In this document: piece by piece, positions 1 through 64,000 of the stretch | How the letters are laid out: each line of letters opens with the position of its first letter | Numbering within the stretch: position 1 is the first letter of the stretch | NCBI RefSeq assembly: GCF_000447205.1 | Contig: NZ_AUWY01000071.1 | Span: forward strand, 1 to 64,000 | Reading direction: 5' to 3' | DNA: 64,000 nt | From: Sphingobium ummariense RL-3 | GTDB taxonomy: Bacteria > Pseudomonadota > Alphaproteobacteria > Sphingomonadales > Sphingomonadaceae | The notes under the pieces: generated by a model | The model's database searches: none | What the model saw: only the letters and a program-made list of their open reading frames with translations | What the model was told of the DNA's origin: nothing | Position numbers and translations under genes: made by a program

Positions 1-206
1 TGCTGGCCGCCGCGCTGAGCCCGGCCGGCTGGGCGGGGGGCGCTCTGGTGATCGTGTCGCTGTTGTGCCTCGTGCTGCTGGGCTATGTCGGCGCGCGCCT
101 GGGCGGGGCGAAGCCGGCCCGGTCGGTGCTGCGCACCTTCTTCTGGGGGCTGCTGGCGATGGCGGTGACGGCGGGCGCGGGGGGACTGTTCGGCGCCGCC
201 ATATAG
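1..206 (+). CDS. VIT/CCC1 family transporter, C-terminal fragment
   Basis: The open frame enters from the left edge and ends at the TAG at 204-206, leaving about 67 residues. It shows one hydrophobic helix, the short basic turn GYVGARLGGAKPARSVLR, and a second hydrophobic helix ending in GGLFGAAI. This ending resembles the last two helices of VIT1/CCC1-type iron or manganese transporters, inner-membrane proteins that move divalent metal out of the cytosol. The family assignment rests only on this short tail, and the metal cannot be inferred. The next gene starts 38 bases downstream with its own ribosome binding site. Confidence 0.6.
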   Translation, partial: LAAALSPAGWAGGALVIVSLLCLVLLGYVGARLGGAKPARSVLRTFFWGLLAMAVTAGAGGLFGAAI

Positions 207-244
207 TGGCAAAGCGTCCTGCACATAAGAACAAGGAGACTGCG

Positions 245-790
245 ATGACTGATATTCAGGCCATCCCCCTCAAGACCATCGGCGGCAAGGATGCCAGCCT
301 GGGCGACTATGCCGGCAAGGTCGTGCTGGCGGTCAATGTGGCGTCCAAATGCGGCCTCACCCCCCAATATGAGGGGCTGGAGGATCTCTACGGCGAATAT
401 CGCGACAAGGGGCTGGTCGTCGCGGGGTTTCCGGCGAACGACTTCGGCGCGCAGGAGCCGGGGAGCAACGAGGATATCGCCGACTTCTGCACCACCAATT
501 TCGGGGTCGACTTCCCGATGTTCGAGAAGATCGTTGTGACCGGGCCGGACAAGCATCCGCTCTATGCCGCGCTGACCAGTGCGGTGCCCGAGGCGCAGGG
601 GGACGTGGAGTCCTTCCGCGAGCGGCTGAGCAGCTATGGCATGACGCCCAACCCGGCGCCCGAGCTGCTGTGGAATTTCGAGAAGTTCCTGATCGCGCGG
701 GACGGGGCGGTCGTCGCCCGCTTTGCGCCGTCCACCACGCCCGACGACCCGGCGCTGGTCGCGGCCATCGAGGCGGAGCTGGCGAAGTGA
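245..790 (+). CDS. Glutathione peroxidase-like thiol peroxidase
   Basis: A 181-residue enzyme that reduces hydroperoxides in the cytoplasm. The peroxidatic cysteine is C36 in NVASKCGLTPQY, where animal enzymes carry selenocysteine. Q70 lies in the conserved FGAQEPG loop and W-N-F-EKFL supplies the catalytic Trp and Asn. C82 sits at the position of the resolving cysteine in yeast Gpx3-type enzymes, while the cysteine usual at position 64 is alanine. This points to a thioredoxin-dependent two-cysteine mechanism rather than glutathione use (inference from family knowledge). The ATG at 245 is chosen because AAGGAG lies just upstream; the frame is open further upstream but that part has no homologous look. 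The stop overlaps the GTG start of the next gene. Confidence 0.9.
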   Translation: MTDIQAIPLKTIGGKDASLGDYAGKVVLAVNVASKCGLTPQYEGLEDLYGEYRDKGLVVAGFPANDFGAQEPGSNEDIADFCTTNFGVDFPMFEKIVVTGPDKHPLYAALTSAVPEAQGDVESFRERLSSYGMTPNPAPELLWNFEKFLIARDGAVVARFAPSTTPDDPALVAAIEAELAK

Positions 791-1218
791 AGGCGGCGCC
801 GACGATGCTGGCGGGCGCGGCGCTGGCCGCGGTCCCCGGATCGGCGGCGCTGGCCGTGCCCGACGCCCGGTCTGCGCTGTACGAACTGCGCATCTATCAT
901 CCCGCGCCGGGCAAGCTGGACGCGCTGAACGCCCGCTTCCGCGAGCATACGCTGGCGCTGTTCGCGAAGCACGGCATGACCAATGTCGCCTATTGGAACG
1001 AGGCGCCGAGCGAGCAGGCCCCCGAGGGCCGGGTGATCTATGTCCTGGCCTATCCCAGCCGCGCGGCGCGTGACGCCGCGTGGGATGCCTTCCGCGCCGA
1101 TCCCGAATGGCAGGCGGTGGTGAAGGCGTCGGAGGCGAACGGCAGGCTGGCCGAGAAGATCGACAGCATCTTCATGAGCATGACCGACTATTCGCCGCCG
1201 CTGGATTTTCCGCGCTGA
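787..1218 (+). CDS. NIPSNAP family protein, exported
   Basis: About 143 residues. The N-terminus (KAAPTMLAGAALAAVPGSAALA) looks like a signal peptide, followed by a single NIPSNAP ferredoxin-like domain beginning YELRIYHPAPGKLDALN and including the typical FAKHGMTNVAYW stretch. NIPSNAP domains are dimeric alpha-beta barrels whose bacterial functions are mostly unknown. The GTG at 787 overlaps the stop of the peroxidase gene by four bases, which suggests translational coupling; an ATG at 805 is a possible alternative start. Whether it works with the peroxidase is not shown by the sequence. Confidence 0.75.
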   Translation: MKAAPTMLAGAALAAVPGSAALAVPDARSALYELRIYHPAPGKLDALNARFREHTLALFAKHGMTNVAYWNEAPSEQAPEGRVIYVLAYPSRAARDAAWDAFRADPEWQAVVKASEANGRLAEKIDSIFMSMTDYSPPLDFPR

Positions 1219-1309
1219 CGAAAAGGGAGCGGTGACAAATCGGACCGGAGAGGCAACAAAAGGCGGCCTGCGGCGTTCGCCCAGCGGTTCCTCGATCCGG
1301 GAGTGCATC

Positions 1310-1858
1310 ATGAAAATCGCCTTCGTCCCCCTCGTCCTGCCCATCATCCTTGGCGCGAGCGCCTGCGCGACCGCATCGGCGGGCGGCGCAGCGTCGAAGG
1401 AAGCCGCGCCTGTGGCCCGTGCACAGCTGAAGGCGGGCGACGGATCGACGCGGGGCGAGGCGACCGTCACCGAGGCCGCCGACGGGCTGCACGTGCTGGT
1501 CAAGGCGCAGGGGCTGACGCCCGGCATCCACGCCGTGCACGTCCACACCACCGGAACCTGTACGCCGCCCGACTTCACCAGCGCCGGCGGCCACTGGAAC
1601 CCGACCAATCACAAGCATGGCAAGGACAATCCGCAGGGCATGCACATGGGCGACATGCCCAACATGCTGGCCGGATCGGACGGCGTGGGCGAGATGGAAT
1701 ATGTGATCCCCGGCGGGACGATCAGCAGTGGCGCGACCCCGCTGCTGGACGCGGACGGCGCGGCGGTGGTGATCCATGCCCAGGCCGACGACAATATGAC
1801 GGACCCGGCGGGCAATGCCGGCGGGCGCGTGGCCTGCGGCGTGCTGTCGGCGGGCTGA
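1310..1858 (+). CDS. sodC: Cu/Zn superoxide dismutase, lipoprotein-like
   Basis: A 182-residue enzyme that converts superoxide to hydrogen peroxide and oxygen outside the cytoplasm. Metal ligands are visible: the HVH pair in GIHAVHVHTTGTC, the histidines in SAGGHWNPTNHKHG, and the late VIHAQADD histidine. The disulfide cysteines lie in GTC and in the closing RVACGV motif, which also holds the catalytic arginine. The N-terminus has a hydrophobic stretch ending ASAC, a plausible lipobox, so it may be anchored in the envelope. The ATG at 1310 is chosen because the signal sequence begins there; the longer open frame adds only charged residues. It converges with the thpR gene. Confidence 0.93.
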   Translation: MKIAFVPLVLPIILGASACATASAGGAASKEAAPVARAQLKAGDGSTRGEATVTEAADGLHVLVKAQGLTPGIHAVHVHTTGTCTPPDFTSAGGHWNPTNHKHGKDNPQGMHMGDMPNMLAGSDGVGEMEYVIPGGTISSGATPLLDADGAAVVIHAQADDNMTDPAGNAGGRVACGVLSAG

Positions 1859-1905
1859 GAGCGCCTGGCGCGCCTGGAGCATGTTTCAGGCGGCTTGATC
1901 CTGCA

Positions 1906-1971
1906 GTTCCCCGGCGAAGGCCGGGGCCCGGTCCCGCGCCCTGAACTGGACCCCGGTCTTCGCCGGGGAAC
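1906..1971. repeat. Inverted pair of tetraloop-hairpin repeats
   Basis: Two 24-base arms (1906-1929 and 1948-1971) are inverted copies of each other with two mismatches. Each arm is itself a hairpin: the left one is CCCCGGC-GAAG-GCCGGGG. The pair lies between the convergent sodC and thpR genes and may serve as a two-way terminator. Related hairpins occur at 14362 and 22321. Confidence 0.75.
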
Positions 1972-1995
1972 GATTCCATCCGAGCGGAACAGGCC

Positions 1996-2535
1996 CTAAC
2001 CGCCTGAGGCGGGGTAGTCGGCCACCGGGGCGTAGCGCGCCCCGGACCGGCCGAGCGTGCTTTCGAACAGCGTGAAGCCCTCCACGACGAAGGGCGGGCT
2101 GAAGAGGCCCGCTTGTAGCGCGAGGAACACGTCGATTCCCGGCGCCGGACGGCTGAGCCGGGCGAGGGTGATGTGCGGCAGGAAGGCGCGGCTTTCGGCG
2201 GGAAGGCCGGCCTGCACGCAGGCCCGGTCGATCTTCCGATGGAGATGGGCGAGGGGATCGTGCGGCTCCACCCCGGCCCAGATCGTATCCACCATTCCCC
2301 GGCGATCGAAGGTGCCGACGCCCCGCAGCGCGATGGTGAAGGGCGCGAAGCGGACGGCGGCAAGCCCGTCCGCGATGTCGTTCGCGCGGTGACGGTCGAC
2401 CTCTCCGATGAAGCGCAGCGTCAGGTGAAGCTGGTCGTCCTCCTGCCAGCGCGCGCCGGGCACGCCGCCCATCAGCAAGAGCAGGCGGGCGCGGATGTCG
2501 GCGGGCGGACGAATGGCAGCGAACAGGCGGTGCAT
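1996..2535 (-). CDS. thpR: RNA 2',3'-cyclic phosphodiesterase (2'-5' RNA ligase family)
   Basis: A 179-residue protein of the 2H phosphoesterase family, which opens 2',3'-cyclic phosphate ends of RNA and can reversibly form 2'-5' links. Both catalytic HxT motifs are present, HLTLRF near residue 37 and HITLAR near residue 121, about 85 residues apart as in the family. The N-terminus MHRLFAAIRPP matches the usual first strand. The length fits the family norm of about 180. It converges with sodC and is transcribed away from the GH127 gene. The in vivo substrate is unknown even in well-studied members. Confidence 0.9.
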   Translation of the reverse strand: MHRLFAAIRPPADIRARLLLLMGGVPGARWQEDDQLHLTLRFIGEVDRHRANDIADGLAAVRFAPFTIALRGVGTFDRRGMVDTIWAGVEPHDPLAHLHRKIDRACVQAGLPAESRAFLPHITLARLSRPAPGIDVFLALQAGLFSPPFVVEGFTLFESTLGRSGARYAPVADYPASGG

Positions 2536-2741
2536 GGGCCCTGCATAGGCGCAAAGGGCGCGCCGGGGGAAGGGTGAAGGGCAGGCGGTGGGATCGGCCC
2601 TTTCGCCGGCGGGGGCGAATGTTCGCTTGCGGTTCCTTCCTCCTCCTATTACTCCGACATTTGAACGAAGCGATGCCGCACGTCAGGATTGCCTGCTCCG
2701 GCCAGGGCATCGCGTGCCGGGCGCAGGATGATGGAGAGAGC

Positions 2742-4697
2742 ATGAAAACCGACGCTTGCTGTGCCGGCCAGTCCCGACGGAATTTCCTGGCTTCGGCGGG
2801 AACGGCGGCGCTTGCCGCGGGCGCCGCACCGGTGGTCCTGAACCCGGCAATGGCGGCCGAGGCGCCCAAGCCGGCGACATCGGCGGCGCTCCGGCCGTTC
2901 GATCTGGCGGACGTCGACCTGGGCGAGAGCCCGTTCCTTCATGCGCAGCGGATGACCGAGGCCTATCTGCTGAAGCTGCAGCCCGACCGGATGCTGCACA
3001 ATTTCCGGGTGAATGCCGGCCTGAAGCCCAAGGCACCGGTCTATGGCGGCTGGGAATCCGAGCCGACCTGGGAGGACATCAACTGCCACGGCCACACGCT
3101 GGGCCATTATCTGACCGCCTGCGCGCTCGCCTGGCGATCGACGCGCGATCGCCGCTTCAAGCAACGGGTCGACTATATCGCCGCCGAGCTGGCCGAGTGC
3201 CAGAAGGCGTCGGGCACGGGCCTGGTCTGCGCCTTCCCCAAGGGACCGGCGCTGGTGGCGGCGCATCTGCGCGGCGAGAAGATCACGGGCGTCCCCTGGT
3301 ACACGCTGCACAAGGTCTATGCCGGCCTGCGCGACGGTGCGCTGCTGGCCGACAGCGAACTGTCGCGCGAGGTGCTGGTGCGCCTGGCCGACTGGGCCGT
3401 GGTCGCGACGGGGCCGCTGTCCGACGCGCAGTTCGAAACGATGCTCGACACCGAGCATGGCGGCATGAACGAGGTCATGGCCGACCTGTATTTCATGACC
3501 GGCAACCCCGACTATCTGGCGCTGGCCAAGCGCTTTTCGCACAAGGCGATCCTGACCCCGCTCGCCAAGGAGCGCGATCATCTCGACGGGCTGCACGCGA
3601 ACACGCAGATCCCCAAGATCGTCGGGTTCGAGCGGGTTTATGAGGCGACCGGCGACGCCGCCTATGGCAGCGCCGCCGCCTTCTTCTGGAAGACCGTCGC
3701 GCTGACCCGGTCGTTCGCGACCGGGGGCCATGGCGACAATGAGCATTTCTTCCCGATGGCCGAGTTCGACAAGCATGTCCTTTCGGCCAAGGGATCGGAG
3801 ACCTGCTGCCAGCACAATATGCTGCGGCTGACCCGCGCGCTGTTCCTGCAGAACCCGCAGGCGCATTATGCCGATTATTATGAGCGCACGCTCTATAACG
3901 GCATCCTCGCCTCGCAGGACCCCGACAGCGGCATGGCGACCTATTTCCAGGGGGCGCGGCCCGGCTATATGAAGCTGTACCACACGCCCGAGGATAGCTT
4001 CTGGTGCTGCACCGGCACCGGCATGGAAAATCACGTCAAATATCGCGATTCCATCTATTTCCACGACGACCGCGCCATCGTCGTCAACCTGTTCATCCCG
4101 TCCACGGTGCGCTGGGCGGCGAAGGACGCGGTGCTGACGCAGGCCACCAGCTTCCCGGAGGCGCCGTCCACCAGCCTGCGCTGGACGCTGAAGCGGCCGA
4201 CCGAGATGGTGCTGAAGCTGCGCCATCCGGGCTGGAGCCGGACGGCGAGCGTGCTGGTGAATGGCACCGAAGTCACGCAGTCGGTCGACGCGGGAAGCTA
4301 TATCGAGATCGCCCGCCTCTGGCAGAATGGGGACACGGTGGAACTGCGCCTGGCCATGGAGCCCGCCGCCGAGTATGCGCCCGCCGCGCCCGGGATCGTC
4401 GCCTTCACCTATGGTCCGCTGGTGCTGGCCGGGGCGCTGGGGCGCGAGGGGTTGTCGCCCGGCGCCGACATCGTCGTGAACGAGCGCAAATATGGCAGCT
4501 ACAACGATGCGCCCTTCGCCGCGCCCACGCTGGCGGGCGACGGCGAGACGCTGGCCCGGTCGATCCGGCCGACGGGCAAGCCGCTGGAGTTCACGATCGC
4601 GTCGGCGGAGCAGCAGCCCGTGCGACTGATCCCCTATTACCGCATCGCGCACGAACGCTATGCGACCTATTGGCCGTTGAAGCCGGCCACGGCCTGA
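2742..4697 (+). CDS. Glycoside hydrolase family 127 (DUF1680), Tat-exported
   Basis: A 651-residue enzyme of the beta-L-arabinofuranosidase type. The zinc and catalytic cysteine site of the family is visible: E353 and C355 in GSETCC, and C422-C423 in FWCCTGTG. The toroid-barrel motifs GHYLTACALAW and WYTLHKVYAGL are also present. The N-terminus has a twin-arginine signal (SRRNFLASAGTAALAAGAA), so it is exported folded. The ATG at 2742 is chosen because GGAGAGA precedes it and the Tat motif follows directly. No sugar transporter or other glycosidase is adjacent, so the natural substrate is not clear. About 200 bases upstream hold no gene. Confidence 0.88.
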   Translation: MKTDACCAGQSRRNFLASAGTAALAAGAAPVVLNPAMAAEAPKPATSAALRPFDLADVDLGESPFLHAQRMTEAYLLKLQPDRMLHNFRVNAGLKPKAPVYGGWESEPTWEDINCHGHTLGHYLTACALAWRSTRDRRFKQRVDYIAAELAECQKASGTGLVCAFPKGPALVAAHLRGEKITGVPWYTLHKVYAGLRDGALLADSELSREVLVRLADWAVVATGPLSDAQFETMLDTEHGGMNEVMADLYFMTGNPDYLALAKRFSHKAILTPLAKERDHLDGLHANTQIPKIVGFERVYEATGDAAYGSAAAFFWKTVALTRSFATGGHGDNEHFFPMAEFDKHVLSAKGSETCCQHNMLRLTRALFLQNPQAHYADYYERTLYNGILASQDPDSGMATYFQGARPGYMKLYHTPEDSFWCCTGTGMENHVKYRDSIYFHDDRAIVVNLFIPSTVRWAAKDAVLTQATSFPEAPSTSLRWTLKRPTEMVLKLRHPGWSRTASVLVNGTEVTQSVDAGSYIEIARLWQNGDTVELRLAMEPAAEYAPAAPGIVAFTYGPLVLAGALGREGLSPGADIVVNERKYGSYNDAPFAAPTLAGDGETLARSIRPTGKPLEFTIASAEQQPVRLIPYYRIAHERYATYWPLKPATA

Positions 4698-4726
4698 GGA
4701 CCGATTGCCGGCGTGGCGCGTTTCGC

Positions 4727-4755
4727 TTGAAACGGCGGACCGAAGAGCCGATAAT
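4727..4755 (+). promoter_or_regulatory. Sigma-70-type promoter for the Bax-inhibitor gene
   Basis: TTGAAA at 4727-4732 and GATAAT at 4750-4755 are separated by exactly 17 bases. The pair lies in the 100-base gap before the Bax-inhibitor gene, with GAAGGAGA further down as the ribosome binding site. Both boxes are close to consensus. Confidence 0.6.
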
Positions 4756-4797
4756 AGGAAGTACCGGCGTCATCGTGCCGGTGAAGGAGATTTGAAC

Positions 4798-5535
4798 ATG
4801 GCCAACTGGTCCGATCCTCGTCCCGGCATTGCGGGCTTCGGCGGCGTCGCCGCCTCGCGCGGGGAGGCGTTCGATGCCGGCCTGCGTTCCTACATGCTGT
4901 CGGTCTATAACTATATGGCGAGCGGCGTGCTGCTGACCGGCGTGGTCGCCATGCTGTTCGCGTCGAGCGGGTTCGCCTATCAGGTGCTCGCCGGCCCCGG
5001 CATCCTGAAATATGTCATCATGTTCGCGCCGCTGGTGTTCGTCATGGTGCTGAGCTTCGGCATCCAGCGGCTGTCGACCGTCGCGGCGCAGGCGCTTTAC
5101 TGGGCCTATGCGGCGGTGATGGGCCTGTCGCTCTCGTCGATCTTCCTGGTCTATACCCAGACGTCGATCGCGCAGACCTTCTTCGCGACGGCGGCGGCTT
5201 TCGCTGGCCTCAGCCTCTGGGGCTATACGACGAAGAAGGACCTGTCGGGCTTCGGCACCTTCCTGATCATGGGCGTGGTCGGCCTGCTGGTCGCCAGCCT
5301 GATCAACCTGTTCTTCCAGTCGAGCACGATGAACCTGGTCATCAGCTTCGTCGGCGTGCTGCTGTTCGCGGGCCTGACCGCCTATGACACGCAGAAGATC
5401 AAGAGCATCTACGCCTATGTCGCCGGAACGGACATGATGGGCAAGTCGGTGGTAATGGGGGCGCTGAACCTCTATCTCGATTTCATCAACATGTTCCTGT
5501 TCCTGCTGCGCTTCATGGGCGGCAACCGCGACTGA
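4798..5535 (+). CDS. Bax inhibitor-1 / YccA-YbhL family membrane protein
   Basis: A 245-residue inner-membrane protein with about seven hydrophobic segments. After a short soluble N-terminus it shows the family pattern: RSYMLSVYNYMASGVLLTG in the first helix, later GLTAYDTQKIK, and a closing ALNLYLDFINMFLFLLRFMG. Bacterial members act as ion-permeable channels or influence membrane-protein quality control through FtsH; the role here cannot be told. The ATG at 4798 follows GAAGGAGA at good spacing. A clear promoter lies upstream and a strong terminator downstream, so it is a single-gene transcription unit. Confidence 0.92.
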   Translation: MANWSDPRPGIAGFGGVAASRGEAFDAGLRSYMLSVYNYMASGVLLTGVVAMLFASSGFAYQVLAGPGILKYVIMFAPLVFVMVLSFGIQRLSTVAAQALYWAYAAVMGLSLSSIFLVYTQTSIAQTFFATAAAFAGLSLWGYTTKKDLSGFGTFLIMGVVGLLVASLINLFFQSSTMNLVISFVGVLLFAGLTAYDTQKIKSIYAYVAGTDMMGKSVVMGALNLYLDFINMFLFLLRFMGGNRD

Positions 5536-5560
5536 TCAGGTCGTCGGTGCGAGAATGGCG

Positions 5561-5593
5561 AAGGCCCGGCGGAGCGTTCCGCCGGGCCTTTTT
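5561..5593 (+). terminator. Rho-independent terminator
   Basis: A perfect 13-base-pair stem (5561-5573 with 5578-5590), a GCGT loop and a run of five T bases follow the Bax-inhibitor stop by about 25 bases. Confidence 0.92.
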
Positions 5594-5623
5594 GCTTGAG
5601 ACGAACTCTGCCGGGCTGCTTCC

Positions 5624-5846
5624 GGTGGTGGCGGCCGAGGTCCGCCATTCGCGCTACGCGCCACCAACGACGAACGGGTGTTGCAGATGGTTGCTGCAGG
5701 GCTGGGGCTGACGGTGATGCCCCAATCCTATGCTCAGGATGGGTAGTACGCCCTCGGCTCGCAGGTTTCACCCTCCGCCGCTCGATCGGCTTTCTGTTCG
5801 GTTGGGATGCGTGCCGGCCGGCGTCAAGGCTTTCCTGGAGGACAGC
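5624..5846 (+). pseudogene. LysR-type regulator, C-terminal fragment, frameshifted
   Basis: The first frame reads FALRATNDERVLQMVAAGLG then LTVMPQSYAQDG and stops at 5744. This matches the end of the LysR effector-binding domain. The match continues in another frame as RPRLAGFTLRRSIGFLFG and ends in a third frame as VPAGVKAFLEDS. The DNA-binding half is missing, and at least two frameshifts break what remains. It is dead as a regulator. Confidence 0.65.
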
Positions 5847-6179
5847 ATGTCGTTCGAGGCTGCCAGCCGGCTCATGTTCTGCAACGATATGGCCCCGGCG
5901 CAAGCCGACGCTTTTGTCGCCAAGCTGGGCCAAGATCACTGGCCGCCGGATGCATTGACGGTAAGCGATTGGCGATATGATCATCTGACGGAATGCACGG
6001 GCACGTACGTTCTCTGCCTAGCCGACCAAGCTGTCTCACCGGCTTGGCAGGAACTGAGCGCCAAGCGATTTCACGCGTCTCGGTTGATACGCATCGATGC
6101 TGGGCACCAAGTCATGCATACGCGTCCGCATGCATTGGCAGAAATTCTTCGACAGGAAGCTGGATTTTACAACAGTTGA
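5847..6179 (+). pseudogene. Alpha/beta hydrolase, C-terminal fragment
   Basis: A 110-codon open frame that resembles only the last third of an alpha/beta hydrolase of the esterase type. It shows TGTYVLCLADQAVSPAWQ, where the catalytic acid is usually carried, and RIDAGHQVMHTRPHALAE with the catalytic histidine. The nucleophile elbow and oxyanion parts are absent, so it cannot be an active hydrolase. An ATG at 5847 has GGAGG at good spacing, so a truncated peptide might still be made. It directly follows the LysR fragment, a pair often seen as a regulator with its target enzyme. Confidence 0.6.
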
Positions 6180-6363
6180 GCATCCGGTTGCGGCTGCCAC
6201 GCCCGTATTTGAGCCTGGGATTTGAGCGTGTAAGTTGCCATCTGTCGCCATGATGCTGCGAGTCTAGGACTACTCTGGCGCCATCCCCACCTGGACACTC
6301 TGATTTACCGCTGGTGGTGATGGCGTGAATGTGATTCCATTGTTTTGAGCGATCGAGGCGTAT

Positions 6364-6498
6364 GTGTCTGTGCAGCGTGGCTTTATCGATCTGGACGAGC
6401 GGTATGCGGCGCTGTCGGGGGCGGGCGATCCGCTGGAGAAACTCGGGGCGCTGGACCGGTTCCGGTCAGTTGGTCCAGGATCGGGGGGCAGGTCATGA
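6364..6498 (+). pseudogene. IS5-like transposase, N-terminal fragment
   Basis: This frame reads QRGFIDLDERYAALSGAGD then PLEKLGALDRF before losing similarity and stopping at 6496-6498. The stretch is typical of the first 40 residues of IS5-like transposases with the FDLDERY opening. The DDE catalytic part is absent. It is a leftover of a deleted element; exact family placement needs a database search. Confidence 0.55.
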
Positions 6499-6667
6499 AG
6501 GAGTCGGACTCTATTCAAAATCGGTCACACTCGGGGAGCACGTCATAAGCCTTCGCGTGTTTGCTCACGCCACGACCGACTTCATTGCCGGGCTCCTGCG
6601 ACGCAGCACCAAAGGCAGCGGAATCGCCACCTATGTTCAATGGAAGAAGCTGTTACCGAAGCGCCGC

Positions 6668-6784
6668 CTAACCCGCCATGCGCGCGTCACTTCCTGCGTC
6701 AACACGCGGCCTGCCATGACTCTTCGGGAAATACGGCTCGAGCCGCGCCATCTGCTCATCGGTCAGCCAGTACAGGTCGCTCAC
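6668..6784 (-). pseudogene. IS5-family transposase, N-terminal fragment
   Basis: On the minus strand a GTG at 6784, preceded by AAGGAG, starts a 38-codon frame reading SDLYWLTDEQMARLEPYFPK then SHGRPRVDAG. This is the common start of IS5-family (IS427/IS1031-like) transposases. It ends at a TAG, and the remaining element is missing or shifted. The preceding bases may contain the terminal inverted repeat of the lost element. Confidence 0.65.
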
Positions 6785-6867
6785 ATTCAGTCTCCTTGCG
6801 GAGCCTGAATCAGATCGCGCCTCTCACATCAATGGGTCCTGACCCTAGGTGCGAAGCGCTTGCTGGA

Positions 6868-7248
6868 TTAAGGTCTCCTTGTGCGCCCCTGCGCACGCCG
6901 CGCATCAGTCAAGCTACCCAACGCCCTAGAGCGCATATCCAGCTCGCGACGCTCGGACTCGGAAAGTCCGTCTCGGCCATAGCGTTCTGCCAACGTGCCT
7001 ATTTGATCCACTTCCCTGCGCAAGGCGCGGGCCTCCTCGTTCGAGAGATCACCACTTTTCCTGCCGCTTTTAATGCGGTCGCGGGTTTCACGGAGTTCGC
7101 GCCCAGCATCTTGCTGCCCAGATCGAACATCTACATCGACAATGGCGCCGGGTATTCTTTCGGGTTCCGACGGTGACCGAGGAGCGATTTGAGCGTATGC
7201 GGCAGCACACGGGCTAAGAAGTAATAATATTGCGATGAGAGCACGCAT
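6868..7248 (-). CDS. Small exported protein of unknown function
   Basis: A 126-residue protein, apparently intact. It begins with a signal peptide (MRALIAILLLLSPCAAAYAQ) and continues with a charged helical region containing RETRDRIKSGRKSGDLSNEE, ARALRREVDQIGTLAERYGR and DGLSESERRELDMRSRALG. Similar small periplasmic proteins with this Arg/Glu-rich pattern occur in sphingomonads; none has a known role. The ATG at 7248 is chosen because GGAGGACAGC precedes it; an upstream start four codons earlier lacks this. It is the only clearly intact non-transposon gene inside the decayed zone. Confidence 0.65.
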   Translation of the reverse strand: MRALIAILLLLSPCAAAYAQIAPRSPSEPERIPGAIVDVDVRSGQQDAGRELRETRDRIKSGRKSGDLSNEEARALRREVDQIGTLAERYGRDGLSESERRELDMRSRALGSLTDARRAQGRTRRP

Positions 7249-7300
7249 GCTGTCCTCCACAGGCCCGTGTCAGGCATCGTTCTTCTTCTAGGATGAATTG

Positions 7301-7316
7301 CTGCTGAATTCAGCAG
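7301..7316. promoter_or_regulatory. Perfect 16-base palindrome
   Basis: CTGCTGAATTCAGCAG is self-complementary. It lies about 50 bases upstream of the small exported protein gene on the minus strand, and is followed by a T-rich stretch on the plus strand. It could be an operator for that gene or a weak terminator on the other strand; the sequence does not decide. Confidence 0.35.
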
Positions 7317-7540
7317 TTTTCCTATTTTTGCCCCAGCTCGTTCGGGCTGCCCACCGGTTTGTCCGACTTGTGAGCCACCCATGGCATTTCTGCGCAAGCT
7401 GACTCGACGGAGCCTGTGCGGGGTGAAGCTGGTCATCTCCGACGCTCAAGAAGGCGTCAGGGCGGCGTTGTCCAAGCTGTTGGGGCCACTTGGCACTGCT
7501 GCCGCGGCTGACGTGACCCCTTGGTTTCCACCAGCAGCAA

Positions 7541-8452
7541 TTAGAGCCCGGCGGCTTTGTTGCGCATGAGCGCGGGTTGAGCAATGGCCTGCGCAGCGGA
7601 GCCCGTAGGGCGTAGCGAAGCAGGCCATTGCTTATGCAGTTCAGCGGCGAAGGCCGCTGGGGTCTCGTATCCAAGGGCTGAGTGCGGGCGCTCCTGGTTG
7701 TAGTCCTCCGCCCATGCGGCGATCACCACACGGGCATGGTCTAGGCTGAGGAACAGCGTCTCGTTTAGCAGTTCGTCCCTCATGCGGCCGTTGAAGCTCT
7801 CGACGTAGCCATTCTGCATCGGCTTGCCGGGGGCGATGTAATGCCACTCCACGCCGATCTCCGCGCACCAGGCCAGGACCGCGTTCGACGTCAGCTCGGT
7901 GCCGTTATCGCTGACGATCATGCCTGGCTTGCCGCGCTCGGCGATAAGATCGGTTAGCTCGCGCACGACCCTGCGCCCCGAGATCGAGGTGTCCGGTACC
8001 GCGCGCAGGCACTCGCGGGTCACGTCATCGACGATGTTGAGCACCCGGAACCGGCGTCCCGACGCCATCTGATCGTGCACGAAGTCAAGGCTCCAGCGCT
8101 GGTTGGGCAACGCCAGCACGGGCGCTGGCGCCCGCGCGCCGATGGCACGGCGGCGGTTGCGTCTTCGTCGGACCGCCAGGTTCTCCTCGCGGTAGAGCCG
8201 CTGGGTCTTCTTGCGGTTGATCACCACGCCCTCCCGCCGCAGCAGGATGTGCAGCCGGCGATAGCCGAAACGGCGGCGCTGCTGCGCCAGCTCGCGCAGC
8301 TTCGACCGAAGGTCGGAATCATCATCCCGCTGCGACCGGTAACGCATGCTCTTCCGGTCAGCGCCGATGACACGGCACGCCCGCCGCTCGCTCATCCCCA
8401 GGACCGCCTGGAGACGAGCGACCGCCTCTCGCTTGGCAGCGGGCGTCACCAA
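7541..8452 (-). CDS. IS3-family transposase OrfB (DDE integrase domain)
   Basis: About 303 residues. The N-terminal HTH_21 region ([19 protein letters not shown]) is followed by the rve integrase core with the DDE triad: D in [12 protein letters not shown] in [10 protein letters not shown], and E in [14 protein letters not shown] with the typical lysine/arginine-rich context. It ends inside the left terminal repeat. Its own start would be a TTG at 8452, but in this family OrfB is made mainly as an OrfAB fusion by a -1 frameshift. The slip site A-AAA-AAT lies at 8458-8452, just before the OrfA stop. No internal damage is visible. Confidence 0.93.
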
Positions 8453-8712
8453 TTTTTTGCGAGAAGGTCCTTCAGGCCAGCATTGTCGAGCATCGCCTCG
8501 GCCAGGAGCCGCTTGAGCTTGGCGTTCTCGTCCTCGAGCGCCCGCAGCCGCTTCGCCTCGGAAACCTCCAGGCCGCCATACCTGGCCTTCCAGTTATAGA
8601 TCGTCGCTTCAGACACACCGTGCCGCCTCGCCAGATCGCCGGTCTTGGCGCCAGCCTCGGCCTCCTTCAGCACCGCAATGATCTGCTCTTCCGTGAACCT
8701 TGTACGCTTCAT
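8446..8712 (-). CDS. IS3-family transposase OrfA (HTH protein)
   Basis: An 88-residue DNA-binding protein of the transposase_8 (HTH) family. It starts [20 protein letters not shown], has the helix-turn-helix [20 protein letters not shown] and a leucine-zipper-like tail ([20 protein letters not shown]). Such proteins bind the terminal repeats and regulate transposition. The stop at 8446-8448 follows an A6 run, and OrfB begins in the -1 frame, so the fusion transposase is produced by frameshifting. Confidence 0.92.
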
Positions 8713-8812
8713 CGTCCGTCCTTCTATCAGGCCGGACTCTAATCACACTTGGAGGAAAATCAGGGGGTCACGTCACGGCCACTTCATGCGCAACACGCTG
8801 CTCCATGCCGAC

Positions 8813-9277
8813 ACGGATGAACATGCACTCGCTGTCAATGTCTCCAACCTTAGGGTGGGTGACCTCTGAAACGCGCAGGCCCGCGCCGTAAGCACGTTGA
8901 AGGCGGCCTTGTACTTGATGCCTGGCGCGCGCGGCCTCTTGGACGCTCAGGACATCTCGAAGCCCGGGTTCACCGTATACCGGAAAGACCCGGCGCAATC
9001 TCCAGTCGCTTGAGCGTCATAGTGAAGAGGAAGCGTAGAGCCGATAATGTGGCGTTGATTGTTGCAGGCCCAACGGCGCGTCGATGCTGGTCGAATTGAT
9101 ATTGCCGGAGGTCTTCTGCGCCGGTTTTATCGGGAAGACGGCCAAGAAAAGCGACGAAGGATCGGACGTGGCGAATGTCGTCCTGCTGAGTATGCGCCCC
9201 TAAGCTCCGAAGCTTCATATCCTGCAACACCCGCTCGAGCGGCGCACTGTTTGGCGCAGTGGGAATTGTAGTATCAT
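8813..9277 (-). pseudogene. Tyrosine recombinase (XerC/IS91-associated type), frameshifted and truncated
   Basis: From an ATG at 9277 with AAGGAACTCACC upstream, the reading frame shifts almost at once, then gives a SAM-like N-terminal domain: LQDMKLRSLGAHTQQDDIRH, AEDLRQYQFDQHRR and NATLSALRFLFTMTLKR. It stops near 8970. Similarity resumes in another frame as VLSVQEAAR, then with a further shift GIKYKAAFN, then AYGAGLRVSEV and VGDIDS. The catalytic R-H-R-Y half is lost where the IS256 fragment begins. At least three frameshifts make it inactive. Confidence 0.75.
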
Positions 9278-9603
9278 GGTGAGTTCCTTTGCGTTCAAGG
9301 GATCTCGCAATCTCAACGCGACTCCACGTCCCCCAACACCGCGCCATTACGGCGCAATCTCGCCCAAACGCCACCCCCGCGCAGGTTCGTCCAAGTCTCA
9401 GACCTTGTCATACCCCACTGATGGACAACAAATAGGTGCCTCTCAGGAGTTTGGAGTAAGGCTTACCGGAGAGAGGGACGGAGTTCGTCCCTATGTTCCG
9501 AAGCATACCATGAGAACCCGCGAAAAATGGGGGAACCTCTGTGGTAGCGGATTTGCATACTCTTGAACTTATCACGCAAAACCAACGCGATAAACCGCTT
9601 GAC
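9278..9603. other. Gene-free stretch between recombinase remnant and tRNA-Glu
   Basis: About 325 bases hold no credible gene. Short frames exist but none shows protein-like composition. This is where an attachment site next to the tRNA 3' end would be expected, but no duplicate of the tRNA end was found in the window. Confidence 0.5.
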
Positions 9604-9678
9604 TGGTGACCCCTACGGGAATCGAACCCGTGTTTCAGCCGTGAGAGGGCCGCGTCCTGACCGCTAGACGAAGGGGCC
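9604..9678 (-). tRNA. tRNA-Glu (anticodon CTC)
   Basis: On the minus strand the acceptor stem GGCCCCT pairs with AGGGGTC (one G-U pair), the D-arm region is TCGTCTAGCGGTCAGGACG, the anticodon loop is CTCTCAC with anticodon CTC, and the T-arm is ACGGGTTCGATTCCCGT. The discriminator is A and CCA is encoded. The 3' end faces the decayed mobile zone, making this gene a likely integration site. Confidence 0.95.
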
Positions 9679-9709
9679 TTGCTGCCGCATGAGCGGCGGG
9701 CAGGCGCGG

Positions 9710-9738
9710 CCTTTACGAAGCGCTCGAGCGGCCGTCAA
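9710..9738 (-). promoter_or_regulatory. Likely promoter of tRNA-Glu
   Basis: On the minus strand TTGACG (9738-9733) and TAAAGG (9715-9710) are 17 bases apart, about 30 bases before the tRNA 5' end. The -35 box is near consensus and the -10 box weaker. Confidence 0.45.
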
Positions 9739-9763
9739 GCGAAACCATTCGCTTGTTCGCCAA

Positions 9764-9798
9764 ATAAAAAACCACCCCATGCGATTCGCACGGGGTGG
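9764..9798 (-). terminator. Rho-independent terminator after sapC
   Basis: On the minus strand CCACCCC-GTGCG pairs with CGCATGGGGTGG around an AAT loop (9798-9772, one A-C mismatch), then TTTTTT. It would end transcripts coming from sapC, about 170 bases upstream on that strand. Confidence 0.8.
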
Positions 9799-9966
9799 CC
9801 AAGGTTCAGGGAGGAGACGCCTCCAAAGGGGGGAGGCGCCCATACGACACACCCGAAAGGGGGGCAGGTGCGCCGTATGTTCGGAAGATAAGGGAGGTGC
9901 TCCCTTCTTTCAAGGGGATGCGCGCACCCTATCGATTATTTGCGGCAGACCGACTTCGGCCGCGGC
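9799..9966 (-). other. Structured, gene-free stretch downstream of sapC
   Basis: Between the sapC stop and the terminator lie two further potential hairpins: CGCCTCC/GGAGGCG at about 9819-9837 and CATACG/CGTATG bounding about 9841-9880. No reading frame looks coding. It may be a structured 3' untranslated region or a small RNA; the sequence does not say which. Confidence 0.4.
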
Positions 9967-10755
9967 TCAGCCCTGCAGGGCGGCAACCGCCGGCGGGGGA
10001 GCGACGGGGCCCTTGCCCTGCGCAACCTGCGCGTCGAAAATGTCGCGCATCAGCTGCAGGGAAAAGAGATGGGCGTAAATCAGGGGCAGCATGCCGTTCT
10101 GGTTGATCTTGCGCAGCTGGTCACCGCGCAGGTCGCGCAGCTTCTCTTCGTTCACCATGCGGAAACCGCGATAGAGGAAGGGCTGCTCGCTGCCGGGCAC
10201 CTGGATGGAGACCTCTCCGTCCATCAGCAGGTCGAGCTCGGCCAGGTCCTTCATGAACTGGCCGGTGCGGGCGGCGGCCTGCTCGAAATCCTCGCAGAAC
10301 TTCAGCACGCCCTGGACCAGCTCGGTGGGCTTGCCGTCCTCGAACAGCGGCTGCCCTTCCTCGAAGGCGCCGACGGTCTCGTTGGTCGGGTCGAAGCACA
10401 GCGACAGCTCTTCGCTGTCGGGGCGCAGCCGCGCCAGCAGCCAGGGATAGCGGCGGACATAGGCCGGCACATAGGCGGGGCCGCGCAGCTTGCCCTGCTC
10501 GTCGAGCACGACATTGACACCCTCGTTCAGGCCCATCAGCGCCAGCGGCACGGAATCGTCGCCGGCCGAGAAGATGATCGGCAGGAAGCGCTGCGCCGCG
10601 GCGAACTCGTCCACCGTCAGCGGCACGGCATGCTGGCTGGTCAGGAACGGCGCGGTATCGGCGGGACGCACCTTGAAATCGGCATGGTCCAGGCTGCTGA
10701 GCGGCAGCAGGTCGTTGTAGAACACGGGAAGGGCGTTGGCGGGCGCGCTGGCCAT
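9967..10755 (-). CDS. SapC family protein
   Basis: A 262-residue protein of the SapC family (PF07277), named from an S-layer-linked Caulobacter/Campylobacter-type protein and common in sphingomonads. Features typical of the family are the FYNDLLPLSSLDHADFKV opening, the YVPAYVRRYPWLLAR stretch, LCFDPTN, and the late GFRMVNEEKL. No signal peptide or membrane helix is evident. The biochemical role is not known; relatives often lie beside TonB receptors or peptidases, but none is adjacent here. The ATG at 10755 fits the usual family start. A terminator lies downstream at 9764-9798. Confidence 0.85.
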   Translation of the reverse strand: MASAPANALPVFYNDLLPLSSLDHADFKVRPADTAPFLTSQHAVPLTVDEFAAAQRFLPIIFSAGDDSVPLALMGLNEGVNVVLDEQGKLRGPAYVPAYVRRYPWLLARLRPDSEELSLCFDPTNETVGAFEEGQPLFEDGKPTELVQGVLKFCEDFEQAAARTGQFMKDLAELDLLMDGEVSIQVPGSEQPFLYRGFRMVNEEKLRDLRGDQLRKINQNGMLPLIYAHLFSLQLMRDIFDAQVAQGKGPVAPPPAVAALQG

Positions 10756-10881
10756 GGTGGAAGTCCGTCCTGTTTGAGGGCGCTGCCTGTCGCGCAGCGC
10801 CGCGTGTCGATTGGCGCAGGGCGATAAAGCCCCCGGGAGCCGTAGGCAATCGCTTTGTCGCCCGACGCGTCCCGGGCGCGA

Positions 10882-12321
10882 TCAGCCCTCGCCGGGCTCG
10901 GGGATCAACTTGCCGGGGTTGAACAGGCCCTGCGGGTCGATCGCCGCCTTGATCGCGCGCAGCGCATGAAGCCGTGCCGGACTGGCAAGCCGGCCGAGCT
11001 CGGCGCGCTTCATCTGGCCGATGCCGTGCTCCGCCGAAATGGAGCCGCCCGCCGCGACCACGGCGTCATGGACGAAGGCGTTGATCGCCGGTCCCTGCGC
11101 GGTGATCCAGGCAGGACCGTCGGTCGTGCCCCTTGGTGCCCGGACATGGAAATGGACATTGCCATCGCCCAGATGGCCGAAGGAGGATGCCGTGGTGCCG
11201 GGAAAGGCCCGTTCCGCTGCGGCCGCCGCCTCCAGCATGAAGGCCGGCATGCGCGCCACCGGCACGCTGATGTCATATTGCAGCGCAGGTCCCTGCGCCC
11301 GCTCGGCCTCCGACAGCGATTCACGCAGCCTCCAGAAGGCGTCGGCCTGCGCCTCGCTGGCGGCGATGGCGGCATCGATCGCGATGCCCTGCTCCAGTGC
11401 GTCGGCCAGCGCGCCTTCCAGCCGTTCGGCGGGACCGGGCTCTCCGGAATCGGCATCATCGACCTCGATCAGCACATGCCAAGGCGTGCGCGTCCCGATC
11501 GGACAGCGCGTGCCGGGAATGTGGGAGAGGACATGGCCCAGGCTGTCGTCCGCGATCACCTCGAAGCCTTCCACGCTGTCTCCCAGTCGCGATTCGGCCA
11601 GGCGCAGCAGCGCCAGCGCTTCGGCGGGCGTGGCGACGCCGACCCAGCCGACCGCCCGCGCCGCGATCGCGGGGACCAGGCGCAGCGCGGCGGCGGTCAC
11701 GACGCCCAGCGTCCCTTCCGCCCCGATCAGCAGCTGGCGGATGTCGTAGCCGCGATTATCCTTCTTCAGCGCGTCGAGGCCGTCGAAGATGCTGCCGTCG
11801 GGCAGCACCGCTTCGATCCCTTCCACCAGCGCCCTCATGGTCCCGTGGCGCAGCACCTGCGTCCCGCCGGCGTTGGTGGACACCAGCCCGCCGATCGTCG
11901 CCGATCCCTTGGCGCCGAGGCTCAGCGGGAAGCGCCGCCCGGCGCTCTCCGCTGCCTCGTGCAGCGTGGAAAGGATCACGCCGGCCTCGCATACCGCCAG
12001 ATTGTCCTGCGGCGAGAGCGAACGGATGCGGTTCATGCGGCGCAGGGAGAGGATCAGCGCCGATCCGTCCGCGGGCGGGGTCGCACCGCCCACCATGGAG
12101 GTGTTGCCGCCCTGCGGAACCAGCGGGATGCCCAGTTCCGCGGCGAGCCGCACCGTATCGGCGACCTCCTGCGTGGAGGCGGGTGCCAGTATCGCTGCGG
12201 CTGCGCCATGATAGCGTCCGCGCCAGTCATGGGTCCATGGCTCTACGTCGCCCGCATCGGTGACGACGCCCTTGGGACCCAGAAGCGCGACGAAGCGGGC
12301 GATCACATCCTGTCCTATCAT
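10882..12321 (-). CDS. FAD-binding oxidoreductase, GlcD / D-2-hydroxyglutarate dehydrogenase type
   Basis: A 479-residue flavoenzyme of the vanillyl-alcohol oxidase family that oxidises D-2-hydroxyacids to 2-oxoacids. The N-terminal PCMH-type FAD domain has PLVPQGGNTSMVGGATP near residue 70 and later KGSATIGGLVSTNAGGT. The C-terminal FAD_oxidase_C domain carries the metal-binding FGHLGDGNVHFHV and the closing ISAEHGIGQMKR, both typical of GlcD and D-2-hydroxyglutarate dehydrogenases. Genes for GlcE and GlcF are absent nearby, which favours a stand-alone D-2-hydroxyglutarate or D-lactate dehydrogenase. Substrate choice is not readable from sequence. Confidence 0.88.
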   Translation of the reverse strand: MIGQDVIARFVALLGPKGVVTDAGDVEPWTHDWRGRYHGAAAAILAPASTQEVADTVRLAAELGIPLVPQGGNTSMVGGATPPADGSALILSLRRMNRIRSLSPQDNLAVCEAGVILSTLHEAAESAGRRFPLSLGAKGSATIGGLVSTNAGGTQVLRHGTMRALVEGIEAVLPDGSIFDGLDALKKDNRGYDIRQLLIGAEGTLGVVTAAALRLVPAIAARAVGWVGVATPAEALALLRLAESRLGDSVEGFEVIADDSLGHVLSHIPGTRCPIGTRTPWHVLIEVDDADSGEPGPAERLEGALADALEQGIAIDAAIAASEAQADAFWRLRESLSEAERAQGPALQYDISVPVARMPAFMLEAAAAAERAFPGTTASSFGHLGDGNVHFHVRAPRGTTDGPAWITAQGPAINAFVHDAVVAAGGSISAEHGIGQMKRAELGRLASPARLHALRAIKAAIDPQGLFNPGKLIPEPGEG

Positions 12322-12398
12322 GGGACCTGCTATGCCCCGGAATTCATCGACGGTTCAACCACCGGCCGATAGCGTGCCATTCCCAAAAGGGGTTCCGC

Positions 12399-12833
12399 TT
12401 GGTTCATGCCATTCTGCTGCTGCTGTCCACGCCGGCCGTCGAGCCGGTGCAATGGGCGCAGCTGACGATCCAGCGCCGGGTCATCATCCGCGTGCCGATG
12501 GCGCGCAAGGGGCGCGCGCCCACCCGGATCGCGCCCGAGGCGCAGGAGGCGTGGAAGGAGAAGAAGGGGCCGCGCTGCGTGGCGCTACGCTCGATTCGCG
12601 GCGCCAGCATCGTCGTGGACAATGGCGTCGACCTGATCCTGGCCGACAACCATCGCTATCGCGCCCGGCTGGAACGGGGATGCAACTCGGCCGGCTTCTA
12701 TTCGGGCTTCTATGTCGAGCCGGACGAGGACGGGTCGCTCTGTTCGGGCAGGGACGAGTTGCAGGCACGAAGCGGCTTCAGCTGCGAGATCGACAGCTTC
12801 CGCCGCCTGGTCGAGGCCGAGCCGGACGATTGA
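12399..12833 (+). CDS. Small exported protein of unknown function, TTG start
   Basis: About 144 residues with a short hydrophobic start (VHAILLLLSTPAVEP) that looks like a signal sequence. The body contains RRVIIRVPMARKG, GPRCVALRSIRGA, VDLILADNHRYRARL and a cysteine pair region (RGCNSAGFYSGFYVEPDEDG, LCSGRDELQARSGFSCEI). Proteins of this pattern, with paired cysteines suitable for disulfides, are frequent in sphingomonads and lack an assigned function. The start is probably TTG at 12399; the next ATG (12498) would remove the signal sequence. It is followed by rhlE on the same strand. Confidence 0.7.
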   Translation: MVHAILLLLSTPAVEPVQWAQLTIQRRVIIRVPMARKGRAPTRIAPEAQEAWKEKKGPRCVALRSIRGASIVVDNGVDLILADNHRYRARLERGCNSAGFYSGFYVEPDEDGSLCSGRDELQARSGFSCEIDSFRRLVEAEPDD

Positions 12834-12956
12834 TCCGTGCCAAATCGGGCGCTTGTGCGCGATTTTCTTGACAAGATGGCGATATTTCCGCAAGTCGCGG
12901 CCGATTTCCGCTGTGCTTCCGCATGGTGCGAGAGCCCATCTGTTCCGGACAATTGA

Positions 12957-14294
12957 ATGCATTTCGCCGATCTCGGCCTATCCGACGAATTATTGAAGGC
13001 CGTATCGGAGGCCGGATATGACACGCCCACGCCCATTCAGGCGCAGGCGATCCCGCCCGTGCTGATGATGAAGGACATCATCGGCATCGCCCAGACGGGC
13101 ACCGGCAAGACGGCGAGCTTCGTGCTGCCGATGATCGACATCCTCGCCCACGGCCGCGCCCGAGCGCTGATGCCGCGCAGCCTGATCCTGGAGCCGACGC
13201 GCGAGCTTGCCGCCCAGGTCGCCGAGAATTTCGAGAAATACGGCAAATATCACAAGCTCTCCATGGCGCTGCTGATCGGCGGCGTGCAGATGGGCGATCA
13301 GGTGAAGGCGCTGGAAAGGGGCGTCGATGTGCTGATCGCCACCCCCGGCCGCCTGATGGATCTGTTCCAGCGCGGCAAGATCCTGCTCAACGGCTGCAGC
13401 ATGCTGGTGATCGACGAGGCGGACCGGATGCTCGACATGGGCTTCATCCCCGACATCGAGGAAATCTGCACCAAGCTGCCGTCGCAGCGGCAGACGCTGC
13501 TCTTCTCCGCGACGATGCCGGCGCCGATCAAGAAGCTGGCCGACCGCTTCCTCTCCAATCCCAAGTCGATCGAGGTCGCGCGGCCCGCCACCGCCTCCAC
13601 CAACATCACCCAGCGGCTGGTGCGCGTCGATTCGCGCAAGAAGCGCGATGCGCTGCGCGCGATGCTGGATGCGGAGGATGTCACCAGCGCTGTCATCTTC
13701 TGCAACCGCAAGACCACCGTCCGCGAACTGAACAAGAGCCTGCAACGCTACGGCTATCGTTCGGGCGAGATCCATGGCGATATCGACCAGTCCTCGCGCA
13801 TCGCGGAACTGGAGCGTTTCCGCGAGGGCACGGTCAACATCCTGGTCGCATCCGACGTCGCCGCGCGCGGACTGGACATCAAGGGCGTCAGCCACGTCTT
13901 CAATTTCGACGCGCCCTGGCATCCGGACGACTATGTCCACCGCATCGGCCGCACCGGTCGCGCGGGGGCGAAGGGTGTCGCCTATACCTTCGTCACCGCC
14001 GAGGATGCGGAGGCGATCGACAATATCCAGAAGCTGATCGGCCAGACCATCGAGGTGATCGGGGCACCCGCCGCCGCGCCGGAGGAGCCGCGCGAAGAGC
14101 GCCCCCGGCCCGAGAAGCCGAAGAAGGATCGTCGCGAGGAAAAGCGCCGCGAGGACCGTCCGGAGCCGCGCGCTACCCCGCCGCGTTCCGCCGCGCCCGC
14201 GCCGCGCCCGCGTCGCCATGAACCCCAGGACGATGGCCCCGACGATGGCTGGAACGGCCCGGTGCCGGAATTCCTCTCGGTCGGCTTTTCCTGA
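12957..14294 (+). CDS. rhlE: DEAD-box RNA helicase, RhlE type
   Basis: A 445-residue ATP-dependent RNA helicase involved in RNA remodelling, such as ribosome assembly or cold growth. Motifs in order: Q motif (GYDTPTPIQAQAIPP), Walker A AQTGTGKT, PTRELA, TPGRL, DEAD in VIDEADRMLDMGF, SAT, then the C-lobe ARGLDIK and HRIGRTGRAG. The last 75 residues are a low-complexity tail rich in Pro, Arg, Glu and Lys, typical of RNA-binding extensions of RhlE proteins. The ATG at 12957 matches the family start MHFADLGLSDEL. It converges with radC, with a hairpin repeat between them. Confidence 0.93.
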   Translation: MHFADLGLSDELLKAVSEAGYDTPTPIQAQAIPPVLMMKDIIGIAQTGTGKTASFVLPMIDILAHGRARALMPRSLILEPTRELAAQVAENFEKYGKYHKLSMALLIGGVQMGDQVKALERGVDVLIATPGRLMDLFQRGKILLNGCSMLVIDEADRMLDMGFIPDIEEICTKLPSQRQTLLFSATMPAPIKKLADRFLSNPKSIEVARPATASTNITQRLVRVDSRKKRDALRAMLDAEDVTSAVIFCNRKTTVRELNKSLQRYGYRSGEIHGDIDQSSRIAELERFREGTVNILVASDVAARGLDIKGVSHVFNFDAPWHPDDYVHRIGRTGRAGAKGVAYTFVTAEDAEAIDNIQKLIGQTIEVIGAPAAAPEEPREERPRPEKPKKDRREEKRREDRPEPRATPPRSAAPAPRPRRHEPQDDGPDDGWNGPVPEFLSVGFS

Positions 14295-14361
14295 GCAGGG
14301 CGCTCGGGCGGGCCGGCTGCTACCTTGTCGAGGAGCCGGACGGTCGAAGCCTGCCTCCGTC

Positions 14362-14381
14362 ATCCCGGCGAAAGCCGGGAT
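14362..14381. repeat. Tetraloop hairpin repeat
   Basis: ATCCCGGC-GAAA-GCCGGGAT forms a perfect eight-pair stem with a GAAA tetraloop. It lies between the convergent rhlE and radC genes and belongs to the same hairpin family as those at 1906 and 22321. Confidence 0.75.
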
Positions 14382-14429
14382 CCCACTTTCGCTCGCGCGG
14401 GCTGGGCCAAAGGCGAACCGTCGGCGATC

Positions 14430-15125
14430 CTACAGCAGCCCCAGCGCCCGCATGCTGCTGTGCCCCTGCGCGCCGATGATGACATGGTCGTGTACGGTGA
14501 TGCCCAGCCGCTTGCCGGCCTCGGCGATCTGGCGGGTGATGTCGATGTCCTGCCGGCTGGGATCGACCGATCCGCTGGGATGGTTATGGACCAGGATCAA
14601 CGCCGCCGATCCCAGGTCCATCGCCCGGCGGATGACCTCCCGCGTGTAGATCGCCGCTTCGTCGACCGATCCCTCGCTCATCGTCTCGTCGCGGATCAGC
14701 ATGTTGCGGCTGTTGAGATGGAGCACCCGCACGCGCTCGATGCCGAGCCACGCCATGTCGACGCGCAGATAGTCGAGCAGCGCCTGCCAGCTTCCCAGCA
14801 CCGGCCGTTCCGCCACGGTGTTCCGCAGCATCCGCAGCATCGTCGCCTGTACGATCTTGATCGCCGCGATGCTGGTGTCGCCCATGCCGGGTACCCGGCC
14901 GATCGCGTCCCACTCCGCAGTAACCAGCCCGCCAATGCCGCCGAACTCGCGCAGCAGCGCCTTGGCGAGCGGCTTGGTGTCGCGACGCGGGATGGCGAGC
15001 GCCAGCAGATATTCGATCAGCTCATGGTCGTGCAAAGCCTCCCCGCCGCTGATCGCGAGCTTCTGGCGCAGGCGCGCGCGATGGCCCGCGCCGTCGTGGC
15101 TCGCCTTTCCAACGCCTTCTGCCAA
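14430..15125 (-). CDS. radC: RadC family protein (JAB1/MPN metalloprotease-like fold)
   Basis: A 231-residue protein. The N-terminus has a helix-hairpin-helix-like part (LIEYLLALAIPRRDTKPLAK and GIGGLVTAEWDAIGRVPGMG), and the C-terminus the JAMM metal site: E in SEGSVDEA, HNHPSGSVDPS and the following aspartate. Despite the name, a repair function is disputed and the true activity is unknown. Length and motifs are normal. It is transcribed divergently from ydbH and converges with rhlE. Confidence 0.9.
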   Translation of the reverse strand: MAEGVGKASHDGAGHRARLRQKLAISGGEALHDHELIEYLLALAIPRRDTKPLAKALLREFGGIGGLVTAEWDAIGRVPGMGDTSIAAIKIVQATMLRMLRNTVAERPVLGSWQALLDYLRVDMAWLGIERVRVLHLNSRNMLIRDETMSEGSVDEAAIYTREVIRRAMDLGSAALILVHNHPSGSVDPSRQDIDITRQIAEAGKRLGITVHDHVIIGAQGHSSMRALGLL

Positions 15126-15256
15126 GCCTGCCGCTCCCCCGGTTCGTTTTGACGCTATGCGTTGCGGAATCGCGGGGCAAGGATATTTAGGGCGGGACGG
15201 ACGTTGTGCAGGCGTTACGGAAAGTGACGCGGGAAGAGCCGGGGTTGGCGCAAGGG

Positions 15257-18200
15257 ATGGAAGAAGAAGACGGCGAAAAGGCGATTCGCCGTGGATGGGT
15301 CCGCTGGCTCGGCGTCGGCACGGGCTCGCTAGCGCTCGTCCTCGTGGCGCTCTGGACCCAGCGCGCGCCGATCGCGGAGAATTTTATCGGCCGGGAGCTC
15401 AACCGGCGCGGCGTTCAGGCGAATTACGAACTCAGCGAAATCGGCCTGCGCACCCAGCGGATCGAGAATATCGTGCTCGGCGACCCGGCCGATCCCGACC
15501 TGACGGCGCAATGGGTGGAGGTGGACATCGCCTTTGCCGGCCTGACGCCGCAGGTCGCGGCGGTACGCGCCGGCGGTGTGCGGATGCGCGCCTCGATGCG
15601 CGAGGGTGTCCTGCGCCTCGGCGAGATCGACAAGTTCCGCGATCCTGAATCCACTGCACCTTTCAGCCTGCCTGACATTCTCCTGTCGCTGCGCGATGCC
15701 CGGCTGCGGCTGGACACCGACGCCGGCCCCGTCGGCATGCGCATCGACGGCAGCGGCAATCTGAATTCGGGTTTTCGCGGCAAGCTCGCCGCAGTGATGC
15801 CGCGCGCGCGGCTGGCGGGCTGCGGCATGACGGACGCCACGGCCTGGCTCGACATCGCCATGAGCGGCGGCGCGCCACGTTTCACCGGCCCGGTGCGCGG
15901 CGGCGCCTTCGGCTGCCGGAGCGCCGCCACCGCGATCGCCCGGCCGGTGGCGCAGGTCGACCTTCGCCTGGGCAAGGCGCTGGATCGCTGGACCGGTACG
16001 GTGCGGCTGACCGGCGACGCGCTGCGGTCCAACGGCCTGGTCATGGCCCGGCCCGACGGCAGGGTCACCTTCGACGGGACGGCGCAGGGTACCAGCGGAC
16101 GGATCAAGGTCGGCGCGCAGGCGCTGGCGGGCTTCGGCGGCCTTGCGGAGCGGGCCGATTTCAGCGGTGCATGGCGCTTCGCCGGCAGCGACGCCTCGCT
16201 TCAGGGCCGTCTTTCGGCGCAGAATGTCCGGCTCACCGGTCGCGATCCGCTGGCGGCGATGCGGCAATCGACGGTGGGCACGCCCATCGCGCCTTTGGCC
16301 GAACGTCTCTCCATCGCGCTGCGCCGCGCGGGCGACGGCAATGCGCTCCAGTCCGATGTCGCCTTCGCGCAGAAGGGGGCGGGCGGCAGCCTCGTCCTCT
16401 CCGGCACGCAGCTTGCCGCGCAAAGCGGGGCTCGCGTTCGTGTCGCGCCGGATGGCCAGCTGAGCCTCTCCTGGCCCGGCAAGGCCGGTGCGGTGGACTG
16501 GGCGCTCGACGGCGCGATCACGACCGAAGGCGGCGGGCTGCCGAGGGCGGCGCTGCGCCTCGCTCGCCGGGCCGGCGGCGGTCTTGGCGGGCAGCTGTTC
16601 GTCGATCCCTATGCCGCGGGCGACGCCCGCCTTGCGCTGGAGCCCGTGCGCTTCTCCGCCGAGCAGAACGGCGCCACCCGCTTCTCGACCGCGCTTCGGC
16701 TGGATGGCCCGCTGCCCGACGGCGTGCTGCGCGGCCTCAGCGTACCGGTCGAAGGACAGATCGCCGCCAATGGCGCGATCGCGGTCAACCGGCGCTGCGT
16801 GCCCGTCACGCTCGCCGAAGCGCGCTATGGCACCTTCGCGTTGGGCCAGACACGCCAGACGCTCTGCCCGCTGCCGGGCGAGGCGCTGTTCGCGACCGGC
16901 CCCGGCGGCGTGCGCGGCGGGGCGGAAATTCGCGGGCTGGCTCTCGCGGGCCGCAATGGCGACAGCCCGATGCGCCTCAGTGCCGACACGGCACGGGCAT
17001 CGCTGGGGCAGGGGGGCTTCACCCTGTCCAACATGGTTCTGGCCATCGGCCCGGAGGACGCGCCGGTTCGCCTGACCGCCGCCACGCTGGACGGCAGGAT
17101 GTCCCCGCGGGGCCTGGGCGGGACCGTAGCGGGGGCGGGCGGCGTGATCGGCACGGTGCCGCTGGTCGTGGGGGATGCCACCGGCGACTGGCGATTCGCT
17201 GATGGCGCGCTCGGCTTCAAGGCGGCGATGACGGTGCGGGACGCGCAGGCGCCGAGCCGCTTCAATCCGCTCCGCGTGCCCGATTTCGCACTGACCATGA
17301 AGGACGGCCGCATCGCCGCGACGGGAACGCTCCGCGTGCCTGGCAAGGATGCGCTGGTCGCGCGCGCGGATATCGCCCACGACCTTGGCAGCGCGCGCGG
17401 CCGCGCCGATCTCGCCGTTCCTGGGCTGACGTTCGGCCCGGGCCTCCAGCCCGACGCGCTGACCCTCCTTACCCGCGGCGTGATCGAGAATGTCAGGGGA
17501 ACCGTCACCGGCGAGGGACATATCCGTTGGACCGGCTCCGACGTCACCAGCGACGGCGTCTTCCGCACCGACAACACCAGCCTCGCCGCCGCCTTCGGTC
17601 CGGCCGACGGACTGTCGGGGGAGATCCGCTTCACCGACCTGCTCGGCATGGTCAGCGCGCCGGGGCAGGAAATCCGCATCCGCTCGGTGAATCCCGGTGT
17701 CGAGGTTCATGACGGGCTGGTCCGCTACCGCCTGGAAGCCAATCAGAAGGTGCGTGTGGAAGGCGGCGGCTGGCCCTTCTCCGGCGGGCAGTTGGTGCTG
17801 CTGCCCACCACCATGGACTTTGGCGCCGATGTCGACCGCTACCTCACCTTCCGCGTGATCGGGGTCGATGCGGGAGCCTTCGTCCAGGCGATGGAACTGG
17901 ACAATGTCTCCGCCACCGGCACCTTTGACGGTATCATGCCGCTGATCTTCAACGCGCAGGGCGGGCGCGTCTCCGGCGGCGTGCTGGTCGCCCGGCAGCA
18001 GGGGATGCCGCCGCTGATCATGCCGGAAGGCGTGCTGCCCACCATCCCCTGCGATCCCGCACTCCAGTCGGGCACGCTGTCCTATGTCGGCCCGGTCTCC
18101 AACGAACAGATCGGCATGATGGGCAAGATGGCCTTCGACGCGCTCAAGGATCTCCAGTATAAATGCCTCACCATCCTGATGGACGGCGCGCTGGACGGGG

Positions 18201-18475
18201 AAATGGTGACGAACGTCGTCTTCAACGGCGTCAATCGCGGCAAGCTGGGCGATGCGCCCGGCGGGATCGCGCGCAATTTCGTCGGCCTGCCCTTCATCTT
18301 CAACGTCCGCATCTCCGCGCCCTTCCGCGGGCTGCTCGGCACCGCGCAGTCCTTCATCAATCCGAGCGACCTCGTTCAGACGGAAATCGGCAAGCAGGCG
18401 CAGGATAGAATGCGTCAGGGGGTTGCAGTTCAGCCTGCGGAAAGCGAGACTATGCGAGACAGGGAGCCAAGATGA
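15257..18475 (+). CDS. ydbH: YdbH family intermembrane phospholipid transport protein
   Basis: About 1072 residues. A single N-terminal membrane helix (GWVRWLGVGTGSLALVLVAL) is followed by a very long beta-rich periplasmic body, and it ends with the DctA-YdbH (AsmA-like) C-terminal region near VSATGTFDGIMPLIF. YdbH is one of the three redundant AsmA-like bridges (with TamB and YhdP in E. coli) that carry phospholipid to the outer membrane. The ATG at 15257 gives the short charged start seen in relatives; a GTG at 15206 is an alternative that adds 17 residues. It is the first gene of the ydbH-ynbE-ydbL operon, with a four-base overlap to the next. Confidence 0.85.
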   Translation: MEEEDGEKAIRRGWVRWLGVGTGSLALVLVALWTQRAPIAENFIGRELNRRGVQANYELSEIGLRTQRIENIVLGDPADPDLTAQWVEVDIAFAGLTPQVAAVRAGGVRMRASMREGVLRLGEIDKFRDPESTAPFSLPDILLSLRDARLRLDTDAGPVGMRIDGSGNLNSGFRGKLAAVMPRARLAGCGMTDATAWLDIAMSGGAPRFTGPVRGGAFGCRSAATAIARPVAQVDLRLGKALDRWTGTVRLTGDALRSNGLVMARPDGRVTFDGTAQGTSGRIKVGAQALAGFGGLAERADFSGAWRFAGSDASLQGRLSAQNVRLTGRDPLAAMRQSTVGTPIAPLAERLSIALRRAGDGNALQSDVAFAQKGAGGSLVLSGTQLAAQSGARVRVAPDGQLSLSWPGKAGAVDWALDGAITTEGGGLPRAALRLARRAGGGLGGQLFVDPYAAGDARLALEPVRFSAEQNGATRFSTALRLDGPLPDGVLRGLSVPVEGQIAANGAIAVNRRCVPVTLAEARYGTFALGQTRQTLCPLPGEALFATGPGGVRGGAEIRGLALAGRNGDSPMRLSADTARASLGQGGFTLSNMVLAIGPEDAPVRLTAATLDGRMSPRGLGGTVAGAGGVIGTVPLVVGDATGDWRFADGALGFKAAMTVRDAQAPSRFNPLRVPDFALTMKDGRIAATGTLRVPGKDALVARADIAHDLGSARGRADLAVPGLTFGPGLQPDALTLLTRGVIENVRGTVTGEGHIRWTGSDVTSDGVFRTDNTSLAAAFGPADGLSGEIRFTDLLGMVSAPGQEIRIRSVNPGVEVHDGLVRYRLEANQKVRVEGGGWPFSGGQLVLLPTTMDFGADVDRYLTFRVIGVDAGAFVQAMELDNVSATGTFDGIMPLIFNAQGGRVSGGVLVARQQGMPPLIMPEGVLPTIPCDPALQSGTLSYVGPVSNEQIGMMGKMAFDALKDLQYKCLTILMDGALDGEMVTNVVFNGVNRGKLGDAPGGIARNFVGLPFIFNVRISAPFRGLLGTAQSFINPSDLVQTEIGKQAQDRMRQGVAVQPAESETMRDREPR

Positions 18476-18660
18476 ACACAAGAGCGATCATGACGGCGGG
18501 TTTCGCCGGTTTGGCACTGGGGGGATGCATCCAGGTGAAGGCCCCCGACAAGCCGATCGAGATCAACCTGAATGTGAAGGTGCAGCAGGAGGTCGTCGTG
18601 AAGCTGCAACGCGACGCGCAGGACCTCATCCAGAATAACCCGGAGTTGTTCCCGCAATGA
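18472..18660 (+). CDS. ynbE: YnbE family lipoprotein
   Basis: A 62-residue lipoprotein. The signal ends with LALGGC, a good lipobox, so the mature form begins at the cysteine near residue 19. The mature part contains KPIEINLNVKVQQEVVVKL, characteristic of YnbE. In E. coli YnbE multimerises at the outer membrane and extends the YdbH beta-groove to complete a bridge between the membranes. Its ATG overlaps the ydbH stop (ATGA), showing coupling, and its stop overlaps the start of ydbL. Confidence 0.92.
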   Translation: MNTRAIMTAGFAGLALGGCIQVKAPDKPIEINLNVKVQQEVVVKLQRDAQDLIQNNPELFPQ

Positions 18661-19058
18661 CACGCAAGTTCCTGATGATCGCCCTGGGGGGCGCGGTCGC
18701 TCTGGCGGCAGGCGGGCTGGTGACCATGCCCGCTCGCGCGCAGTCGGGCGCGGTGACGGCGGCAATGGCTGCCGGCACCGTGGGTGAGCAGGCCGACGGC
18801 TATCTCGGCATCGCCGGCACGGTGGGGCCCGACGTGCGTTCCGAGGTGGAATCGATCAACATCAAGCGGCGCGCCGCCTATACCGACCTGGCGGGCAAGC
18901 GCGGCGTCACCGTGCAGGATGTCGCCGCCTCGATCGGCTGCCAGACGCTGGCCAGCCGGGTGAAGACGGGCCAGGTCTATCGCATCGGCTCCGGTCCATG
19001 GCAGACCAAGGGCGACGGCCCGATCGCGCTGCCATCCTATTGCTCGACCGCGGGTTGA
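18657..19058 (+). CDS. ydbL: YdbL family protein (DUF1318)
   Basis: A 133-residue periplasmic protein with a signal peptide (KFLMIALGGAVALAAGGLV up to ARAQ). The mature part has the DUF1318 features EQADGYLGI, VESINIKRRAAYTDLAGKRG and ASIGCQTL. In E. coli YdbL acts as a chaperone-like partner that prevents YnbE over-multimerisation. The start overlaps the ynbE stop by four bases. The three genes are thus one unit. An ArsR gene lies convergently 48 bases on. Confidence 0.9.
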   Translation: MTRKFLMIALGGAVALAAGGLVTMPARAQSGAVTAAMAAGTVGEQADGYLGIAGTVGPDVRSEVESINIKRRAAYTDLAGKRGVTVQDVAASIGCQTLASRVKTGQVYRIGSGPWQTKGDGPIALPSYCSTAG

Positions 19059-19106
19059 ACGCAGGGCTGCGGGGCCTCGGCCCCGTCGCCTGCCCGATGC
19101 GCATTG

Positions 19107-19430
19107 CTAGTTCAGCGCCCTTGCCTTCGAACGCCCGCCCTTTCGGCCGCGTTCGTCGGTGATCCTCTGCGCGTCCGGGCAGAAGGGCGCCAGAAATTCA
19201 TAGAGCTGGTCGGCAAGCCTCTCCTTCGCCAGCGAATAGAGCACATACTGCCCGCGCTTCTGTTCGCGCACCAGCCCCGCCTCCTTCAGCAGCGCCAGAT
19301 GGCGCGAGATGGAGGGCAGGGTCATCTCGAAATTGTCGGCGATCTCCCCCACGGTCAGCGGCTCCGCGGCGAGGTAGCTCAGGATGCGCCGTCGTGGCTC
19401 CGACGCCAGCGCCTTGAAGAGTTTTTGCAT
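19107..19430 (-). CDS. ArsR/SmtB family transcriptional regulator
   Basis: A 107-residue winged-helix repressor. It begins MQKLFKALASEPRRRILSYL, has the recognition helix SISRHLALLKEAGLV and the wing KRGQYVLYSL. The cysteine pair of metal-sensing ArsR members (ELCVCD) is absent from the recognition helix, so it probably senses something else or works without metal. A perfect palindrome four bases before its start suggests autoregulation. It is transcribed away from the ATP synthase operon, whose promoter lies within 120 bases, but control of that operon is not implied by the sequence. Confidence 0.88.
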   Translation of the reverse strand: MQKLFKALASEPRRRILSYLAAEPLTVGEIADNFEMTLPSISRHLALLKEAGLVREQKRGQYVLYSLAKERLADQLYEFLAPFCPDAQRITDERGRKGGRSKARALN

Positions 19431-19433
19431 AGA

Positions 19434-19447
19434 TATTTAGCTAAATA
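19434..19447. promoter_or_regulatory. Palindromic operator candidate for the ArsR gene
   Basis: TATTTAGCTAAATA is a perfect 14-base palindrome, three bases upstream of the ArsR start codon. AT-rich inverted repeats of this size at their own promoters are the normal binding sites of ArsR proteins. Confidence 0.6.
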
Positions 19448-19517
19448 GGAAAATACGGTTTTGCAAGGCTTGGGCCACCGCCCGCGCACATGCCCGATTT
19501 TCCTGTGTTCTCTGTGG

Positions 19518-19546
19518 TTGACTATCCCGAAATGCCTACCTAAACG
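19518..19546 (+). promoter_or_regulatory. Candidate promoter of the ATP synthase F0 operon
   Basis: TTGACT at 19518-19523 and TAAACG at 19541-19546 are 17 bases apart, about 75 bases before atpI. The -10 box is imperfect. Confidence 0.4.
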
Positions 19547-19621
19547 GGCCGCGCCTTGACGGGTGCAGCCGCAAGCGCCATGCCGCCTTCCATCGGGTTA
19601 TTACCCGGAGGAGGATGACAG

Positions 19622-19945
19622 ATGGCGGCGGAGGAACCCGGACAGGACCCGGCAGATGAGGACGCGCGGATCGCTTCCCTTGAGGAGCGCATCGCACGGG
19701 CCGAACATGCCGAAAAGGTCAGGCAGGGGGCCAGGGAGCAGCAGGCGGACGATGGGTCGCGCCTCGGCAACAGGGTTCTTGCGGAACTGATCGGCGGTCT
19801 TGTCGGCGGTGCGTTGATCGGCTGGGTCCTGGACCGGCTGTTCGGCACATCCCCATGGCTCCTGCTCGTGTTCCTCGGTCTCGGGATCGTGGCGGCGTTC
19901 AGGAACATCATCAGATTGACGACGACGAAGCGCTCCGACCGATAG
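19622..19945 (+). CDS. atpI: ATP synthase protein I (AtpI/AtpZ-like)
   Basis: A 107-residue membrane protein. A charged N-terminal half with coiled-coil character (EERIARAEHAEKVRQGAREQ) is followed by two membrane helices (GGLVGGALIGWVLDRLFG and LLLVFLGLGIVAAFRNI). AtpI helps assemble the c-ring and may carry magnesium or calcium. GGAGG lies eight bases before the ATG. It is the first gene of the F0 cluster, as is usual in Alphaproteobacteria. Confidence 0.9.
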   Translation: MAAEEPGQDPADEDARIASLEERIARAEHAEKVRQGAREQQADDGSRLGNRVLAELIGGLVGGALIGWVLDRLFGTSPWLLLVFLGLGIVAAFRNIIRLTTTKRSDR

Positions 19946-19993
19946 GGATCGCATCGTCCTAGTCCGAAGGCTAACGGGACGGCAGGGGTTACA

Positions 19994-20779
19994 GTGGCAG
20001 AATCCGGCAAAATCGATCCGATGCACCAGTTTGCGATCGAACCGCTGTTCGGTACGGATCATCTGTCGATCGGCGGCTTCAACATCGCCTTCACCAACAG
20101 CGCGCTTTACATGGTCGCCGCTGCGCTGGTGCTGTGGATCTTCGTTGTCGGCGGCATGAAGCGGGAACTGGTCCCCGGCCGCTGGCAGATGGCGGTCGAA
20201 TATATGACCGGCTTCATCAAGAACCTGCTGATCTCCAATGTGGGCGAGGGCGGCCGGAAATATATTCCCTACGTCTTCTCGCTGTTCATGTTCATCCTGC
20301 TGGCGAACCTGCTCGGCCTGTTGCCGCTGGGCCTGATCGGCATGCACCCCTTCACCTTCACCAGCCATTTCACGGCGACCGGCGTGCTCGCGATCATGAG
20401 CTTCTCGATCGTGCTGATCGTCGGCTTCTGGAAGCATGGCCTGCACTTCTTCTCGCTGTTCGTGCCGCACGGCACGCCCGCGCTGATGGTGGTGCCGCTC
20501 TTCTTCATCGAACTCGTCTCCTTCATGGTGCGCCCGTTCAGCCTCGGCCTGCGACTGTTCGTCGCGATGACCGCCGGCCACGTGCTGCTGAAGGTGCTGG
20601 CGGGCTTCGTCATCAACAGCGCGAATGCCAGCCCGGCGCTCGGCCTGACCGTCGGCTTCGCCAGCTTCGTCCTGATGATCGGCATCAGCGCGCTGGAAGT
20701 GCTGGTCGCGGTCATCCAGGCCTATGTGTTCGCGCTGCTGACTTCGGTGTACATCAACGATGCCGAGAACCTGCACTGA
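19994..20779 (+). CDS. atpB: ATP synthase F0 subunit a
   Basis: A 261-residue integral membrane protein that forms the proton half-channels against the c-ring. The essential arginine is R187 in FSLGLRLFVAMTAGH, and the family ending SVYINDAENLH is present. It starts at a GTG (19994) in the gap after atpI. It has six or so hydrophobic segments as expected. It is encoded with c, b' and b; the F1 genes are not in this window, as in other Alphaproteobacteria, where they form a separate operon. Confidence 0.97.
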   Translation: MAESGKIDPMHQFAIEPLFGTDHLSIGGFNIAFTNSALYMVAAALVLWIFVVGGMKRELVPGRWQMAVEYMTGFIKNLLISNVGEGGRKYIPYVFSLFMFILLANLLGLLPLGLIGMHPFTFTSHFTATGVLAIMSFSIVLIVGFWKHGLHFFSLFVPHGTPALMVVPLFFIELVSFMVRPFSLGLRLFVAMTAGHVLLKVLAGFVINSANASPALGLTVGFASFVLMIGISALEVLVAVIQAYVFALLTSVYINDAENLH

Positions 20780-20831
20780 TTTTCCGAAATTTGTTCAACG
20801 CTTAAAAGAGTTTAGAAAAGGAGTTTACGAC

Positions 20832-21059
20832 ATGGACGCAGAAGCCGCAAAGCTGCTCGGTGCTGGCCTGGCCGCGATCGGTGCGGGCATCGCCGCCCTC
20901 GGTGTGGGCAATGTCTTCAGCGCGTTCCTGGAAGGCGCGCTGCGCAACCCGGGTGCCGCCGACGGCCAGCAGGGCCGCCTGTTCATCGGTTTCGCCGCGG
21001 CCGAGCTTCTGGGTCTGCTGGCGTTCGTCATCGCCATGATCCTGGTGTTCGTGGCCTGA
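20832..21059 (+). CDS. atpE: ATP synthase F0 subunit c
   Basis: A 75-residue hairpin of two membrane helices that builds the rotor ring. The glycine-rich first helix (GAGLAAIGAGIAALGVGNVF) and polar loop RNP are typical. The proton-carrying acid is E58 in AAAELLGLL. The ATG at 20832 is chosen since the family starts MDAEAAK; the longer open frame has no support. The ion site lacks the extra polar ligands seen in sodium-driven rings, so it is proton type (inference). Confidence 0.97.
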   Translation: MDAEAAKLLGAGLAAIGAGIAALGVGNVFSAFLEGALRNPGAADGQQGRLFIGFAAAELLGLLAFVIAMILVFVA

Positions 21060-21142
21060 CGCCGCTTGGACGCGGGCGGGCGGCTGCGGCCGCTTCGCCC
21101 GGTCCCGTGAAATGACCGGCCCCCTGATCGGACGGACCTGAA

Positions 21143-21637
21143 ATGCCTCAAATCGCGCAAATCGCCGATACCTATTCCAGCCAGATTTTCTGGCTGCTGC
21201 TGACGTTCGGCTTCGTCTTCTTCGTCATCGGCCTTGGCATGGTGCCCAAGGTGCAGGGCACGGCGGACGCGCGCGACGCGAAGATCAGCGGCGATCTGGA
21301 CGCGGCCAAGGCGGCTTTCGCCCGCGCCGACGAAGCCGAGGCGGACTATCGCACCCGCGATGCCCAGAACCGTTCCGCCGCGCAGGCGCTGATCGCCAGG
21401 GCCAAGGCGGATGCCGCCAAGGCCTCCGAGACGCGGCTCGCTGCCGCCGATGCGGACATCGCTCAAGTCATCGGTGCGGCGGAAGCCCGCATCGCGGCGG
21501 CGAGCAATGCCGCGATGGCGCAGATCGAAACCGTCGCCGTCGATGCGGCGCGCGACATGGTGGCCCGCATCGCCGGCGTGGAAGCGTCGGACGAAGCGGC
21601 CCGCAATGCAGTAAAGGCAGCACTGGCCCATGGCTGA
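21143..21637 (+). CDS. atpF': ATP synthase F0 subunit b'
   Basis: A 164-residue peripheral-stalk subunit. It begins with the b'-type N-terminal helix (PQIAQIADTYSSQIFWLLLT) followed by one membrane segment, then a long alanine-rich helix reaching toward F1. Alphaproteobacteria and photosynthetic bacteria use a b/b' heterodimer in place of the b homodimer. The stop overlaps the next gene (b) by eight bases, which suggests coupled translation so that the two are made in equal amounts. Confidence 0.93.
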   Translation: MPQIAQIADTYSSQIFWLLLTFGFVFFVIGLGMVPKVQGTADARDAKISGDLDAAKAAFARADEAEADYRTRDAQNRSAAQALIARAKADAAKASETRLAAADADIAQVIGAAEARIAAASNAAMAQIETVAVDAARDMVARIAGVEASDEAARNAVKAALAHG

Positions 21638-22238
21638 GGCAGCGGTACATCAGGCGGAAGCGCCCAATCTGAACGAAGCGATCCATTCCGAAGGGCTGGA
21701 ACCGGTGGGCACCGTCGCGCATGAAGGCGTGACGCCGCATACCGATCCCAAGGCCGTCGGCATGGACGCGACCGCCTGGGTCAGCCTGGCCATGGGTGTG
21801 TTCATCATCATCCTGCTGGTCAAGGGCGTGCCGGGGCTCATCGGCAAGGCGCTCGACGGCCGCATCGCCCAGATCAAGGCGCAGCTTGAGGAAGCCACGA
21901 AGCTGCGTGCCGAGGCCGAGGCGCTGAAGGCCGAATATGAAGCGAAGCTGGCCGCCGCGGCCGGCGAGGCGGAGGCGATGCGCCAGTCCGCCGAGCATGA
22001 GGCGGAAACGCTGATCGCCGACGCCAAGGTCAATGCGGAGGCCCTGGTCGTCCGCCGCCGCAAGATGGCGGAGGACAAGATCGGCGCTGCCGAGCGTGCC
22101 GCCATCGCGGAAATCCGCGCGAAGGCGGTGAGTGCTGCCACCAGCGCTGCGGCCACGCTGATCGCGCAGGGCCATGACGCCAATGCCGACAAGGCGCTCG
22201 TCGATCAGGCGATCAAGGGGCTCGGCCCGGTCGCCTGA
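21630..22238 (+). CDS. atpF: ATP synthase F0 subunit b
   Basis: A 202-residue peripheral-stalk subunit. About 45 residues precede the single membrane helix (WVSLAMGVFIIILLVKGVPG), followed by a long coiled helix rich in Ala, Glu and Lys, for example EEATKLRAEAEALKAEYEAK. The long soluble N-terminus rich in His and Glu is greater than in E. coli b and common in sphingomonads. It overlaps b' by eight bases and is followed by a strong terminator, closing the operon. Confidence 0.95.
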   Translation: MAEAAVHQAEAPNLNEAIHSEGLEPVGTVAHEGVTPHTDPKAVGMDATAWVSLAMGVFIIILLVKGVPGLIGKALDGRIAQIKAQLEEATKLRAEAEALKAEYEAKLAAAAGEAEAMRQSAEHEAETLIADAKVNAEALVVRRRKMAEDKIGAAERAAIAEIRAKAVSAATSAAATLIAQGHDANADKALVDQAIKGLGPVA

Positions 22239-22257
22239 CCCGTTCTCCTGAAAACCG

Positions 22258-22296
22258 AAAAGGGCCGGCGCGCCATCGCGCGCCGGCCCTTTTCGT
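22258..22296 (+). terminator. Rho-independent terminator of the F0 operon
   Basis: A perfect 15-pair stem (22258-22272 with 22279-22293), loop CCATCG, whose right arm ends in TTTT and is followed by CGTTT. The A-rich left flank makes it active in both directions. Confidence 0.92.
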
Positions 22297-22320
22297 TTCT
22301 ACCTTCCATGGGAAGCCGTG

Positions 22321-22338
22321 CTCCTGCGAAAGCAGGAG
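22321..22338. repeat. Tetraloop hairpin repeat
   Basis: CTCCTGC-GAAA-GCAGGAG is a perfect seven-pair stem with a GAAA loop, between the convergent atpF and L,D-transpeptidase genes. It is related in form to the hairpins at 1906 and 14362, with a different stem sequence. Confidence 0.7.
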
Positions 22339-22421
22339 ACCAGGGTGCAGGCCGCGCCCATCAGTGCTGGGCTCTACCTTCAGGACCGCGGCTTTGCTGG
22401 AAGGTTCCAAACCGGTCCCGC

Positions 22422-23114
22422 TCAGCTCTCCGCCTCGGCATGGGTGGTATCCAGCATCCGGCCGTTGGTGATCACCACCAGGTCGCCCAGCTTCGCCACC
22501 CCGAACAGCTTTTTTGCAAAGGGCGTCGGCACGCCGATGCAGCCATGGGTGGCATAGCCCCATTGCACGTTGCTGCCATGGATCGCGACCCCGTCGCTGG
22601 TCAGCCGCAGCATATAGGGCATCGGCGCGTCGTAGAGGTTGGAAACATGGTCGGCGTCCTTCTCCGTGATCGGGAAGGCGCCCAGCGGACTCGGCTTGTC
22701 GTCGGCGCCGTAGAGGATGACCGCCGACCCGATCTCATAGCCCGCGCGGAACACCGACAGCGTCTGCGCCTTCAGGTCCACGGTCACGATGATCCGACCT
22801 GTCGCCGGCGCGCCCTGCTCGTTCCAGACATAGTCGCCATGGCGGAAAGGCCCGTTGATCGGCAGCACCCGCCGCACCACCAGCGCGTCCGGATCGACGG
22901 CGACCGGCTGGTCGCGACGGCGCTCGGCCGGCTTGGGGGAAGGGGATGCGGCCGGCGCGACGGTCTCCTTCGCCGGCACCTCCTGCCCCTGCGCCTCCAG
23001 GTCCCGCCCCCCGTCCAGATAAGCGCTGACCAGCAGTGCAGCACCACCCAGCGCACCCCCAACCGCCAGCTTGGGGCCGGCCAGCCGCGCCAGCGATGCC
23101 AGAAATTTTGCCAT
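22422..23114 (-). CDS. L,D-transpeptidase (YkuD domain)
   Basis: A 230-residue envelope enzyme that cross-links peptidoglycan or attaches proteins to it. The N-terminus has a hydrophobic anchor (GPKLAVGGALGGAALLVSAY). After a Pro-rich linker comes the YkuD domain with the catalytic site IHGSNVQWGYATHGCIGVP: the cysteine is nucleophile and the histidine before it is the base. The usual arginine after HGCI is glycine here, as in several relatives with the THGCIG form. It converges with the ATP synthase operon. No partner gene is adjacent. Confidence 0.88.
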   Translation of the reverse strand: MAKFLASLARLAGPKLAVGGALGGAALLVSAYLDGGRDLEAQGQEVPAKETVAPAASPSPKPAERRRDQPVAVDPDALVVRRVLPINGPFRHGDYVWNEQGAPATGRIIVTVDLKAQTLSVFRAGYEIGSAVILYGADDKPSPLGAFPITEKDADHVSNLYDAPMPYMLRLTSDGVAIHGSNVQWGYATHGCIGVPTPFAKKLFGVAKLGDLVVITNGRMLDTTHAEAES

Positions 23115-23254
23115 GATCCATCCTTGCCGAAAGCAACCGCGCGATCCTAGCGCGAAAAGGTTAGGGGATTATGGAGCGCGCGAGGGAAGGAAAGCCGGCG
23201 CTCGATTGCGCACATGGATCAACATCGGCATTCTCCGCCAATGGAGAGGCCGCC

Positions 23255-23605
23255 ATGCCCAAGTCCGGTAAACTCGCTTTCATGATGCTGATGCTGATCG
23301 CAGGGTGCGCCGGCCCGACCCGAGACCGGCAGATGCTTCGGGATATCCATGCAGAAGCCCTGGCTTTGGAAGGGCCGCGCCTGCAGTCCTGGACCTCATT
23401 GCCCAAGACCCGTTGGCCTCCGGGTATTGCAAGCCTGAGGCCGGAAAGCGTCAGCATTTCCGCGGATGGCGTCGATATCCTGATGTCGCCTTATTTTGAC
23501 GGTGGTTGGGGATATTTCATCCCCTTTGATGATAGCTCATCGCCGGAGCCAAGGGGCCGGTATGAACCCGCGGGTGAAGGGATCTACTGGTATCGCCCCG
23601 ATTGA
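23255..23605 (+). CDS. Small lipoprotein of unknown function
   Basis: A 116-residue lipoprotein: the signal MPKSGKLAFMMLMLIAGC ends in a good lipobox (LIAGC). The mature part contains LRDIHAEALALEGPRL, PKTRWPPGIASLRPESVSIS and a closing YEPAGEGIYWYRPD rich in tryptophan and tyrosine. I do not recognise the family beyond similar unannotated proteins expected in sphingomonads. The ATG at 23255 follows GGAGAG. It lies divergent from the L,D-transpeptidase gene. Confidence 0.65.
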   Translation: MPKSGKLAFMMLMLIAGCAGPTRDRQMLRDIHAEALALEGPRLQSWTSLPKTRWPPGIASLRPESVSISADGVDILMSPYFDGGWGYFIPFDDSSSPEPRGRYEPAGEGIYWYRPD

Positions 23606-23694
23606 TCTTCGCCGGTGGTGATCCTCCGGACGAACCAAGGCCTCCGCCTGAATTCCCCTTCCAAAATAGGATTTCCTCTGATCTATCCTTGTGG

Positions 23695-23997
23695 ATGGAA
23701 CAGCAGCCCATCCCCACCTCGCCTGCGCCCTCGGCGCAAGTCCCAACCAGCCGCGCCCACTGGACCGCCGACAAGCAGCGCCTCTTCCTCGCGGCCCTGC
23801 TCGCCACCGGCAATGTCTCGCACTCGGCCCATGCCGCGGGCATGTCGCGGTCCAGCGCGCATCGCCTCCGCCGGCGTCTGGCGGGCACGCCGTTCGACCG
23901 GACATGGGATCGCGCGCTGGCGCTTCATGCCCAGACTCTCGCCGATCCCTTCGCCGCCGACCCCGCCAGGCCCGCCGCGCAACAGGCGCGTGGGTGA
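23695..23997 (+). CDS. Small helix-turn-helix-like protein
   Basis: About 100 residues. The central part, WTADKQRLFLAALLATGNVS then HSAHAAGMSRSSAHRLRRRL, reads as a helix-turn-helix like those in small terminase-like or transposase-like regulators. It then has GTPFDRTWDRALALHAQTL. Sphingomonad genomes hold many short proteins of this layout, of unknown role. The start is uncertain: the ATG at 23695 lacks a good ribosome binding site, and an in-frame start at 23602 would add 31 Pro-rich residues. Confidence 0.55.
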   Translation: MEQQPIPTSPAPSAQVPTSRAHWTADKQRLFLAALLATGNVSHSAHAAGMSRSSAHRLRRRLAGTPFDRTWDRALALHAQTLADPFAADPARPAAQQARG

Positions 23998-24170
23998 GGC
24001 CTATGTGGCGCATCACTGTCGCGTCGGTGTCGCGTCGCTGTGACTTTTGTGGCGCGTCGGTGTGGCTTCGCTGTAGCTTTGGCGTGACTATTGGCCCTTT
24101 TCCACCGCCCGGAGGCCGACAACGGTGTGAACTTCGCTGCTGTCGCGTCCGGGCGGGGAAGCGCGCCCTC

Positions 24171-25229
24171 CTATGCCGCCACCCGGTCGAGATAGGGCAG
24201 GCGCTCGCTCAATCCATCCGGCAGTCCGCCGACGATCAGCGCGCGGGCCTGGTGCCAGAAGGCGGAGAGCAGCAGCAGCGCCGATCCGATCACCAGCGCC
24301 GTGAACCCGGCCGACATCTCGACCGCCCCGGCCTTCTGGAACAGGGCGTAGAGGGCGAAGAGCACATAGGCGAGGCTGGAAACCAGCAGTGCCCGGCGGT
24401 CGATGGCCAGCGCCACCAGCCCGAACGCGATGTAGAGCGCGACCACCATCAGCGCCGTGCCCGCATCCATCGTCTGCGCGCTGAAGATGCCGAGCAGGTG
24501 GAACAGCGAATGGGCGATCATCGGCGCGGCCGTCAGGTGCAGCCAGAAGGCGACGTCGGACCGGCGCGTGGTGCGCGCGCGGTCGCTCATGTCCCAGCGC
24601 ATCGCCAGTGCAAAGATCGCGATGCCCGCCGCCAGCAGCAGGCCGAAGCGCAGCGTCTCGCTCTCCGGGGCGATCGACAGGATCAGCCCGCCCAGCACCG
24701 CCGCGCCGGCGGCAGCGCCTGCCGCGACCGTGATCGGCACCATGAAGCGCCGCCAGTGCGCCCAGGCGCCCACTGCGACCACGGCCGCGATGGCGGACAG
24801 GATCAGCGCGCCGGTGCTTTCATCGGCATCGGGGACGATCTGCATCATCAGGGCAACCAGCGCGAAGGCGAGGCCGCCCGCAAAGCCGACCAGCAGCAGG
24901 ATCGACGGCAGCGCCATCCGCCGCTTCCGGGTGAAATATTCGGCCAGTCCCCAGCTCGCCGCGGTGATCAGCAGGCCGGATGCGGGGGTCGGGTGGTGCT
25001 CCGCCGCCCCGAATCGCAAGCCGTCGCCCAGCCAGCCGACCGCCACCAGCAGGATGGCGCAGGCGATGGCCACGAAAATATCGTTGAACCCGCTCAGCAA
25101 CCGGAAATGTTCTTCGTCCACCACCGGGCTGGCCCGCAGCGCCGCGACATGCGCACGCAGGGCCTCCGCCGCCTGCGGGGTGATGGCCCCCGCCGCTACG
25201 GCATCCTGTAGATCGCTCTCGCTGTACAT
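24171..25229 (-). CDS. Polytopic membrane protein, DUF2157-like
   Basis: A 352-residue protein with a soluble helical N-terminus (YSESDLQDAVAAGAITPQAA) and then about ten hydrophobic segments. The start pattern, a short helix bundle followed by many membrane helices, resembles DUF2157 proteins, whose function is unknown. The ATG at 25229 follows GGAAGGACAG. It is divergent from the nitronate monooxygenase gene across a 135-base gap. Confidence 0.7.
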   Translation of the reverse strand: MYSESDLQDAVAAGAITPQAAEALRAHVAALRASPVVDEEHFRLLSGFNDIFVAIACAILLVAVGWLGDGLRFGAAEHHPTPASGLLITAASWGLAEYFTRKRRMALPSILLLVGFAGGLAFALVALMMQIVPDADESTGALILSAIAAVVAVGAWAHWRRFMVPITVAAGAAAGAAVLGGLILSIAPESETLRFGLLLAAGIAIFALAMRWDMSDRARTTRRSDVAFWLHLTAAPMIAHSLFHLLGIFSAQTMDAGTALMVVALYIAFGLVALAIDRRALLVSSLAYVLFALYALFQKAGAVEMSAGFTALVIGSALLLLSAFWHQARALIVGGLPDGLSERLPYLDRVAA

Positions 25230-25260
25230 GATCCTGTCCTTCCATCCCCTCCACACGATC

Positions 25261-25290
25261 TTGTAGCACTACTGTATTACTGCATCAACA
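25261..25290. promoter_or_regulatory. Possible operator between divergent genes
   Basis: GTAG-CA-CTAC (25263-25272) followed by GTATTAC (25274-25280) forms adjacent GTA..TAC half-sites in the gap between the DUF2157-like gene and the nitronate monooxygenase gene. On the minus strand TTGATG and TACAAG, 17 bases apart, overlap it. Evidence is pattern only. Confidence 0.3.
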
Positions 25291-25364
25291 CACATAAAAT
25301 TCGCCTTTGTGGGCGGCGGTTTGCGATGCTAGCGCCGACGCTGATAAACAAGGAGAGCCCTGCC

Positions 25365-26309
25365 ATGACCCTGCCGGCCCAGCTGCAAGGCCGCCTGTCG
25401 CTGCCGCTCATCGGTTCGCCGATGTTCATCATATCGCAGCCCGCGCTGGTCCTGGCACAGTGCCGGGCCGGCATCGTCGGCGCCTTCCCGTCGCTCAACG
25501 CGCGGCCCAGCGGTACCTTTGAGGCATGGTTGCAGCAGCTCGGTGCCGAACTGACGGAAAAGGACGCGCCCTTCGCCGTCAATCTCATCGTTCATCGCAC
25601 CAACGCCCGCCTGGAGGAGGATCTTGCCCTCTGCGTCAAATATCGGGTGCCGATCGTCATTACCTCGCTCGGTGCGCGCGAGGACGTGAATCAGGCGATC
25701 CATAGCTATGGCGGCCTCGTCCTGCACGACGTCATCAACAACGCCTTCGCCCGCAAGGCGGTGGAGAAGGGGGCCGATGGCCTGATCGCCGTCGCGGCGG
25801 GGGCGGGCGGCCATGCCGGCACGCTCTCCCCCTTCGCGCTGGTGGAGGAAATCAGGGCGTGGTTCGACGGCCCGCTGGCGCTGTCCGGCGCGATCGCCAC
25901 CGGCCGATCGATCGCGGCGGCGCAGATGATGGGGGCGGACCTCGCCTATATGGGCTCGCCCTTCATCGCCACGACGGAGGCGAATGCGGACGCCGCCTAC
26001 AAGCAGATGATCGTGGACAGCGGCGCGGGCGACATCGTCTATTCGGACGTGTTCACCGGCGTTCACGGCAACTATCTGCGGCCCAGCATCGTGGCGGCGG
26101 GGCTTGATCCCGACCATCTGCCCGAAGCCTCGGCGATGGACTTCGCGTCCATGACCGGCGGCGACAAGAAGGCGTGGCGCGACATATGGGGTGCGGGGCA
26201 GGGGATCGGCGCGGTCAGCGCGGTTCAGCCGGCCGCCGATTTCATCGCTGGGCTGAAGGCGGGCTACCAGGCCGCGATCGCCGCTTTCCCGTCACAGGAA
26301 GGCGCGTAG
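25365..26309 (+). CDS. Nitronate monooxygenase family protein
   Basis: A 314-residue FMN-dependent TIM-barrel enzyme that oxidises nitronates to carbonyl compounds and nitrite. It begins with LSLPLIGSPMFIIS, carries the FMN-binding AAGAGGHAGTLSPFALV and then GAIATGRSIAAAQMMGADLAYMG. The ATG at 25365 follows AAGGAG at good spacing. It converges with the hydrolase gene and the two coding regions overlap by 18 bases at their ends. The physiological substrate is unknown. Confidence 0.85.
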   Translation: MTLPAQLQGRLSLPLIGSPMFIISQPALVLAQCRAGIVGAFPSLNARPSGTFEAWLQQLGAELTEKDAPFAVNLIVHRTNARLEEDLALCVKYRVPIVITSLGAREDVNQAIHSYGGLVLHDVINNAFARKAVEKGADGLIAVAAGAGGHAGTLSPFALVEEIRAWFDGPLALSGAIATGRSIAAAQMMGADLAYMGSPFIATTEANADAAYKQMIVDSGAGDIVYSDVFTGVHGNYLRPSIVAAGLDPDHLPEASAMDFASMTGGDKKAWRDIWGAGQGIGAVSAVQPAADFIAGLKAGYQAAIAAFPSQEGA

Positions 26310-27170
26310 CGTTTCGACGAAGCGGTCGAACTGGTCGTGGTGCAGCCAGTGCCCGGCATCGGCGAACTCGGCCAGACGCGCGTCGCGGAAATGCGCCATT
26401 CGCCCATCCTGCGCCGGGTTGGAAGCCCAGCTGTCGAGGCCGAGGCACAGCAGAACGGGGCAGGCGATCCTCTGCCAGAAGGCGGGGAGAGCCTGTTCGG
26501 CCATCCCCTCGATGATCTGGGCGTGCAGCGCGTTGTCAAACTTCCAGCTGTAGCTGCCGTCCTCGTTGCGGTTGACGCCGTGGATGGTCAAATGCAGCGC
26601 CTGCTCGACCGACAGATGGTCGTTCCGTTCGCGCATGCGCGCGACCGCCGCCTCGATGGTCGGGTAGCGACGGGGAATGCGCGACGCGGCGGCGCGACGG
26701 GTCAGTATCCAGTCTCGCCAGATGTCCGGCTGCGGCTTCTCCAGCCGGTCGGCGAGTCGCCGCGGCGCAAGGCCGAGTCCCTCGACCGCGACGATCTTCC
26801 CCACTTTCTCGGGAAACAGCCCGGCATAGCGCAAGGTGATCGATCCCCCCAGCGAATGGCCGACGATCGAAACCCTGTCCCGCCCGGCCAGCTCCACCAG
26901 CTGCGCCAGATCATAGACATAATTGTGCATGGCATAGCTGCCTTCCGACGACCAGGCGCTGTCGCCGTGGCCGCGCAGGTCGGGCACGATGACGTGGTAG
27001 TCGCGGGCGAGCGCGCGCGCGGTCCAGTCCCAGCTGCGCGCATGGTCGAATCCGCCATGCACCAGGACCAGCACCGGCGCGGCGCTGTTGCCCCAGTCCA
27101 GATAATGCAGCCGCGTTCCCAGCGAGGTGAAATAATGCGACGTCGGGGTGGGCGCGGTGGGCGTGTCCAT
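26292..27170 (-). CDS. Alpha/beta hydrolase
   Basis: A 292-residue hydrolase of the alpha/beta fold. Motifs: HGG oxyanion loop in LVLVHGGFDHARSWDW, PDLRGHGDSAW, nucleophile serine in VGHSLGGSITL, late histidine in FADAGHWLHHDQ, with the acid in LCLGLDSWAS. This order is that of epoxide hydrolase/haloalkane dehalogenase-like carboxyl esterases; the exact reaction is open. The ATG at 27170 is chosen as the upstream part of the frame has no homologous look. Its end overlaps that of the nitronate monooxygenase. Confidence 0.82.
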   Translation of the reverse strand: MDTPTAPTPTSHYFTSLGTRLHYLDWGNSAAPVLVLVHGGFDHARSWDWTARALARDYHVIVPDLRGHGDSAWSSEGSYAMHNYVYDLAQLVELAGRDRVSIVGHSLGGSITLRYAGLFPEKVGKIVAVEGLGLAPRRLADRLEKPQPDIWRDWILTRRAAASRIPRRYPTIEAAVARMRERNDHLSVEQALHLTIHGVNRNEDGSYSWKFDNALHAQIIEGMAEQALPAFWQRIACPVLLCLGLDSWASNPAQDGRMAHFRDARLAEFADAGHWLHHDQFDRFVETLRAFL

Positions 27171-27316
27171 GCAGTCCTGTCGGCGATGGGGAAGGGGATA
27201 CGCTTCCCCATTGGCGAACTGCACCGCGCATGCAAGAGCGAAGCTGGCCCTTCTCCGATATTTCCCTCCCACCGCGCGTCCTGCGCGCTGTTCTTGCGGA
27301 ATAGTGTGGAGAGGAA

Positions 27317-29284
27317 TCAGCTGCGCGTGTCAGGCGCCTCCCAATTTGGCGTAGGGCCAGCCGTGCCTCCAGGTCGCACGGCCGCGACAATGCGGGCGAG
27401 TTCCGCTTGGCGGAACGGCTTGTCGAGCCGCGGCCGAAGGCTTGCATGGGGCGGCAGTTCGGCGAAGCCCGTGACGATGATCACGGGCAGGTCCGGCATC
27501 CTGGCCTCTATCTCGTCGGCCAGCTGCGCTCCGGTCATGGTCGGCATGGCATGATCGGTGATGACCAGGTCGACCCTGCCATTTTCCAGCATGTGCAGCG
27601 CCTCGGCCGCCGATGTTGCCTGGAATACGGTATGGCCCAGCTCCTCCAGCATGCCTGCCGTGTTCGTCAGCACCAGATCATCGTCGTCCACCGCCAGGAT
27701 GACGAGCGGGTCGCTGTTGGCGAGTTCGAACGCGGTCAGCGCCGTCACCGCTTCGCGCGCGGCGTCTTCAGGTGCGACGGGCAGCCACAGCGTCACGGTC
27801 GTTCCCGCGCCCGGAGCGCTCTTGATGGTCAGCGATCCGCCACATTGCTGCGCGAAGCCGTGCACCATCGACAGGCCTAGGCCCGTACCCTTGCCTACGC
27901 CCTTCGTCGTGAAGAAGGGCTCCCGGGCACGAGCAAGGGTCTCCTCGTCCATCCCTTCGCCTTCGTCACGGACCGACAGGCGCACATATCGGCCCGCGGC
28001 GAGGTCCGGGCGTTCTCCTTCGGTGATGAAGACTTCGCCACCTTCCATGACCAGATGCCCGTTTCCGCCCATGGCGTCGCGCGCATTGACCGCCAGGTTG
28101 AGCAGTGCCAGCTCCAGCTGCGCGGGATCGGCATGCGCATCGGGCAATGTCAGGGGAAAGCGGGTTTCGATCGTTACGCCAGCGCCGAGCGTGGTCTTCA
28201 GCAGTTCCGCCATATCCCGCACAAGCGCCAGCGCATCGACCTTCTGCAACCGCAGTTCTTGCTTGCGGGCAAAGGCCAGCATGCGCTGGGTCAGCGTCGC
28301 GCCCCGTTCCGCGGCAGTGATGGCATTGTCGATATAGCGGGATATGTCTGCGCCCACCGCCAGGCGCTGGCGTGCCAGGTCCAGGCTGCCGACGATCACC
28401 GCCAGCAGATTGTTGAAGTCATGGGCAACCCCGCCCGTGAGCTTGCCGATCGCGTCCATCTTCTGCGTCTGGAAGATCGCCTCGCGCGCTTCGTCGAGCG
28501 CCCGCTGTGCCTCGCGGCGCTCCGTCAGGTCGCGGGTAATCTTGGCGAACCCGATCAGTGTCCCCTGCGAATCTCGGATGGCATCGATCACAACGTGGGC
28601 CCAGAGAGGCGTCCCGTCCTTGCGGATACGCCAGCCTTCCGCCTCGAACCGCCCTTCCATGCTGGCCGTGTGGAGGGCGCGGGACGGCATTCCCGCCATG
28701 CGGTCCTCTTCCGAATAGAATCGGGAAAAGTTCTGGCCTAGAATCTCGTCGGCACGATACCCCTTGATACGTTCCGCGCCGCTGTTCCAGCTGGTGACGG
28801 TGCCGACCGGGTCGAGCATGTAGATCGCGTAGTCGGTGACGCTCTGTATCAGTAGGCTGAAGCGTTCCTCGCTTCGGCGCAGCTCTTCCTGGATCGCGCG
28901 GCGCTCTGTCAGATCCCGCGTCACCTTGGCGAAACCCATCAATGTGCCATCGGGCGCGCGGATCGGGTCGATCACGACATTGGCCCAGAATCGGCTGCCA
29001 TCCTTGCGCACCCGCCAGCCTTCCGCTTCGAACCGCCCTTCCTGTTCTGCGGTCTTCAGTGCGCGCTGGGGAATGCCGGCTGCCTGATCCTCTTCGGTGT
29101 AGAAGCGAGAGAAATGCAGGCCCACGATTTCTTCGGCCTCATACCCCTTAAACCGCCTGGCGCCAGGGTTCCAGCTCATGACCGTTCCATCTGGGTCGAG
29201 CATGAAGATCGCATAGTCGGTCACGCTCTGGACCAGCAGTTCAAAGCGGTTGCCTACAAAGTTCGGCGCCGCCGACACTGTCAT
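27317..29284 (-). CDS. Hybrid sensor histidine kinase with two PAS domains and a receiver
   Basis: A 655-residue soluble kinase. Order: PAS1 (about 11-125), PAS2 (about 140-255), HisKA with phospho-accepting histidine in GGVAHDFNNLLAV (near 285), HATPase with NLAVNARDAM and GTGLGLSMVHGFA (near 400-480), and a C-terminal receiver with the phospho-aspartate in VDLVITDHAMPTMTG (near 590). The two PAS domains are near-copies of one another. There are no membrane helices, so it senses a cytoplasmic signal, perhaps light, redox or a small molecule. The last residues carry LDKPFRQAEL, the receiver lysine motif. No partner regulator is adjacent. Confidence 0.92.
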   Translation of the reverse strand: MTVSAAPNFVGNRFELLVQSVTDYAIFMLDPDGTVMSWNPGARRFKGYEAEEIVGLHFSRFYTEEDQAAGIPQRALKTAEQEGRFEAEGWRVRKDGSRFWANVVIDPIRAPDGTLMGFAKVTRDLTERRAIQEELRRSEERFSLLIQSVTDYAIYMLDPVGTVTSWNSGAERIKGYRADEILGQNFSRFYSEEDRMAGMPSRALHTASMEGRFEAEGWRIRKDGTPLWAHVVIDAIRDSQGTLIGFAKITRDLTERREAQRALDEAREAIFQTQKMDAIGKLTGGVAHDFNNLLAVIVGSLDLARQRLAVGADISRYIDNAITAAERGATLTQRMLAFARKQELRLQKVDALALVRDMAELLKTTLGAGVTIETRFPLTLPDAHADPAQLELALLNLAVNARDAMGGNGHLVMEGGEVFITEGERPDLAAGRYVRLSVRDEGEGMDEETLARAREPFFTTKGVGKGTGLGLSMVHGFAQQCGGSLTIKSAPGAGTTVTLWLPVAPEDAAREAVTALTAFELANSDPLVILAVDDDDLVLTNTAGMLEELGHTVFQATSAAEALHMLENGRVDLVITDHAMPTMTGAQLADEIEARMPDLPVIIVTGFAELPPHASLRPRLDKPFRQAELARIVAAVRPGGTAGPTPNWEAPDTRS

Positions 29285-29436
29285 GAAACCCCGCCTCGCA
29301 ATCAGGTTATACTTTTGCTGAATGGAAAAAACGGCGCGGGGGGAAAAACGTTCCCGCCCGATGATCTCCTATGGTTGACTTCGTAGCGGGGCGACAGCAC
29401 CAGAGCGCCCTTCGCTTGCTAGGGGAATTGAACGGA

Positions 29437-30345
29437 ATGAGCGCGGGTGCGACGATCACGGTCATTGGCGAGGCAATGCTGGAACTCAGCCGAAGCGACG
29501 GTGAGAGCTGGAATCTCCGCTATGGCGGCGATGTGATCAATACGGCCGTTCATCTGGCACGGTTCGGTCACAGGGTCCGGTTCGCCAGCGCGATCGGCAC
29601 CGACCCGATGAGCGAAGACCTGCGTCGCGCCTGGGAGGTCGAAGGGATCGACACCAGCCTGGTCCAGAGCGCCGCCCACCGGCTCCCCGGCCTGTACGCG
29701 ATCGAGACCGATGCGATGGGGGAGCGCAGCTTTCATTACTGGCGTAGCGAAAGCGCCGCGCGACAGATGTTCGCTCTGCCGGGCAGTGACGCCATGGCAG
29801 CGCAGGCGGTGGAAACCGACCTCCTCTATTTCTCGCTTATCACGCTCGCCATCCTGCCCGATGAGGGGCGTGAGCGGCTCCTGTCGCTGTGCGATGCAGT
29901 GCATGCGCGCGGCGGCATGGTGGCGTTCGACGGCAACTACCGTCCCCGCCTGTGGCCCGACGCCGAAACGGCCCGCTTGTGGCGCGATCGCGCGATCGCG
30001 CGTTGCGACATCGGCCTGCCCACGCTGGCGGACGAGGTGGAGATGGGGGAAGCGAATGATCCCGCAGATGCCGCCGGGCGCTGGGGGGCGGAGCAGGGGA
30101 GGCAGATCGTGGTGAAGCTCGGTGGCGAAGGCTGCCTGATCGGCGGCCGGGCGGTTCCACCGCCTCGGCGTATCGACGTGATCGACTCAAGCGGGGCGGG
30201 GGATGCCTTCAACGGCGGCTTTCTCGACGCCCGACTGAGGGGCGTTCCCCCGGTAGAGGCTGCCTTGGCAGGTCATCGGCTCGCGGGCTGGAACATCGGA
30301 CGCCGTGGTGCGATTCCTGCGCGTGACGAAGAGGCGCCTTACTGA
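29437..30345 (+). CDS. kdgK: PfkB-family sugar kinase, likely 2-keto-3-deoxygluconate kinase
   Basis: A 302-residue ribokinase-like enzyme. It shows the N-terminal TVIGEAMLELS with the substrate-binding YGGDVINTAVHLARFG, and the C-terminal anion-hole and base motif DSSGAGDAFNGGFL. The GGDVxNTA form and general layout fit 2-keto-3-deoxygluconate kinases, which phosphorylate KDG before aldolase cleavage. The ATG at 29437 begins just before the domain; the earlier part of the frame is not homologous-looking. The gene is 91 bases from a secreted lyase-like gene on the same strand, consistent with uronate use. Confidence 0.8.
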   Translation: MSAGATITVIGEAMLELSRSDGESWNLRYGGDVINTAVHLARFGHRVRFASAIGTDPMSEDLRRAWEVEGIDTSLVQSAAHRLPGLYAIETDAMGERSFHYWRSESAARQMFALPGSDAMAAQAVETDLLYFSLITLAILPDEGRERLLSLCDAVHARGGMVAFDGNYRPRLWPDAETARLWRDRAIARCDIGLPTLADEVEMGEANDPADAAGRWGAEQGRQIVVKLGGEGCLIGGRAVPPPRRIDVIDSSGAGDAFNGGFLDARLRGVPPVEAALAGHRLAGWNIGRRGAIPARDEEAPY

Positions 30346-30436
30346 CCCGATCGGGGCGGACCACAGCCGTTCCACCCGCGTTCATCTTGCGGGGAGCAGC
30401 TTCCGCTTCGTCTCCATTGCTGGACCGAAGGAGCAG

Positions 30437-31360
30437 ATGGTGAAACCGACCCCCTGGTTGCTCATCCCCGCCGCTGGGCTCGCCAGTGCCGCCATGGCTG
30501 CGCCGCGCCCCTTGCTGACGATGAATTTCGACAAGGGCGGGCAGGCGCCGTCTGCAAAGGCACCTATTGCACCTATTGCACCTATTGCAACCATTCCCGG
30601 CCCGGATGGCGCGAACATTCGCCCGACCATCGACAAAGGCACGCGGCCCGCGCTGTCCAGCGGCATCGTGTCATCCGGCTGTCTTTCGCCGCCCAACTGC
30701 CTGCGCGTCTCAATGGCGCCGACGCAGCCGGGCGCAGCCAAGAACAAGATCATGTATTCCTTCTGGTCGCACTATAGAGCGCTACCGGGTGGGGCAGCGA
30801 ACCGTTTTAGAATTGGCGATGACAAACCTTTGCAGTTCCAGTTCGCCATGAAACTTGACCCGAACTACGATACTCCGCCGCATCAGATGATCCACTTTCA
30901 GGTGTTTCAAGCCGCCAGCACCGGCAAAGGACGAAAAGTCCCCGGCATCGAGCCAGGAGGCCCGATCCTTTCGCTGCGCATCGTGCCGCAATCTCGCCGA
31001 AGCACCGAATCCGATCAGGTGCAGGAATTCATTATTGTCGTGCGAAATCCCGCTGCGACGAAGCTCTATTATTACGGAACGCGCGACCCTGGAGTTCTCT
31101 ATCGAGGCACCATGCGCAAGGGCGTATGGACTCGCTTCAATTTCGAGCTTCTGTCCGTCGAAAAAGGATCTGAGACGGGGGGACGCATCCGTGCCTTCAT
31201 GAACGGCCGCCAGATAGTCGACTATCGCGGAGCATGGGGCTTTTCTCCCACCGCCTATGGCGCCTGGCGCGATCTTGGACTGGAACTGGGGGCCTATCGC
31301 TCGGCAGACAAGACCGGTACGCAGACGGTCTATTTCGACAACATCGCCGTGTCTCGCTGA
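30437..31360 (+). CDS. Secreted polysaccharide-lyase-like protein
   Basis: A 307-residue protein with a signal peptide (KPTPWLLIPAAGLASAAMA). The body ends with features of the concanavalin-like fold of heparin lyase I / PL20-type enzymes: GVWTRFNFELLSVEKGSE, GRIRAFMNGRQIVDYRG, and the closing LGLELGAYRSADKTG and VYFDNIAVS. That family cleaves uronate polysaccharides by beta-elimination. A short PIA tandem repeat lies at residues 36-47. GAAGGAG precedes the ATG at 30437. It lies directly after a KDG-kinase-like gene. Assignment is by fold pattern; the substrate is unknown. Confidence 0.6.
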   Translation: MVKPTPWLLIPAAGLASAAMAAPRPLLTMNFDKGGQAPSAKAPIAPIAPIATIPGPDGANIRPTIDKGTRPALSSGIVSSGCLSPPNCLRVSMAPTQPGAAKNKIMYSFWSHYRALPGGAANRFRIGDDKPLQFQFAMKLDPNYDTPPHQMIHFQVFQAASTGKGRKVPGIEPGGPILSLRIVPQSRRSTESDQVQEFIIVVRNPAATKLYYYGTRDPGVLYRGTMRKGVWTRFNFELLSVEKGSETGGRIRAFMNGRQIVDYRGAWGFSPTAYGAWRDLGLELGAYRSADKTGTQTVYFDNIAVSR

Positions 31361-31365
31361 GCGCC

Positions 31366-31439
31366 TGGAGTGGGTGAAGGGAATCGAACCCTCGTCGTAA
31401 GCTTGGGAAGCTTCTGCTCTACCATTGAGCTACACCCGC
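31366..31439 (-). tRNA. tRNA-Gly (anticodon CCC)
   Basis: On the minus strand the acceptor GCGGGTG pairs with CACCCAC, the anticodon loop is TTCCCAA with anticodon CCC, the T-arm is GAGGGTTCGATTCCCTT, discriminator T and encoded CCA. The second acceptor pair is C2 against A71, a mismatch that is unusual for this otherwise normal tRNA. It lies six bases past the lyase-like gene on the opposite strand. Confidence 0.93.
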
Positions 31440-31473
31440 GTGCCATTCGCCATGGCATGGTGCGCGAGGCAGG

Positions 31474-32007
31474 TCAACTGACCTGGCGCTTGGCCAGCTT
31501 ACGGGCCAGCGTGCGGCGGTGCATCCCCAGCCGCCGCGCGGCTTCCGAAATGTTGAAGTCACTGTCCTTCAGCACTTCGTGTATATGTTCCCATTCCAGC
31601 GTCTTGATCGATGTGGCGCGCGGCGCCAGCGGGGTCGAGGGATCGCCCGCCGTTCGGGCGAACGCGGCCTCGATGTCGTCGGTATTGGACGGCTTGGCGA
31701 GATAGTGGGACGCGCCCAGCTTGATCGCCTCCACCGCGGTTGCGATGCTGGCGAAGCCGGTCAGCACGACGATCGTCATTGCCGGATCATGCGCATGCAG
31801 GGTCTGGACGCAGAGCAGTCCGGATTCGGTGCCCAGCTTCAGATCGACTACTGCATAAGACGGCTTCCGCACCGATAGCAGATCGACCAGCGCGGCATGG
31901 CTGTCCGCCTGCAGCACGGCATAGCCGCGCCGTTCGAAGGAGCGCTTCAGCGTCCGCGCGAAATCCTGATCATCCTCGACGATCACGAGCAGGCGGTCAT
32001 TCTCCAT
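31474..32007 (-). CDS. regA: Redox response regulator, RegA/PrrA/ActR type
   Basis: A 177-residue two-domain regulator. The receiver has ED acid pair (LLVIVEDDQDF), phospho-aspartate in YAVVDLKLGTESGL, and KPSNTDDIEAAF. A Pro-containing linker leads to a Fis-like helix-turn-helix, NISEAARRLGMHRRTLARKL, typical of RegA. RegA proteins switch respiratory and photosynthetic genes with redox state. The ATG at 32007 lies inside regB, overlapping it by 11 bases. It is the last gene of the seven-gene cyoABCD-surf1-regB-regA cluster. Confidence 0.92.
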   Translation of the reverse strand: MENDRLLVIVEDDQDFARTLKRSFERRGYAVLQADSHAALVDLLSVRKPSYAVVDLKLGTESGLLCVQTLHAHDPAMTIVVLTGFASIATAVEAIKLGASHYLAKPSNTDDIEAAFARTAGDPSTPLAPRATSIKTLEWEHIHEVLKDSDFNISEAARRLGMHRRTLARKLAKRQVS

Positions 32008-33304
32008 TGCTCGTCTCCTCCATCCCCACCGCGGCAAAGGGCAGGCGCAGCACCACCATCGCCCCGCCATGCGCGCCGTTGCTGGCGCTGACGCTGCCGC
32101 CCAGCTTGCGCACGACGTTCACAACCAGGAACAGGCCGAGGCCGCCGCCCTGCTTGCCCTTGCTTGACCGGTAGGGCTTGCCGAAATCGGCCAGCATTTC
32201 CTGGCTGAAGCCGCCGCCATTGTCACGCACCGCGATATTCAGCGACGCGCTGTCACGACCCACCAGCATGTCGATATAGGTGGCGCCCGCCTCGCGTGCA
32301 TTGTCGAGCAGGTTGAAGATCGCCTGCCGGATGACCGGGTCTGCTACGATGCGGGGATAGTCGTGCGGGCCGAAATCGCAGCGCAGCGGATTGCCGGGAT
32401 TGGCGGCCCGCCAGTCGCGCGCGATCCCCTCGACGAAATCACGCACCCCGGTCACCGTCGGCGCCTCGCCGCGCGCCTCGCCCGAGGAAAGCAGGATGCC
32501 GGTGACGATCGCCTTACAGCGCTGGACGGCTGCCTGCATCTCGCCGACCTCTTCGACCAGCGCCGGATGGCCGGTGATCTCGGGCATGTGTCGCCAGTCG
32601 CCGAGCACGACGGCGATCTGCGACAGGGGCGTCCCCAGTTCGTGCGCCGCGCCTGACGCCAGCAGCCCCATGCGGACGATATGCTCCTCCTCTGCCGCAC
32701 GCTGGCGCAGTTCGGCCAGATAGGCTTCGCGCGCCTGGAGATTGCGCGTCACCCGGCCCATGAACAGCACCAGCAGCACCGCGATCATGGTGAGGCAGAT
32801 CCAGGTGCCGATGATGTGCAGGTCGAACAGATGCCCTTCCAGTGCCTCGCTGAGGTCAAGAGGTCGGTAGAAGAAGGAGAGCAGCCCGGCACAGGTCCCC
32901 GACAGCAAGACGATGCCCCAAACAGCCCATTGGCCTAGCAGGAGCGCACCGAGCCCTACCTGCAGCAGGTAGAGCGAGAGGAACGGATTGGTAGCTCCGC
33001 CGCTGAGGTACAGCAGCGCGGTCAGCGTCAGCACGTCGAAAAGCAGCGACAGGAATGTTTCCTGGTGGGCGACGTCGGTGCGGCGGCGCAGGACGGCGAA
33101 GCTCGCGATGTTCACGGCCGCTGCCACGCCCGCCACCACCAGCATCGGCGCAATGGGCAGGCGGATGTCCATGACGAAATGCGCGAACAGGATGGTCGCG
33201 ACCTGGCCGGCGATTGCGATCCAGCGAAGCTGGACGAGCAGCGCCATGTTCTTGCGCCCGGCGGCGTCCGCCGGCCACTGGCTCGGCAACCAGCGGCGCT
33301 TCAT
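31997..33304 (-). CDS. regB: Redox sensor histidine kinase, RegB/PrrB/ActS type
   Basis: A 435-residue membrane kinase. Five to six membrane helices include the conserved quinone-site motif GGATNPFLSLYLLQ. The kinase domain has the phospho-accepting histidine in GAAHELGTPLSQI, then N-box NLLDNAREAGATY and glycine-rich GGGLGLFLVVNVV. RegB senses the ubiquinone pool and phosphorylates RegA. Its start at 33304 overlaps the surf1 stop (ATGA), and its stop overlaps regA. Confidence 0.93.
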   Translation of the reverse strand: MKRRWLPSQWPADAAGRKNMALLVQLRWIAIAGQVATILFAHFVMDIRLPIAPMLVVAGVAAAVNIASFAVLRRRTDVAHQETFLSLLFDVLTLTALLYLSGGATNPFLSLYLLQVGLGALLLGQWAVWGIVLLSGTCAGLLSFFYRPLDLSEALEGHLFDLHIIGTWICLTMIAVLLVLFMGRVTRNLQAREAYLAELRQRAAEEEHIVRMGLLASGAAHELGTPLSQIAVVLGDWRHMPEITGHPALVEEVGEMQAAVQRCKAIVTGILLSSGEARGEAPTVTGVRDFVEGIARDWRAANPGNPLRCDFGPHDYPRIVADPVIRQAIFNLLDNAREAGATYIDMLVGRDSASLNIAVRDNGGGFSQEMLADFGKPYRSSKGKQGGGLGLFLVVNVVRKLGGSVSASNGAHGGAMVVLRLPFAAVGMEETSNGE

Positions 33305-34002
33305 TTCCGTGCGCCCTTCCACTCCTGATGCATCACGAAGATGTAGGCGCACATCGTCATCGCCGCCAGCGTGAACCAGGTAATCGCATAAGCGAAGTGA
33401 TTGTTCGGAAAGCGAAGCACGGTAAGGCCGGGCACAGGATAGCTATGGGTGGCCGGGTCGCCCTCCGCGTCGACGAAATAGCCGGCGATGGGCGATAGCC
33501 GCCGGGTTCCGGCGATGGCCGCGACGTCGCGGGAATACCAGCGCCCGGCGGTGGGATCGTTGCTGCGCAGGAAGCCGCCTTTGGGTTCGCTGAGCCGTAC
33601 CAGTCCGGTCACGCGGACGGCCCCCGCTGGACGCAGATAATACTGGCGATCCTGCGCGGGCACGAAGCCGCGGTTCACCAGCAGAATGAAGCCCCGATCG
33701 GTCTCCATCGGCGTCATTACCCAATATCCCGGGCCGCGCACCGTCGATGCTTGCACCAGCGTCGCCTTGTCGTGCAGGAACCGGCCGGTGGCGACCACGC
33801 GGCGATATTCGTCCGCCTGTGTGGCGACCCGCGGCGCATCGATCGGCGCCGCGTGTACCCGCTGCGCGACCCGCGCGATCAGGTCGCGTTTCCAGGCAAG
33901 ACGGTGCACCTGCCACACGCCCAGCGCGGCGAAGCCGGTGACCAGCAGCATCGCGACCAGCGACAGGCCAGCCAGGAACCCCGCCGACCGTCGGCGGGGC
34001 AT
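33301..34002 (-). CDS. SURF1 family cytochrome oxidase assembly protein
   Basis: About 233 residues with the SURF1 layout: N-terminal membrane helix (LSLVAMLLVTGFAALGVWQV), soluble middle with GPGYWVMTP and LVNRGFVP, and a C-terminal helix after NNHFAYAITWFTLA. SURF1 proteins aid insertion of heme into haem-copper oxidases. The start may be the ATG at 34002 or a GTG at 34014 which overlaps the cyoD stop; both are plausible. It lies within the cyo operon, so its client is most likely the bo3 oxidase. Confidence 0.9.
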   Translation of the reverse strand: MPRRRSAGFLAGLSLVAMLLVTGFAALGVWQVHRLAWKRDLIARVAQRVHAAPIDAPRVATQADEYRRVVATGRFLHDKATLVQASTVRGPGYWVMTPMETDRGFILLVNRGFVPAQDRQYYLRPAGAVRVTGLVRLSEPKGGFLRSNDPTAGRWYSRDVAAIAGTRRLSPIAGYFVDAEGDPATHSYPVPGLTVLRFPNNHFAYAITWFTLAAMTMCAYIFVMHQEWKGARK

Positions 34003-34010
34003 GTCGGCTG

Positions 34011-34391
34011 TCACGGCATCTGGCTCATGTCTTGGGCGCTCATCGGCATCATATTGTGGTTCAGATGGTACATGACCCACATCGAGCCGGACAGGGTGAT
34101 CACCACCAGCACCAGCGTGAAGATCAGCGCCATCATCGTCCACCCGCCTTCGGAACGCGTGTTCATGTGCAGGAAGTAGATCATGTGCACGACGATCTGC
34201 ACGACTGCAAAGCCGAGGATCACGATCGCGGTGGTCTGTGGATTGGTGAAATAACCCGTCATGACCAGCCAGAAGGGGATGGCCGTCAGGATTACCGACA
34301 GGCCGAAACCGATCATGTAGCTGCCGAAGCTGCCATGGGCGTGGCCATCGTCATGATGGCCATGGGCGTCGTGCTGTTCGTGGGCGCTCAT
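34011..34391 (-). CDS. cyoD: Cytochrome bo3 ubiquinol oxidase subunit IV
   Basis: A 126-residue protein with a His-rich N-terminal tail (HEQHDAHGHHDDGHAHGSFG) and three membrane helices, the first being YMIGFGLSVILTAIPFWLVM. It helps assemble subunit I. The ATG at 34391 overlaps the cyoC stop (ATGA). The His-rich tail is longer than in E. coli CyoD and might bind copper or other metals (inference only). Confidence 0.93.
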   Translation of the reverse strand: MSAHEQHDAHGHHDDGHAHGSFGSYMIGFGLSVILTAIPFWLVMTGYFTNPQTTAIVILGFAVVQIVVHMIYFLHMNTRSEGGWTMMALIFTLVLVVITLSGSMWVMYHLNHNMMPMSAQDMSQMP

Positions 34392-35032
34392 CGCAGCATC
34401 CCCATCAGGTAAACGAAGGTGAAGACGCCGATCCAGACGACGTCGAGGAAGTGCCAGAATATGCTGAGGCACATCAGCCGCCGCCGATTGGCGGGGATCA
34501 GGCCCTTCATGCCCACCTGCACCATCAGCGTGACCAGCCAGACGATGCCAAAGGTGACGTGCAGACCGTGCGTACCCACCAGGGTGAAAAAGGCGGACAG
34601 GAAGCCCGACCGCATCGGGGTCGCGCCTTCATGGATCAGGTTGGAGAACTCGTAGAGCTCGATCGACAGGAAGGCGAGGCCGAACAGGCCGGCGACCGCC
34701 AGCCAGGCCTGGGTGGCGCCCGGCCGGTTCTTCTCCATCGCCAGCATGGCGAAGCCGTAGGTGATGGAGGAGAAGAGCAGCATGGCGGTGTTCAGCGCAA
34801 CCAGCGGCAGCTCGAACAGGTCCTTCGGCCCCGGTCCTGCTGCATAGCTGCCGCCCAGCACCGCATAGGTGGCGAACAGACAGGCGAAGATCAGGCAGTC
34901 GCTCATCAGGTAGAGCCAGAAGCCCAGCCCCGTGCTGGAGCCTTCCGGATGATGCGGCTCGTGCGCTAGATGGAAGAGCGGATTGCCGTCCTGGTCCAGG
35001 AAGGCGGGATCGACGGTGGATGCGCTTGCCAT
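34388..35032 (-). CDS. cyoC: Cytochrome bo3 ubiquinol oxidase subunit III
   Basis: A 214-residue membrane protein with five helices of the haem-copper subunit III type: LGFWLYLMSDCLIFACLFAT, SFLSAFFTL-like HGLHVTFGIVWL, and a C-terminal WHFLDVVWIGVFTFVYLMG. It stabilises the oxidase core. Six bases separate it from cyoB, and its stop overlaps cyoD, showing tight coupling. Confidence 0.95.
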   Translation of the reverse strand: MASASTVDPAFLDQDGNPLFHLAHEPHHPEGSSTGLGFWLYLMSDCLIFACLFATYAVLGGSYAAGPGPKDLFELPLVALNTAMLLFSSITYGFAMLAMEKNRPGATQAWLAVAGLFGLAFLSIELYEFSNLIHEGATPMRSGFLSAFFTLVGTHGLHVTFGIVWLVTLMVQVGMKGLIPANRRRLMCLSIFWHFLDVVWIGVFTFVYLMGMLR

Positions 35033-35038
35033 GATGGA

Positions 35039-37057
35039 TCAGCCCTGTGCCGCGAGCAGCCGTGTGCGCTCGCCCTCGGTGCGCTCGACAACATCCTTGG
35101 GGATGTAGAAATCGCGCTTGTAGTTGAAGGTGTGGCCGATCGCGACCGCCAGGATACCGATGAAGCTCAGTCCCGCGAGCCACCACATGTACCAGATCAT
35201 GCCGACCGAAAAGGCGACCGACAGGCCAGCGAGGATGATGCCGGTGCCCGTGTTGCTGGGCATGTGGATCGCCTCATAGCCGGTCAGCGGACGCTGATAG
35301 CCGCGCTTCTTCATGTCCGCCCAGGCGTCGCCGTCATGGATGACGGGCGTGAAGGCGAAATTATAGTCGGGCGGCGGCGAGCTGGTCGACCATTCGAGCG
35401 TGCGCCCGTTCCAGGGGTCGCCGGTCGTGTCACGCAACTGGTCGCGCTTCATGATGCTGACGCCAAACTGGATGAACATGCAGGCGATGCCGAGCGCGAT
35501 CAGCAGCACGCCGATGCCCGCGATCACGAACCAGATCTGCAGCCCGGGGTCGTCGAACACCCGCATGCGCCGGGTCACACCCATCAGGCCGAGGATGTAG
35601 AGCGGCATGAAGGCGACCCAGAAGCCGACCACCCACAGCCAGAAGCTGCGGAGACCCCAGGTCTTGTCGAGCTTGAAGCCGAAGGCCTTGGGCCACCAGT
35701 AGTTGATCGCCGCGAACAGGCCGAACAGTACGCCGCCGATGATGACATTGTGGAAATGCGCGATCAGGAACAGCGAGTTGTGCAGCACGAAGTCGGCGGG
35801 CGGCACTGCAAGCAGCACACCGGTCATTCCGCCCACGACGAAGGTCAGCATGAAGGCGACCGTCCACATCATCGGCAGCTCGAAGCGGATGCGGCCGCGA
35901 TACATGGTGAACAGCCAGTTGAACAGCTTGGCGCCGGTCGGGATCGAGATGACCATAGTCGTGATGCCAAAGAAGCTGTTGACGCTGGCGCCGGACCCCA
36001 TGGTGAAGAAGTGGTGCAGCCAGACGAGGTAGCTGAGGATCGCGATCACGACCGTCGCATAGACCATCGAGGAGTAGCCGAAGAGCCGCTTGTTCGAGAA
36101 GGTCGATGTAACCTCCGAGAAGACGCCGAACAGGGGGAGGATGAGGATGTAGACCTCCGGATGGCCCCAGATCCAGATGAGGTTGACGTACATCATCGGA
36201 TTGCCGCCCATGTCGTTCGTGAAGAAGGCGGTGCCGACATAGCGGTCGAGGCTGAGCAGGGCGAGCACCGCCGTCAGCACCGGGAAGGCGGCGACGATCA
36301 ACACGTTGGCCAGCAGAGACGTCCACACGAAGATCGGCAGCTTCATCATCGTCATGCCTGGCGCGCGCATCTTCACGATAGTCGCGATCAGGTTGACGCC
36401 GGACAGCAGCGTGCCGACACCGGCCACCTGCAGCCCCCAGATATAGTAATCGACGCCTACGCCAGGACTATAGGCTATTCCGGATAAGGGGGGGTAGGCC
36501 AGCCAGCCGGTGCGCGCGAATTCGCCCACGAACAGCGACATCATGACGATGACGGCGCCGCCCGTCGTCATCCAGAAACTGAAATTGTTGAGGAAGGGAA
36601 AGCTGACGTCGCGCGCGCCGATCTGGATCGGGACGATATAGTTCATGATCCCGGTGATCATCGGCATCGCCACGAAGAAGATCATGATGACGCCGTGCGC
36701 CGTGAACACCTGGTCGTAGTGATGGGCGGTCAGATAGCCTTCCGACCCGTTGAACGCCCAGGCCTGCTGCAGGCGCATCATGACCGCGTCGGAAAAGCCG
36801 CGCACGAACATGATGAGGCCCAGGATCATGTACATGATGCCGATGCGCTTGTGATCGACGGTGGTGAACCAGTCGCGCCACAGCCAGCCCCAGAGCCGGT
36901 ATTTCGTGACGGCCGCGACCAACGCGATGCCGCCGAGCACCACGACGGCAAAGGTGCCGATCAGAATCGGCTCGTGGATCGGGATCGCGCTCCAGTCGAG
37001 ACGGCCGAATATCAGTTTCCAGATACCGCTGTTCTCGGATGCGGGATGGGGGGACAT
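35039..37057 (-). CDS. cyoB: Cytochrome bo3 ubiquinol oxidase subunit I
   Basis: A 672-residue catalytic subunit with 14-15 membrane helices. It holds the haem and copper ligands: [16 protein letters not shown], containing the His-Tyr cross-link site, the HHFFTMG pair, and [16 protein letters not shown]. It reduces oxygen to water while pumping protons, taking electrons from ubiquinol. Length matches E. coli CyoB (663). The gap of 57 bases to cyoA is the largest inside the operon's core. Confidence 0.96.
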
Positions 37058-37114
37058 GGGCGGGCCTTCAGGCGAAAGGGAAAGGGGTGGGGCGGGGGAG
37101 GGCGGACTGGCGCA

Positions 37115-38263
37115 TCACATGCCCTTGAGGCTCATATGGCCAGCATGGCCGTCGGCATCCTTCTGCCCTGGGGCTTGGTGCCCCTGTTCGGCGGGCGTGC
37201 GCTCTGCCGCCGGGGTCATTCCGGCCGGCTGCGCGATCTCGCCGCGCTTGCCGGGCGGAAGGGGATGATATCCGCCGACATCGATGGTGCCGTCATGGCG
37301 CAGCCCTTCGACGTCATGCGCCGATTCCTTGCCCGCGCCGCCTTTCATGTCGGTCATCATCACCTCGTCCATGCAGCGTTTGCCGGGCTGCGCGCACATG
37401 TTGAGCGCGGCGTGGAACAGGTGGGGCTCGACAGCGCCGAAATACATCGGCGGCACCTTCTCGCTCGGCTGTTCCAGTTTCACATAGGTCGCGCGGTCCA
37501 GCGGCGCCTTGCTAGCGCGAACCTGCGCGACCCAGCGGTCGAACCCGGCGCGGTCCGTCGCATGGAAGCGGAAGCGCATGTGGGAGAAGCCCGCGCCGGA
37601 ATAGTTGGCGGAAAAGCCCTCGAAATCGCCAGGCTTGTTGGCGACGGCGTGCAGGACCGTCTGCATCCCGGGCATGGCGTAGATTTGTCCTGCCAGCGCC
37701 GGCACGAAGAAGCTGTTCATGATCGAGCTGGAGGTGATCTTGAACTCGATCGGCTGATCGACGGGAGCCGCAAGCTCATTGACCGTCGCAATGCCGAGCT
37801 CGGGGTAAATGAACAGCCATTTCCAGTCCATGGCGACCACCTGGACCTGCAGCCGCTTTGCCGCCGGATCGACCTTACGCGTAGCGTCGAGGCGCTCGAT
37901 CGGCCGATAGGGATCGAGCAGGTGCGTGCTGGTCCAGGTGATGGCGCCCAGCGCGATGATGATCAGCAGCGGGGCAGACCAGATCAGCAGTTCAAGGCTG
38001 GTCGAATGGTCCCAGTCGGGATCATAATCCGAAGCCTGCGCCTTTTCCCGGTAACGCCAGGCGAACCACACCGTCATCGCCATCACCGGAAGGATGATGA
38101 GCAGCATCAGCACGGTGGATATAAGGATCAGATCGCGCTGTTGCAGTGCGACATCGCCGGCAGGGTTCATCAACACCCAGTTGCACCCCCCGAGAGGGAG
38201 TAGCAGGACGGGAGCGAATCGCCGCAGAATGGCGGATTTGGGCCGGGTAAACGGAGCGGTCAT
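37115..38263 (-). CDS. cyoA: Cytochrome bo3 ubiquinol oxidase subunit II, lipoprotein
   Basis: A 382-residue subunit. Its signal ends with LLPLGGC, so C27 is the lipid-modified first residue. Two membrane helices follow, then a cupredoxin-like domain (VQVVAMDWKWLFIYPELGIA) lacking the CuA cysteines, as is normal for quinol oxidases. It ends with a His/Gly-rich stretch. The ATG at 38263 gives a normal lipoprotein signal; starts further upstream (38299) would give too long a leader. It is the first gene of the operon, divergent from the transporter gene. Confidence 0.95.
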   Translation of the reverse strand: MTAPFTRPKSAILRRFAPVLLLPLGGCNWVLMNPAGDVALQQRDLILISTVLMLLIILPVMAMTVWFAWRYREKAQASDYDPDWDHSTSLELLIWSAPLLIIIALGAITWTSTHLLDPYRPIERLDATRKVDPAAKRLQVQVVAMDWKWLFIYPELGIATVNELAAPVDQPIEFKITSSSIMNSFFVPALAGQIYAMPGMQTVLHAVANKPGDFEGFSANYSGAGFSHMRFRFHATDRAGFDRWVAQVRASKAPLDRATYVKLEQPSEKVPPMYFGAVEPHLFHAALNMCAQPGKRCMDEVMMTDMKGGAGKESAHDVEGLRHDGTIDVGGYHPLPPGKRGEIAQPAGMTPAAERTPAEQGHQAPGQKDADGHAGHMSLKGM

Positions 38264-38373
38264 GTCGCCCGCATAGGGAGATGGGTAGCGCATCGACATT
38301 GGACCTTTTGTCCTATCCCCTCGCAACTGCAAAATGGGGCATTGCCGTTTCGACCACTGGAACGATTCGCTAT

Positions 38374-38390
38374 GCTGCAACATGTGCAGC
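38374..38390. promoter_or_regulatory. Inverted repeat between cyoA and the transporter gene
   Basis: GCTGCA-ACATG-TGCAGC is a perfect inverted repeat with a five-base spacer, within the 166-base gap between two divergent genes. A regulator binding here could control either; no bound protein can be named from sequence. Confidence 0.35.
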
Positions 38391-38429
38391 GATGAGTCGT
38401 TCCCACTCAATCAACGCCAGGAATAGCCG

Positions 38430-39761
38430 ATGACGTCCGCGACCACCACGCCCCATTCCACAGCGATGGAACGCGACGCTCGCGTGATCAATGCCCGCGA
38501 AAAGAAGATCGCGCCGGGCGAGATCGCGATCGGCGTCATCATCGGCCGCACCTCCGAATTCTTCGACTTCTTTGTCTATGCGATCGCATCCTGCATCGTC
38601 TTTCCGGCGCACGTCTTTCCCTATCTGACCCCGCTTGCCGGCACGCTCTGGTCGTTTGCGATCTTCGCGCTGGCCTTCATGACACGCCCCATCGGCTCCT
38701 TCCTCTTCATGGCGATCGACCGCGCCTATGGCCGCGGTGTAAAGCTCACCATTGCGCTGTTCCTGCTGGGCGGATCGACCGCGGCGATCGCATTTCTGCC
38801 GGGCTATGACACTATCGGACACTGGTCGGCCGTGCTGCTGGCGCTGTTCCGCGGGGGACAGGGCGTGGCGCTGGGCGGGACGTGGGACGGCCTCGCCTCC
38901 CTGCTTTCATTGAACGCGCCGCGTAACAAGCGCGGCTGGTATGCGATGATGCCGCAGCTGGGTGCGCCGATCGCGCTGCTGGTGGCGAGCGGCCTCTTCT
39001 CCTTCTTCCTCTCCACTCTGTCGCGCGCGGATTTCCTCGACTGGGGTTGGCGCTATCCCTTCTTCGTCGCCTTCGCGATCAACGTGGTGGCACTGTTCGC
39101 CCGCCTGCGCATCGTGGTGACGCACGAGTTCGAGCGACTGTTTCATGCCCGCGAGCTCCAGCCCTCTCCGGTCATGGAGACCATCCGCAGCGACGGCCGG
39201 AACATCGTGATCGGCGCCTTCGCTCCGCTCGCCAGCTTCGCGCTGTTCCATATGGTGACGGTATTCCCGCTTTCCTGGATTGCGCTTTACACCCGCCAGC
39301 CGCTCGAACGCTTTCTCGGTATCGAGATGATCGGCGCCTGCGTCGGTATCCTCGCCGTCATCGTCTCTGGATTCGTCGCGGACCAGGTCGGCCGCCGTAC
39401 CTTGCTCGGCTGGTCGGCCGCCGGCATCGCGATCTTCTCGGTCGCTGCGCCCCTGCTGCTGAACGGTGGCGACCTGTCCGAAGTCGCCTTCATGGTGCTG
39501 GGCTTCATGCTGCTGGGCCTCAGCTTCGGCCAGTCGTCTGGCGTGGTGGCATCGAACTTCTCGACCTCGACCCGCTATACCGGATCGGCGCTGACGTCCG
39601 ATCTTGCCTGGCTGGTGGGCGCCGGCTTCGCGCCGCTTGTCGCGCTCGCGCTGTCCGTCACCTTCGGACTGGCGGCCTCCGGCGTCTATCTGCTTTCGGG
39701 CGCGATCGTGACTGCCGTGGCGCTCTTCATCAACAAAGAGCTGGCGGGCAAGGACCGCTGA
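38430..39761 (+). CDS. MFS transporter, metabolite:proton symporter (MHS) type
   Basis: A 443-residue protein with 12 membrane helices. The N-terminal helix carries GVIIGRTSEFFDFFVYAIAS, followed by FMTRPIGSFLF, and FRGGQGVALGGTW, all typical of the MHS branch that carries citrate, proline/betaine or other organic acids. The substrate cannot be told. Its stop directly abuts the stop of the convergent glycosyltransferase gene (TGA followed by TCA). It is divergent from cyoA. Confidence 0.85.
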   Translation: MTSATTTPHSTAMERDARVINAREKKIAPGEIAIGVIIGRTSEFFDFFVYAIASCIVFPAHVFPYLTPLAGTLWSFAIFALAFMTRPIGSFLFMAIDRAYGRGVKLTIALFLLGGSTAAIAFLPGYDTIGHWSAVLLALFRGGQGVALGGTWDGLASLLSLNAPRNKRGWYAMMPQLGAPIALLVASGLFSFFLSTLSRADFLDWGWRYPFFVAFAINVVALFARLRIVVTHEFERLFHARELQPSPVMETIRSDGRNIVIGAFAPLASFALFHMVTVFPLSWIALYTRQPLERFLGIEMIGACVGILAVIVSGFVADQVGRRTLLGWSAAGIAIFSVAAPLLLNGGDLSEVAFMVLGFMLLGLSFGQSSGVVASNFSTSTRYTGSALTSDLAWLVGAGFAPLVALALSVTFGLAASGVYLLSGAIVTAVALFINKELAGKDR

Positions 39762-40607
39762 TCAGGCGGCCGCGCGCATCCGTGCCAGCGCCTTGCGGTC
39801 GAACCAGCCCGTCGGCAGCGGGCGGGGGCGAAAGCGCGGCAGCCATTCGCCGTATAGGGCGCCCAGCCTCGGCGGCAGCCCGTCCGGCCCCTCCCGCGCC
39901 ATGATGTCGGATATGATGCGGTTCTGGTAGAAGCGCACCGAATAGTTGATCATCCGCTTATACTGCATCCGCCATGTGGACGGCTGGGTCAGTCGGACAG
40001 GCTCGCAGGCGAAACCGGCAGCCTCGCAGGCGGCGACCCGCTCCATCACCCAGCCATGGTCGGTCTGCAGGTCGGTATGCGCCCAGGCCGCCACCAGCCC
40101 GTCGTCGCCGATCAGATCATCGGGCAGGCGCAGTCCGCGCGCACGGATCATACCGACGAACCGCCCCGACAGCGCATAGAGATCGCCAAACAGCCCGCCT
40201 TCGATCTTCAGATTGCGCCGGTACAGTTCGACCTGTCGGCCGTTGACCGGCATGCCGGCAACAGCATTGGCTTGTGGACAGGTCTTCAGCGTCTCCACCA
40301 GCGCATCGATCGATCCCGCAACGATCTCCGCATCGCCATCCAGTAGGACGACGGCGTCCTCGTCCCCCGTCAACAGGGCGTGGATGAAATGATTCCAGGT
40401 GCGCGACTTGCCGCCCGCGGCGATGTCATGAACGATGACGTTCGACCGCCCGCCCGCACGTGTCCGCGCGCGGTCGGCGGTGGCATCGGTCGATCCGTTC
40501 ACCAGGATGTGAAAGATCGTCTCCGCCCGGTCGAGCGGTAAGGAAGAGAGGCACGCGCCGATCCGCCGTTCCTCCTGATGTGCGAAGATGGCGACCGCGA
40601 CTTTCAT
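39762..40607 (-). CDS. Glycosyltransferase family 2
   Basis: A 281-residue GT-A enzyme. It starts with KVAVAIFAHQEERRIGACL, has NGSTDATADRA, and the metal-binding acid motif VVLLDGDAEIV. The C-terminus ends with an amphipathic stretch (YGEWLPRFRPRPLPTGWF). It probably adds a sugar to a lipid, polysaccharide or protein; neither donor nor acceptor is evident. Six bases separate it from the Amt gene on the same strand, so they may be cotranscribed. Confidence 0.85.
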   Translation of the reverse strand: MKVAVAIFAHQEERRIGACLSSLPLDRAETIFHILVNGSTDATADRARTRAGGRSNVIVHDIAAGGKSRTWNHFIHALLTGDEDAVVLLDGDAEIVAGSIDALVETLKTCPQANAVAGMPVNGRQVELYRRNLKIEGGLFGDLYALSGRFVGMIRARGLRLPDDLIGDDGLVAAWAHTDLQTDHGWVMERVAACEAAGFACEPVRLTQPSTWRMQYKRMINYSVRFYQNRIISDIMAREGPDGLPPRLGALYGEWLPRFRPRPLPTGWFDRKALARMRAAA

Positions 40608-40613
40608 GGCGGC

Positions 40614-41885
40614 TCAGCGGAAATCCCAGCCCTGCTCGCCATGCTGCGCAATGTCGAGCCCGTCGGTTTCCTGCTGCGCATCCACGCGCATGGGAATGAC
40701 CATGGAGACGATCAGCGCGGCGATGGCTGAGCCGACCATGGCCCACAGCCCGACGATCGCGATGCCGACCAGCTGGCTGATTAGGGAGCCCGTCAAGGTG
40801 ATCCCCGTATCGAAACCCACGCCGCCCAGCAGCGGCAGCACGAAGATCGGCAGCAGCAGCATCCCGGTAATACCGCCCAGCCCGTGCAGGACGAACACGC
40901 CTGCGGGATCATCGACCCGGTGGCGTAGCGCACCCCAGCCGATGCGGCAGACGCAGGCTGTGACCGCACCAATCAACATCGCCCCACCAGTGCCCACCAG
41001 TGCAGCTGAAGCGGAAATCCCGGCTAGCCCTGCCATCGCACCCGCCGTCACACCGGTTGCGCTCGTCCGACCCGCCAGCAACCGGTCAAGAAATGCCCAG
41101 GCCAGCGCCGCCGTGCAGGCGGCGAAATGCATGTTCAGGATCGCCGCCGCCGCATCGTCGGTCGCGCCCAGCGCCCAGCCGCCGATGATGCCGGCCCAGC
41201 CGACCCACAGCAGCGCGCCGCCCGCCAGGCTCAGCACCGGCGCATGGCCGGGATCGGATGGCTCGCGCCGTCGCCCCGCAATCAGCGCCAGGGCAAGGGC
41301 GGAGAAGCCGGCCGTGCCCTGCACCACAAGTCCGCCCGCGAAATCCATCACTCCTGCGTCCGCGAGCCAGCCGCCGCCCCAGGCCCAATGTGCGATCGGC
41401 GCATAGACGATCAGCAGCCACAAGGGGGCGAAGCCGATTATCCAGCCGAAGCGCGCACGTTCCGCCACTGCGCCGATGAGGAGCGTTCCGCTGAAGAGCG
41501 CAAGCGTCATCTGGAACAGCACGAAGGCGGATTCAGGCACCGTCAGCCCGTCGCGCAGCACTCCCAGCCCGGTAAGCAGGAGGTTGCCGCCGCCTCCCAG
41601 CCAAGCGCTTCCCGGCGCGTAAGCCAGACTATATCCCGCAATTCCCCAGGCGAGCGAAATGCCGGCTATGGCTACCAGGCCCTGTGCCGCGACGGACAGC
41701 GCGTTGCGTACGTTCACTATGCCCGCATGGCGCAGCAGCAGGCCAGGAAGTGCCGCCAGCAGCACCAGCATAGCGCACAGGATCATCCAGCCGGTGTCGC
41801 CACTGTCGGCAGCTGCGACCTGGGCCAAGGCAGGGGAGGGCAGAACCGAGGCGACAAAAATGGGCAGGGCGGCAGCAGGGCGCAT
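40614..41885 (-). CDS. amt: Ammonium transporter (Amt/Mep/Rh family), altered pore residue
   Basis: A 423-residue protein with a signal-like N-terminus and 11 membrane helices. Amt motifs are present: VLFQMTLALFSGTLLIGAVAE (the FQ-gate region), PIAHWAWGGGWL, and DDPAGVFVLHGLGGITG. The second pore histidine lies in VLHGLGG, but the first, normally in DFAGGxVVH, is glutamine here (Q189 in DFAGGLVVQGTAG, codon CAG at 41321-41319). Both histidines are normally needed for proton/ammonia relay. No glnK gene lies next to it, unlike most amtB genes. Confidence 0.88.
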   Translation of the reverse strand: MRPAAALPIFVASVLPSPALAQVAAADSGDTGWMILCAMLVLLAALPGLLLRHAGIVNVRNALSVAAQGLVAIAGISLAWGIAGYSLAYAPGSAWLGGGGNLLLTGLGVLRDGLTVPESAFVLFQMTLALFSGTLLIGAVAERARFGWIIGFAPLWLLIVYAPIAHWAWGGGWLADAGVMDFAGGLVVQGTAGFSALALALIAGRRREPSDPGHAPVLSLAGGALLWVGWAGIIGGWALGATDDAAAAILNMHFAACTAALAWAFLDRLLAGRTSATGVTAGAMAGLAGISASAALVGTGGAMLIGAVTACVCRIGWGALRHRVDDPAGVFVLHGLGGITGMLLLPIFVLPLLGGVGFDTGITLTGSLISQLVGIAIVGLWAMVGSAIAALIVSMVIPMRVDAQQETDGLDIAQHGEQGWDFR

Positions 41886-42042
41886 GGTGAGGTCCGCTAA
41901 GGTTATCGGCGCCTTTTCTAAACCGGCGTGGGTAAAGACTTCGATAAGCCGCAGGGAGCGCAGAGATGTCTTCGCGGTGGCGGCTTTCGCGGCGTTACGA
42001 ACAATGCCCTGGACGACCTATGCCGACCGTTGGCAGGCGGGC

Positions 42043-42768
42043 CTAGTAATCCTCACCCCCGCACGAGACGCGTCCGGTCCCCCGATTGTCGACCGTGCAC
42101 GCCGCCTTTCCTGCCACCATCACATCGCCGGAGCCAGCGGCGATCACCTTGGCTGCGACGTCGGCTGTCAGCGCGATGCTGCCGGCGCCTTCATTGCCCA
42201 CAATCGCCTGCCGCGTGCGCAGCCCCTCCGCCAGCACGGCACCCGGTCCGGATACATGGATTTCCGCCACGCCAGCCTGTCCATTGAGCACGGCCTTGCC
42301 GCCCCCCGCCAGGTTCAGGAACAACTGGTCGAGCTGCACGGCACCGACCGTCAGATCGCCGTTGCCGCCGATCGCGATCTGGCCCCGCTGCCCCTTCATC
42401 CGATCAACCGACACCGATCCGCCCCCAGACAGGATGATCCGGCCGATCTCTCCCGTCGACATGCGCAGCGTCGCTCCGCCCGGGGCCTTCGCCCCGGCTT
42501 GTCCTCGTTCCATCGATATGGTCAGCAACCGTCCCGACACATCGACCCGCAGCCGGTCGAGCGCCGCTTGATCTCCTTCCGCCCGGGCGGACACACCGCC
42601 GCCTGTCGTGATGACCACCGTCACCGGCGCATCTACCCGAACCGCGTCAAAGCTCGTGATCGTATAACCGCGTGTCGCCGCCTGCGCCGGCGCGACAAGC
42701 CCCAAGGTCGCGCAGAGCGTCAGGGCGCGCAACGCGCCTCGCCGGATCCCATGACGCTGCTCTTGCAC
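42043..42768 (-). CDS. GIN-domain (DUF2807) exported protein
   Basis: About 241 residues with a signal peptide (LRALTLCATLGLVAPAQA) and a Head-GIN beta-helix domain made of short repeating strands, such as IGRIILSGGGSVSVDRMKGQ and VHVSGPG-like repeats. The putative adhesin domain has no known function. The GTG start at 42768 makes it overlap its neighbour by 49 bases; a TTG at 42732 with GAGG upstream would cut this to 13 and may be the true start. It follows a second GIN-domain gene on the same strand, so the pair probably work together. Confidence 0.75.
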   Translation of the reverse strand: MQEQRHGIRRGALRALTLCATLGLVAPAQAATRGYTITSFDAVRVDAPVTVVITTGGGVSARAEGDQAALDRLRVDVSGRLLTISMERGQAGAKAPGGATLRMSTGEIGRIILSGGGSVSVDRMKGQRGQIAIGGNGDLTVGAVQLDQLFLNLAGGGKAVLNGQAGVAEIHVSGPGAVLAEGLRTRQAIVGNEGAGSIALTADVAAKVIAAGSGDVMVAGKAACTVDNRGTGRVSCGGEDY

Positions 42769-43460
42769 TGTGCCCTGCCTTTCACCGTGACGTTGCCCGA
42801 GCCCATGATGCTGATGTCGACCGGCCCATCCGACGCGAAATCGCTGTTGCCCGATCCAAGGATGGATACCTTGGCCCGACGGACGTGCAATCCCTTGCCG
42901 GCAAAATTGCCCGATCCGGTGACGGAGACCTCGGCCGTTTCGGCAGTGCCGCCCATCGACAGATCGCCCGATCCGGTGATCTCCGCGTCCAGCGTCCCGA
43001 CCTTTGCCGCGCCGACCTTAAGATTTCCTGAGCCGGTCAGCTCCGCCTCCAGCGACGCGCCTTCCGCCTTGTCGACCTCCACGTCGCCTGATCCTGTGAG
43101 AGAGATGTCGTCCAGACGCGGCAGGGTGACGCGGATGGTCGCACCATTGCCCTCGCTCCAGCCGAGGCCGAACCGCTTCTTCCGACCGATTTCCAGCGTG
43201 TCGCCATCCACACGGATGTCGAGCCGCTGCAGTACCTTGGGATCACCCTCGGCCTTCACCGAGAAACCGCTACCGATGGTGATGATGACGTCGTCCGGGC
43301 CGGTGGCATCGATGCCGGTGAAGTTTTTCAGGCTGCCCCAGTCCTGCGGCGCGGTGCTGTCCGATTCGGTGCCATGTCGTTCTGCACCTTGCGAACATCC
43401 GGCCGGAACCAGCGCGAGGCCGACAAGCATCAAGGCGGGCAGGAAAGTGAGGCGAGGCAT
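42720..43460 (-). CDS. GIN-domain (DUF2807) lipoprotein
   Basis: About 246 residues. The signal (PRLTFLPALMLVGLALVPAGC) ends in a lipobox, so it is membrane-anchored. The mature part is a beta-helix in which the unit (S/T)GSG(D/N) recurs at least seven times at roughly 18-20 residue spacing: LTGSGDVEV, LTGSGNLKV, ITGSGDLSM, VTGSGNFAG, LGSGNSDFA, MGSGNVTV, MGSGEARC. The ATG at 43460 is preceded by GGAG; two earlier in-frame ATGs exist. Role unknown. Confidence 0.78.
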   Translation of the reverse strand: MPRLTFLPALMLVGLALVPAGCSQGAERHGTESDSTAPQDWGSLKNFTGIDATGPDDVIITIGSGFSVKAEGDPKVLQRLDIRVDGDTLEIGRKKRFGLGWSEGNGATIRVTLPRLDDISLTGSGDVEVDKAEGASLEAELTGSGNLKVGAAKVGTLDAEITGSGDLSMGGTAETAEVSVTGSGNFAGKGLHVRRAKVSILGSGNSDFASDGPVDISIMGSGNVTVKGRAQCKSSVMGSGEARCAP

Positions 43461-43579
43461 CTGCATCTCCATACTGTGTTGTTCATGTAATACGCCATCT
43501 CGATGGCGGTTCCAACCCCCTTGTTCGTCGGACGAGAGCAGGCAAATATGGCAGCCTTCCACAACAGGATCTCACCGAT

Positions 43580-45184
43580 ATGCTCCGTGCTTCTCTTGGT
43601 CTTTCCCTGCTTCCCGTCCTGCTGGCTACTACGGCGACCGCGCAGGGAGGCGCGGCGTCTGCCCAGGGCGATGCAGGCGCCGCCTGGAGGCGCCATGTGG
43701 AGATCCTGGCAGCTGACGACATGGAGGGCCGGGGAACCGGCACGCCGGGCTACGACCGCGCGGCCGACTATGTGATCGCCCAGTTTCGGCGGATCGGCCT
43801 GAAGCCTGGCGGGATCGACGGCTTCAAGCAACCAGTCGCTTTCGTGGAGCAGATCGTCCAGTCGGACCGGAGCAGCGCGTCGTTGATCGGCGCGCAGGGA
43901 GAAACGCCGCTAGCGGTGCCGGGTGACCTCATCTTTTCGGGCGGCGGCGGCCCGGTGCCGGAAAGCATCGATGCCCCCATGGTCTTTGCGGGCTACGGCC
44001 TCCATCTGCCGGACGCGGGCTATGACGATTTCGCGGGGCTGGACGTGCGCGGCAAGATCGTCGTCGTGATATCGGGCGGTCCTTCAGCCCTGTCGGGCGC
44101 GCTGAAGTCCCACGCCCGGTCGGAACGGGCGACCTGGCTCGCCTCGCAGGGGGCGCTAGGGCTGATCAGCCTGGTGACGCCCAAGCAGGTGGAAATTCCC
44201 TGGAACCGCCGTGTGAACCTGGCCGGGGCGCCCGCGCTTTATTTCGCCGATGCGGTGTTGCGCGAAACTCAGGAGCCCTTCCTCGGCGCCCAGCTGGATC
44301 CCGCCAAGTCGGCGCTGCTCTTCGCCGGATCGGGCCAGGACTTCGCGAAGATCGCCGACGCGGCCGATGCGTCGGCGCCCATCAAGGGCTTTGCCCTGAC
44401 CCAGCGGTTCAAGGCGCAGGTCGCGGCCCAGCGGCGCGATGTCGCCTCGTCCAACATCGTCGCCGTCCTGCCGGGCAGCGATCCCAGGCTGAAAAGCGAG
44501 TATGTCGTCCTGTCCGCCCACCTCGACGGCTACGGCATCGGCACGTCCGTGAACGGCGACGGCATCTACAACGGGGCGCTCGACAACGCATCGGGCGTCG
44601 CCAGCCTGATCGAGATCGCCAAGGCACTGAAGGCGGGCAAGGAGAAGCCGAAGCGCTCCATCCTCTTCGCCATCGTCACGGCGGAAGAAAAGGGCCTGCT
44701 CGGTGCGCGCTATTTCGCGAAGCGGCCAACGGTGCCGCAGCAGGCAATCGTCGCCGACCTCAATTTCGACATGGCACTGCCGATCTTCCCTCTGAAGGCG
44801 GTCACACCCATCGGCTATGACCAGAGCTCGCTGGGCAAGGATGCAGAGGCGGTGAGCGCGCAGATGGGCCTGCCGATCTGGCCGGACCCGTTCCCGGATC
44901 GCAACGTCTTCATCCGTTCTGATCAATATGCCTTCATTCGCGAAGGCATCCCCGCGCTATTTTTCAAATATGGGTTCAAGGCCGGCACGCCGGAGGCGGA
45001 AGTGGAGAAGGCCTGGCGGGCCAACATCTACCATTCGCCATCCGACGATCCGAAGCAGTCGGTCATGCCTGCAGAGACAGCCAAGCTGAATGCCTATGTC
45101 ACCGCCGTCGCCCTGCGGGTCGCGAACAGCCCCCGGCGTCCGGCCTGGAACGACGACAGCTTCTTCAAGCGGTTCGCGAAATGA
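43580..45184 (+). CDS. M28 family metallopeptidase, exported
   Basis: A 534-residue zinc peptidase with a signal peptide (LRASLGLSLLPVLLATTATA). An insert of the PA type (about residues 120-190) splits the catalytic domain. Zinc ligands: H in VLSAHLDGYG, D in NGALDNASGVA, E-E pair in IVTAEEKGLLGA, D in LNFDMALPI and H in NIYHSPSDD. It trims peptides in the periplasm or outside. It is divergent from the GIN-domain genes and convergent with the S9 peptidase, leaving 18 bases. Confidence 0.9.
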   Translation: MLRASLGLSLLPVLLATTATAQGGAASAQGDAGAAWRRHVEILAADDMEGRGTGTPGYDRAADYVIAQFRRIGLKPGGIDGFKQPVAFVEQIVQSDRSSASLIGAQGETPLAVPGDLIFSGGGGPVPESIDAPMVFAGYGLHLPDAGYDDFAGLDVRGKIVVVISGGPSALSGALKSHARSERATWLASQGALGLISLVTPKQVEIPWNRRVNLAGAPALYFADAVLRETQEPFLGAQLDPAKSALLFAGSGQDFAKIADAADASAPIKGFALTQRFKAQVAAQRRDVASSNIVAVLPGSDPRLKSEYVVLSAHLDGYGIGTSVNGDGIYNGALDNASGVASLIEIAKALKAGKEKPKRSILFAIVTAEEKGLLGARYFAKRPTVPQQAIVADLNFDMALPIFPLKAVTPIGYDQSSLGKDAEAVSAQMGLPIWPDPFPDRNVFIRSDQYAFIREGIPALFFKYGFKAGTPEAEVEKAWRANIYHSPSDDPKQSVMPAETAKLNAYVTAVALRVANSPRRPAWNDDSFFKRFAK

Positions 45185-45202
45185 CGGCCAGGCGGCGAGC
45201 CG

Positions 45203-47248
45203 CTATTGAGGGGCGGCTTTCCCGCGATAGCGATCGAACCAGGCTATGATGGCCGCCGCCTTGGCGGCGGACTGCGACGGGCGGGCGGCGATGCCGCCAT
45301 GGCTGGCGCCGGGCACCTTCACCAGCGCAGTCGGCACCCCCTGGATCTGCAGCGCTGCATAATATTGCTCCGCCTCGCTGACCGGGGTCCGATAGTCCTC
45401 GCTGCCGACTACGACAAGCGTGGGTGTCTTGACGTTCCCGACCAGGCTGAGCGGCGATCGGCTCCAGTAACCCATCGGATCTTCCCAAGGTTTCTTGGGG
45501 AACCAGTAGCGCGAGGTGAAAAGGGTATTGTCCATGGTCAGCGCCTCGCTGATCCAGTTGATGACCGGCTTCTGCGTGGCTGCGCCTTTGAAGCGATCGG
45601 TCTTTCCGACGATCCAGCTCGTCAGCACGCCACCGCCCGATCCGCCTGTCACGAACAGATTGCCCGGATCGGCGACGCCCGACGCGATCGCTGCATCGAC
45701 CGCTGCCATCAGGTCGCCATAATCGTCGCCGGGATATTTATGATGGATGAGTTGGGCGAATGCCTCGCCATAGGACGTCGAGCCCCGTGGGTTGGTGTAG
45801 AGCACGGCATAGCCGGCGGCCGCATAGAGCTGGTCATCGGTCGAGAAATGGGGGCCATAGGCAGTGTGCGGGCCGCCATGGATCTCCAGCACCAGTGGAA
45901 CGCGCGTGCCCGGCTGGTATCCTGGCGGGGTGATGAGCCACGCAGGCACCTCGCGCCCGTCCGGCGCCTTGACCGCCAGCTCGCGAACCTGACCCAGCGT
46001 CTTGGACGCCAGGAAGCCTTCGTTGAGATGGGTGAGCTGGCGGGCCTTGCTGCCGGTCAGCACGGACAGTTCGGCCGGCTGAAGAGCGGAGCCGCTGGTA
46101 AAAGCAATTGCGCCGCCCTTCGACACGGTGAATTCGCCACCGCTATAGGGACGATCGAATGCGGTGCCGGTAAGGCCGCTCGCAAGCTCCGTGACCTTGC
46201 CATCGAGGGTGATGCGCGCAACCCGGTTGACCCCGCGTTCGTCATATTGGGCATAGAGCGAGCGGCTGTCGGCCGCCCAGACGGCGCGATCGATGCTGCC
46301 ATCGAAACCGGCGGTGATCGCGCGAGGCGCACTGCCGTCGCGGTTCATGACGTAGAGCAGCGTGTTCTGATAGGACAGGCGCTTGTCGTCGAAGCCGAGA
46401 TAGGCGATCTTCGATCCGTCGGGAGAGACCACCGGCGCGCCATCGGGGCCTTCGCGGCTGGTAAGCGGTGCGATCGCGCCCGAAGCCACGTCCAGCGCAT
46501 AGATTTCCGGGTCGAAGACATTATGCTGCCAATCGGGCTTGCGCACTGCGCTGAAAAGCAGGGTACGGCCGTCGGGCGTCCAGCTCAGCGGCCCGCCGTC
46601 CTGATAATCGCCGAAGCTCAGTTGACGGGGCGGTCCGCCGTCCGCCGAAACCAGGAAGATATGGTCGTAGCCCGGCTGGACATAGCCGCCACCATCATTG
46701 CGATAATCGACGCGGTCGATGACTTCGAGCGGCTTGGCCCACTCGGCGCCCTCGGGCTTGTCGGGCGCTTTGCCGAGCTTCATCGGCTCGCCTGGGACAC
46801 GCATGATATAGGCGATGCTGCGGCCGTCGGGCGACCAAGTAACCGATTGCGGGCTGTCGGGCAGGGTGGTGATGCGAACCACAGCGTCGCTGTCCATCCA
46901 GCGCACGAAGAGCTGAGCATTCCCTTTCGGATCCTGGGCAATATAAGCGAGCCGCTTGCCGTCGGGCGACCAGCGGGGCTGGCTCGCGTCGGGGACGAGT
47001 GGGCGCTGCGCCCCCGTCGCGGTATCGACCAGCCAGATCGCGCCCTTCTGCCGATCCGTCATGATGTCGCCCTGGCGGCGCACATAGGCGACCGTCTTGC
47101 CGTCCGGGCTGATCTGAGGGTCTGCCGCAACCTGAAGCGCGAAGATATCGCGGCCCTCGAAACGGGAGGCCGGGGCGGTCTGGGCAGAGACGGACATGGG
47201 CAGCAGCGCCGCGCCGAGAAGCAGCGCGGGCAGAGTCTTGTGCAGCAT
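45203..47248 (-). CDS. S9 family serine peptidase, exported
   Basis: A 681-residue enzyme with a signal peptide (LHKTLPALLLGAALLPMSVSA). The N-terminal part is a WD40-like beta-propeller with repeated strands such as SPDGKTVAYVRRQ, SPDGKRLAYIAQD and SPDGRSIAYIMR. The C-terminal peptidase has the nucleophile Ser in VTGGSGGGVLTSW, Asp in VGSEDYRTPVSEA and His in PGASHGGIAARP. It resembles dipeptidyl aminopeptidase/acylaminoacyl-peptidases. It is often paired with a second secreted peptidase, as here with M28. Confidence 0.9.
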   Translation of the reverse strand: MLHKTLPALLLGAALLPMSVSAQTAPASRFEGRDIFALQVAADPQISPDGKTVAYVRRQGDIMTDRQKGAIWLVDTATGAQRPLVPDASQPRWSPDGKRLAYIAQDPKGNAQLFVRWMDSDAVVRITTLPDSPQSVTWSPDGRSIAYIMRVPGEPMKLGKAPDKPEGAEWAKPLEVIDRVDYRNDGGGYVQPGYDHIFLVSADGGPPRQLSFGDYQDGGPLSWTPDGRTLLFSAVRKPDWQHNVFDPEIYALDVASGAIAPLTSREGPDGAPVVSPDGSKIAYLGFDDKRLSYQNTLLYVMNRDGSAPRAITAGFDGSIDRAVWAADSRSLYAQYDERGVNRVARITLDGKVTELASGLTGTAFDRPYSGGEFTVSKGGAIAFTSGSALQPAELSVLTGSKARQLTHLNEGFLASKTLGQVRELAVKAPDGREVPAWLITPPGYQPGTRVPLVLEIHGGPHTAYGPHFSTDDQLYAAAGYAVLYTNPRGSTSYGEAFAQLIHHKYPGDDYGDLMAAVDAAIASGVADPGNLFVTGGSGGGVLTSWIVGKTDRFKGAATQKPVINWISEALTMDNTLFTSRYWFPKKPWEDPMGYWSRSPLSLVGNVKTPTLVVVGSEDYRTPVSEAEQYYAALQIQGVPTALVKVPGASHGGIAARPSQSAAKAAAIIAWFDRYRGKAAPQ

Positions 47249-47349
47249 GGATGGACCTCAAGCGGTTTCAATGCGGCCAGACTTGCCTGTTTCTGCCCCG
47301 TTTTCAAGCGGAACGGTTTGTCCCATCCCGCCCTGCTCGCGCCGAAACA

Positions 47350-47390
47350 GTCGAAGGCCCCTTCCTTTCTTAAAGGAAGGGGCCTTCGAC
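47350..47390. terminator. Nineteen-pair hairpin, likely terminator
   Basis: A perfect 19-base-pair stem (47350-47368 with 47372-47390) around a CTT loop, 25 bases after the stop of the 416-residue protein gene on the minus strand. The stem includes AAGGAAGGGGCC. A strict T-run is missing outside the stem, but T-rich bases lie within its end. Confidence 0.65.
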
Positions 47391-47414
47391 AGTTCTCTCC
47401 CTGAGGACAGGAGG

Positions 47415-48665
47415 TCAGCAGCCCGAGCCCATGGCGCCCGCCAGCATTCCGCCCAGGCCGCTGCCGCATTTCTTCTTCTTCGGGGCAGGGCGCTGCTGCT
47501 GAGCCCCCTCTGGCTCATCCTCGTCGCCGCCGCGCTGGCTCATCATCGCGCCCATGTCGGGGCCGTTCAGCATCCACATGGTGTTGGCGCGATAGCGGAC
47601 GCGGGCGATCCATTCGGGTTTCCAGATGATCTTGGGATCGGCTGGGCGAGGCGGGTAGACGAAGTTCGCCTCGGGCCCATAGGCATAAAGCGTCCCCATC
47701 ATGAACTCGCCGCCCGATTGCTGGACCTCGGCCGGGACGGTGCAGCTGGTCTGCGTCGGCGGCATCACGATCTTCTTGCCGATCAGCGACTGGACCGCGG
47801 CGGGCGACAGCCAGTCCCAGACGGGGCCGCCGAAGGCCTGGCTGGCCGACGACGCCCACCAGACCATGTCGCCGCCCTCTTTGGCGCTGAACACCCAGGC
47901 ATAATAGCCTGTCGCCTTCGGCACTGCGTTCCAGGTCAATTCGGTTGCACCGCCCGCCGCAGCGCGCGAACGGCCGGTGATCGGCGGCATGAAGTCCTGA
48001 TTGAGTGCGAACTTGATCTCCGGCGCGTAGTTGCCGGCGATGCGGTGGTCGCCGATCAGCGAAGCATCCGGGCCCACAACCTTGCGGGTCTGTCCATTGG
48101 GCCATTCGCCATAGGTCTTGCTGTTGTTGAAACGCACCTGCCATTCCTGCGGCACGCTGCCCGCGTTCATGTAAAGGCCGGGCGGAATCTGCCCCTTCGC
48201 GACCTTGGCGAAGTCGACGACCACTGGCTGGCCGGCAGCCGCCTTCGCGCCGCAGCCCCAGTAGATAAGCAGACGGCCCTTCGGACGCTCACCGGGGATG
48301 GTCTCGCCCTCGCTGGGCGTGACGCGCGGGGTGACGAGCGGGACGGAAGCGCCCAGCCCGGCGATGGCGGGCATGAAATGGTCGGCCTTGGGGGCGCCTC
48401 CGGCAGGCGCCTGGGTTGAACCGAGGCGCAGCACCAGCTCATGCATGGCCTGGTTGCCGCGGCCGCCGAACATCATGCCCATCGCGCCGCCCATGCCGCC
48501 ACCGCCGCCGGCCATCGCCGCCATGCCGGACATGGTGCCGACATCCATGGAATAGCGGGCGATGGGACCACCATTTTGCTGGCTCGAACCCGGTGTGGCG
48601 AGGAAAGCGAGAGGAGAAAGGCAAAGAACGCCGCGAGCGAAGCGCGGAGAAAGAAAATGACGCAC
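47415..48665 (-). CDS. Exported protein of unknown function, Gly/Met-rich N-terminus
   Basis: A 416-residue protein. After a signal-like start (FARGVLCLSPLAFLATPG) there is a Gly/Met tract (GMAAMAGGGGGMGGAMGMMF). The middle contains repeated Trp- and Pro-rich strands, for example GRLLIYWGCGAKAAAGQPVV and ATGYYAWVFSAKEGGDMVWW. It ends with a lysine run and Gly-rich tail with two cysteines (KKKKCGSGLGG, GSGC). I do not recognise the family, though sphingomonads hold similar proteins. The gene is 5' of a strong hairpin and otherwise stands alone on the minus strand. Confidence 0.65.
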   Translation of the reverse strand: MRHFLSPRFARGVLCLSPLAFLATPGSSQQNGGPIARYSMDVGTMSGMAAMAGGGGGMGGAMGMMFGGRGNQAMHELVLRLGSTQAPAGGAPKADHFMPAIAGLGASVPLVTPRVTPSEGETIPGERPKGRLLIYWGCGAKAAAGQPVVVDFAKVAKGQIPPGLYMNAGSVPQEWQVRFNNSKTYGEWPNGQTRKVVGPDASLIGDHRIAGNYAPEIKFALNQDFMPPITGRSRAAAGGATELTWNAVPKATGYYAWVFSAKEGGDMVWWASSASQAFGGPVWDWLSPAAVQSLIGKKIVMPPTQTSCTVPAEVQQSGGEFMMGTLYAYGPEANFVYPPRPADPKIIWKPEWIARVRYRANTMWMLNGPDMGAMMSQRGGDEDEPEGAQQQRPAPKKKKCGSGLGGMLAGAMGSGC

Positions 48666-48758
48666 GACATCTGTTCCTTGATCGTTGCGGAAGAGATGCG
48701 ACCTTTTTTCTGGAAGACGGCATGTAGCAGAGATTGCCGTGGCGGGGGAGGGGAAAGC

Positions 48759-49415
48759 TCAGGCGCGGCGAAAGGAACCGTAGCATAGGAAATGCGCGAT
48801 CTGGTCCGCGACGGTGCGACTGTAGATCATTGCCGTGTGCGCGACGGGCATCACCAGATGATCGCTTTCACCGGGGCAGTGGGTCGCGGCGACACTGACC
48901 TTGCCGTCATTGGGTGCGCGGAAGAGAAAGGCAGGGATCGCCCCGACCATCGGACGGTCACCGGCGATGATGCCGAGTGGATAGTCGACTGTGCCGAACA
49001 ACGCCTGCGTGGCGGGGTCGCGATGCGTGCGAAGTAGGGCGCTGGCCTGGTTCAGGATCGGGCGGTCGAGGCGCAGCCGATAGCAAAGGTCTGCCAGTTC
49101 GCTGCCGCCATGGGGCGTACCGAGCATGACGACGCGGCCGAGATGGCCGGGGCTGTGGCGGGTGAGATAGGCGCGCAACAGCAGGCCGCCCATCGAGTGG
49201 CCGACGAAATGAACGGCGGATGCTTCCTGCACCGCGCTGACTGCGATGCGGTGATGGAGATGATCGAGGACGCGGGTGATCGGCCAGCGCCAGCTGGGAT
49301 AGCCGATGTTGGCGACATCATAGCCGGACTCGCGCAGGCGGCGGGCGAGTAGGGCGGTTTGAAGCGGGTGGCCGCCGAAGCCGTGAAGAAGGATGACGGA
49401 TTCAGGACCGGGCAT
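48759..49415 (-). CDS. Alpha/beta hydrolase, lipase-like
   Basis: About 218 residues. It begins PGPESVILLHGFGGHPLQT with the oxyanion HG, has the nucleophile Ser in HFVGHSMGGLLLRAYL and the TPHGGSELAD loop seen in triacylglycerol-lipase-like enzymes; the final histidine is likely in MPVAHTAMIY. There is no signal peptide. The start at ATG 49415 (or 49424) overlaps the preceding gene by 14-23 bases, so the two are translated together. Confidence 0.75.
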   Translation of the reverse strand: MPGPESVILLHGFGGHPLQTALLARRLRESGYDVANIGYPSWRWPITRVLDHLHHRIAVSAVQEASAVHFVGHSMGGLLLRAYLTRHSPGHLGRVVMLGTPHGGSELADLCYRLRLDRPILNQASALLRTHRDPATQALFGTVDYPLGIIAGDRPMVGAIPAFLFRAPNDGKVSVAATHCPGESDHLVMPVAHTAMIYSRTVADQIAHFLCYGSFRRA

Positions 49416-50118
49416 TGCCGCCATCGTCGTCCAGCGGCTCATATTCCCCTGTGTCGAAGTTGCGAAGCCACGCCGATCCGATCGGCCTGTCGATCAAATG
49501 CAACCAGCTGTCATCGGCGTTCAACACTTTACCGATGGCTATATATTCCGCGGTACGGCCTTTGATCTCATCGTCGCTCAGATCACGATAATCGCCCCGG
49601 ATCCGCCATCCGCTGTCGGGATGCTCGTCGTGTTCGTCAGCCATGTCCGGCTGTTCGCGATAGACGAAATAGACCGGTACGCCGTCATTGAGTACGCAGC
49701 TGTCGGCCATGCACCGATCCCAATATTCGCGGTTGGGAGGATCGGGCGATACGTCTCTGTGGCCTTCATAGATAAGGTCAATAATGTGAAAAGGCTGGAA
49801 TTCGAGCAGAGCGCCTTTATGCAACTGGGGCATGTCTGAAGGCGTATTCGCCAATGTGCCGGTCCATCCTTCCGGCGCGATGCTCTTCACCTCCACCCAC
49901 ATGCGTTCGGCGTCCCATTCGAGGCCCGGCGGGTGACTGCGGATCACCAGCTTTACGAGGTCACCGGGCCGTAGCGCTTCAATCCGACCCTCGGACGGCA
50001 GGAAAAAAGTGTAGGGTGCTTTGGCTTGAATTGGGCGCGGATCGTCGATTGACCATGAGCCGATGAAGCGGCGGCGGAGATTATGGAGGCGACCCGTGAG
50101 ACGCATGACAAGTGACAT
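49402..50118 (-). CDS. DUF2314-DUF2185 fusion protein
   Basis: A 238-residue soluble protein with two recognisable parts. Residues about 45-120 resemble DUF2314 (RPGDLVKLVIRSHPPG, AERMWVEVKSIAPEGWTGTL, HKGALLEFQPFHIIDL). Residues about 135-225 resemble DUF2185/Imm33-type (VPVYFVYREQPD, DSGWRIRGDYRDLSD, TAEYIAIGKVLNADDSWLHL). DUF2185 is found in immunity proteins of polymorphic toxin systems. No toxin gene is adjacent here. Start at ATG 50118 rather than the upstream TTG. The role is unknown. Confidence 0.6.
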   Translation of the reverse strand: MSLVMRLTGRLHNLRRRFIGSWSIDDPRPIQAKAPYTFFLPSEGRIEALRPGDLVKLVIRSHPPGLEWDAERMWVEVKSIAPEGWTGTLANTPSDMPQLHKGALLEFQPFHIIDLIYEGHRDVSPDPPNREYWDRCMADSCVLNDGVPVYFVYREQPDMADEHDEHPDSGWRIRGDYRDLSDDEIKGRTAEYIAIGKVLNADDSWLHLIDRPIGSAWLRNFDTGEYEPLDDDGGNARS

Positions 50119-50232
50119 TAGCGGCGGTTGCGACTGAGGCAATAGCGTCCCTCGTAGCCCCTCATCGGACTTCGCCTGAGCCCTGCGGTCTAAGGCTTCA
50201 TGTCCTTCTCCCTGGGAGAAGGGTTTTCATGC

Positions 50233-50264
50233 AGAAAGGGCGACCTTCGCAGGCCGCCCTTTCT
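50233..50264 (-). terminator. Terminator after clpA
   Basis: A ten-pair stem (AGAAAGGGCG with CGCCCTTTCT) plus two inner pairs lies about 20 bases past the clpA stop on the minus strand. The T-run is short, so efficiency is uncertain. Confidence 0.65.
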
Positions 50265-50282
50265 TTGTCCTGATAAAGGCGC

Positions 50283-52601
50283 TTATTTCGTGCTTTCGGC
50301 GGTCTTGGCCTTGCCGCCCTTCTTGCCCTTCTTGGGCGCGGCGGGCGTGATCTCGAAGGCAAGGGCATCGTCCTTCAGGTGGACATGGACCTCGCCGCCG
50401 TGGACCAGCTTGCCGAACAGCAGTTCTTCGGCCAGCGGCTGCTTGATCTTCTCCTGCATCAGGCGTCCCATCGGGCGCGCGCCATACAGCTTGTCGTAAC
50501 CGCGCTTGGTGAGCCAGGCCTTCGCCTCGTCGTCCAGCGTGATATGGACGTCGCGGTCGGCGAGCTGCAGCTCCAGCTGCAGCACGAACTTGTCGATGAC
50601 GCGCGCGACGATCTCCGGCGGCAGATAGCCGAAGGGCACCACCGCATCGAGGCGGTTGCGGAACTCGGGGGTGAAGAGCTTCTTCACCGCGTCCTCCTGC
50701 ACGTCCTCGCGGGTCAGTTCGCCAAAGCCGATGCTTTCCTTTGCCATGTCCGACGCACCGGCATTGGTGGTCATGATGAGGATGGTGTTGCGGAAATCGA
50801 CCGTCTTGCCGTGGTGGTCGGTCAGGCGGCCATTGTCCATCACCTGCAGCAGGATGTTGAACAGGTCCGGATGGGCCTTCTCGATTTCGTCCAGCAGCAG
50901 CACGCTATGCGGGTTCTGGTCGACCGCATCGGTCAGCAGCCCGCCCTGGTCATAGCCGACATAGCCCGGAGGCGCGCCGATCAGGCGGCTGACCGAGTGC
51001 CGTTCCATATATTCCGACATGTCGAAGCGCTGAAGCGGGATACCGAGCAGGTTGGCGAGCTGACGCGCGACCTCCGTCTTGCCGACGCCGGTGGGGCCGG
51101 AGAAGAGATAGTTGCCGATCGGCTTGTCCGGATCGCGCAGCCCCGCGCGCGACAGCTTGATCGCGCTGGAGAGCACCTCGATTGCCTTGTCCTGGCCGAA
51201 CACGACGCGCTTCAGATCGGTGTCGAGCGATCCCAGCACCGACTTGTCGTCGGCGGACACGGTCTTGGGCGGGATGCGCGCCATGGTGGCGATGACCGCC
51301 TCGATCTCCTTGGGCGTGATCGTCTTCTTTCGCTTCGAGGGCACCACCAGCATCTGCATCGCGCCGACCTCGTCGATCACGTCGATCGCCTTGTCGGGGA
51401 GCTTGCGGTCGTTGATGTAGCGGGCGGAAAGCTCCACCGCCGCCTTGATCGCGTCCGGCGTGTACTTGACGTGGTGATGATCCTCGAAGGCCGAGCGCAG
51501 GCCAGCCAGGATCTTGATCGTGTCCTCGACGGAGGGTTCATTCACATCGATCTTCTGGAAGCGCCGGAGCAGCGCCCGGTCCTTCTCGAAATGGTTGCGG
51601 AACTCCTTGTAGGTGGTGGAACCGATGCAGCGGATCGTGCCACCCGACAGGGCGGGCTTCAGGAGGTTCGACGCGTCCATCGCACCGCCGCTCGTCGCGC
51701 CGGCGCCGATGACGGTGTGGATCTCGTCGATGAAGAGCACCGCGTGCGGCATCTTCTCCAGTTCGGTGACAACCGCCTTCAGCCGCTCCTCGAAATCGCC
51801 GCGATAGCGGGTACCGGCGAGCAGAGCGCCCATGTCGAGCGAGTAGATCACGGCCTCCTTGAGGACGTCGGGCACCTCGCCTTCCACGATCTTGCGCGCG
51901 AGCCCTTCAGCGATGGCCGTCTTGCCCACGCCCGGATCGCCGACATAAAGCGGGTTGTTCTTGGACCGCCGGCAGAGGATCTGGATCGTCCGGTCGACTT
52001 CGGCCGCGCGGCCGATCAGCGGGTCAACCTTGCCCCGCATCGCCTTCTCATTGAGGTTGACCGTGAACTGCTCCAAGGCACTGTCCTTCTTGCCCTTGCT
52101 GTCCTGAGCCTTCTTTTCCTCTTCCTGGGCGCCCTTGGTCTCGCGCGGCTCGGGCGCGGGGGTGCCCTTGCCGACGCCGTGGCTGATGTAGCTCACGGCA
52201 TCCAGGCGGCTCATGTCCTGCTGCTGCAGGAAATAGACGGCATAGCTTTCCCGTTCGGAGAACAGGGCGACGAGGACGTTGGCGCCCGTCACCTCGTCCT
52301 TACCCGAGGACTGGACGTGCAGGATGGCGCGCTGGACCACGCGCTGGAAGCCGCTCGTCGGGGAGGGGTCCGGCTGGCCTTCCACCTTCAGGCTGTCGAG
52401 CTCGTTATCGAGATAGGTGGTGACCGCGTCGGCCAACTCGCCCAGTTCCACGCCACAGGCCTGCATCACCTTCGACGCATGCTCGTCATCGACCAGGGCA
52501 AGCAGCAGGTGCTCCAGTGTCGCATATTCGTGGCGGCGCTCGGACGCATGGGTCAGCGCATTGTGCAGGGTGGTTTCCAGGGCGGATGCGAAAGATGGCA
52601 T
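50283..52601 (-). CDS. clpA: ATP-dependent Clp protease ATP-binding subunit ClpA
   Basis: A 772-residue AAA+ unfoldase that feeds proteins to ClpP, using ClpS for N-end-rule substrates. The Clp_N repeat (SALETTLHNALTHASERRHE) opens it. First AAA+ has Walker A GDPGVGKTAIAEGL and Walker B near VLFIDEIHTVIG; the second has GPTGVGKTEVARQL and VLLLDEIEKAH. The start at ATG 52601, with AGGAG nine bases before it, gives the normal ClpA length; the open frame continues upstream without homology. No clpS gene is adjacent. It ends in a Lys/Ala-rich tail. Confidence 0.95.
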   Translation of the reverse strand: MPSFASALETTLHNALTHASERRHEYATLEHLLLALVDDEHASKVMQACGVELGELADAVTTYLDNELDSLKVEGQPDPSPTSGFQRVVQRAILHVQSSGKDEVTGANVLVALFSERESYAVYFLQQQDMSRLDAVSYISHGVGKGTPAPEPRETKGAQEEEKKAQDSKGKKDSALEQFTVNLNEKAMRGKVDPLIGRAAEVDRTIQILCRRSKNNPLYVGDPGVGKTAIAEGLARKIVEGEVPDVLKEAVIYSLDMGALLAGTRYRGDFEERLKAVVTELEKMPHAVLFIDEIHTVIGAGATSGGAMDASNLLKPALSGGTIRCIGSTTYKEFRNHFEKDRALLRRFQKIDVNEPSVEDTIKILAGLRSAFEDHHHVKYTPDAIKAAVELSARYINDRKLPDKAIDVIDEVGAMQMLVVPSKRKKTITPKEIEAVIATMARIPPKTVSADDKSVLGSLDTDLKRVVFGQDKAIEVLSSAIKLSRAGLRDPDKPIGNYLFSGPTGVGKTEVARQLANLLGIPLQRFDMSEYMERHSVSRLIGAPPGYVGYDQGGLLTDAVDQNPHSVLLLDEIEKAHPDLFNILLQVMDNGRLTDHHGKTVDFRNTILIMTTNAGASDMAKESIGFGELTREDVQEDAVKKLFTPEFRNRLDAVVPFGYLPPEIVARVIDKFVLQLELQLADRDVHITLDDEAKAWLTKRGYDKLYGARPMGRLMQEKIKQPLAEELLFGKLVHGGEVHVHLKDDALAFEITPAAPKKGKKGGKAKTAESTK

Positions 52602-52758
52602 GTCTATACTACTCCTGGCCCCCAGATAGGGGCTGTCTTGAACCCTATGTCGGCATTGCTCGACAGCGGCACAAGGGGCAGCCCCCGGTCGCCGGAATTG
52701 CCTGACTGCCCGCACCCGGTGAACCCTTGTGAAGGGCCGCAGGGAGCAAGGCGCCGGT

Positions 52759-52956
52759 TCATCGCTTGAATAACGCCTCGGCGCTTGCCTTGTGGTTAAC
52801 GGCGCTTTCAATTGTCGATCGGATGCGGGCGATTTCCCCCTCCAGCGCGACGATGCGCGCTTCGAGTTCGGCCACGGACAAGGGACCGAGATCCTGGCGC
52901 AGAAGCCGGGCCAGGGGATCGTCGGCCTTGCGCGGCAGATCGTCATCCATGTCCAT
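52759..52956 (-). CDS. DUF1192 family small protein
   Basis: A 65-residue protein of the DUF1192 family, found in Alphaproteobacteria. It starts MDMDDDLPRKADDPL, then LLRQDLGPLSVAELEARIVA and an acid/basic coiled-coil helix LEGEIARIRSTIESAVNHKA. It usually sits beside the quinone oxidoreductase gene, as it does here in divergent orientation. Function unknown. The ATG at 52956 is the start that matches the family; the longer frame has no support. Confidence 0.82.
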   Translation of the reverse strand: MDMDDDLPRKADDPLARLLRQDLGPLSVAELEARIVALEGEIARIRSTIESAVNHKASAEALFKR

Positions 52957-53057
52957 GAAGCCTAATGTTGACCGGGCGGGGCAGTCTGTCAATAAGGGCG
53001 CGCGCAGCCGGCCGATTTCAGGCCGCGAGACTTTCCTGCGGCCGGGGGGCAGCGACG

Positions 53058-54065
53058 ATGGCGGACACTTCAACGATACCCAATGAGATGACGGCGGTCG
53101 CCATTCCGGTGCCCGGCGGGCCTGATGCGCTGGTGCCCGAAAAACGGCCGGTCCCGGTTCCCGGTCCGGGCGAGGTGCTGATCCGTATCGCGGCGGCAGG
53201 CGTCAACCGGCCCGACGTGCTCCAGCGCCAGGGCAAATATCCGCCGCCGCCCGGCGCGTCCGACATCCCGGGGCTGGAGGTCGCTGGAACTATCGTGGCT
53301 GCGGGCGACGGGTCGGATATGCTGGTGGGCCAGCGGGTCTGTGCCCTGCTGGCGGGAGGCGGCTATGCCGAATATGCCGTAGTGCCCGCGGGCCAGTGTC
53401 TGCCGGTGCCCGACAGCTATGACATTGTCGAGGCGGCGGCGCTGCCGGAGACGCTGTTTACCGTGTGGACCAACCTGTTCGAACGCGCCTACGCGGTGGG
53501 AGGCGACACCGTTCTGGTGCACGGCGGCACCAGTGGTATCGGTACCATGGCGATCAGCCTGTGCAAGTTGTTCGACATCCGGATCATCGTCACTTGCGGC
53601 AGTGATGGAAAGTGCGACCAGGCGCGGAACTGGGGCGCGGACCATGCTATCAACTACCGCACACAGGATTTCGTCGACGAAGTCAGGCGGGTCACGGGCG
53701 GGCAGGGGGTGCAGGCCGTGCTCGACATGGTCGGTGGCGCTTATGTACCGCGCAACCTCGACTGTCTGGCGGAGGACGGTCGTCATGTCTCGATCGCGGT
53801 GCAGGGCGGAGCGAAGGCGGAAATCTTCCTGCCCGCGCTGATGAGCCGGCGGCTGACCTTGACCGGATCGACGCTGCGGCCACGCTCTCCTGCTTTCAAG
53901 AGCTTGGTCGCTGACGAGCTGGTGCGCGTCGTCTGGCCTTTCGTGGAGCAGGGGCGGCTGCGCCCGGCGATGGACATGCGCTTTCCTCTGGCCGATGCCG
54001 CGAAGGCCCATGAACGGATGGATGCGGGCGATCATTTCGGCAAGATCGTGCTGACCGTCGAATAA
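53058..54065 (+). CDS. NAD(P)H quinone oxidoreductase, zinc-less MDR type
   Basis: A 335-residue medium-chain dehydrogenase/reductase without the structural zinc. Motifs: AAAGVNRPDVLQRQGKYPPP in the catalytic domain, then the NADPH-binding VLVHGGTSGIGTMAISLCKL. The layout fits PIG3/TP53I3-like quinone oxidoreductases, which reduce quinones in one-electron steps. The ATG at 53058 matches the family start. It is divergent from the DUF1192 gene. Confidence 0.88.
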   Translation: MADTSTIPNEMTAVAIPVPGGPDALVPEKRPVPVPGPGEVLIRIAAAGVNRPDVLQRQGKYPPPPGASDIPGLEVAGTIVAAGDGSDMLVGQRVCALLAGGGYAEYAVVPAGQCLPVPDSYDIVEAAALPETLFTVWTNLFERAYAVGGDTVLVHGGTSGIGTMAISLCKLFDIRIIVTCGSDGKCDQARNWGADHAINYRTQDFVDEVRRVTGGQGVQAVLDMVGGAYVPRNLDCLAEDGRHVSIAVQGGAKAEIFLPALMSRRLTLTGSTLRPRSPAFKSLVADELVRVVWPFVEQGRLRPAMDMRFPLADAAKAHERMDAGDHFGKIVLTVE

Positions 54066-54172
54066 GTGGAAAGAGCGGAAACCGTAGCATATCCGTCATA
54101 TTCGGTGCGGAGTTGTAACATAGCGCCTTTATAGATTCTCCCTCAAGGACAACGGACCTTGGGGATCGTATC

Positions 54173-55036
54173 ATGAATAGCGTGACGCGCCTGCCCTTCC
54201 TGGGTGACCTGGATGATGGCGCGGAAGCAAGCTTCCATATTCCCGAGCAGGAAAGGAAGCGCCGCCGTTTCCGCACGATCTGGATCTCTGACATCCACTT
54301 GGGCACGCGCGGCTGCAATGCTACGATGCTGATCGATTTCCTCGACAGCGTCGACAGCGACACCATGTACCTGGTCGGCGACATCATTGACGGCTGGCGG
54401 CTGAAGAAGCGCTTTTACTGGCCGGCCGCACACAACGATGTCCTGTGGCGCATCATGAAGCGCGCCAAGCGCGGCGCACGGGTCGTCTATATCCCGGGCA
54501 ACCATGACGAGATTTTCCGTCAGTTCACCGGCATGAGCTTCGGCGGGGTGGAAATCCGGCGCAAGGCGATCCACGCGACCGCCGACGGCCGCAAGCTGCT
54601 GGTGCTGCACGGCGACGAGTTCGACACGATCATGCTGGCGCATCGCTGGCTCGCCTTCGTGGGGGACGCCGCCTACACCATGATGATGCGCCTCAATGTG
54701 CTGGTGAATGCGGTGCGGCAGCGCATGGGGCTACCGTACTGGTCGCTCAGCAAGATGGCCAAGCACAAGGTCAAGAACGCGGTCGAGTTCATCTCCAAGT
54801 TCGAGCATGTCGTCGCGCACGAAGCCGGGACTCGGGGCGTCGACGGCGTGGTATGCGGCCATATCCACAATGCGGAAATCCGCGAGATCGCCGGGGTGCA
54901 ATATTATAATGACGGCGATTGGGTCGAAGGCTGCACCGCGCTGGTCGAGCATTTCGACGGCCGCATGGAAATATTGCACTGGGCCGACGAGATCGCCGCG
55001 CGGGAGCGGGCCGAGGCTGGTCGCCTGGCCGCCTGA
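54173..55036 (+). CDS. LpxH-like metallophosphoesterase
   Basis: A 287-residue enzyme with the calcineurin-type metal site: D and H in WISDIHLGTRGC, D in LVGDIIDGW, N-H in IPGNHDEIF, H in LVLHGDEFD and GH-H in VCGHIHNAEI. It is related to UDP-2,3-diacylglucosamine hydrolases of lipid A synthesis, and in sphingomonads may act in glycosphingolipid or another lipid pathway. The next gene, a glycosyltransferase, starts 16 bases later and the pair is probably one operon. Confidence 0.85.
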   Translation: MNSVTRLPFLGDLDDGAEASFHIPEQERKRRRFRTIWISDIHLGTRGCNATMLIDFLDSVDSDTMYLVGDIIDGWRLKKRFYWPAAHNDVLWRIMKRAKRGARVVYIPGNHDEIFRQFTGMSFGGVEIRRKAIHATADGRKLLVLHGDEFDTIMLAHRWLAFVGDAAYTMMMRLNVLVNAVRQRMGLPYWSLSKMAKHKVKNAVEFISKFEHVVAHEAGTRGVDGVVCGHIHNAEIREIAGVQYYNDGDWVEGCTALVEHFDGRMEILHWADEIAARERAEAGRLAA

Positions 55037-55052
55037 CGGGAGCGTGGAACCG

Positions 55053-56081
55053 ATGCGGGTCGCCATCGTCACCGACGCCTGGTCGCCCCAGGTGAACGGC
55101 GTGGTCCGTACGCTGCAAACCATCCGGGCCGAGCTGGAGCGCATGGGTCATGAGGTGCGGGTGATCTCTCCCGATCTCTATGGCTCCATTCCATGCCCGA
55201 CCTATCCGGAGATCCGGCTGGCGCTGGTTCGATCGAGCGTTGTGGGTCAGGCGATCTCTGCCTTCCGCCCCGACGCCGTGCATCTTGCAACGGAAGGCCC
55301 GCTGTGCCTTGCCGCACGGCGCTGGTGTCTGCGGATGGGGGTGCCGTTCACCACCGCGTACCACACGCATTTTCCGGATTATGTGGCGCAGCGCACCGGC
55401 CTGCCCGCCGCCTGGTTCTGGAGCTATATACGCTGGTTTCACGGGCCGGCCCAAGCCGTGCTGGTGTCGACCGGATCGGTGCGGCAGCAGTTGCGTGCGC
55501 ATGGGGTCGCACAGGTGCGGCCCTGGGGCAGGGGGGTGGACCTTGCCGCCTTCACGCCGGCTGCCGTGCCGCCGGCACTATTTGCGGAACTGCCCCGGCC
55601 GATCCAGCTCTATGTCGGCCGGGTAGCGGTGGAAAAGAATCTCGAGGCTTTCCTTGTCGCTGAGCATCCCGGCACGAAGGTCGTGGTTGGGGACGGGCCA
55701 GCGCGACTGGCCCTGGAACGCGCCTATCCGCAGGCGCGCTTCTTGGGCGCTCTGTTCGGGACGGAGCTGGCGGGTGCCTATGCCGGCGCTGACGTCTTCG
55801 TGTTTCCGAGCCGCACCGATACCTTTGGCCTGGTCATGATCGAGGCGCTGGCATGCGGTACGCCGGTGGCGGCCTATCCGGTGACGGGGCCGGTGGACAT
55901 CGTGACGCCGGATACGGGCGCGCTGTCCGACCGGCTGGAGGAGGCGATCGCCGCGGCGCTCCGTTGCGACCGTGCAGCCTGCGCAGATTACGGCCGGAGC
56001 TTCAGCTGGGAACGCAGCGCGCAGGAATTCGTGAACGGCCTTTACAATATCGACCCCGAGGTGCTGGACAGCGTCGCCTGA
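55053..56081 (+). CDS. Glycosyltransferase family 4-like (GT1/GT4)
   Basis: A 342-residue GT-B enzyme. It begins MRVAIVTDAWSPQVNGVVRT, has AYHTHFPDYVAQRTG, and the C-terminal donor site FVFPSRTDTFGLVMIEALAC then GTPVAAYPVTGP. This layout matches sugar transferases that act on lipids, such as MgtA-like mannosyltransferases. It follows the LpxH-like gene with a short gap. The ATG at 55053 matches the family; a GTG nine bases earlier is possible. A terminator lies downstream. Confidence 0.87.
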   Translation: MRVAIVTDAWSPQVNGVVRTLQTIRAELERMGHEVRVISPDLYGSIPCPTYPEIRLALVRSSVVGQAISAFRPDAVHLATEGPLCLAARRWCLRMGVPFTTAYHTHFPDYVAQRTGLPAAWFWSYIRWFHGPAQAVLVSTGSVRQQLRAHGVAQVRPWGRGVDLAAFTPAAVPPALFAELPRPIQLYVGRVAVEKNLEAFLVAEHPGTKVVVGDGPARLALERAYPQARFLGALFGTELAGAYAGADVFVFPSRTDTFGLVMIEALACGTPVAAYPVTGPVDIVTPDTGALSDRLEEAIAAALRCDRAACADYGRSFSWERSAQEFVNGLYNIDPEVLDSVA

Positions 56082-56195
56082 GCGGAACGCGGCTTGGAGC
56101 GGCCAGCAGCCATAACCAGCATCCCGATCGACATAGCGCCCTCTGACGCTTTTCCTTGCCGGATGCGGCGGCATGCAGTATCTCCCCTTCGTCGC

Positions 56196-56228
56196 GGCCG
56201 CCCTGCTTGGGCGGCCCTTGTTGTTTTT
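56196..56228 (+). terminator. Rho-independent terminator
   Basis: GGCCGCCC (56196-56203), loop TGCTT, GGGCGGCC (56209-56216), then CTTGTTGTTTTT. It ends the LpxH-like/glycosyltransferase operon. Confidence 0.8.
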
Positions 56229-56256
56229 AACGCCGTTCAGTGCCGGAGAGAGTTTC

Positions 56257-56946
56257 GTGTCTCAACCCCTTATGCCCCATGCGACCGCAAGCTGGCTGGT
56301 CGACAATACGGCGCTCAGCTTCGATCAGATCGCCGAGTTCTGCGGGCTCCACATCCTGGAAGTGCAGGCCATTGCCGACGATACCGCCGGCACCAAATAT
56401 ACCGGCCGGGATCCCGTGCGTGCGCATGAGATCACTATGGAGGAGATCCACAAGGGCGAGGCCAATCCCGACTACCGCCTGAAGATGCTGAAAGGGCCGG
56501 AACCCGTCCGCCGCACCAAGGGGCCGCGCTACACCCCGGTCAGCAAGCGGCAGGACAAGCCGGACGGGATCGCCTGGATCCTGCGCAACCATCCCGAAAT
56601 CTCGGACGGTGCGATCGGCAAGCTGATCGGCACCACCCGCACCACGATCGCGGCCATCCGCGACCGGACGCACTGGAACATCTCCAACATCGTGCCGAAG
56701 GATCCAGTGACGCTGGGCCTCTGCTCGCAACGCGAGCTGGACGCGCTGGTGGCGAAGGCGGCCAAGAAGGCCGGCATCGAGGCGCCGACCGACTCGCGCC
56801 TGGATGGCGACCGCGAGGCGCTGATCGAGGAGCTGCGCCGCGAGCGTGAGAACGCCACCCGGCGCGCCGAGGAAGTCGCGCGCAGCGAGGCCAATCTGAT
56901 CTCCGAAACCGCGAAGATCCTCGATCCGTTCGGCGGCAAGGAATGA
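56257..56946 (+). CDS. DUF1013 transcriptional regulator, TrcR-like
   Basis: A 229-residue protein of the DUF1013 family, highly conserved in Alphaproteobacteria and known as the cell-cycle regulator TrcR where studied. N-terminal SFDQIAEFCGLHILEVQAIA and central LRNHPEISDGAIGKLIGTTR plus TTIAAIRDRTHW look like two helix-turn-helix units. The C-terminus is a charged helix (EALIEELRRERENATRRAEE). The GTG at 56257 follows GGAGAG; an ATG at 56272 is the alternative. A terminator precedes and another follows, so it is a single-gene unit. Confidence 0.88.
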   Translation: MSQPLMPHATASWLVDNTALSFDQIAEFCGLHILEVQAIADDTAGTKYTGRDPVRAHEITMEEIHKGEANPDYRLKMLKGPEPVRRTKGPRYTPVSKRQDKPDGIAWILRNHPEISDGAIGKLIGTTRTTIAAIRDRTHWNISNIVPKDPVTLGLCSQRELDALVAKAAKKAGIEAPTDSRLDGDREALIEELRRERENATRRAEEVARSEANLISETAKILDPFGGKE

Positions 56947-57000
56947 TGCCGTAGCGTCATTTGCCGGGTGGCAAAGGACGCGCAAAACAAGGGAAATATG

Positions 57001-57031
57001 GGCCGCTCCGGGGTTCCGGGGCGGCCTTTTT
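57001..57031 (+). terminator. Rho-independent terminator
   Basis: GGCCGCTCCGG pairs with CCGGGGCGGCC (one G-T pair) around a short GGTT loop (57001-57026), then TTTTT at 57027-57031. It ends the TrcR-like gene. Confidence 0.85.
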
Positions 57032-57081
57032 GCTGTGCTTTACGCTTGCGTAAACCGGCCTCTCCACTTACACTCTTGTCA

Positions 57082-58791
57082 ATGGATAAGAATGAAAAGA
57101 TCTGGAGAGAGCGCTACACCCACCCGACCCCGTGGGAGCAGACATTCCCGCCCATGTCTCTGGTGGAGATGTTCGAGCGCAGTGCGACCGCCCATCCCGA
57201 GGCGCCGCTGATCGACTTCTACGGTCGCCACTATTCCTATGCGCAGGTGCGTGACGGCGTGCGCAGGGTCGCCTGCGGCTTGACAGTGCTGGGTGTGCGC
57301 AAGGGCGACCGTGTCGGCCTGTTCCTGCCCAATGTTCCCCATTATGTCGCCGCCTACTATGGTGCGATGATGGCGGGCGCGACGGTCGTCAACTTCTCCC
57401 CACTCTATACGGCTACCGAACTGGAGCATCAGGTCGAAGACAGCGGGACCACCATCCTCTTCACGCTGACCGCGAAAGCGCTACTGCCGACGGCGTTGGA
57501 AGTGCTGGAGAACAGCAGCCTCCAGACGCTGGTAGTGGGCTCGATTGCGGGAGCCTTGCCGCCGGTCAAATCCCTCCTGTTCCGCATGTTCAAGAGCGCG
57601 GAGACGGCCCCGCGTCCGGCTGACGACCCGCGCATCATTCCCTTTTCAAAACTGATCGCCAACAAGGGCGATTGCCCGATGCCGCAGATCGACCCGGACA
57701 AGGACATCGCGCTGCTGCAGTATACCGGCGGCACCACCGGCCAGCCCAAGGGCGCGATGCTCTCGCATCAGAACCTGACCGCCAACGCCCGGCAGGTGCA
57801 GATGATGGATCCAAAGCCCGGCACGGAGGACCGGATCATCGGCGTGCTGCCCTTCTTCCACGTCTTCGCCAATACCTGCGCATTGAACCGCACGGTTCTG
57901 AACGGCGGAGAGATCGTGATGCTGCCCCGTTTCGACGCCGCCCAGGTCCTGGCAGCCATGCAGCGGACCAAGGTAACCGCGCTGCCAGGTGTGCCGACCA
58001 TGTACCAGGCGCTGCTCGACAATCCCGAGACGCGCAAGGTCGATTTCTCCTCGCTGCGCCTCTGCATTTCGGGTGGCGCGCCGCTCCCGCTGGAGGTCAA
58101 GGAGAAGTTTGAGGCGCTGACCGGCGCGAAGCTGGTGGAAGGCTATGGCCTGACCGAAAGCAGTCCGGTCGTCTGCTCCAACCCCTATGAAGGATTGAAC
58201 AAGACCGGCACCGTGGGCCAGCCCGTGCCGGGCACCCGCGTGCGCGTGGTCGATCGGGAGGATCCCACCAAGGAAGCCCCTGATGGCGTCCCGGGCGAAC
58301 TCACCTTCGCCGGACCGCAGATCATGAAGGGTTATTGGCAGCGGCCAGACGCCGACAGGGAGGTATTTGTCGGCGAATGGCTGCGCACCGGCGACGTCGG
58401 CTATGTGGACGAGGACGGCTATGTGAAGATCGTCGATCGCCTGAAGGATATGATCGCGGTCGGCGGGTTCAAGGTCTTCCCCAGCCAGATTGAGGCGGTG
58501 CTCTATCACCATCCCGCGGTCAAGGAAGCGCTCGTGATCGGCGTGCCCGACAGTTACCATGGGGAATGTCCCAAGGCATTCGTCTCCCTGCAGGAAGGGG
58601 CCACCATTGACGGGGAGGCGCTGAAGGCCTGGCTCAATCCGCAACTGGGCAAGCATGAGCGGGTGGGATCGGTTGAAGTGAGACTCAACCTCCCCAAGAC
58701 GCTGGTGGGCAAATTGTCCCGCAAGGAACTGGTGGCCGAGGAGCGCGCAAAGGCGCAGGCCGCGGTGGCCAAGGCTGGAACGGCGGCCTGA
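57082..58791 (+). CDS. fadD: Long-chain fatty acid-CoA ligase
   Basis: A 569-residue acyl-adenylate-forming enzyme that activates fatty acids with ATP and CoA. The P-loop LLQYTGGTTGQPKGAMLSH lies near residue 215, A5 motif VEGYGLTESSP near 355, A7 EWLRTGDVGYVDEDGYVKIV near 435, and the A10 lysine in KTLVGKLSRKELV near the end. The ATG at 57082 fits the family start. Length is usual for FadD. It is followed by msrA after 42 bases. Confidence 0.92.
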   Translation: MDKNEKIWRERYTHPTPWEQTFPPMSLVEMFERSATAHPEAPLIDFYGRHYSYAQVRDGVRRVACGLTVLGVRKGDRVGLFLPNVPHYVAAYYGAMMAGATVVNFSPLYTATELEHQVEDSGTTILFTLTAKALLPTALEVLENSSLQTLVVGSIAGALPPVKSLLFRMFKSAETAPRPADDPRIIPFSKLIANKGDCPMPQIDPDKDIALLQYTGGTTGQPKGAMLSHQNLTANARQVQMMDPKPGTEDRIIGVLPFFHVFANTCALNRTVLNGGEIVMLPRFDAAQVLAAMQRTKVTALPGVPTMYQALLDNPETRKVDFSSLRLCISGGAPLPLEVKEKFEALTGAKLVEGYGLTESSPVVCSNPYEGLNKTGTVGQPVPGTRVRVVDREDPTKEAPDGVPGELTFAGPQIMKGYWQRPDADREVFVGEWLRTGDVGYVDEDGYVKIVDRLKDMIAVGGFKVFPSQIEAVLYHHPAVKEALVIGVPDSYHGECPKAFVSLQEGATIDGEALKAWLNPQLGKHERVGSVEVRLNLPKTLVGKLSRKELVAEERAKAQAAVAKAGTAA

Positions 58792-58833
58792 TCCTTCCTA
58801 TCTGTGCGCCAACGCAGGATAAGGAAAATCAGC

Positions 58834-59367
58834 ATGGCCCAAGATATTGCAACCCTGGCAGGCGGGTGCTTCTGGTGCACCGAGGCGGTCTATCAGAGCC
58901 TCAAAGGCGTCGGTGCGGTCGAAAGCGGCTATATCGGTGGCAGGGTGCCGAATCCCAGCTATGAGCAGGTCTGCTCCGGCGCAACAGGTCACGCGGAGGC
59001 AATTCGCATCACCTTCGATCCGGATGTAATCAGCTATGGCGACCTTCTCGACATCTTCTTCGCCACGCACGATCCGACGACCTTGAATCGACAGGGCAAC
59101 GACATTGGTACGCAGTACCGGTCGGCGATCTTCCCCCATTCCGCCGAGCAGGAGGCGGAGGCGCGGGCCGCGATCGCGCGTGCGCAGCCCAGCCTGTCCG
59201 ATCCGATCGTCACCGCGATCGAGCCGGAGGCCCCTTGGTATCCGGCCGAAGACTATCACCAGAAATATTGGGACCGGGTGGGTGATCGCAATCCCTATTG
59301 CATGGCGGTGATCCCGCCCAAGCTCGCCAAGCTGCGCAAGGGCTTCGCCGATCGGATCGAGGCCTGA
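58834..59367 (+). CDS. msrA: Peptide methionine sulfoxide reductase A
   Basis: A 177-residue enzyme that repairs methionine-S-sulfoxide in proteins. The catalytic cysteine is C12 in [13 protein letters not shown]. The family loop [20 protein letters not shown], then YRSAIF and the closing YHQKYWDR are all present. The ATG at 58834 follows AAGGAAAATCAGC. No msrB lies adjacent. It could share a transcript with fadD. Confidence 0.95.
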
Positions 59368-59460
59368 TCGCATACGGCGCCCGGACGCTGGCGCCGTCCT
59401 TCGGCTATGGTTAAGAAAGGGCCTGGTATGAACGGCCCGTGCTGGTCGAGGGGTGATCGA

Positions 59461-59727
59461 ATGAAGACGAAACTGCTGCTGGGCGCGCCGGTCGCGATGC
59501 TGCTGCTGTCCGGCTGTATCGCGCGGACGGCCGCGAACATCGTCACCATGCCGGTGCGGGCTGGGGCGCAGGCGGCGGACTGGGCCACGACCAGCCAGGA
59601 CGAGGCCGACCGCAATTATGGCCGCAAGATGCGCAAGCAGGAAGCGCGCGAGGGGCGGGAACGCAAGAAGGCGGAGGAACAGCGCCGCAAGGAATGCCGC
59701 CGCGCGGGCTACGACAATTGCGATTGA
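59461..59727 (+). CDS. Small lipoprotein of unknown function
   Basis: An 88-residue lipoprotein: signal MKTKLLLGAPVAMLLLSGC ends in a lipobox. The mature part, ADWATTSQDEADRNYGRKMR then KQEAREGRERKKAEEQRRKE, is a highly charged helix likely forming a coiled coil; it ends with two cysteines (ECRRAGYDNC). The ATG at 59461 follows GAGGGG. I do not recognise a named family. Confidence 0.72.
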   Translation: MKTKLLLGAPVAMLLLSGCIARTAANIVTMPVRAGAQAADWATTSQDEADRNYGRKMRKQEAREGRERKKAEEQRRKECRRAGYDNCD

Positions 59728-59747
59728 GCAGACCGACCTGAGCGACT

Positions 59748-60704
59748 TCAGGCCGCCGCGCGCCGCAGTCGGTCGTTGATCGCGGCGCCGATGCCTTCGG
59801 CGGGGATCGGCGCCACGGCGATCCCCGCGGCAGCGCTGGCGTCCGCCTGGTGAAGCGCCGCGAAAAGATTGGCCGCCGCCTCGCGCACGTCGGCATCCAC
59901 GCTGAGATTGATGTTGCAGGGCATCAGCCCGAAGCCGATCAGGAATTCCTCCTTCTCCGCCTTCAGCGCGTTGAGCCGCACCGGCTTGGACGGCGCATAA
60001 TGGCTTTCCATCTGCCCCGGAGCCTCGATCCGCGCGGCGTCCTGCGCCAGATCGATGGGCAGCCCACTCGCCTGCGCCAGCATCGAGGGCGTGACGGGGC
60101 CGGGACGCAGCAGTCGGACCCGGTCAGCCTCCGGGGCGACGATGGTCGATTCCAGCCCCTCGCTGGTTGGCCCTTCGTCCAGGATCATGCGGATCTTGCC
60201 GTTCAGGCTGGAGAGAACATGTTCGGCGCGCGTGGGGCTGATCCCGCCGCTGCGATTGGCGGAAGGAGCAGCAAGCGGACGGCCGCTCTCCCGGATCAGC
60301 GCGCGCATGGCGGGATGGGCGGGCAGCCGCAGCGCGACGGTAGGCAGGCCGGCCATGATGAGCGGTGACAGGCCGCTGTCGGGCCTGACAGGCAGCACCA
60401 GGGTCAGCGGGCCTGGCCAGAAGCGGGACGCCAGCCGCTCCGCCGCGGGCGAGAATTGGGCCAGACGCCGCGCCATCTCGATATCGGAGACATGGACGAT
60501 CAGCGGATTGAAGCTGGGCCGTCCCTTGGCGGCATAGATCGCGGCAACCGCATGGGAATCCGTCGCGTCGGCAGCCAGGCCATAGACGGTCTCGGTAGGG
60601 ACGGCGATTGGCTCTCCGGCCCGGATCAGCAAAACCGCTTCCCGGAGCGCCTCGGCGCTGTAGCGGCAGATCTTGGTGGACAGGACAGGATTTGCGATAG
60701 TCAC
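59748..60704 (-). CDS. L-threonylcarbamoyladenylate synthase, Sua5 type
   Basis: A 318-residue enzyme making threonylcarbamoyl-AMP, the first step of t6A37 modification of ANN-decoding tRNAs. The YrdC domain has GEPIAVPTETVYGLAADAT, KGRPSFNPLIVHV and PLAAPSANRSGGISPTRAEH. It adds the Sua5-type C-terminal domain with MESHYAPSKPVRLN, absent from short TsaC. The GTG at 60704 is the likely start, since the further upstream frame lacks similarity. It is divergent from the DUF815 gene. Confidence 0.9.
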   Translation of the reverse strand: MTIANPVLSTKICRYSAEALREAVLLIRAGEPIAVPTETVYGLAADATDSHAVAAIYAAKGRPSFNPLIVHVSDIEMARRLAQFSPAAERLASRFWPGPLTLVLPVRPDSGLSPLIMAGLPTVALRLPAHPAMRALIRESGRPLAAPSANRSGGISPTRAEHVLSSLNGKIRMILDEGPTSEGLESTIVAPEADRVRLLRPGPVTPSMLAQASGLPIDLAQDAARIEAPGQMESHYAPSKPVRLNALKAEKEEFLIGFGLMPCNINLSVDADVREAAANLFAALHQADASAAAGIAVAPIPAEGIGAAINDRLRRAAA

Positions 60705-60815
60705 GGCCCCCGGTCTATAATCCCCGACGGCCGTGAGTAAAAGGCCATTGCTACAATGCGATGACAGCACTGCCTCAGACTTGCCGGGACGGCGCGCGGC
60801 CGGTAATCGCAGCGC

Positions 60816-61631
60816 ATGAACGACGCCCTCCTCACCCGCATCGCCGAAGCGCTGGAACGGCTCGCGCCGCCAGCTGCCTCCTCCGCCGATCTTGGCGCCG
60901 CGCCGGCCTATGTCTGGGACGGGCGGGTGATCCGCGTCGTCGAGCGGTTCGAGCCGGTCGATTACGACCTACTGACGGGGATCGACGCGCAGAAGAGCGC
61001 GCTGCTGGACAATACGCGGCGTCTTGCCGCCGGCCATGCCGCGCATGACGTGCTGCTGTGGGGCGCGAGGGGCACGGGCAAGTCCGCAACGGTAGCGGCC
61101 GTGGTGGGCCGGTTGCAGGCAGATGGGCAGGACATCGCCTTGCTGCAATGCGCGATCGACGAACTGGCCAGCCTCCCCAGTCTCTTCACGCTGCTACGTC
61201 GCACGCGCCGGCCTTTCGTCCTGTTCCTCGATGACCTTGGCTTTGATGAGGGCGTGGGCGATGCGCGCCAGTTGCGCTCGCTGCTTCAGGGCGGCACGGC
61301 AGCCCGCCCCTCCAATGTCCGGCTCTACGTGACCTCCAACCGGCGGCATATCGTACCGCGCCACCTGTCGGAGCAGGACGACCCGGTGAACCCGCGCGAC
61401 GTGGTGGACGACAAGATGGCGCTGTCCGATCGCTTCGGCCTCAGCCTCGGCTTCCATGCGATCGACCAACAGGCCTATGTGGACATCGTCGCCGGCTATG
61501 CAGCCAAGCTCGGCCTCTCCTTCGACCCGCAGGAGGCGATCCAGTGGGCGACCCAGCGCGGCAGCCGCTCGGGCCGCGTGGCGTGGCAATATGTGGTGGA
61601 ACTCGCCGGGCGAAACGGGATCGCGGTTTAG
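60816..61631 (+). CDS. DUF815 AAA+ ATPase
   Basis: A 271-residue P-loop ATPase. Walker A is LLWGARGTGKSATVAAV near residue 82, Walker B is PFVLFLDDLGFDE near 135, followed by VRLYVTSNRRHIVPRH and the arginine-finger region DRFGLSLGFHAIDQQAY. DUF815 proteins are widespread, structurally near DnaA/DnaC-like AAA+ enzymes, with no proven function. It ends overlapping the convergent gene by four bases. Confidence 0.87.
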   Translation: MNDALLTRIAEALERLAPPAASSADLGAAPAYVWDGRVIRVVERFEPVDYDLLTGIDAQKSALLDNTRRLAAGHAAHDVLLWGARGTGKSATVAAVVGRLQADGQDIALLQCAIDELASLPSLFTLLRRTRRPFVLFLDDLGFDEGVGDARQLRSLLQGGTAARPSNVRLYVTSNRRHIVPRHLSEQDDPVNPRDVVDDKMALSDRFGLSLGFHAIDQQAYVDIVAGYAAKLGLSFDPQEAIQWATQRGSRSGRVAWQYVVELAGRNGIAV

Positions 61632-62956
61632 CGACCCGGCGTCACCCGCCAGATGACGCCGCCCACATCGTCGCTCACCAGCAGCGCACCCTTGGCGTCG
61701 GCGGTCACATCGACCGGCCGCCCGCGCGCTTCTCCTTCCTTGTCCAGGAAGCCGGTAAGGACATCGATCGGCTTCGCCTTGCCCGCCTCGCCATCATCGG
61801 CAAAGGGCACGAACACGACCTTGTAGCCAGCGGCCGGCTTGCGGTTCCAGCTGCCGTGCAGCCCGACGAAGGCACCGTTGACGAAGGGGGCGCCCAGCTT
61901 CACGTCCTGGGCAAAGCTGAGACCCAGCGGCGCGACATGGTTGCCCAGCGCATAATCGGGCCGCTTGGTATATTCGCGGACCTCGGGCCGCTGGGGCTGG
62001 ACGCGGCGGTCCTCATAACCGCCCCAGTAATTCCAGGGCCAGCCGTAAAAGCCGCCGAACTCCACCCGGGTCAGATAGTCGGGCACCAGGTCGCTGCCCA
62101 GCATGTCGCGCTCGTTCACCACGCCCCACAGCGCGCCGCTGCTCGGCTCGAACGCCAGGCCAACCGGATTGCGCATGCCCGACGCGAAGATGCGATATTC
62201 GCCGGTCTTCGGATCGACCTCCAGCACATTGGCGCGGTTGGCTTCGCTCTCCAGGCCATTCTCGCCGATATTGCTGTTGGAACCGACGCCGACATAAAGC
62301 AGCCCGTTGGGACCGGCCACCAGGCTGCGGGTCCAGTGCATGTTGGGCGCCTGCGCAGGCAGGTTCAGGATCTTGCGGCCCTTCGCCGAAATGCGCAGGT
62401 CGCCGTCCTTGTACGGGAAAGCCATCAGCGCGTCGGTGTTGGCGACATAGAGTGTGTCGCCGATCAGCGCCATGCCATAGGGCGAATGCAGGCCGGTGAG
62501 GAAAGGCGCCTTGGTCTCGGCCCGACCGTCACCGTCCGCATCGCGCAGGATGGTGATGCGGTCGGGGGAGGGGACCCCGGCGCCCGCGCGATCCATGAGA
62601 TAGTTCATCACCCGGTTGACGATGCCGCCGGTGGGACGGGGCGGACTGTTGGTCTCCGCGACCAGGACGTCGCCGTTCGGAAGCCGCAGCAGCGAGCGCG
62701 GATGCGACAGCCCCTCGGCGAAACGGGCGACGCGCAGGCCCTTGGCCGCAACCGGCTGTTCGTTGGCGGTCCAGACGCGCACGTCGGCGACGTTGACGGT
62801 GGGCACCATCTCGCTGCGCGGCGTGGTGAAGACCGGCTCTCGGCCGACATCGGCGCCGACCGGCAGCTGCGCCGTGTCGCCCCGCGTGAAATAGAACAGG
62901 GCGCCTGCCAGGATGACGAGCGCCAGGAGCGTCAGGGCGAAAAGATGCTTTTTCAT
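61628..62956 (-). CDS. PQQ-type sugar dehydrogenase, L-sorbosone dehydrogenase-like
   Basis: A 442-residue protein with an N-terminal membrane anchor or signal (KHLFALTLLALVILAGALFY). The rest is a six-bladed propeller of the glucose/sorbosone dehydrogenase type, with GLSHPRSLLRLPNGDVLVAE, HSPYGMALIGDTLYVANTDA, SLVAGPNGLLYVGVGSNSNI and LVSDDVGGVIWRV. Many relatives lack proven PQQ use, so activity is uncertain. The ATG at 62956 fits the family. It overlaps the end of the DUF815 gene by four bases. Confidence 0.82.
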   Translation of the reverse strand: MKKHLFALTLLALVILAGALFYFTRGDTAQLPVGADVGREPVFTTPRSEMVPTVNVADVRVWTANEQPVAAKGLRVARFAEGLSHPRSLLRLPNGDVLVAETNSPPRPTGGIVNRVMNYLMDRAGAGVPSPDRITILRDADGDGRAETKAPFLTGLHSPYGMALIGDTLYVANTDALMAFPYKDGDLRISAKGRKILNLPAQAPNMHWTRSLVAGPNGLLYVGVGSNSNIGENGLESEANRANVLEVDPKTGEYRIFASGMRNPVGLAFEPSSGALWGVVNERDMLGSDLVPDYLTRVEFGGFYGWPWNYWGGYEDRRVQPQRPEVREYTKRPDYALGNHVAPLGLSFAQDVKLGAPFVNGAFVGLHGSWNRKPAAGYKVVFVPFADDGEAGKAKPIDVLTGFLDKEGEARGRPVDVTADAKGALLVSDDVGGVIWRVTPGR

Positions 62957-63004
62957 GGCGCCACACTTATGTCGCGGATGCGTCGGCGGCAAGGCGGCTT
63001 AAGA

Positions 63005-63175
63005 TCAGGCCTTGCGTTCGCGCAGCCATAGCAGCAACGCGATGACGGCGCCCAGCCCAGTGCCGATCAGCAGGCCGGCGCTTGGTTGTCCCATCGTGCC
63101 GCCCACGATCGCGCCGCCCAGGATGAGGAGGGCGATGATCGCGCCCGCGCCGGTGGGATTCTTCCTGTCCTTCAT
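63005..63175 (-). CDS. Small membrane protein, 56 residues
   Basis: A short gene with AAGGGAAC before its ATG. It codes for a basic start (MKDRKNPTGAG), two hydrophobic helices (AIIALLILGGAIVGGTMG and LLIGTGLGAVIALLLWL) and a basic end (RERKA). This two-helix hairpin is typical of small inner-membrane proteins. It follows the start of the sorbosone dehydrogenase-like gene on the same strand and may be cotranscribed. No function can be given. Confidence 0.7.
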   Translation of the reverse strand: MKDRKNPTGAGAIIALLILGGAIVGGTMGQPSAGLLIGTGLGAVIALLLWLRERKA

Positions 63176-63267
63176 GCCGTTCCCTTGCCATGGTGCGGTG
63201 GGGATTGCCAGCGGCTTGGCCTGCTCGCGAAGATGTGCCGAAACGGGTCTAGGCGCTGTTGGCTCTA

Positions 63268-63299
63268 TCCCGCTTCGGGACAGTCATCCCGCAACGGGA
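63268..63299. promoter_or_regulatory. Two tandem TCCCG-N3-CGGGA palindromes
   Basis: TCCCG-CTT-CGGGA (63268-63280) and TCCCG-CAA-CGGGA (63287-63299) repeat at a 19-base spacing, about 110 bases upstream of the small 63411 gene and in the 235-base gap before it. Twin identical arms with different loops suggest a binding site for a dimeric or tetrameric regulator rather than a terminator. Confidence 0.4.
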
Positions 63300-63410
63300 C
63301 TTGGCAAATGGTCCGTTCACCTTCGTCAGCCGCCTGGAAGCTGGCTCCCGCCGAACTGGCATGGCGATTGAATGCTACGGGCAAAAGGTCGCCAAAAAAG
63401 CGGGGAAAAA

Positions 63411-63620
63411 ATGTTGCTGCCCTATCTGTCGGATCGCGCCTCTTATGAGGACGCGGCCGATCTCATGATGCGCTTCGGGGACAATGCAGGCTATGAGGCG
63501 GCAGCCCGCGCCGACCGCAGCCGCGATCTTGGAAACCACATCCATTTCTGCCGCTGGCGCCAGATCGAGCGGCTGATCGTGCTGCTTTCCTACGACCAGG
63601 CGCTCGGCACCGTCCACTGA
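63411..63620 (+). CDS. Small DUF6961-like protein
   Basis: A 69-residue cytoplasmic protein starting MLLPYLSDRASYEDAADLMM. The stretch RFGDNAGYEAAARADRSRDL then CRWRQIERLIVLLS resembles a family of small proteins common in sphingomonads, which I place as DUF6961-like with caution. It converges with argC. The start ATG at 63411 has GGGGAAAAA before it. Confidence 0.65.
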   Translation: MLLPYLSDRASYEDAADLMMRFGDNAGYEAAARADRSRDLGNHIHFCRWRQIERLIVLLSYDQALGTVH

Positions 63621-63636
63621 TCGGCAGTTCGCTGTC

Positions 63637-64000
63637 CTACAGGCGGAGGCCTGCTGTTTCGGGCAGGCCGGCCAGGATATTGAGGTTCTGTACCGCCGCG
63701 CCGGCCGCACCCTTGCCCAGATTGTCGAGCGTCGCCACCAGCCGCGCCTGATCGCCAGCCGGGCTGCCGAACACGAACAGGGTGAGGCGGTCGGTCGCGC
63801 CGACATTCTCGATCCGCACCTGCGACAGGCTGGCGCTCTCTGCCATCGGCACCACGTTGACGATCGACGAGCCTTCATAGGCTGCGGACAGCGCCGCATG
63901 CAGGTCCGGCGCACGGGGCTGTCCGGGCATGGCGCGTAAATGCAGCGGCACTTCCACCAGCATGCCGCGATAGACGTTCGCAACCGCCGGGGCGAAGATC
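63637..64000 (-). CDS. argC: N-acetyl-gamma-glutamyl-phosphate reductase, C-terminal fragment
   Basis: The frame runs in from the right edge and ends at 63637; about 120 residues are visible. They carry NVYRGMLVEVPLHLRAMPG, YEGSSIVNVVPM and the closing GKGAAGAAVQNLNILAGLPE, the characteristic end of ArgC. The enzyme reduces N-acetylglutamyl phosphate in arginine biosynthesis. The catalytic cysteine lies outside the window. It converges with the small 63411 gene. Confidence 0.92.
   Translation of the reverse strand, partial: IFAPAVANVYRGMLVEVPLHLRAMPGQPRAPDLHAALSAAYEGSSIVNVVPMAESASLSQVRIENVGATDRLTLFVFGSPAGDQARLVATLDNLGKGAAGAAVQNLNILAGLPETAGLRL

What the first reader, a model, noticed from the sequence alone, without database searches (positions are those of the whole stretch)
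40614..41885. Ammonium transporter with the first pore histidine replaced by glutamine
In Amt proteins two histidines line the pore and relay a proton. The second is kept (VLHGLGG), but the first, at the DFAGGxVVH motif, is glutamine (Q189, codon CAG). Known variants at this position usually carry glutamate in fungal Mep2 proteins. There is also no adjacent glnK. The protein may conduct differently, or act as a sensor.
Basis: partly seen in the sequence, partly recalled or inferred. Interest (0 to 1): 0.55.

Follow-up and report, generated by a model that had tools for sequence, protein, structure and literature searches.

The report
Rewired-pore ammonium transporter paralog in Sphingobium
A spare copy of a bacterial ammonium transporter has had most of the residues thought to carry ammonia through its pore replaced, travels with a sugar-transferring enzyme instead of the nitrogen-starvation genes, and so probably no longer feeds the cell nitrogen; the single glutamine that drew attention is only a late detail of this.

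Summary
In detail: residue 189 (CAG, 41319-41321) of the Amt at 40614-41885(-) aligns with AmtB His168; the second pore His is kept; no glnK lies in the window. But Gln is a tip change: 65 of 67 genus orthologs have His, 2 (this one and G092) have Gln. The larger finding is the clade. In all 67, S219 is Trp, F31 is Arg and F215 is lost; F107 is lost in 62; yet D160, W148 and H318 are invariant. The genome also has a normal glnK-amtB with a sigma-54 site; the odd paralog shows none within 250 bp. It lies 6 bp upstream of a GT2 glycosyltransferase, a pairing kept in 67 of 67 loci. Close pairs show purifying selection. In other Sphingomonadaceae loci of this paralog, 22 of 58 read (not a random sample) have rewritten pores, with Arg or Gln at one helix-I position in 18; parsimony needs four changes of state. 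Best explanation: an Amt that no longer conducts ammonium the AmtB way and works as a receptor or scaffold for a glycan enzyme. Non-conduction is inferred from published mutants; sensing is a hypothesis. New variant of a known kind.

The parts
40614..41885 (-). Amt/Mep/Rh-family paralog, 423 aa, altered pore
   Evidence: PF00909 259.3 bits against cut-off 23.2; AF2 model mean pLDDT 91.8, best PDB match AmtB 2ns1 Z 65.5, rmsd 1.1 over 397 residues
41319..41321 (-). Q189 (CAG), position of AmtB H168
   Evidence: Gln in 2 of 67 orthologs
40884..40886 (-). H334, position of AmtB H318
   Evidence: His in 67 of 67 orthologs
41343..41345 (-). D181, position of AmtB D160
   Evidence: Asp in 67 of 67
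41379..41381 (-). W169, position of AmtB W148 (S1 site)
   Evidence: Trp in 67 of 67
41730..41732 (-). R52, position of AmtB F31 (cytoplasmic hydrophobic barrier)
   Evidence: Arg in 67 of 67 orthologs, 0 of 135 other Amts in that alignment
41727..41729 (-). H53, position of AmtB Y32
   Evidence: His in 57 of 67
41502..41504 (-). L128, position of AmtB F107 (Phe gate/S1)
   Evidence: Phe kept in 5 of 67
41187..41189 (-). I233, position of AmtB F215 (Phe gate)
   Evidence: Phe kept in 0 of 67
41175..41177 (-). W237, position of AmtB S219 (S1 site)
   Evidence: Trp in 67 of 67, Ser in 135 of 135 other Amts in that alignment; Trp also in 6 loci of another genus read later
39762..40607 (-). GT2-family glycosyltransferase, 281 aa, starts 6 bp after the amt stop
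   Evidence: PF00535 30.6 bits against cut-off 23.3; downstream on the same strand in 67 of 67 orthologous loci

Best explanation
This is a conserved Amt-fold paralog of Sphingobium that has left ammonium scavenging. Shown here: the predicted fold and the C-terminal tail pattern are kept; the ammonium recruitment site (S219, F107), the Phe gate (F107, F215) and the cytoplasmic hydrophobic barrier (F31, Y32) are replaced, with an Arg fixed at position 31; D160, W148 and the twin-His are kept (one His being Gln here); it is co-directional with, and a few bases upstream of, a GT2 glycosyltransferase; it lacks the glnK and any recognisable sigma-54 site of the cell's normal amtB. Inferred: substrate does not pass as in AmtB, because the gate residue F215 is gone and an Arg lies in the cytoplasmic half of the pore, on the helix-I face where the sensor KsAmt5 is closed by bulky residues and towards the exit that Arg47 of GlnK plugs in AmtB. 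Hypothesis: it acts as a membrane receptor or scaffold, signalling through the conserved tail, for the co-expressed glycosyltransferase of an envelope glycan. The Gln removes one of two pore histidines in a protein whose pore has already been released from AmtB-type transport.
For: Pore table: S219W and F31R 67/67, F215 lost 67/67, N216 lost 66/67, F107 lost 62/67; W148, D160, H318 kept 67/67, H168 65/67. Tail R384, G393, D395 67/67, H399 66/67. AF2 pLDDT 91.8, AmtB fold. dN/dS 0.045-0.255 in the 25 closest pairs with dS above 0.05. GT downstream in 67 of 67, gap 2-12 bp in 64; in the genus the GT is present in 67 of 67 genomes with this Amt against 7 of 27 without (relatedness not controlled). 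glnK beside 18 of 18 canonical Amts read, in 0 of 66 clade loci (5-12 kb) and nowhere in the window; sigma-54 -24/-12 perfect at 18 of 18 glnK-amtB loci, 0 of 67 here. AmtB F215A/H/E/S/W abolish transport (PMC10433425, passage). KsAmt5 pore closed at Af-Amt1 V23/F26/M30 (PMC5764959, passages), which align with AmtB 28/31/35. GlnK Arg47 blocks the AmtB exit (PMC4274968, passage). Parallel pore rewriting in 22 of 58 other loci read, Arg at 31 or 35 in 15 of 22 against 0 of 36 canonical.
Against: No transport was measured. F215 was tested in AmtB as A/H/E/S/W; the common states here are V, I, A, L and M, so only part is covered. F107A in AmtB is harmless and S219A raises uptake, so those losses alone do not mean no transport. 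No fused signalling domain; the GT link is by gene order only, and its homologs in 22 other-genus genomes are not beside an Amt in the stretches read, so the GT does not need it. 27 of 94 genus genomes lack the full ortholog. G019 and G021 have the GT without it. In one locus (L193) the GT match starts at residue 48 and in G080 the GT has an internal stop. Median dN/dS over 1,596 pairs is 0.30 against 0.18 for canonical amtB (153 pairs), i.e. weaker constraint. One of 67 upstream stretches has a sigma-54-like site with one mismatch. A glyoxylate-reductase-like gene upstream in 30 of 51 other loci points to a different, unknown context for the ancestor.
Confidence: 0.45

Rival explanations
1. 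It still conducts ammonia/ammonium, but as a low-affinity, gate-less conduit (for example for efflux or equilibration at high ammonium), which no longer needs S1 or the Phe gate.
For: D160, W148 and H318 kept in 67 of 67 and H168 in 65; AmtB F107A and S219A are active (passages); AmtB H168A supports growth on ammonia (abstract).
Against: The tested F215 replacements abolish AmtB transport; Arg fixed at 31 in the hydrophobic NH3 path; no sign of a nitrogen-regulated promoter.
Confidence: 0.22
2. It is a regulatory subunit that forms mixed trimers with the canonical AmtB of the same cell.
For: In 21 of 22 altered-pore genomes outside the main clade another Amt is present, and the window genome has one; the tail that may couple subunits in AmtB (passage) is conserved.
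Against: Different promoter and 36-40% identity to the canonical paralogs of the genus; no direct evidence on interfaces.
Confidence: 0.1
3. It is a spare paralog under relaxed constraint on its way to loss, and the Gln is one more neutral change.
For: Full ortholog absent from 27 of 94 genus genomes; pore positions F107, F215, W212, D313 vary; higher dN/dS than canonical amtB; the two Gln proteins are not neighbours on the tree and share no other rare residue.
Against: R31, W219, W148, D160, H318 fixed in 67 of 67, the 66 relatives being 61-76% identical to the window protein; dN/dS well below 1; 67 frames without an internal stop; Trp at 219 also in six loci of another genus; GT pairing unbroken in 67 loci.
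Confidence: 0.18
4. The glutamine is an assembly or sequencing error.
For: 65 of 67 orthologs have His; one base separates the codons.
Against: A second genome has CAG at the same codon; the window frame is otherwise clean.
Confidence: 0.05

Closest known systems
Escherichia coli AmtB
   Same: Predicted fold (Z 65.5, rmsd 1.1 over 397 residues); D160, W148, H318; C-terminal tail pattern
   Different: H168Q (here), S219W, F31R, Y32H, F107L, F215I, N216I, D313G; no glnK, no sigma-54 site found; GT2 partner
Candidatus Kuenenia stuttgartiensis Amt5 (sensor; PMC5764959, passages) and the Shewanella denitrificans Sd-Amt1 receptor (known here by PDB title only)
   Same: Amt fold; for KsAmt5 also substitutions on the same helix-I face (AmtB 28/31/35)
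   Different: KsAmt5 keeps its selectivity filter, Phe gate and His pair and has a fused histidine kinase; this protein has changed all three in part and has no fused domain
Fungal Mep1/Mep3
   Same: First pore His replaced while the second stays
   Different: Glu, not Gln; the rest of the pore was not compared here
Canonical-pore paralogs of the same subfamily in Novosphingobium, Aurantiacibacter and other Sphingomonadaceae
   Same: Nearest outside relatives by sequence (42-52% identity); no glnK in the 34 family and genus loci searched
   Different: Canonical pore in 36 of 58 loci counted; a glyoxylate-reductase-like gene upstream in 30 of 51; a GT beside 4 genus loci

Membership tests
Amt/Mep/Rh superfamily (fold family, PF00909) | Pfam PF00909 above gathering score | tested here: met
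   259.3 bits against 23.2
Amt/Mep/Rh superfamily (fold family, PF00909) | Amt fold | tested here: met
   AF2 model, Z 65.5 to 2ns1
Amt/Mep/Rh superfamily (fold family, PF00909) | Invariant Asp at AmtB D160 | tested here: met
   D181; 67 of 67
AmtB-type assimilatory ammonium transporter | Twin-His H168/H318 | tested here: not met
   Q189/H334 here; both His in 65 of 67 orthologs
AmtB-type assimilatory ammonium transporter | S1 site F107, W148, S219 | tested here: not met
   L, W, W
AmtB-type assimilatory ammonium transporter | Phe gate F107/F215 | tested here: not met
   L/I
AmtB-type assimilatory ammonium transporter | NCBIfam TIGR00836 above cut-off | tested here: not met
   278.6 bits against 343.3
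AmtB-type assimilatory ammonium transporter | glnK beside it (usual, not universal) | tested here: not met
   No glnK in the 64 kb window; 18 of 18 canonical Amts of the genus read have one
AmtB-type assimilatory ammonium transporter | Nitrogen (sigma-54) promoter, as the genus's canonical amtB has | tested here: not met
   Best site in 250 bp upstream has 6 mismatches; canonical locus 0. Consensus scan only
AmtB-type assimilatory ammonium transporter | Ammonium transport | not testable with these tools
   needs an assay
KsAmt5-type sensor Amt | Fused signalling domain | tested here: not met
   423 aa, one Pfam match spanning 33-419
KsAmt5-type sensor Amt | Selectivity filter, Phe gate and His pair retained | tested here: not met
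KsAmt5-type sensor Amt | Pore closed by helix-I residues | tested here: inconclusive
   Position 31 is Arg, the right helix face, but no pore radius was computed
Fungal Mep1/Mep3 type | Glu at the first pore His | tested here: not met
   Gln

The most novel reading that the evidence does not exclude
Evolution has pulled apart the two lanes of the Amt mechanism. In this clade the residues of the proton lane (D160, H168, H318) are kept in 199 of 201 cells, while those of the ammonia lane and its gate (F31, Y32, F107, F215) are kept in 7 of 268, and an Arg is set into the pore exit; the same paralog has had its pore rewritten at least four times by parsimony in one bacterial family. These would be natural self-plugged Amts, acting as proton- or ammonium-sensing receptors that set envelope glycan synthesis through the partner glycosyltransferase.
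Probability: 0.18. Interest if true: 0.8.

Novelty: new variant of a known kind. Interest (0 to 1): 0.55.

Why it matters
The Amt field treats D160, the twin-His, the Phe gate and S1 as highly conserved; PMC7447429 states that fungal Glu is the only variation of the twin-His motif (passage). Here is a natural experiment in one bacterial family with most of the gate and recruitment residues replaced while the proton-path residues stay, plus natural Gln, Phe/Gly and Asn forms of the twin-His. It makes the two-lane model, and the question of non-transporting bacterial Amt receptors, directly testable with existing assays, and warns that the label 'ammonium transporter' may mislead for these genes.

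Tried and rejected
Compensation for the Gln: no residue other than Q itself is shared by the two Gln proteins and rare (4 or fewer of 67) in the clade; not supported. GT as a dedicated Amt partner everywhere: rejected, since homologs in 22 other-genus genomes have no Amt in the 2.7-12 kb read around them. The glyoxylate-reductase-like gene as the key partner of this clade: upstream in 30 of 51 other loci but found in only 5 of 66 clade loci (two of these weak, 27% identity) and not in the window. Sigma-54 control of this paralog elsewhere in the family: no better than shuffled (one locus of 27 canonical and one of 22 altered with one mismatch). PDB sequence search with the GT: no match at E<=1. 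Pore radius and side-chain direction of R52 were not computed, as model coordinates were not at hand. The 22 of 58 is not a frequency: I chose many loci from the low-identity end, 'altered' means 5 or more of 19 chosen positions changed, L298 (fragment) was dropped, and three further canonical genus loci (L172, L174, L180) were not in the count. The large altered group in the tree has long branches, so its single origin is unsure. In the tree one outside row (L043) was entered twice. The lane count was first run with six ammonia-lane positions (28, 31, 32, 107, 215, 314): 39 of 402; I dropped 28 and 314 because normal Amts vary there. Papers on this paralog: (open-access library only) listed none whose title or abstract start concerns it; those papers were not opened.

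Full report
Observation. The ORF at 40614-41885(-) encodes 423 aa and matches PF00909 with 259.3 bits (cut-off 23.2). In the phmmer alignment with E. coli AmtB, Q189 faces H168 and H334 faces H318; MAFFT agrees. GlnK finds no match in the 64 kb window. The host genome (4.75 Mb, 139 contigs) has a second, normal Amt at C49 directly after a glnK gene. The nearest named relatives are Sphingobium naphthae and S. estronivorans (68 and 65% identity), and two same-genus contigs have the same lengths as contigs of those two species, so I take the genus to be Sphingobium.

How unusual is the Gln? Of 94 genus genomes, 77 have a match at E<=1e-90; 67, the window's own included, carry an ortholog at 61-100% identity, and I read all 67. 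Gln stands at the position in 2 (window and G092/L141, both CAG) and His in 65. On a tree built without that column the two are not neighbours (L141 pairs with a His protein, SH-aLRT 96; the forks around the window protein have 81-90), so two separate changes are likely. Among 135 other Amts the position is His in 128 and Glu in 7. In 299 genomes of the phylum the motif DFAGGxVVQ gave two matches: the window and a gene that is not an Amt (SecF by my reading). AmtB H168A supports growth on ammonia but fails to transport methylamine (PMC3647058, abstract). H168E and H168D give currents in proteoliposomes with a higher Km (13-14 against 0.8 mM) and did not restore yeast growth on 1 mM ammonium after 3 days (the passage is cut off there).

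The larger finding. All 67 orthologs share a rewritten pore. S219 is Trp in 67 (Ser in all 135 others of that alignment). F31 is Arg in 67 (in none of the 135). Y32 is His in 57 and Tyr in 2. F107 is kept in 5, F215 in 0, N216 in 1, D313 in 15, W212 in 20. W148, D160 and H318 are kept in 67 and H168 in 65. S219, W148 and F107 delineate the S1 site and F107/F215 the Phe gate; replacing F215 by A, H, E, S or W abolishes AmtB transport, while F107A has no effect and S219A raises uptake (PMC10433425, passages). F31 and Y32 belong to the second hydrophobic region of the NH3 path, while D160, H168 and H318 go with the water wires for H+ (PMC7447429, passages). So in the clade the proton-lane residues are kept in 199 of 201 cells and F31/Y32/F107/F215 in 7 of 268 (from the counts). 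With positions 28 and 314 added, which vary among normal Amts too, the second figure is 39 of 402.

It is a selected protein. The 67 frames have no internal stop. The 25 closest pairs with dS above 0.05 have dN/dS between 0.045 and 0.255; the median over 1,596 pairs is 0.30 against 0.18 for 18 canonical amtB genes (153 pairs), so constraint is real but weaker (Nei-Gojobori, saturating at high dS). The AF2 model (41-row alignment) has mean pLDDT 91.8 and matches AmtB 2ns1 with Z 65.5. The C-terminal tail, which may couple subunits and is ordered in the AmtB-GlnK complex (PMC10433425, passages), keeps R384, G393, D395 in 67 of 67 and H399 in 66. The clade is one side of a branch (SH-aLRT 100) with a long stem of 0.85 changes per site (one outside row was entered twice).

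Regulation and partners. In 18 canonical Amt loci of the genus that I read, glnK lies just upstream of amtB in 18 and a perfect TGGCAC-N5-TTGC sigma-54 site lies upstream of the pair in 18. In the clade glnK is in 0 of 66 loci of 5-12 kb, and none of 67 upstream stretches of 250 bp has a perfect site; one has one mismatch, and the scores otherwise resemble shuffled sequence (the two scans used stretches of different length). In 67 of 67 loci a GT2 glycosyltransferase (PF00535 in the window's copy) follows on the same strand, 2-12 bp after the stop in 64 (6 bp in the window). In L193 (G004) the GT match begins only at residue 48, and in G080 it has one internal stop. In the genus the GT occurs in 74 of 94 genomes: the 67; G026 (60% complete, an Amt fragment beside it); G028, G073, G074 and G076 with an Amt of the sister branch beside it; and G019 and G021 with no Amt near. 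In 22 other-genus genomes the GT stands without Amt in the stretch read; in four of 13 GT loci listed (two genus, eleven family) a flippase-like gene is near (my reading of the sequence). I infer an envelope-glycan role, without proof.

Not only Sphingobium. Among 298 family genomes no match above 52% identity appears outside the genus, but the same paralog, at 42-52% identity, is common. In 58 such loci counted (genus and family; chosen partly from the low-identity end) 36 have a canonical pore and 22 do not (5 or more of 19 pore positions changed). In the 22, F215 is kept in 1, F107 in 11, D160 in 22, H168 in 20, H318 in 18; six loci of one genus also have S219W; two of another have H168F with H318G; two have H318N. 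Helix-I position 35 is Arg in 15 and Gln in 3, and Leu in all 36 canonical ones. On a tree without the pore columns the altered state needs four changes, which starred branches force. 21 of the 22 genomes have another Amt (G240, 95% complete, shows one). A glyoxylate-reductase-like gene lies just upstream in 30 of 51 loci, and about 60 bp upstream of the Amt start in the basal clade member L123.

Mechanism. Positions 28, 31 and 35 of AmtB align with V23, F26 and M30 of Af-Amt1, the positions where bulky residues close the pore of the sensor KsAmt5 (PMC5764959, passages). In AmtB the cytoplasmic exit is blocked by Arg47 of GlnK (PMC4274968, passages). An Arg built into helix I of this paralog could be a permanent plug; this is inference. 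The most likely role is then a receptor or scaffold whose output goes through the conserved tail to the co-expressed GT, with low confidence for the output. Rivals are a gate-less low-affinity conduit, a mixed-trimer regulator, and drift.

Verdict. Observation right, interpretation partly right for other reasons, Gln itself minor. A new variant of a known kind: an Amt-fold protein, not to be filed as an AmtB-type transporter.

Noticed in passing
L053, L072 (Solirubrobacter); L077, L103, L108, L109, L110 (Methanoregula): Prokaryotic Amts with Glu at the first pore His (7 of 135 non-clade Amts), a form that the papers seen here report only for fungi.
   Followed up: no
L286 (G161) and L300 (G240): Amt paralogs of one genus with both pore histidines gone (H168F, H318G) while D160 and W148 stay.
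   Followed up: partly
L176, L177 (G074, G073): GT-linked Amt of a separate branch with its own pore rewrite (F31S/G, Y32W, F107L, F215L, N216T, D313N) beside canonical-pore GT-linked sisters L114 and L173.
   Followed up: partly
L242 (G019): Two ORFs that look like IS21 transposase genes (named by recall from the sequence) lie upstream of the GT where the Amt should be.
   Followed up: no
window 42043-43562: Two DUF2807 (head GIN domain) ORFs, overlapping as called, just upstream of the Amt; relatives lie near many, not all, of the orthologous loci.
   Followed up: no
L284, L285, L293, L294, L296, L297 (one genus): S219W together with W212N and L35R in the Amt paralog of another genus: Trp at the S1 serine again.
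   Followed up: partly
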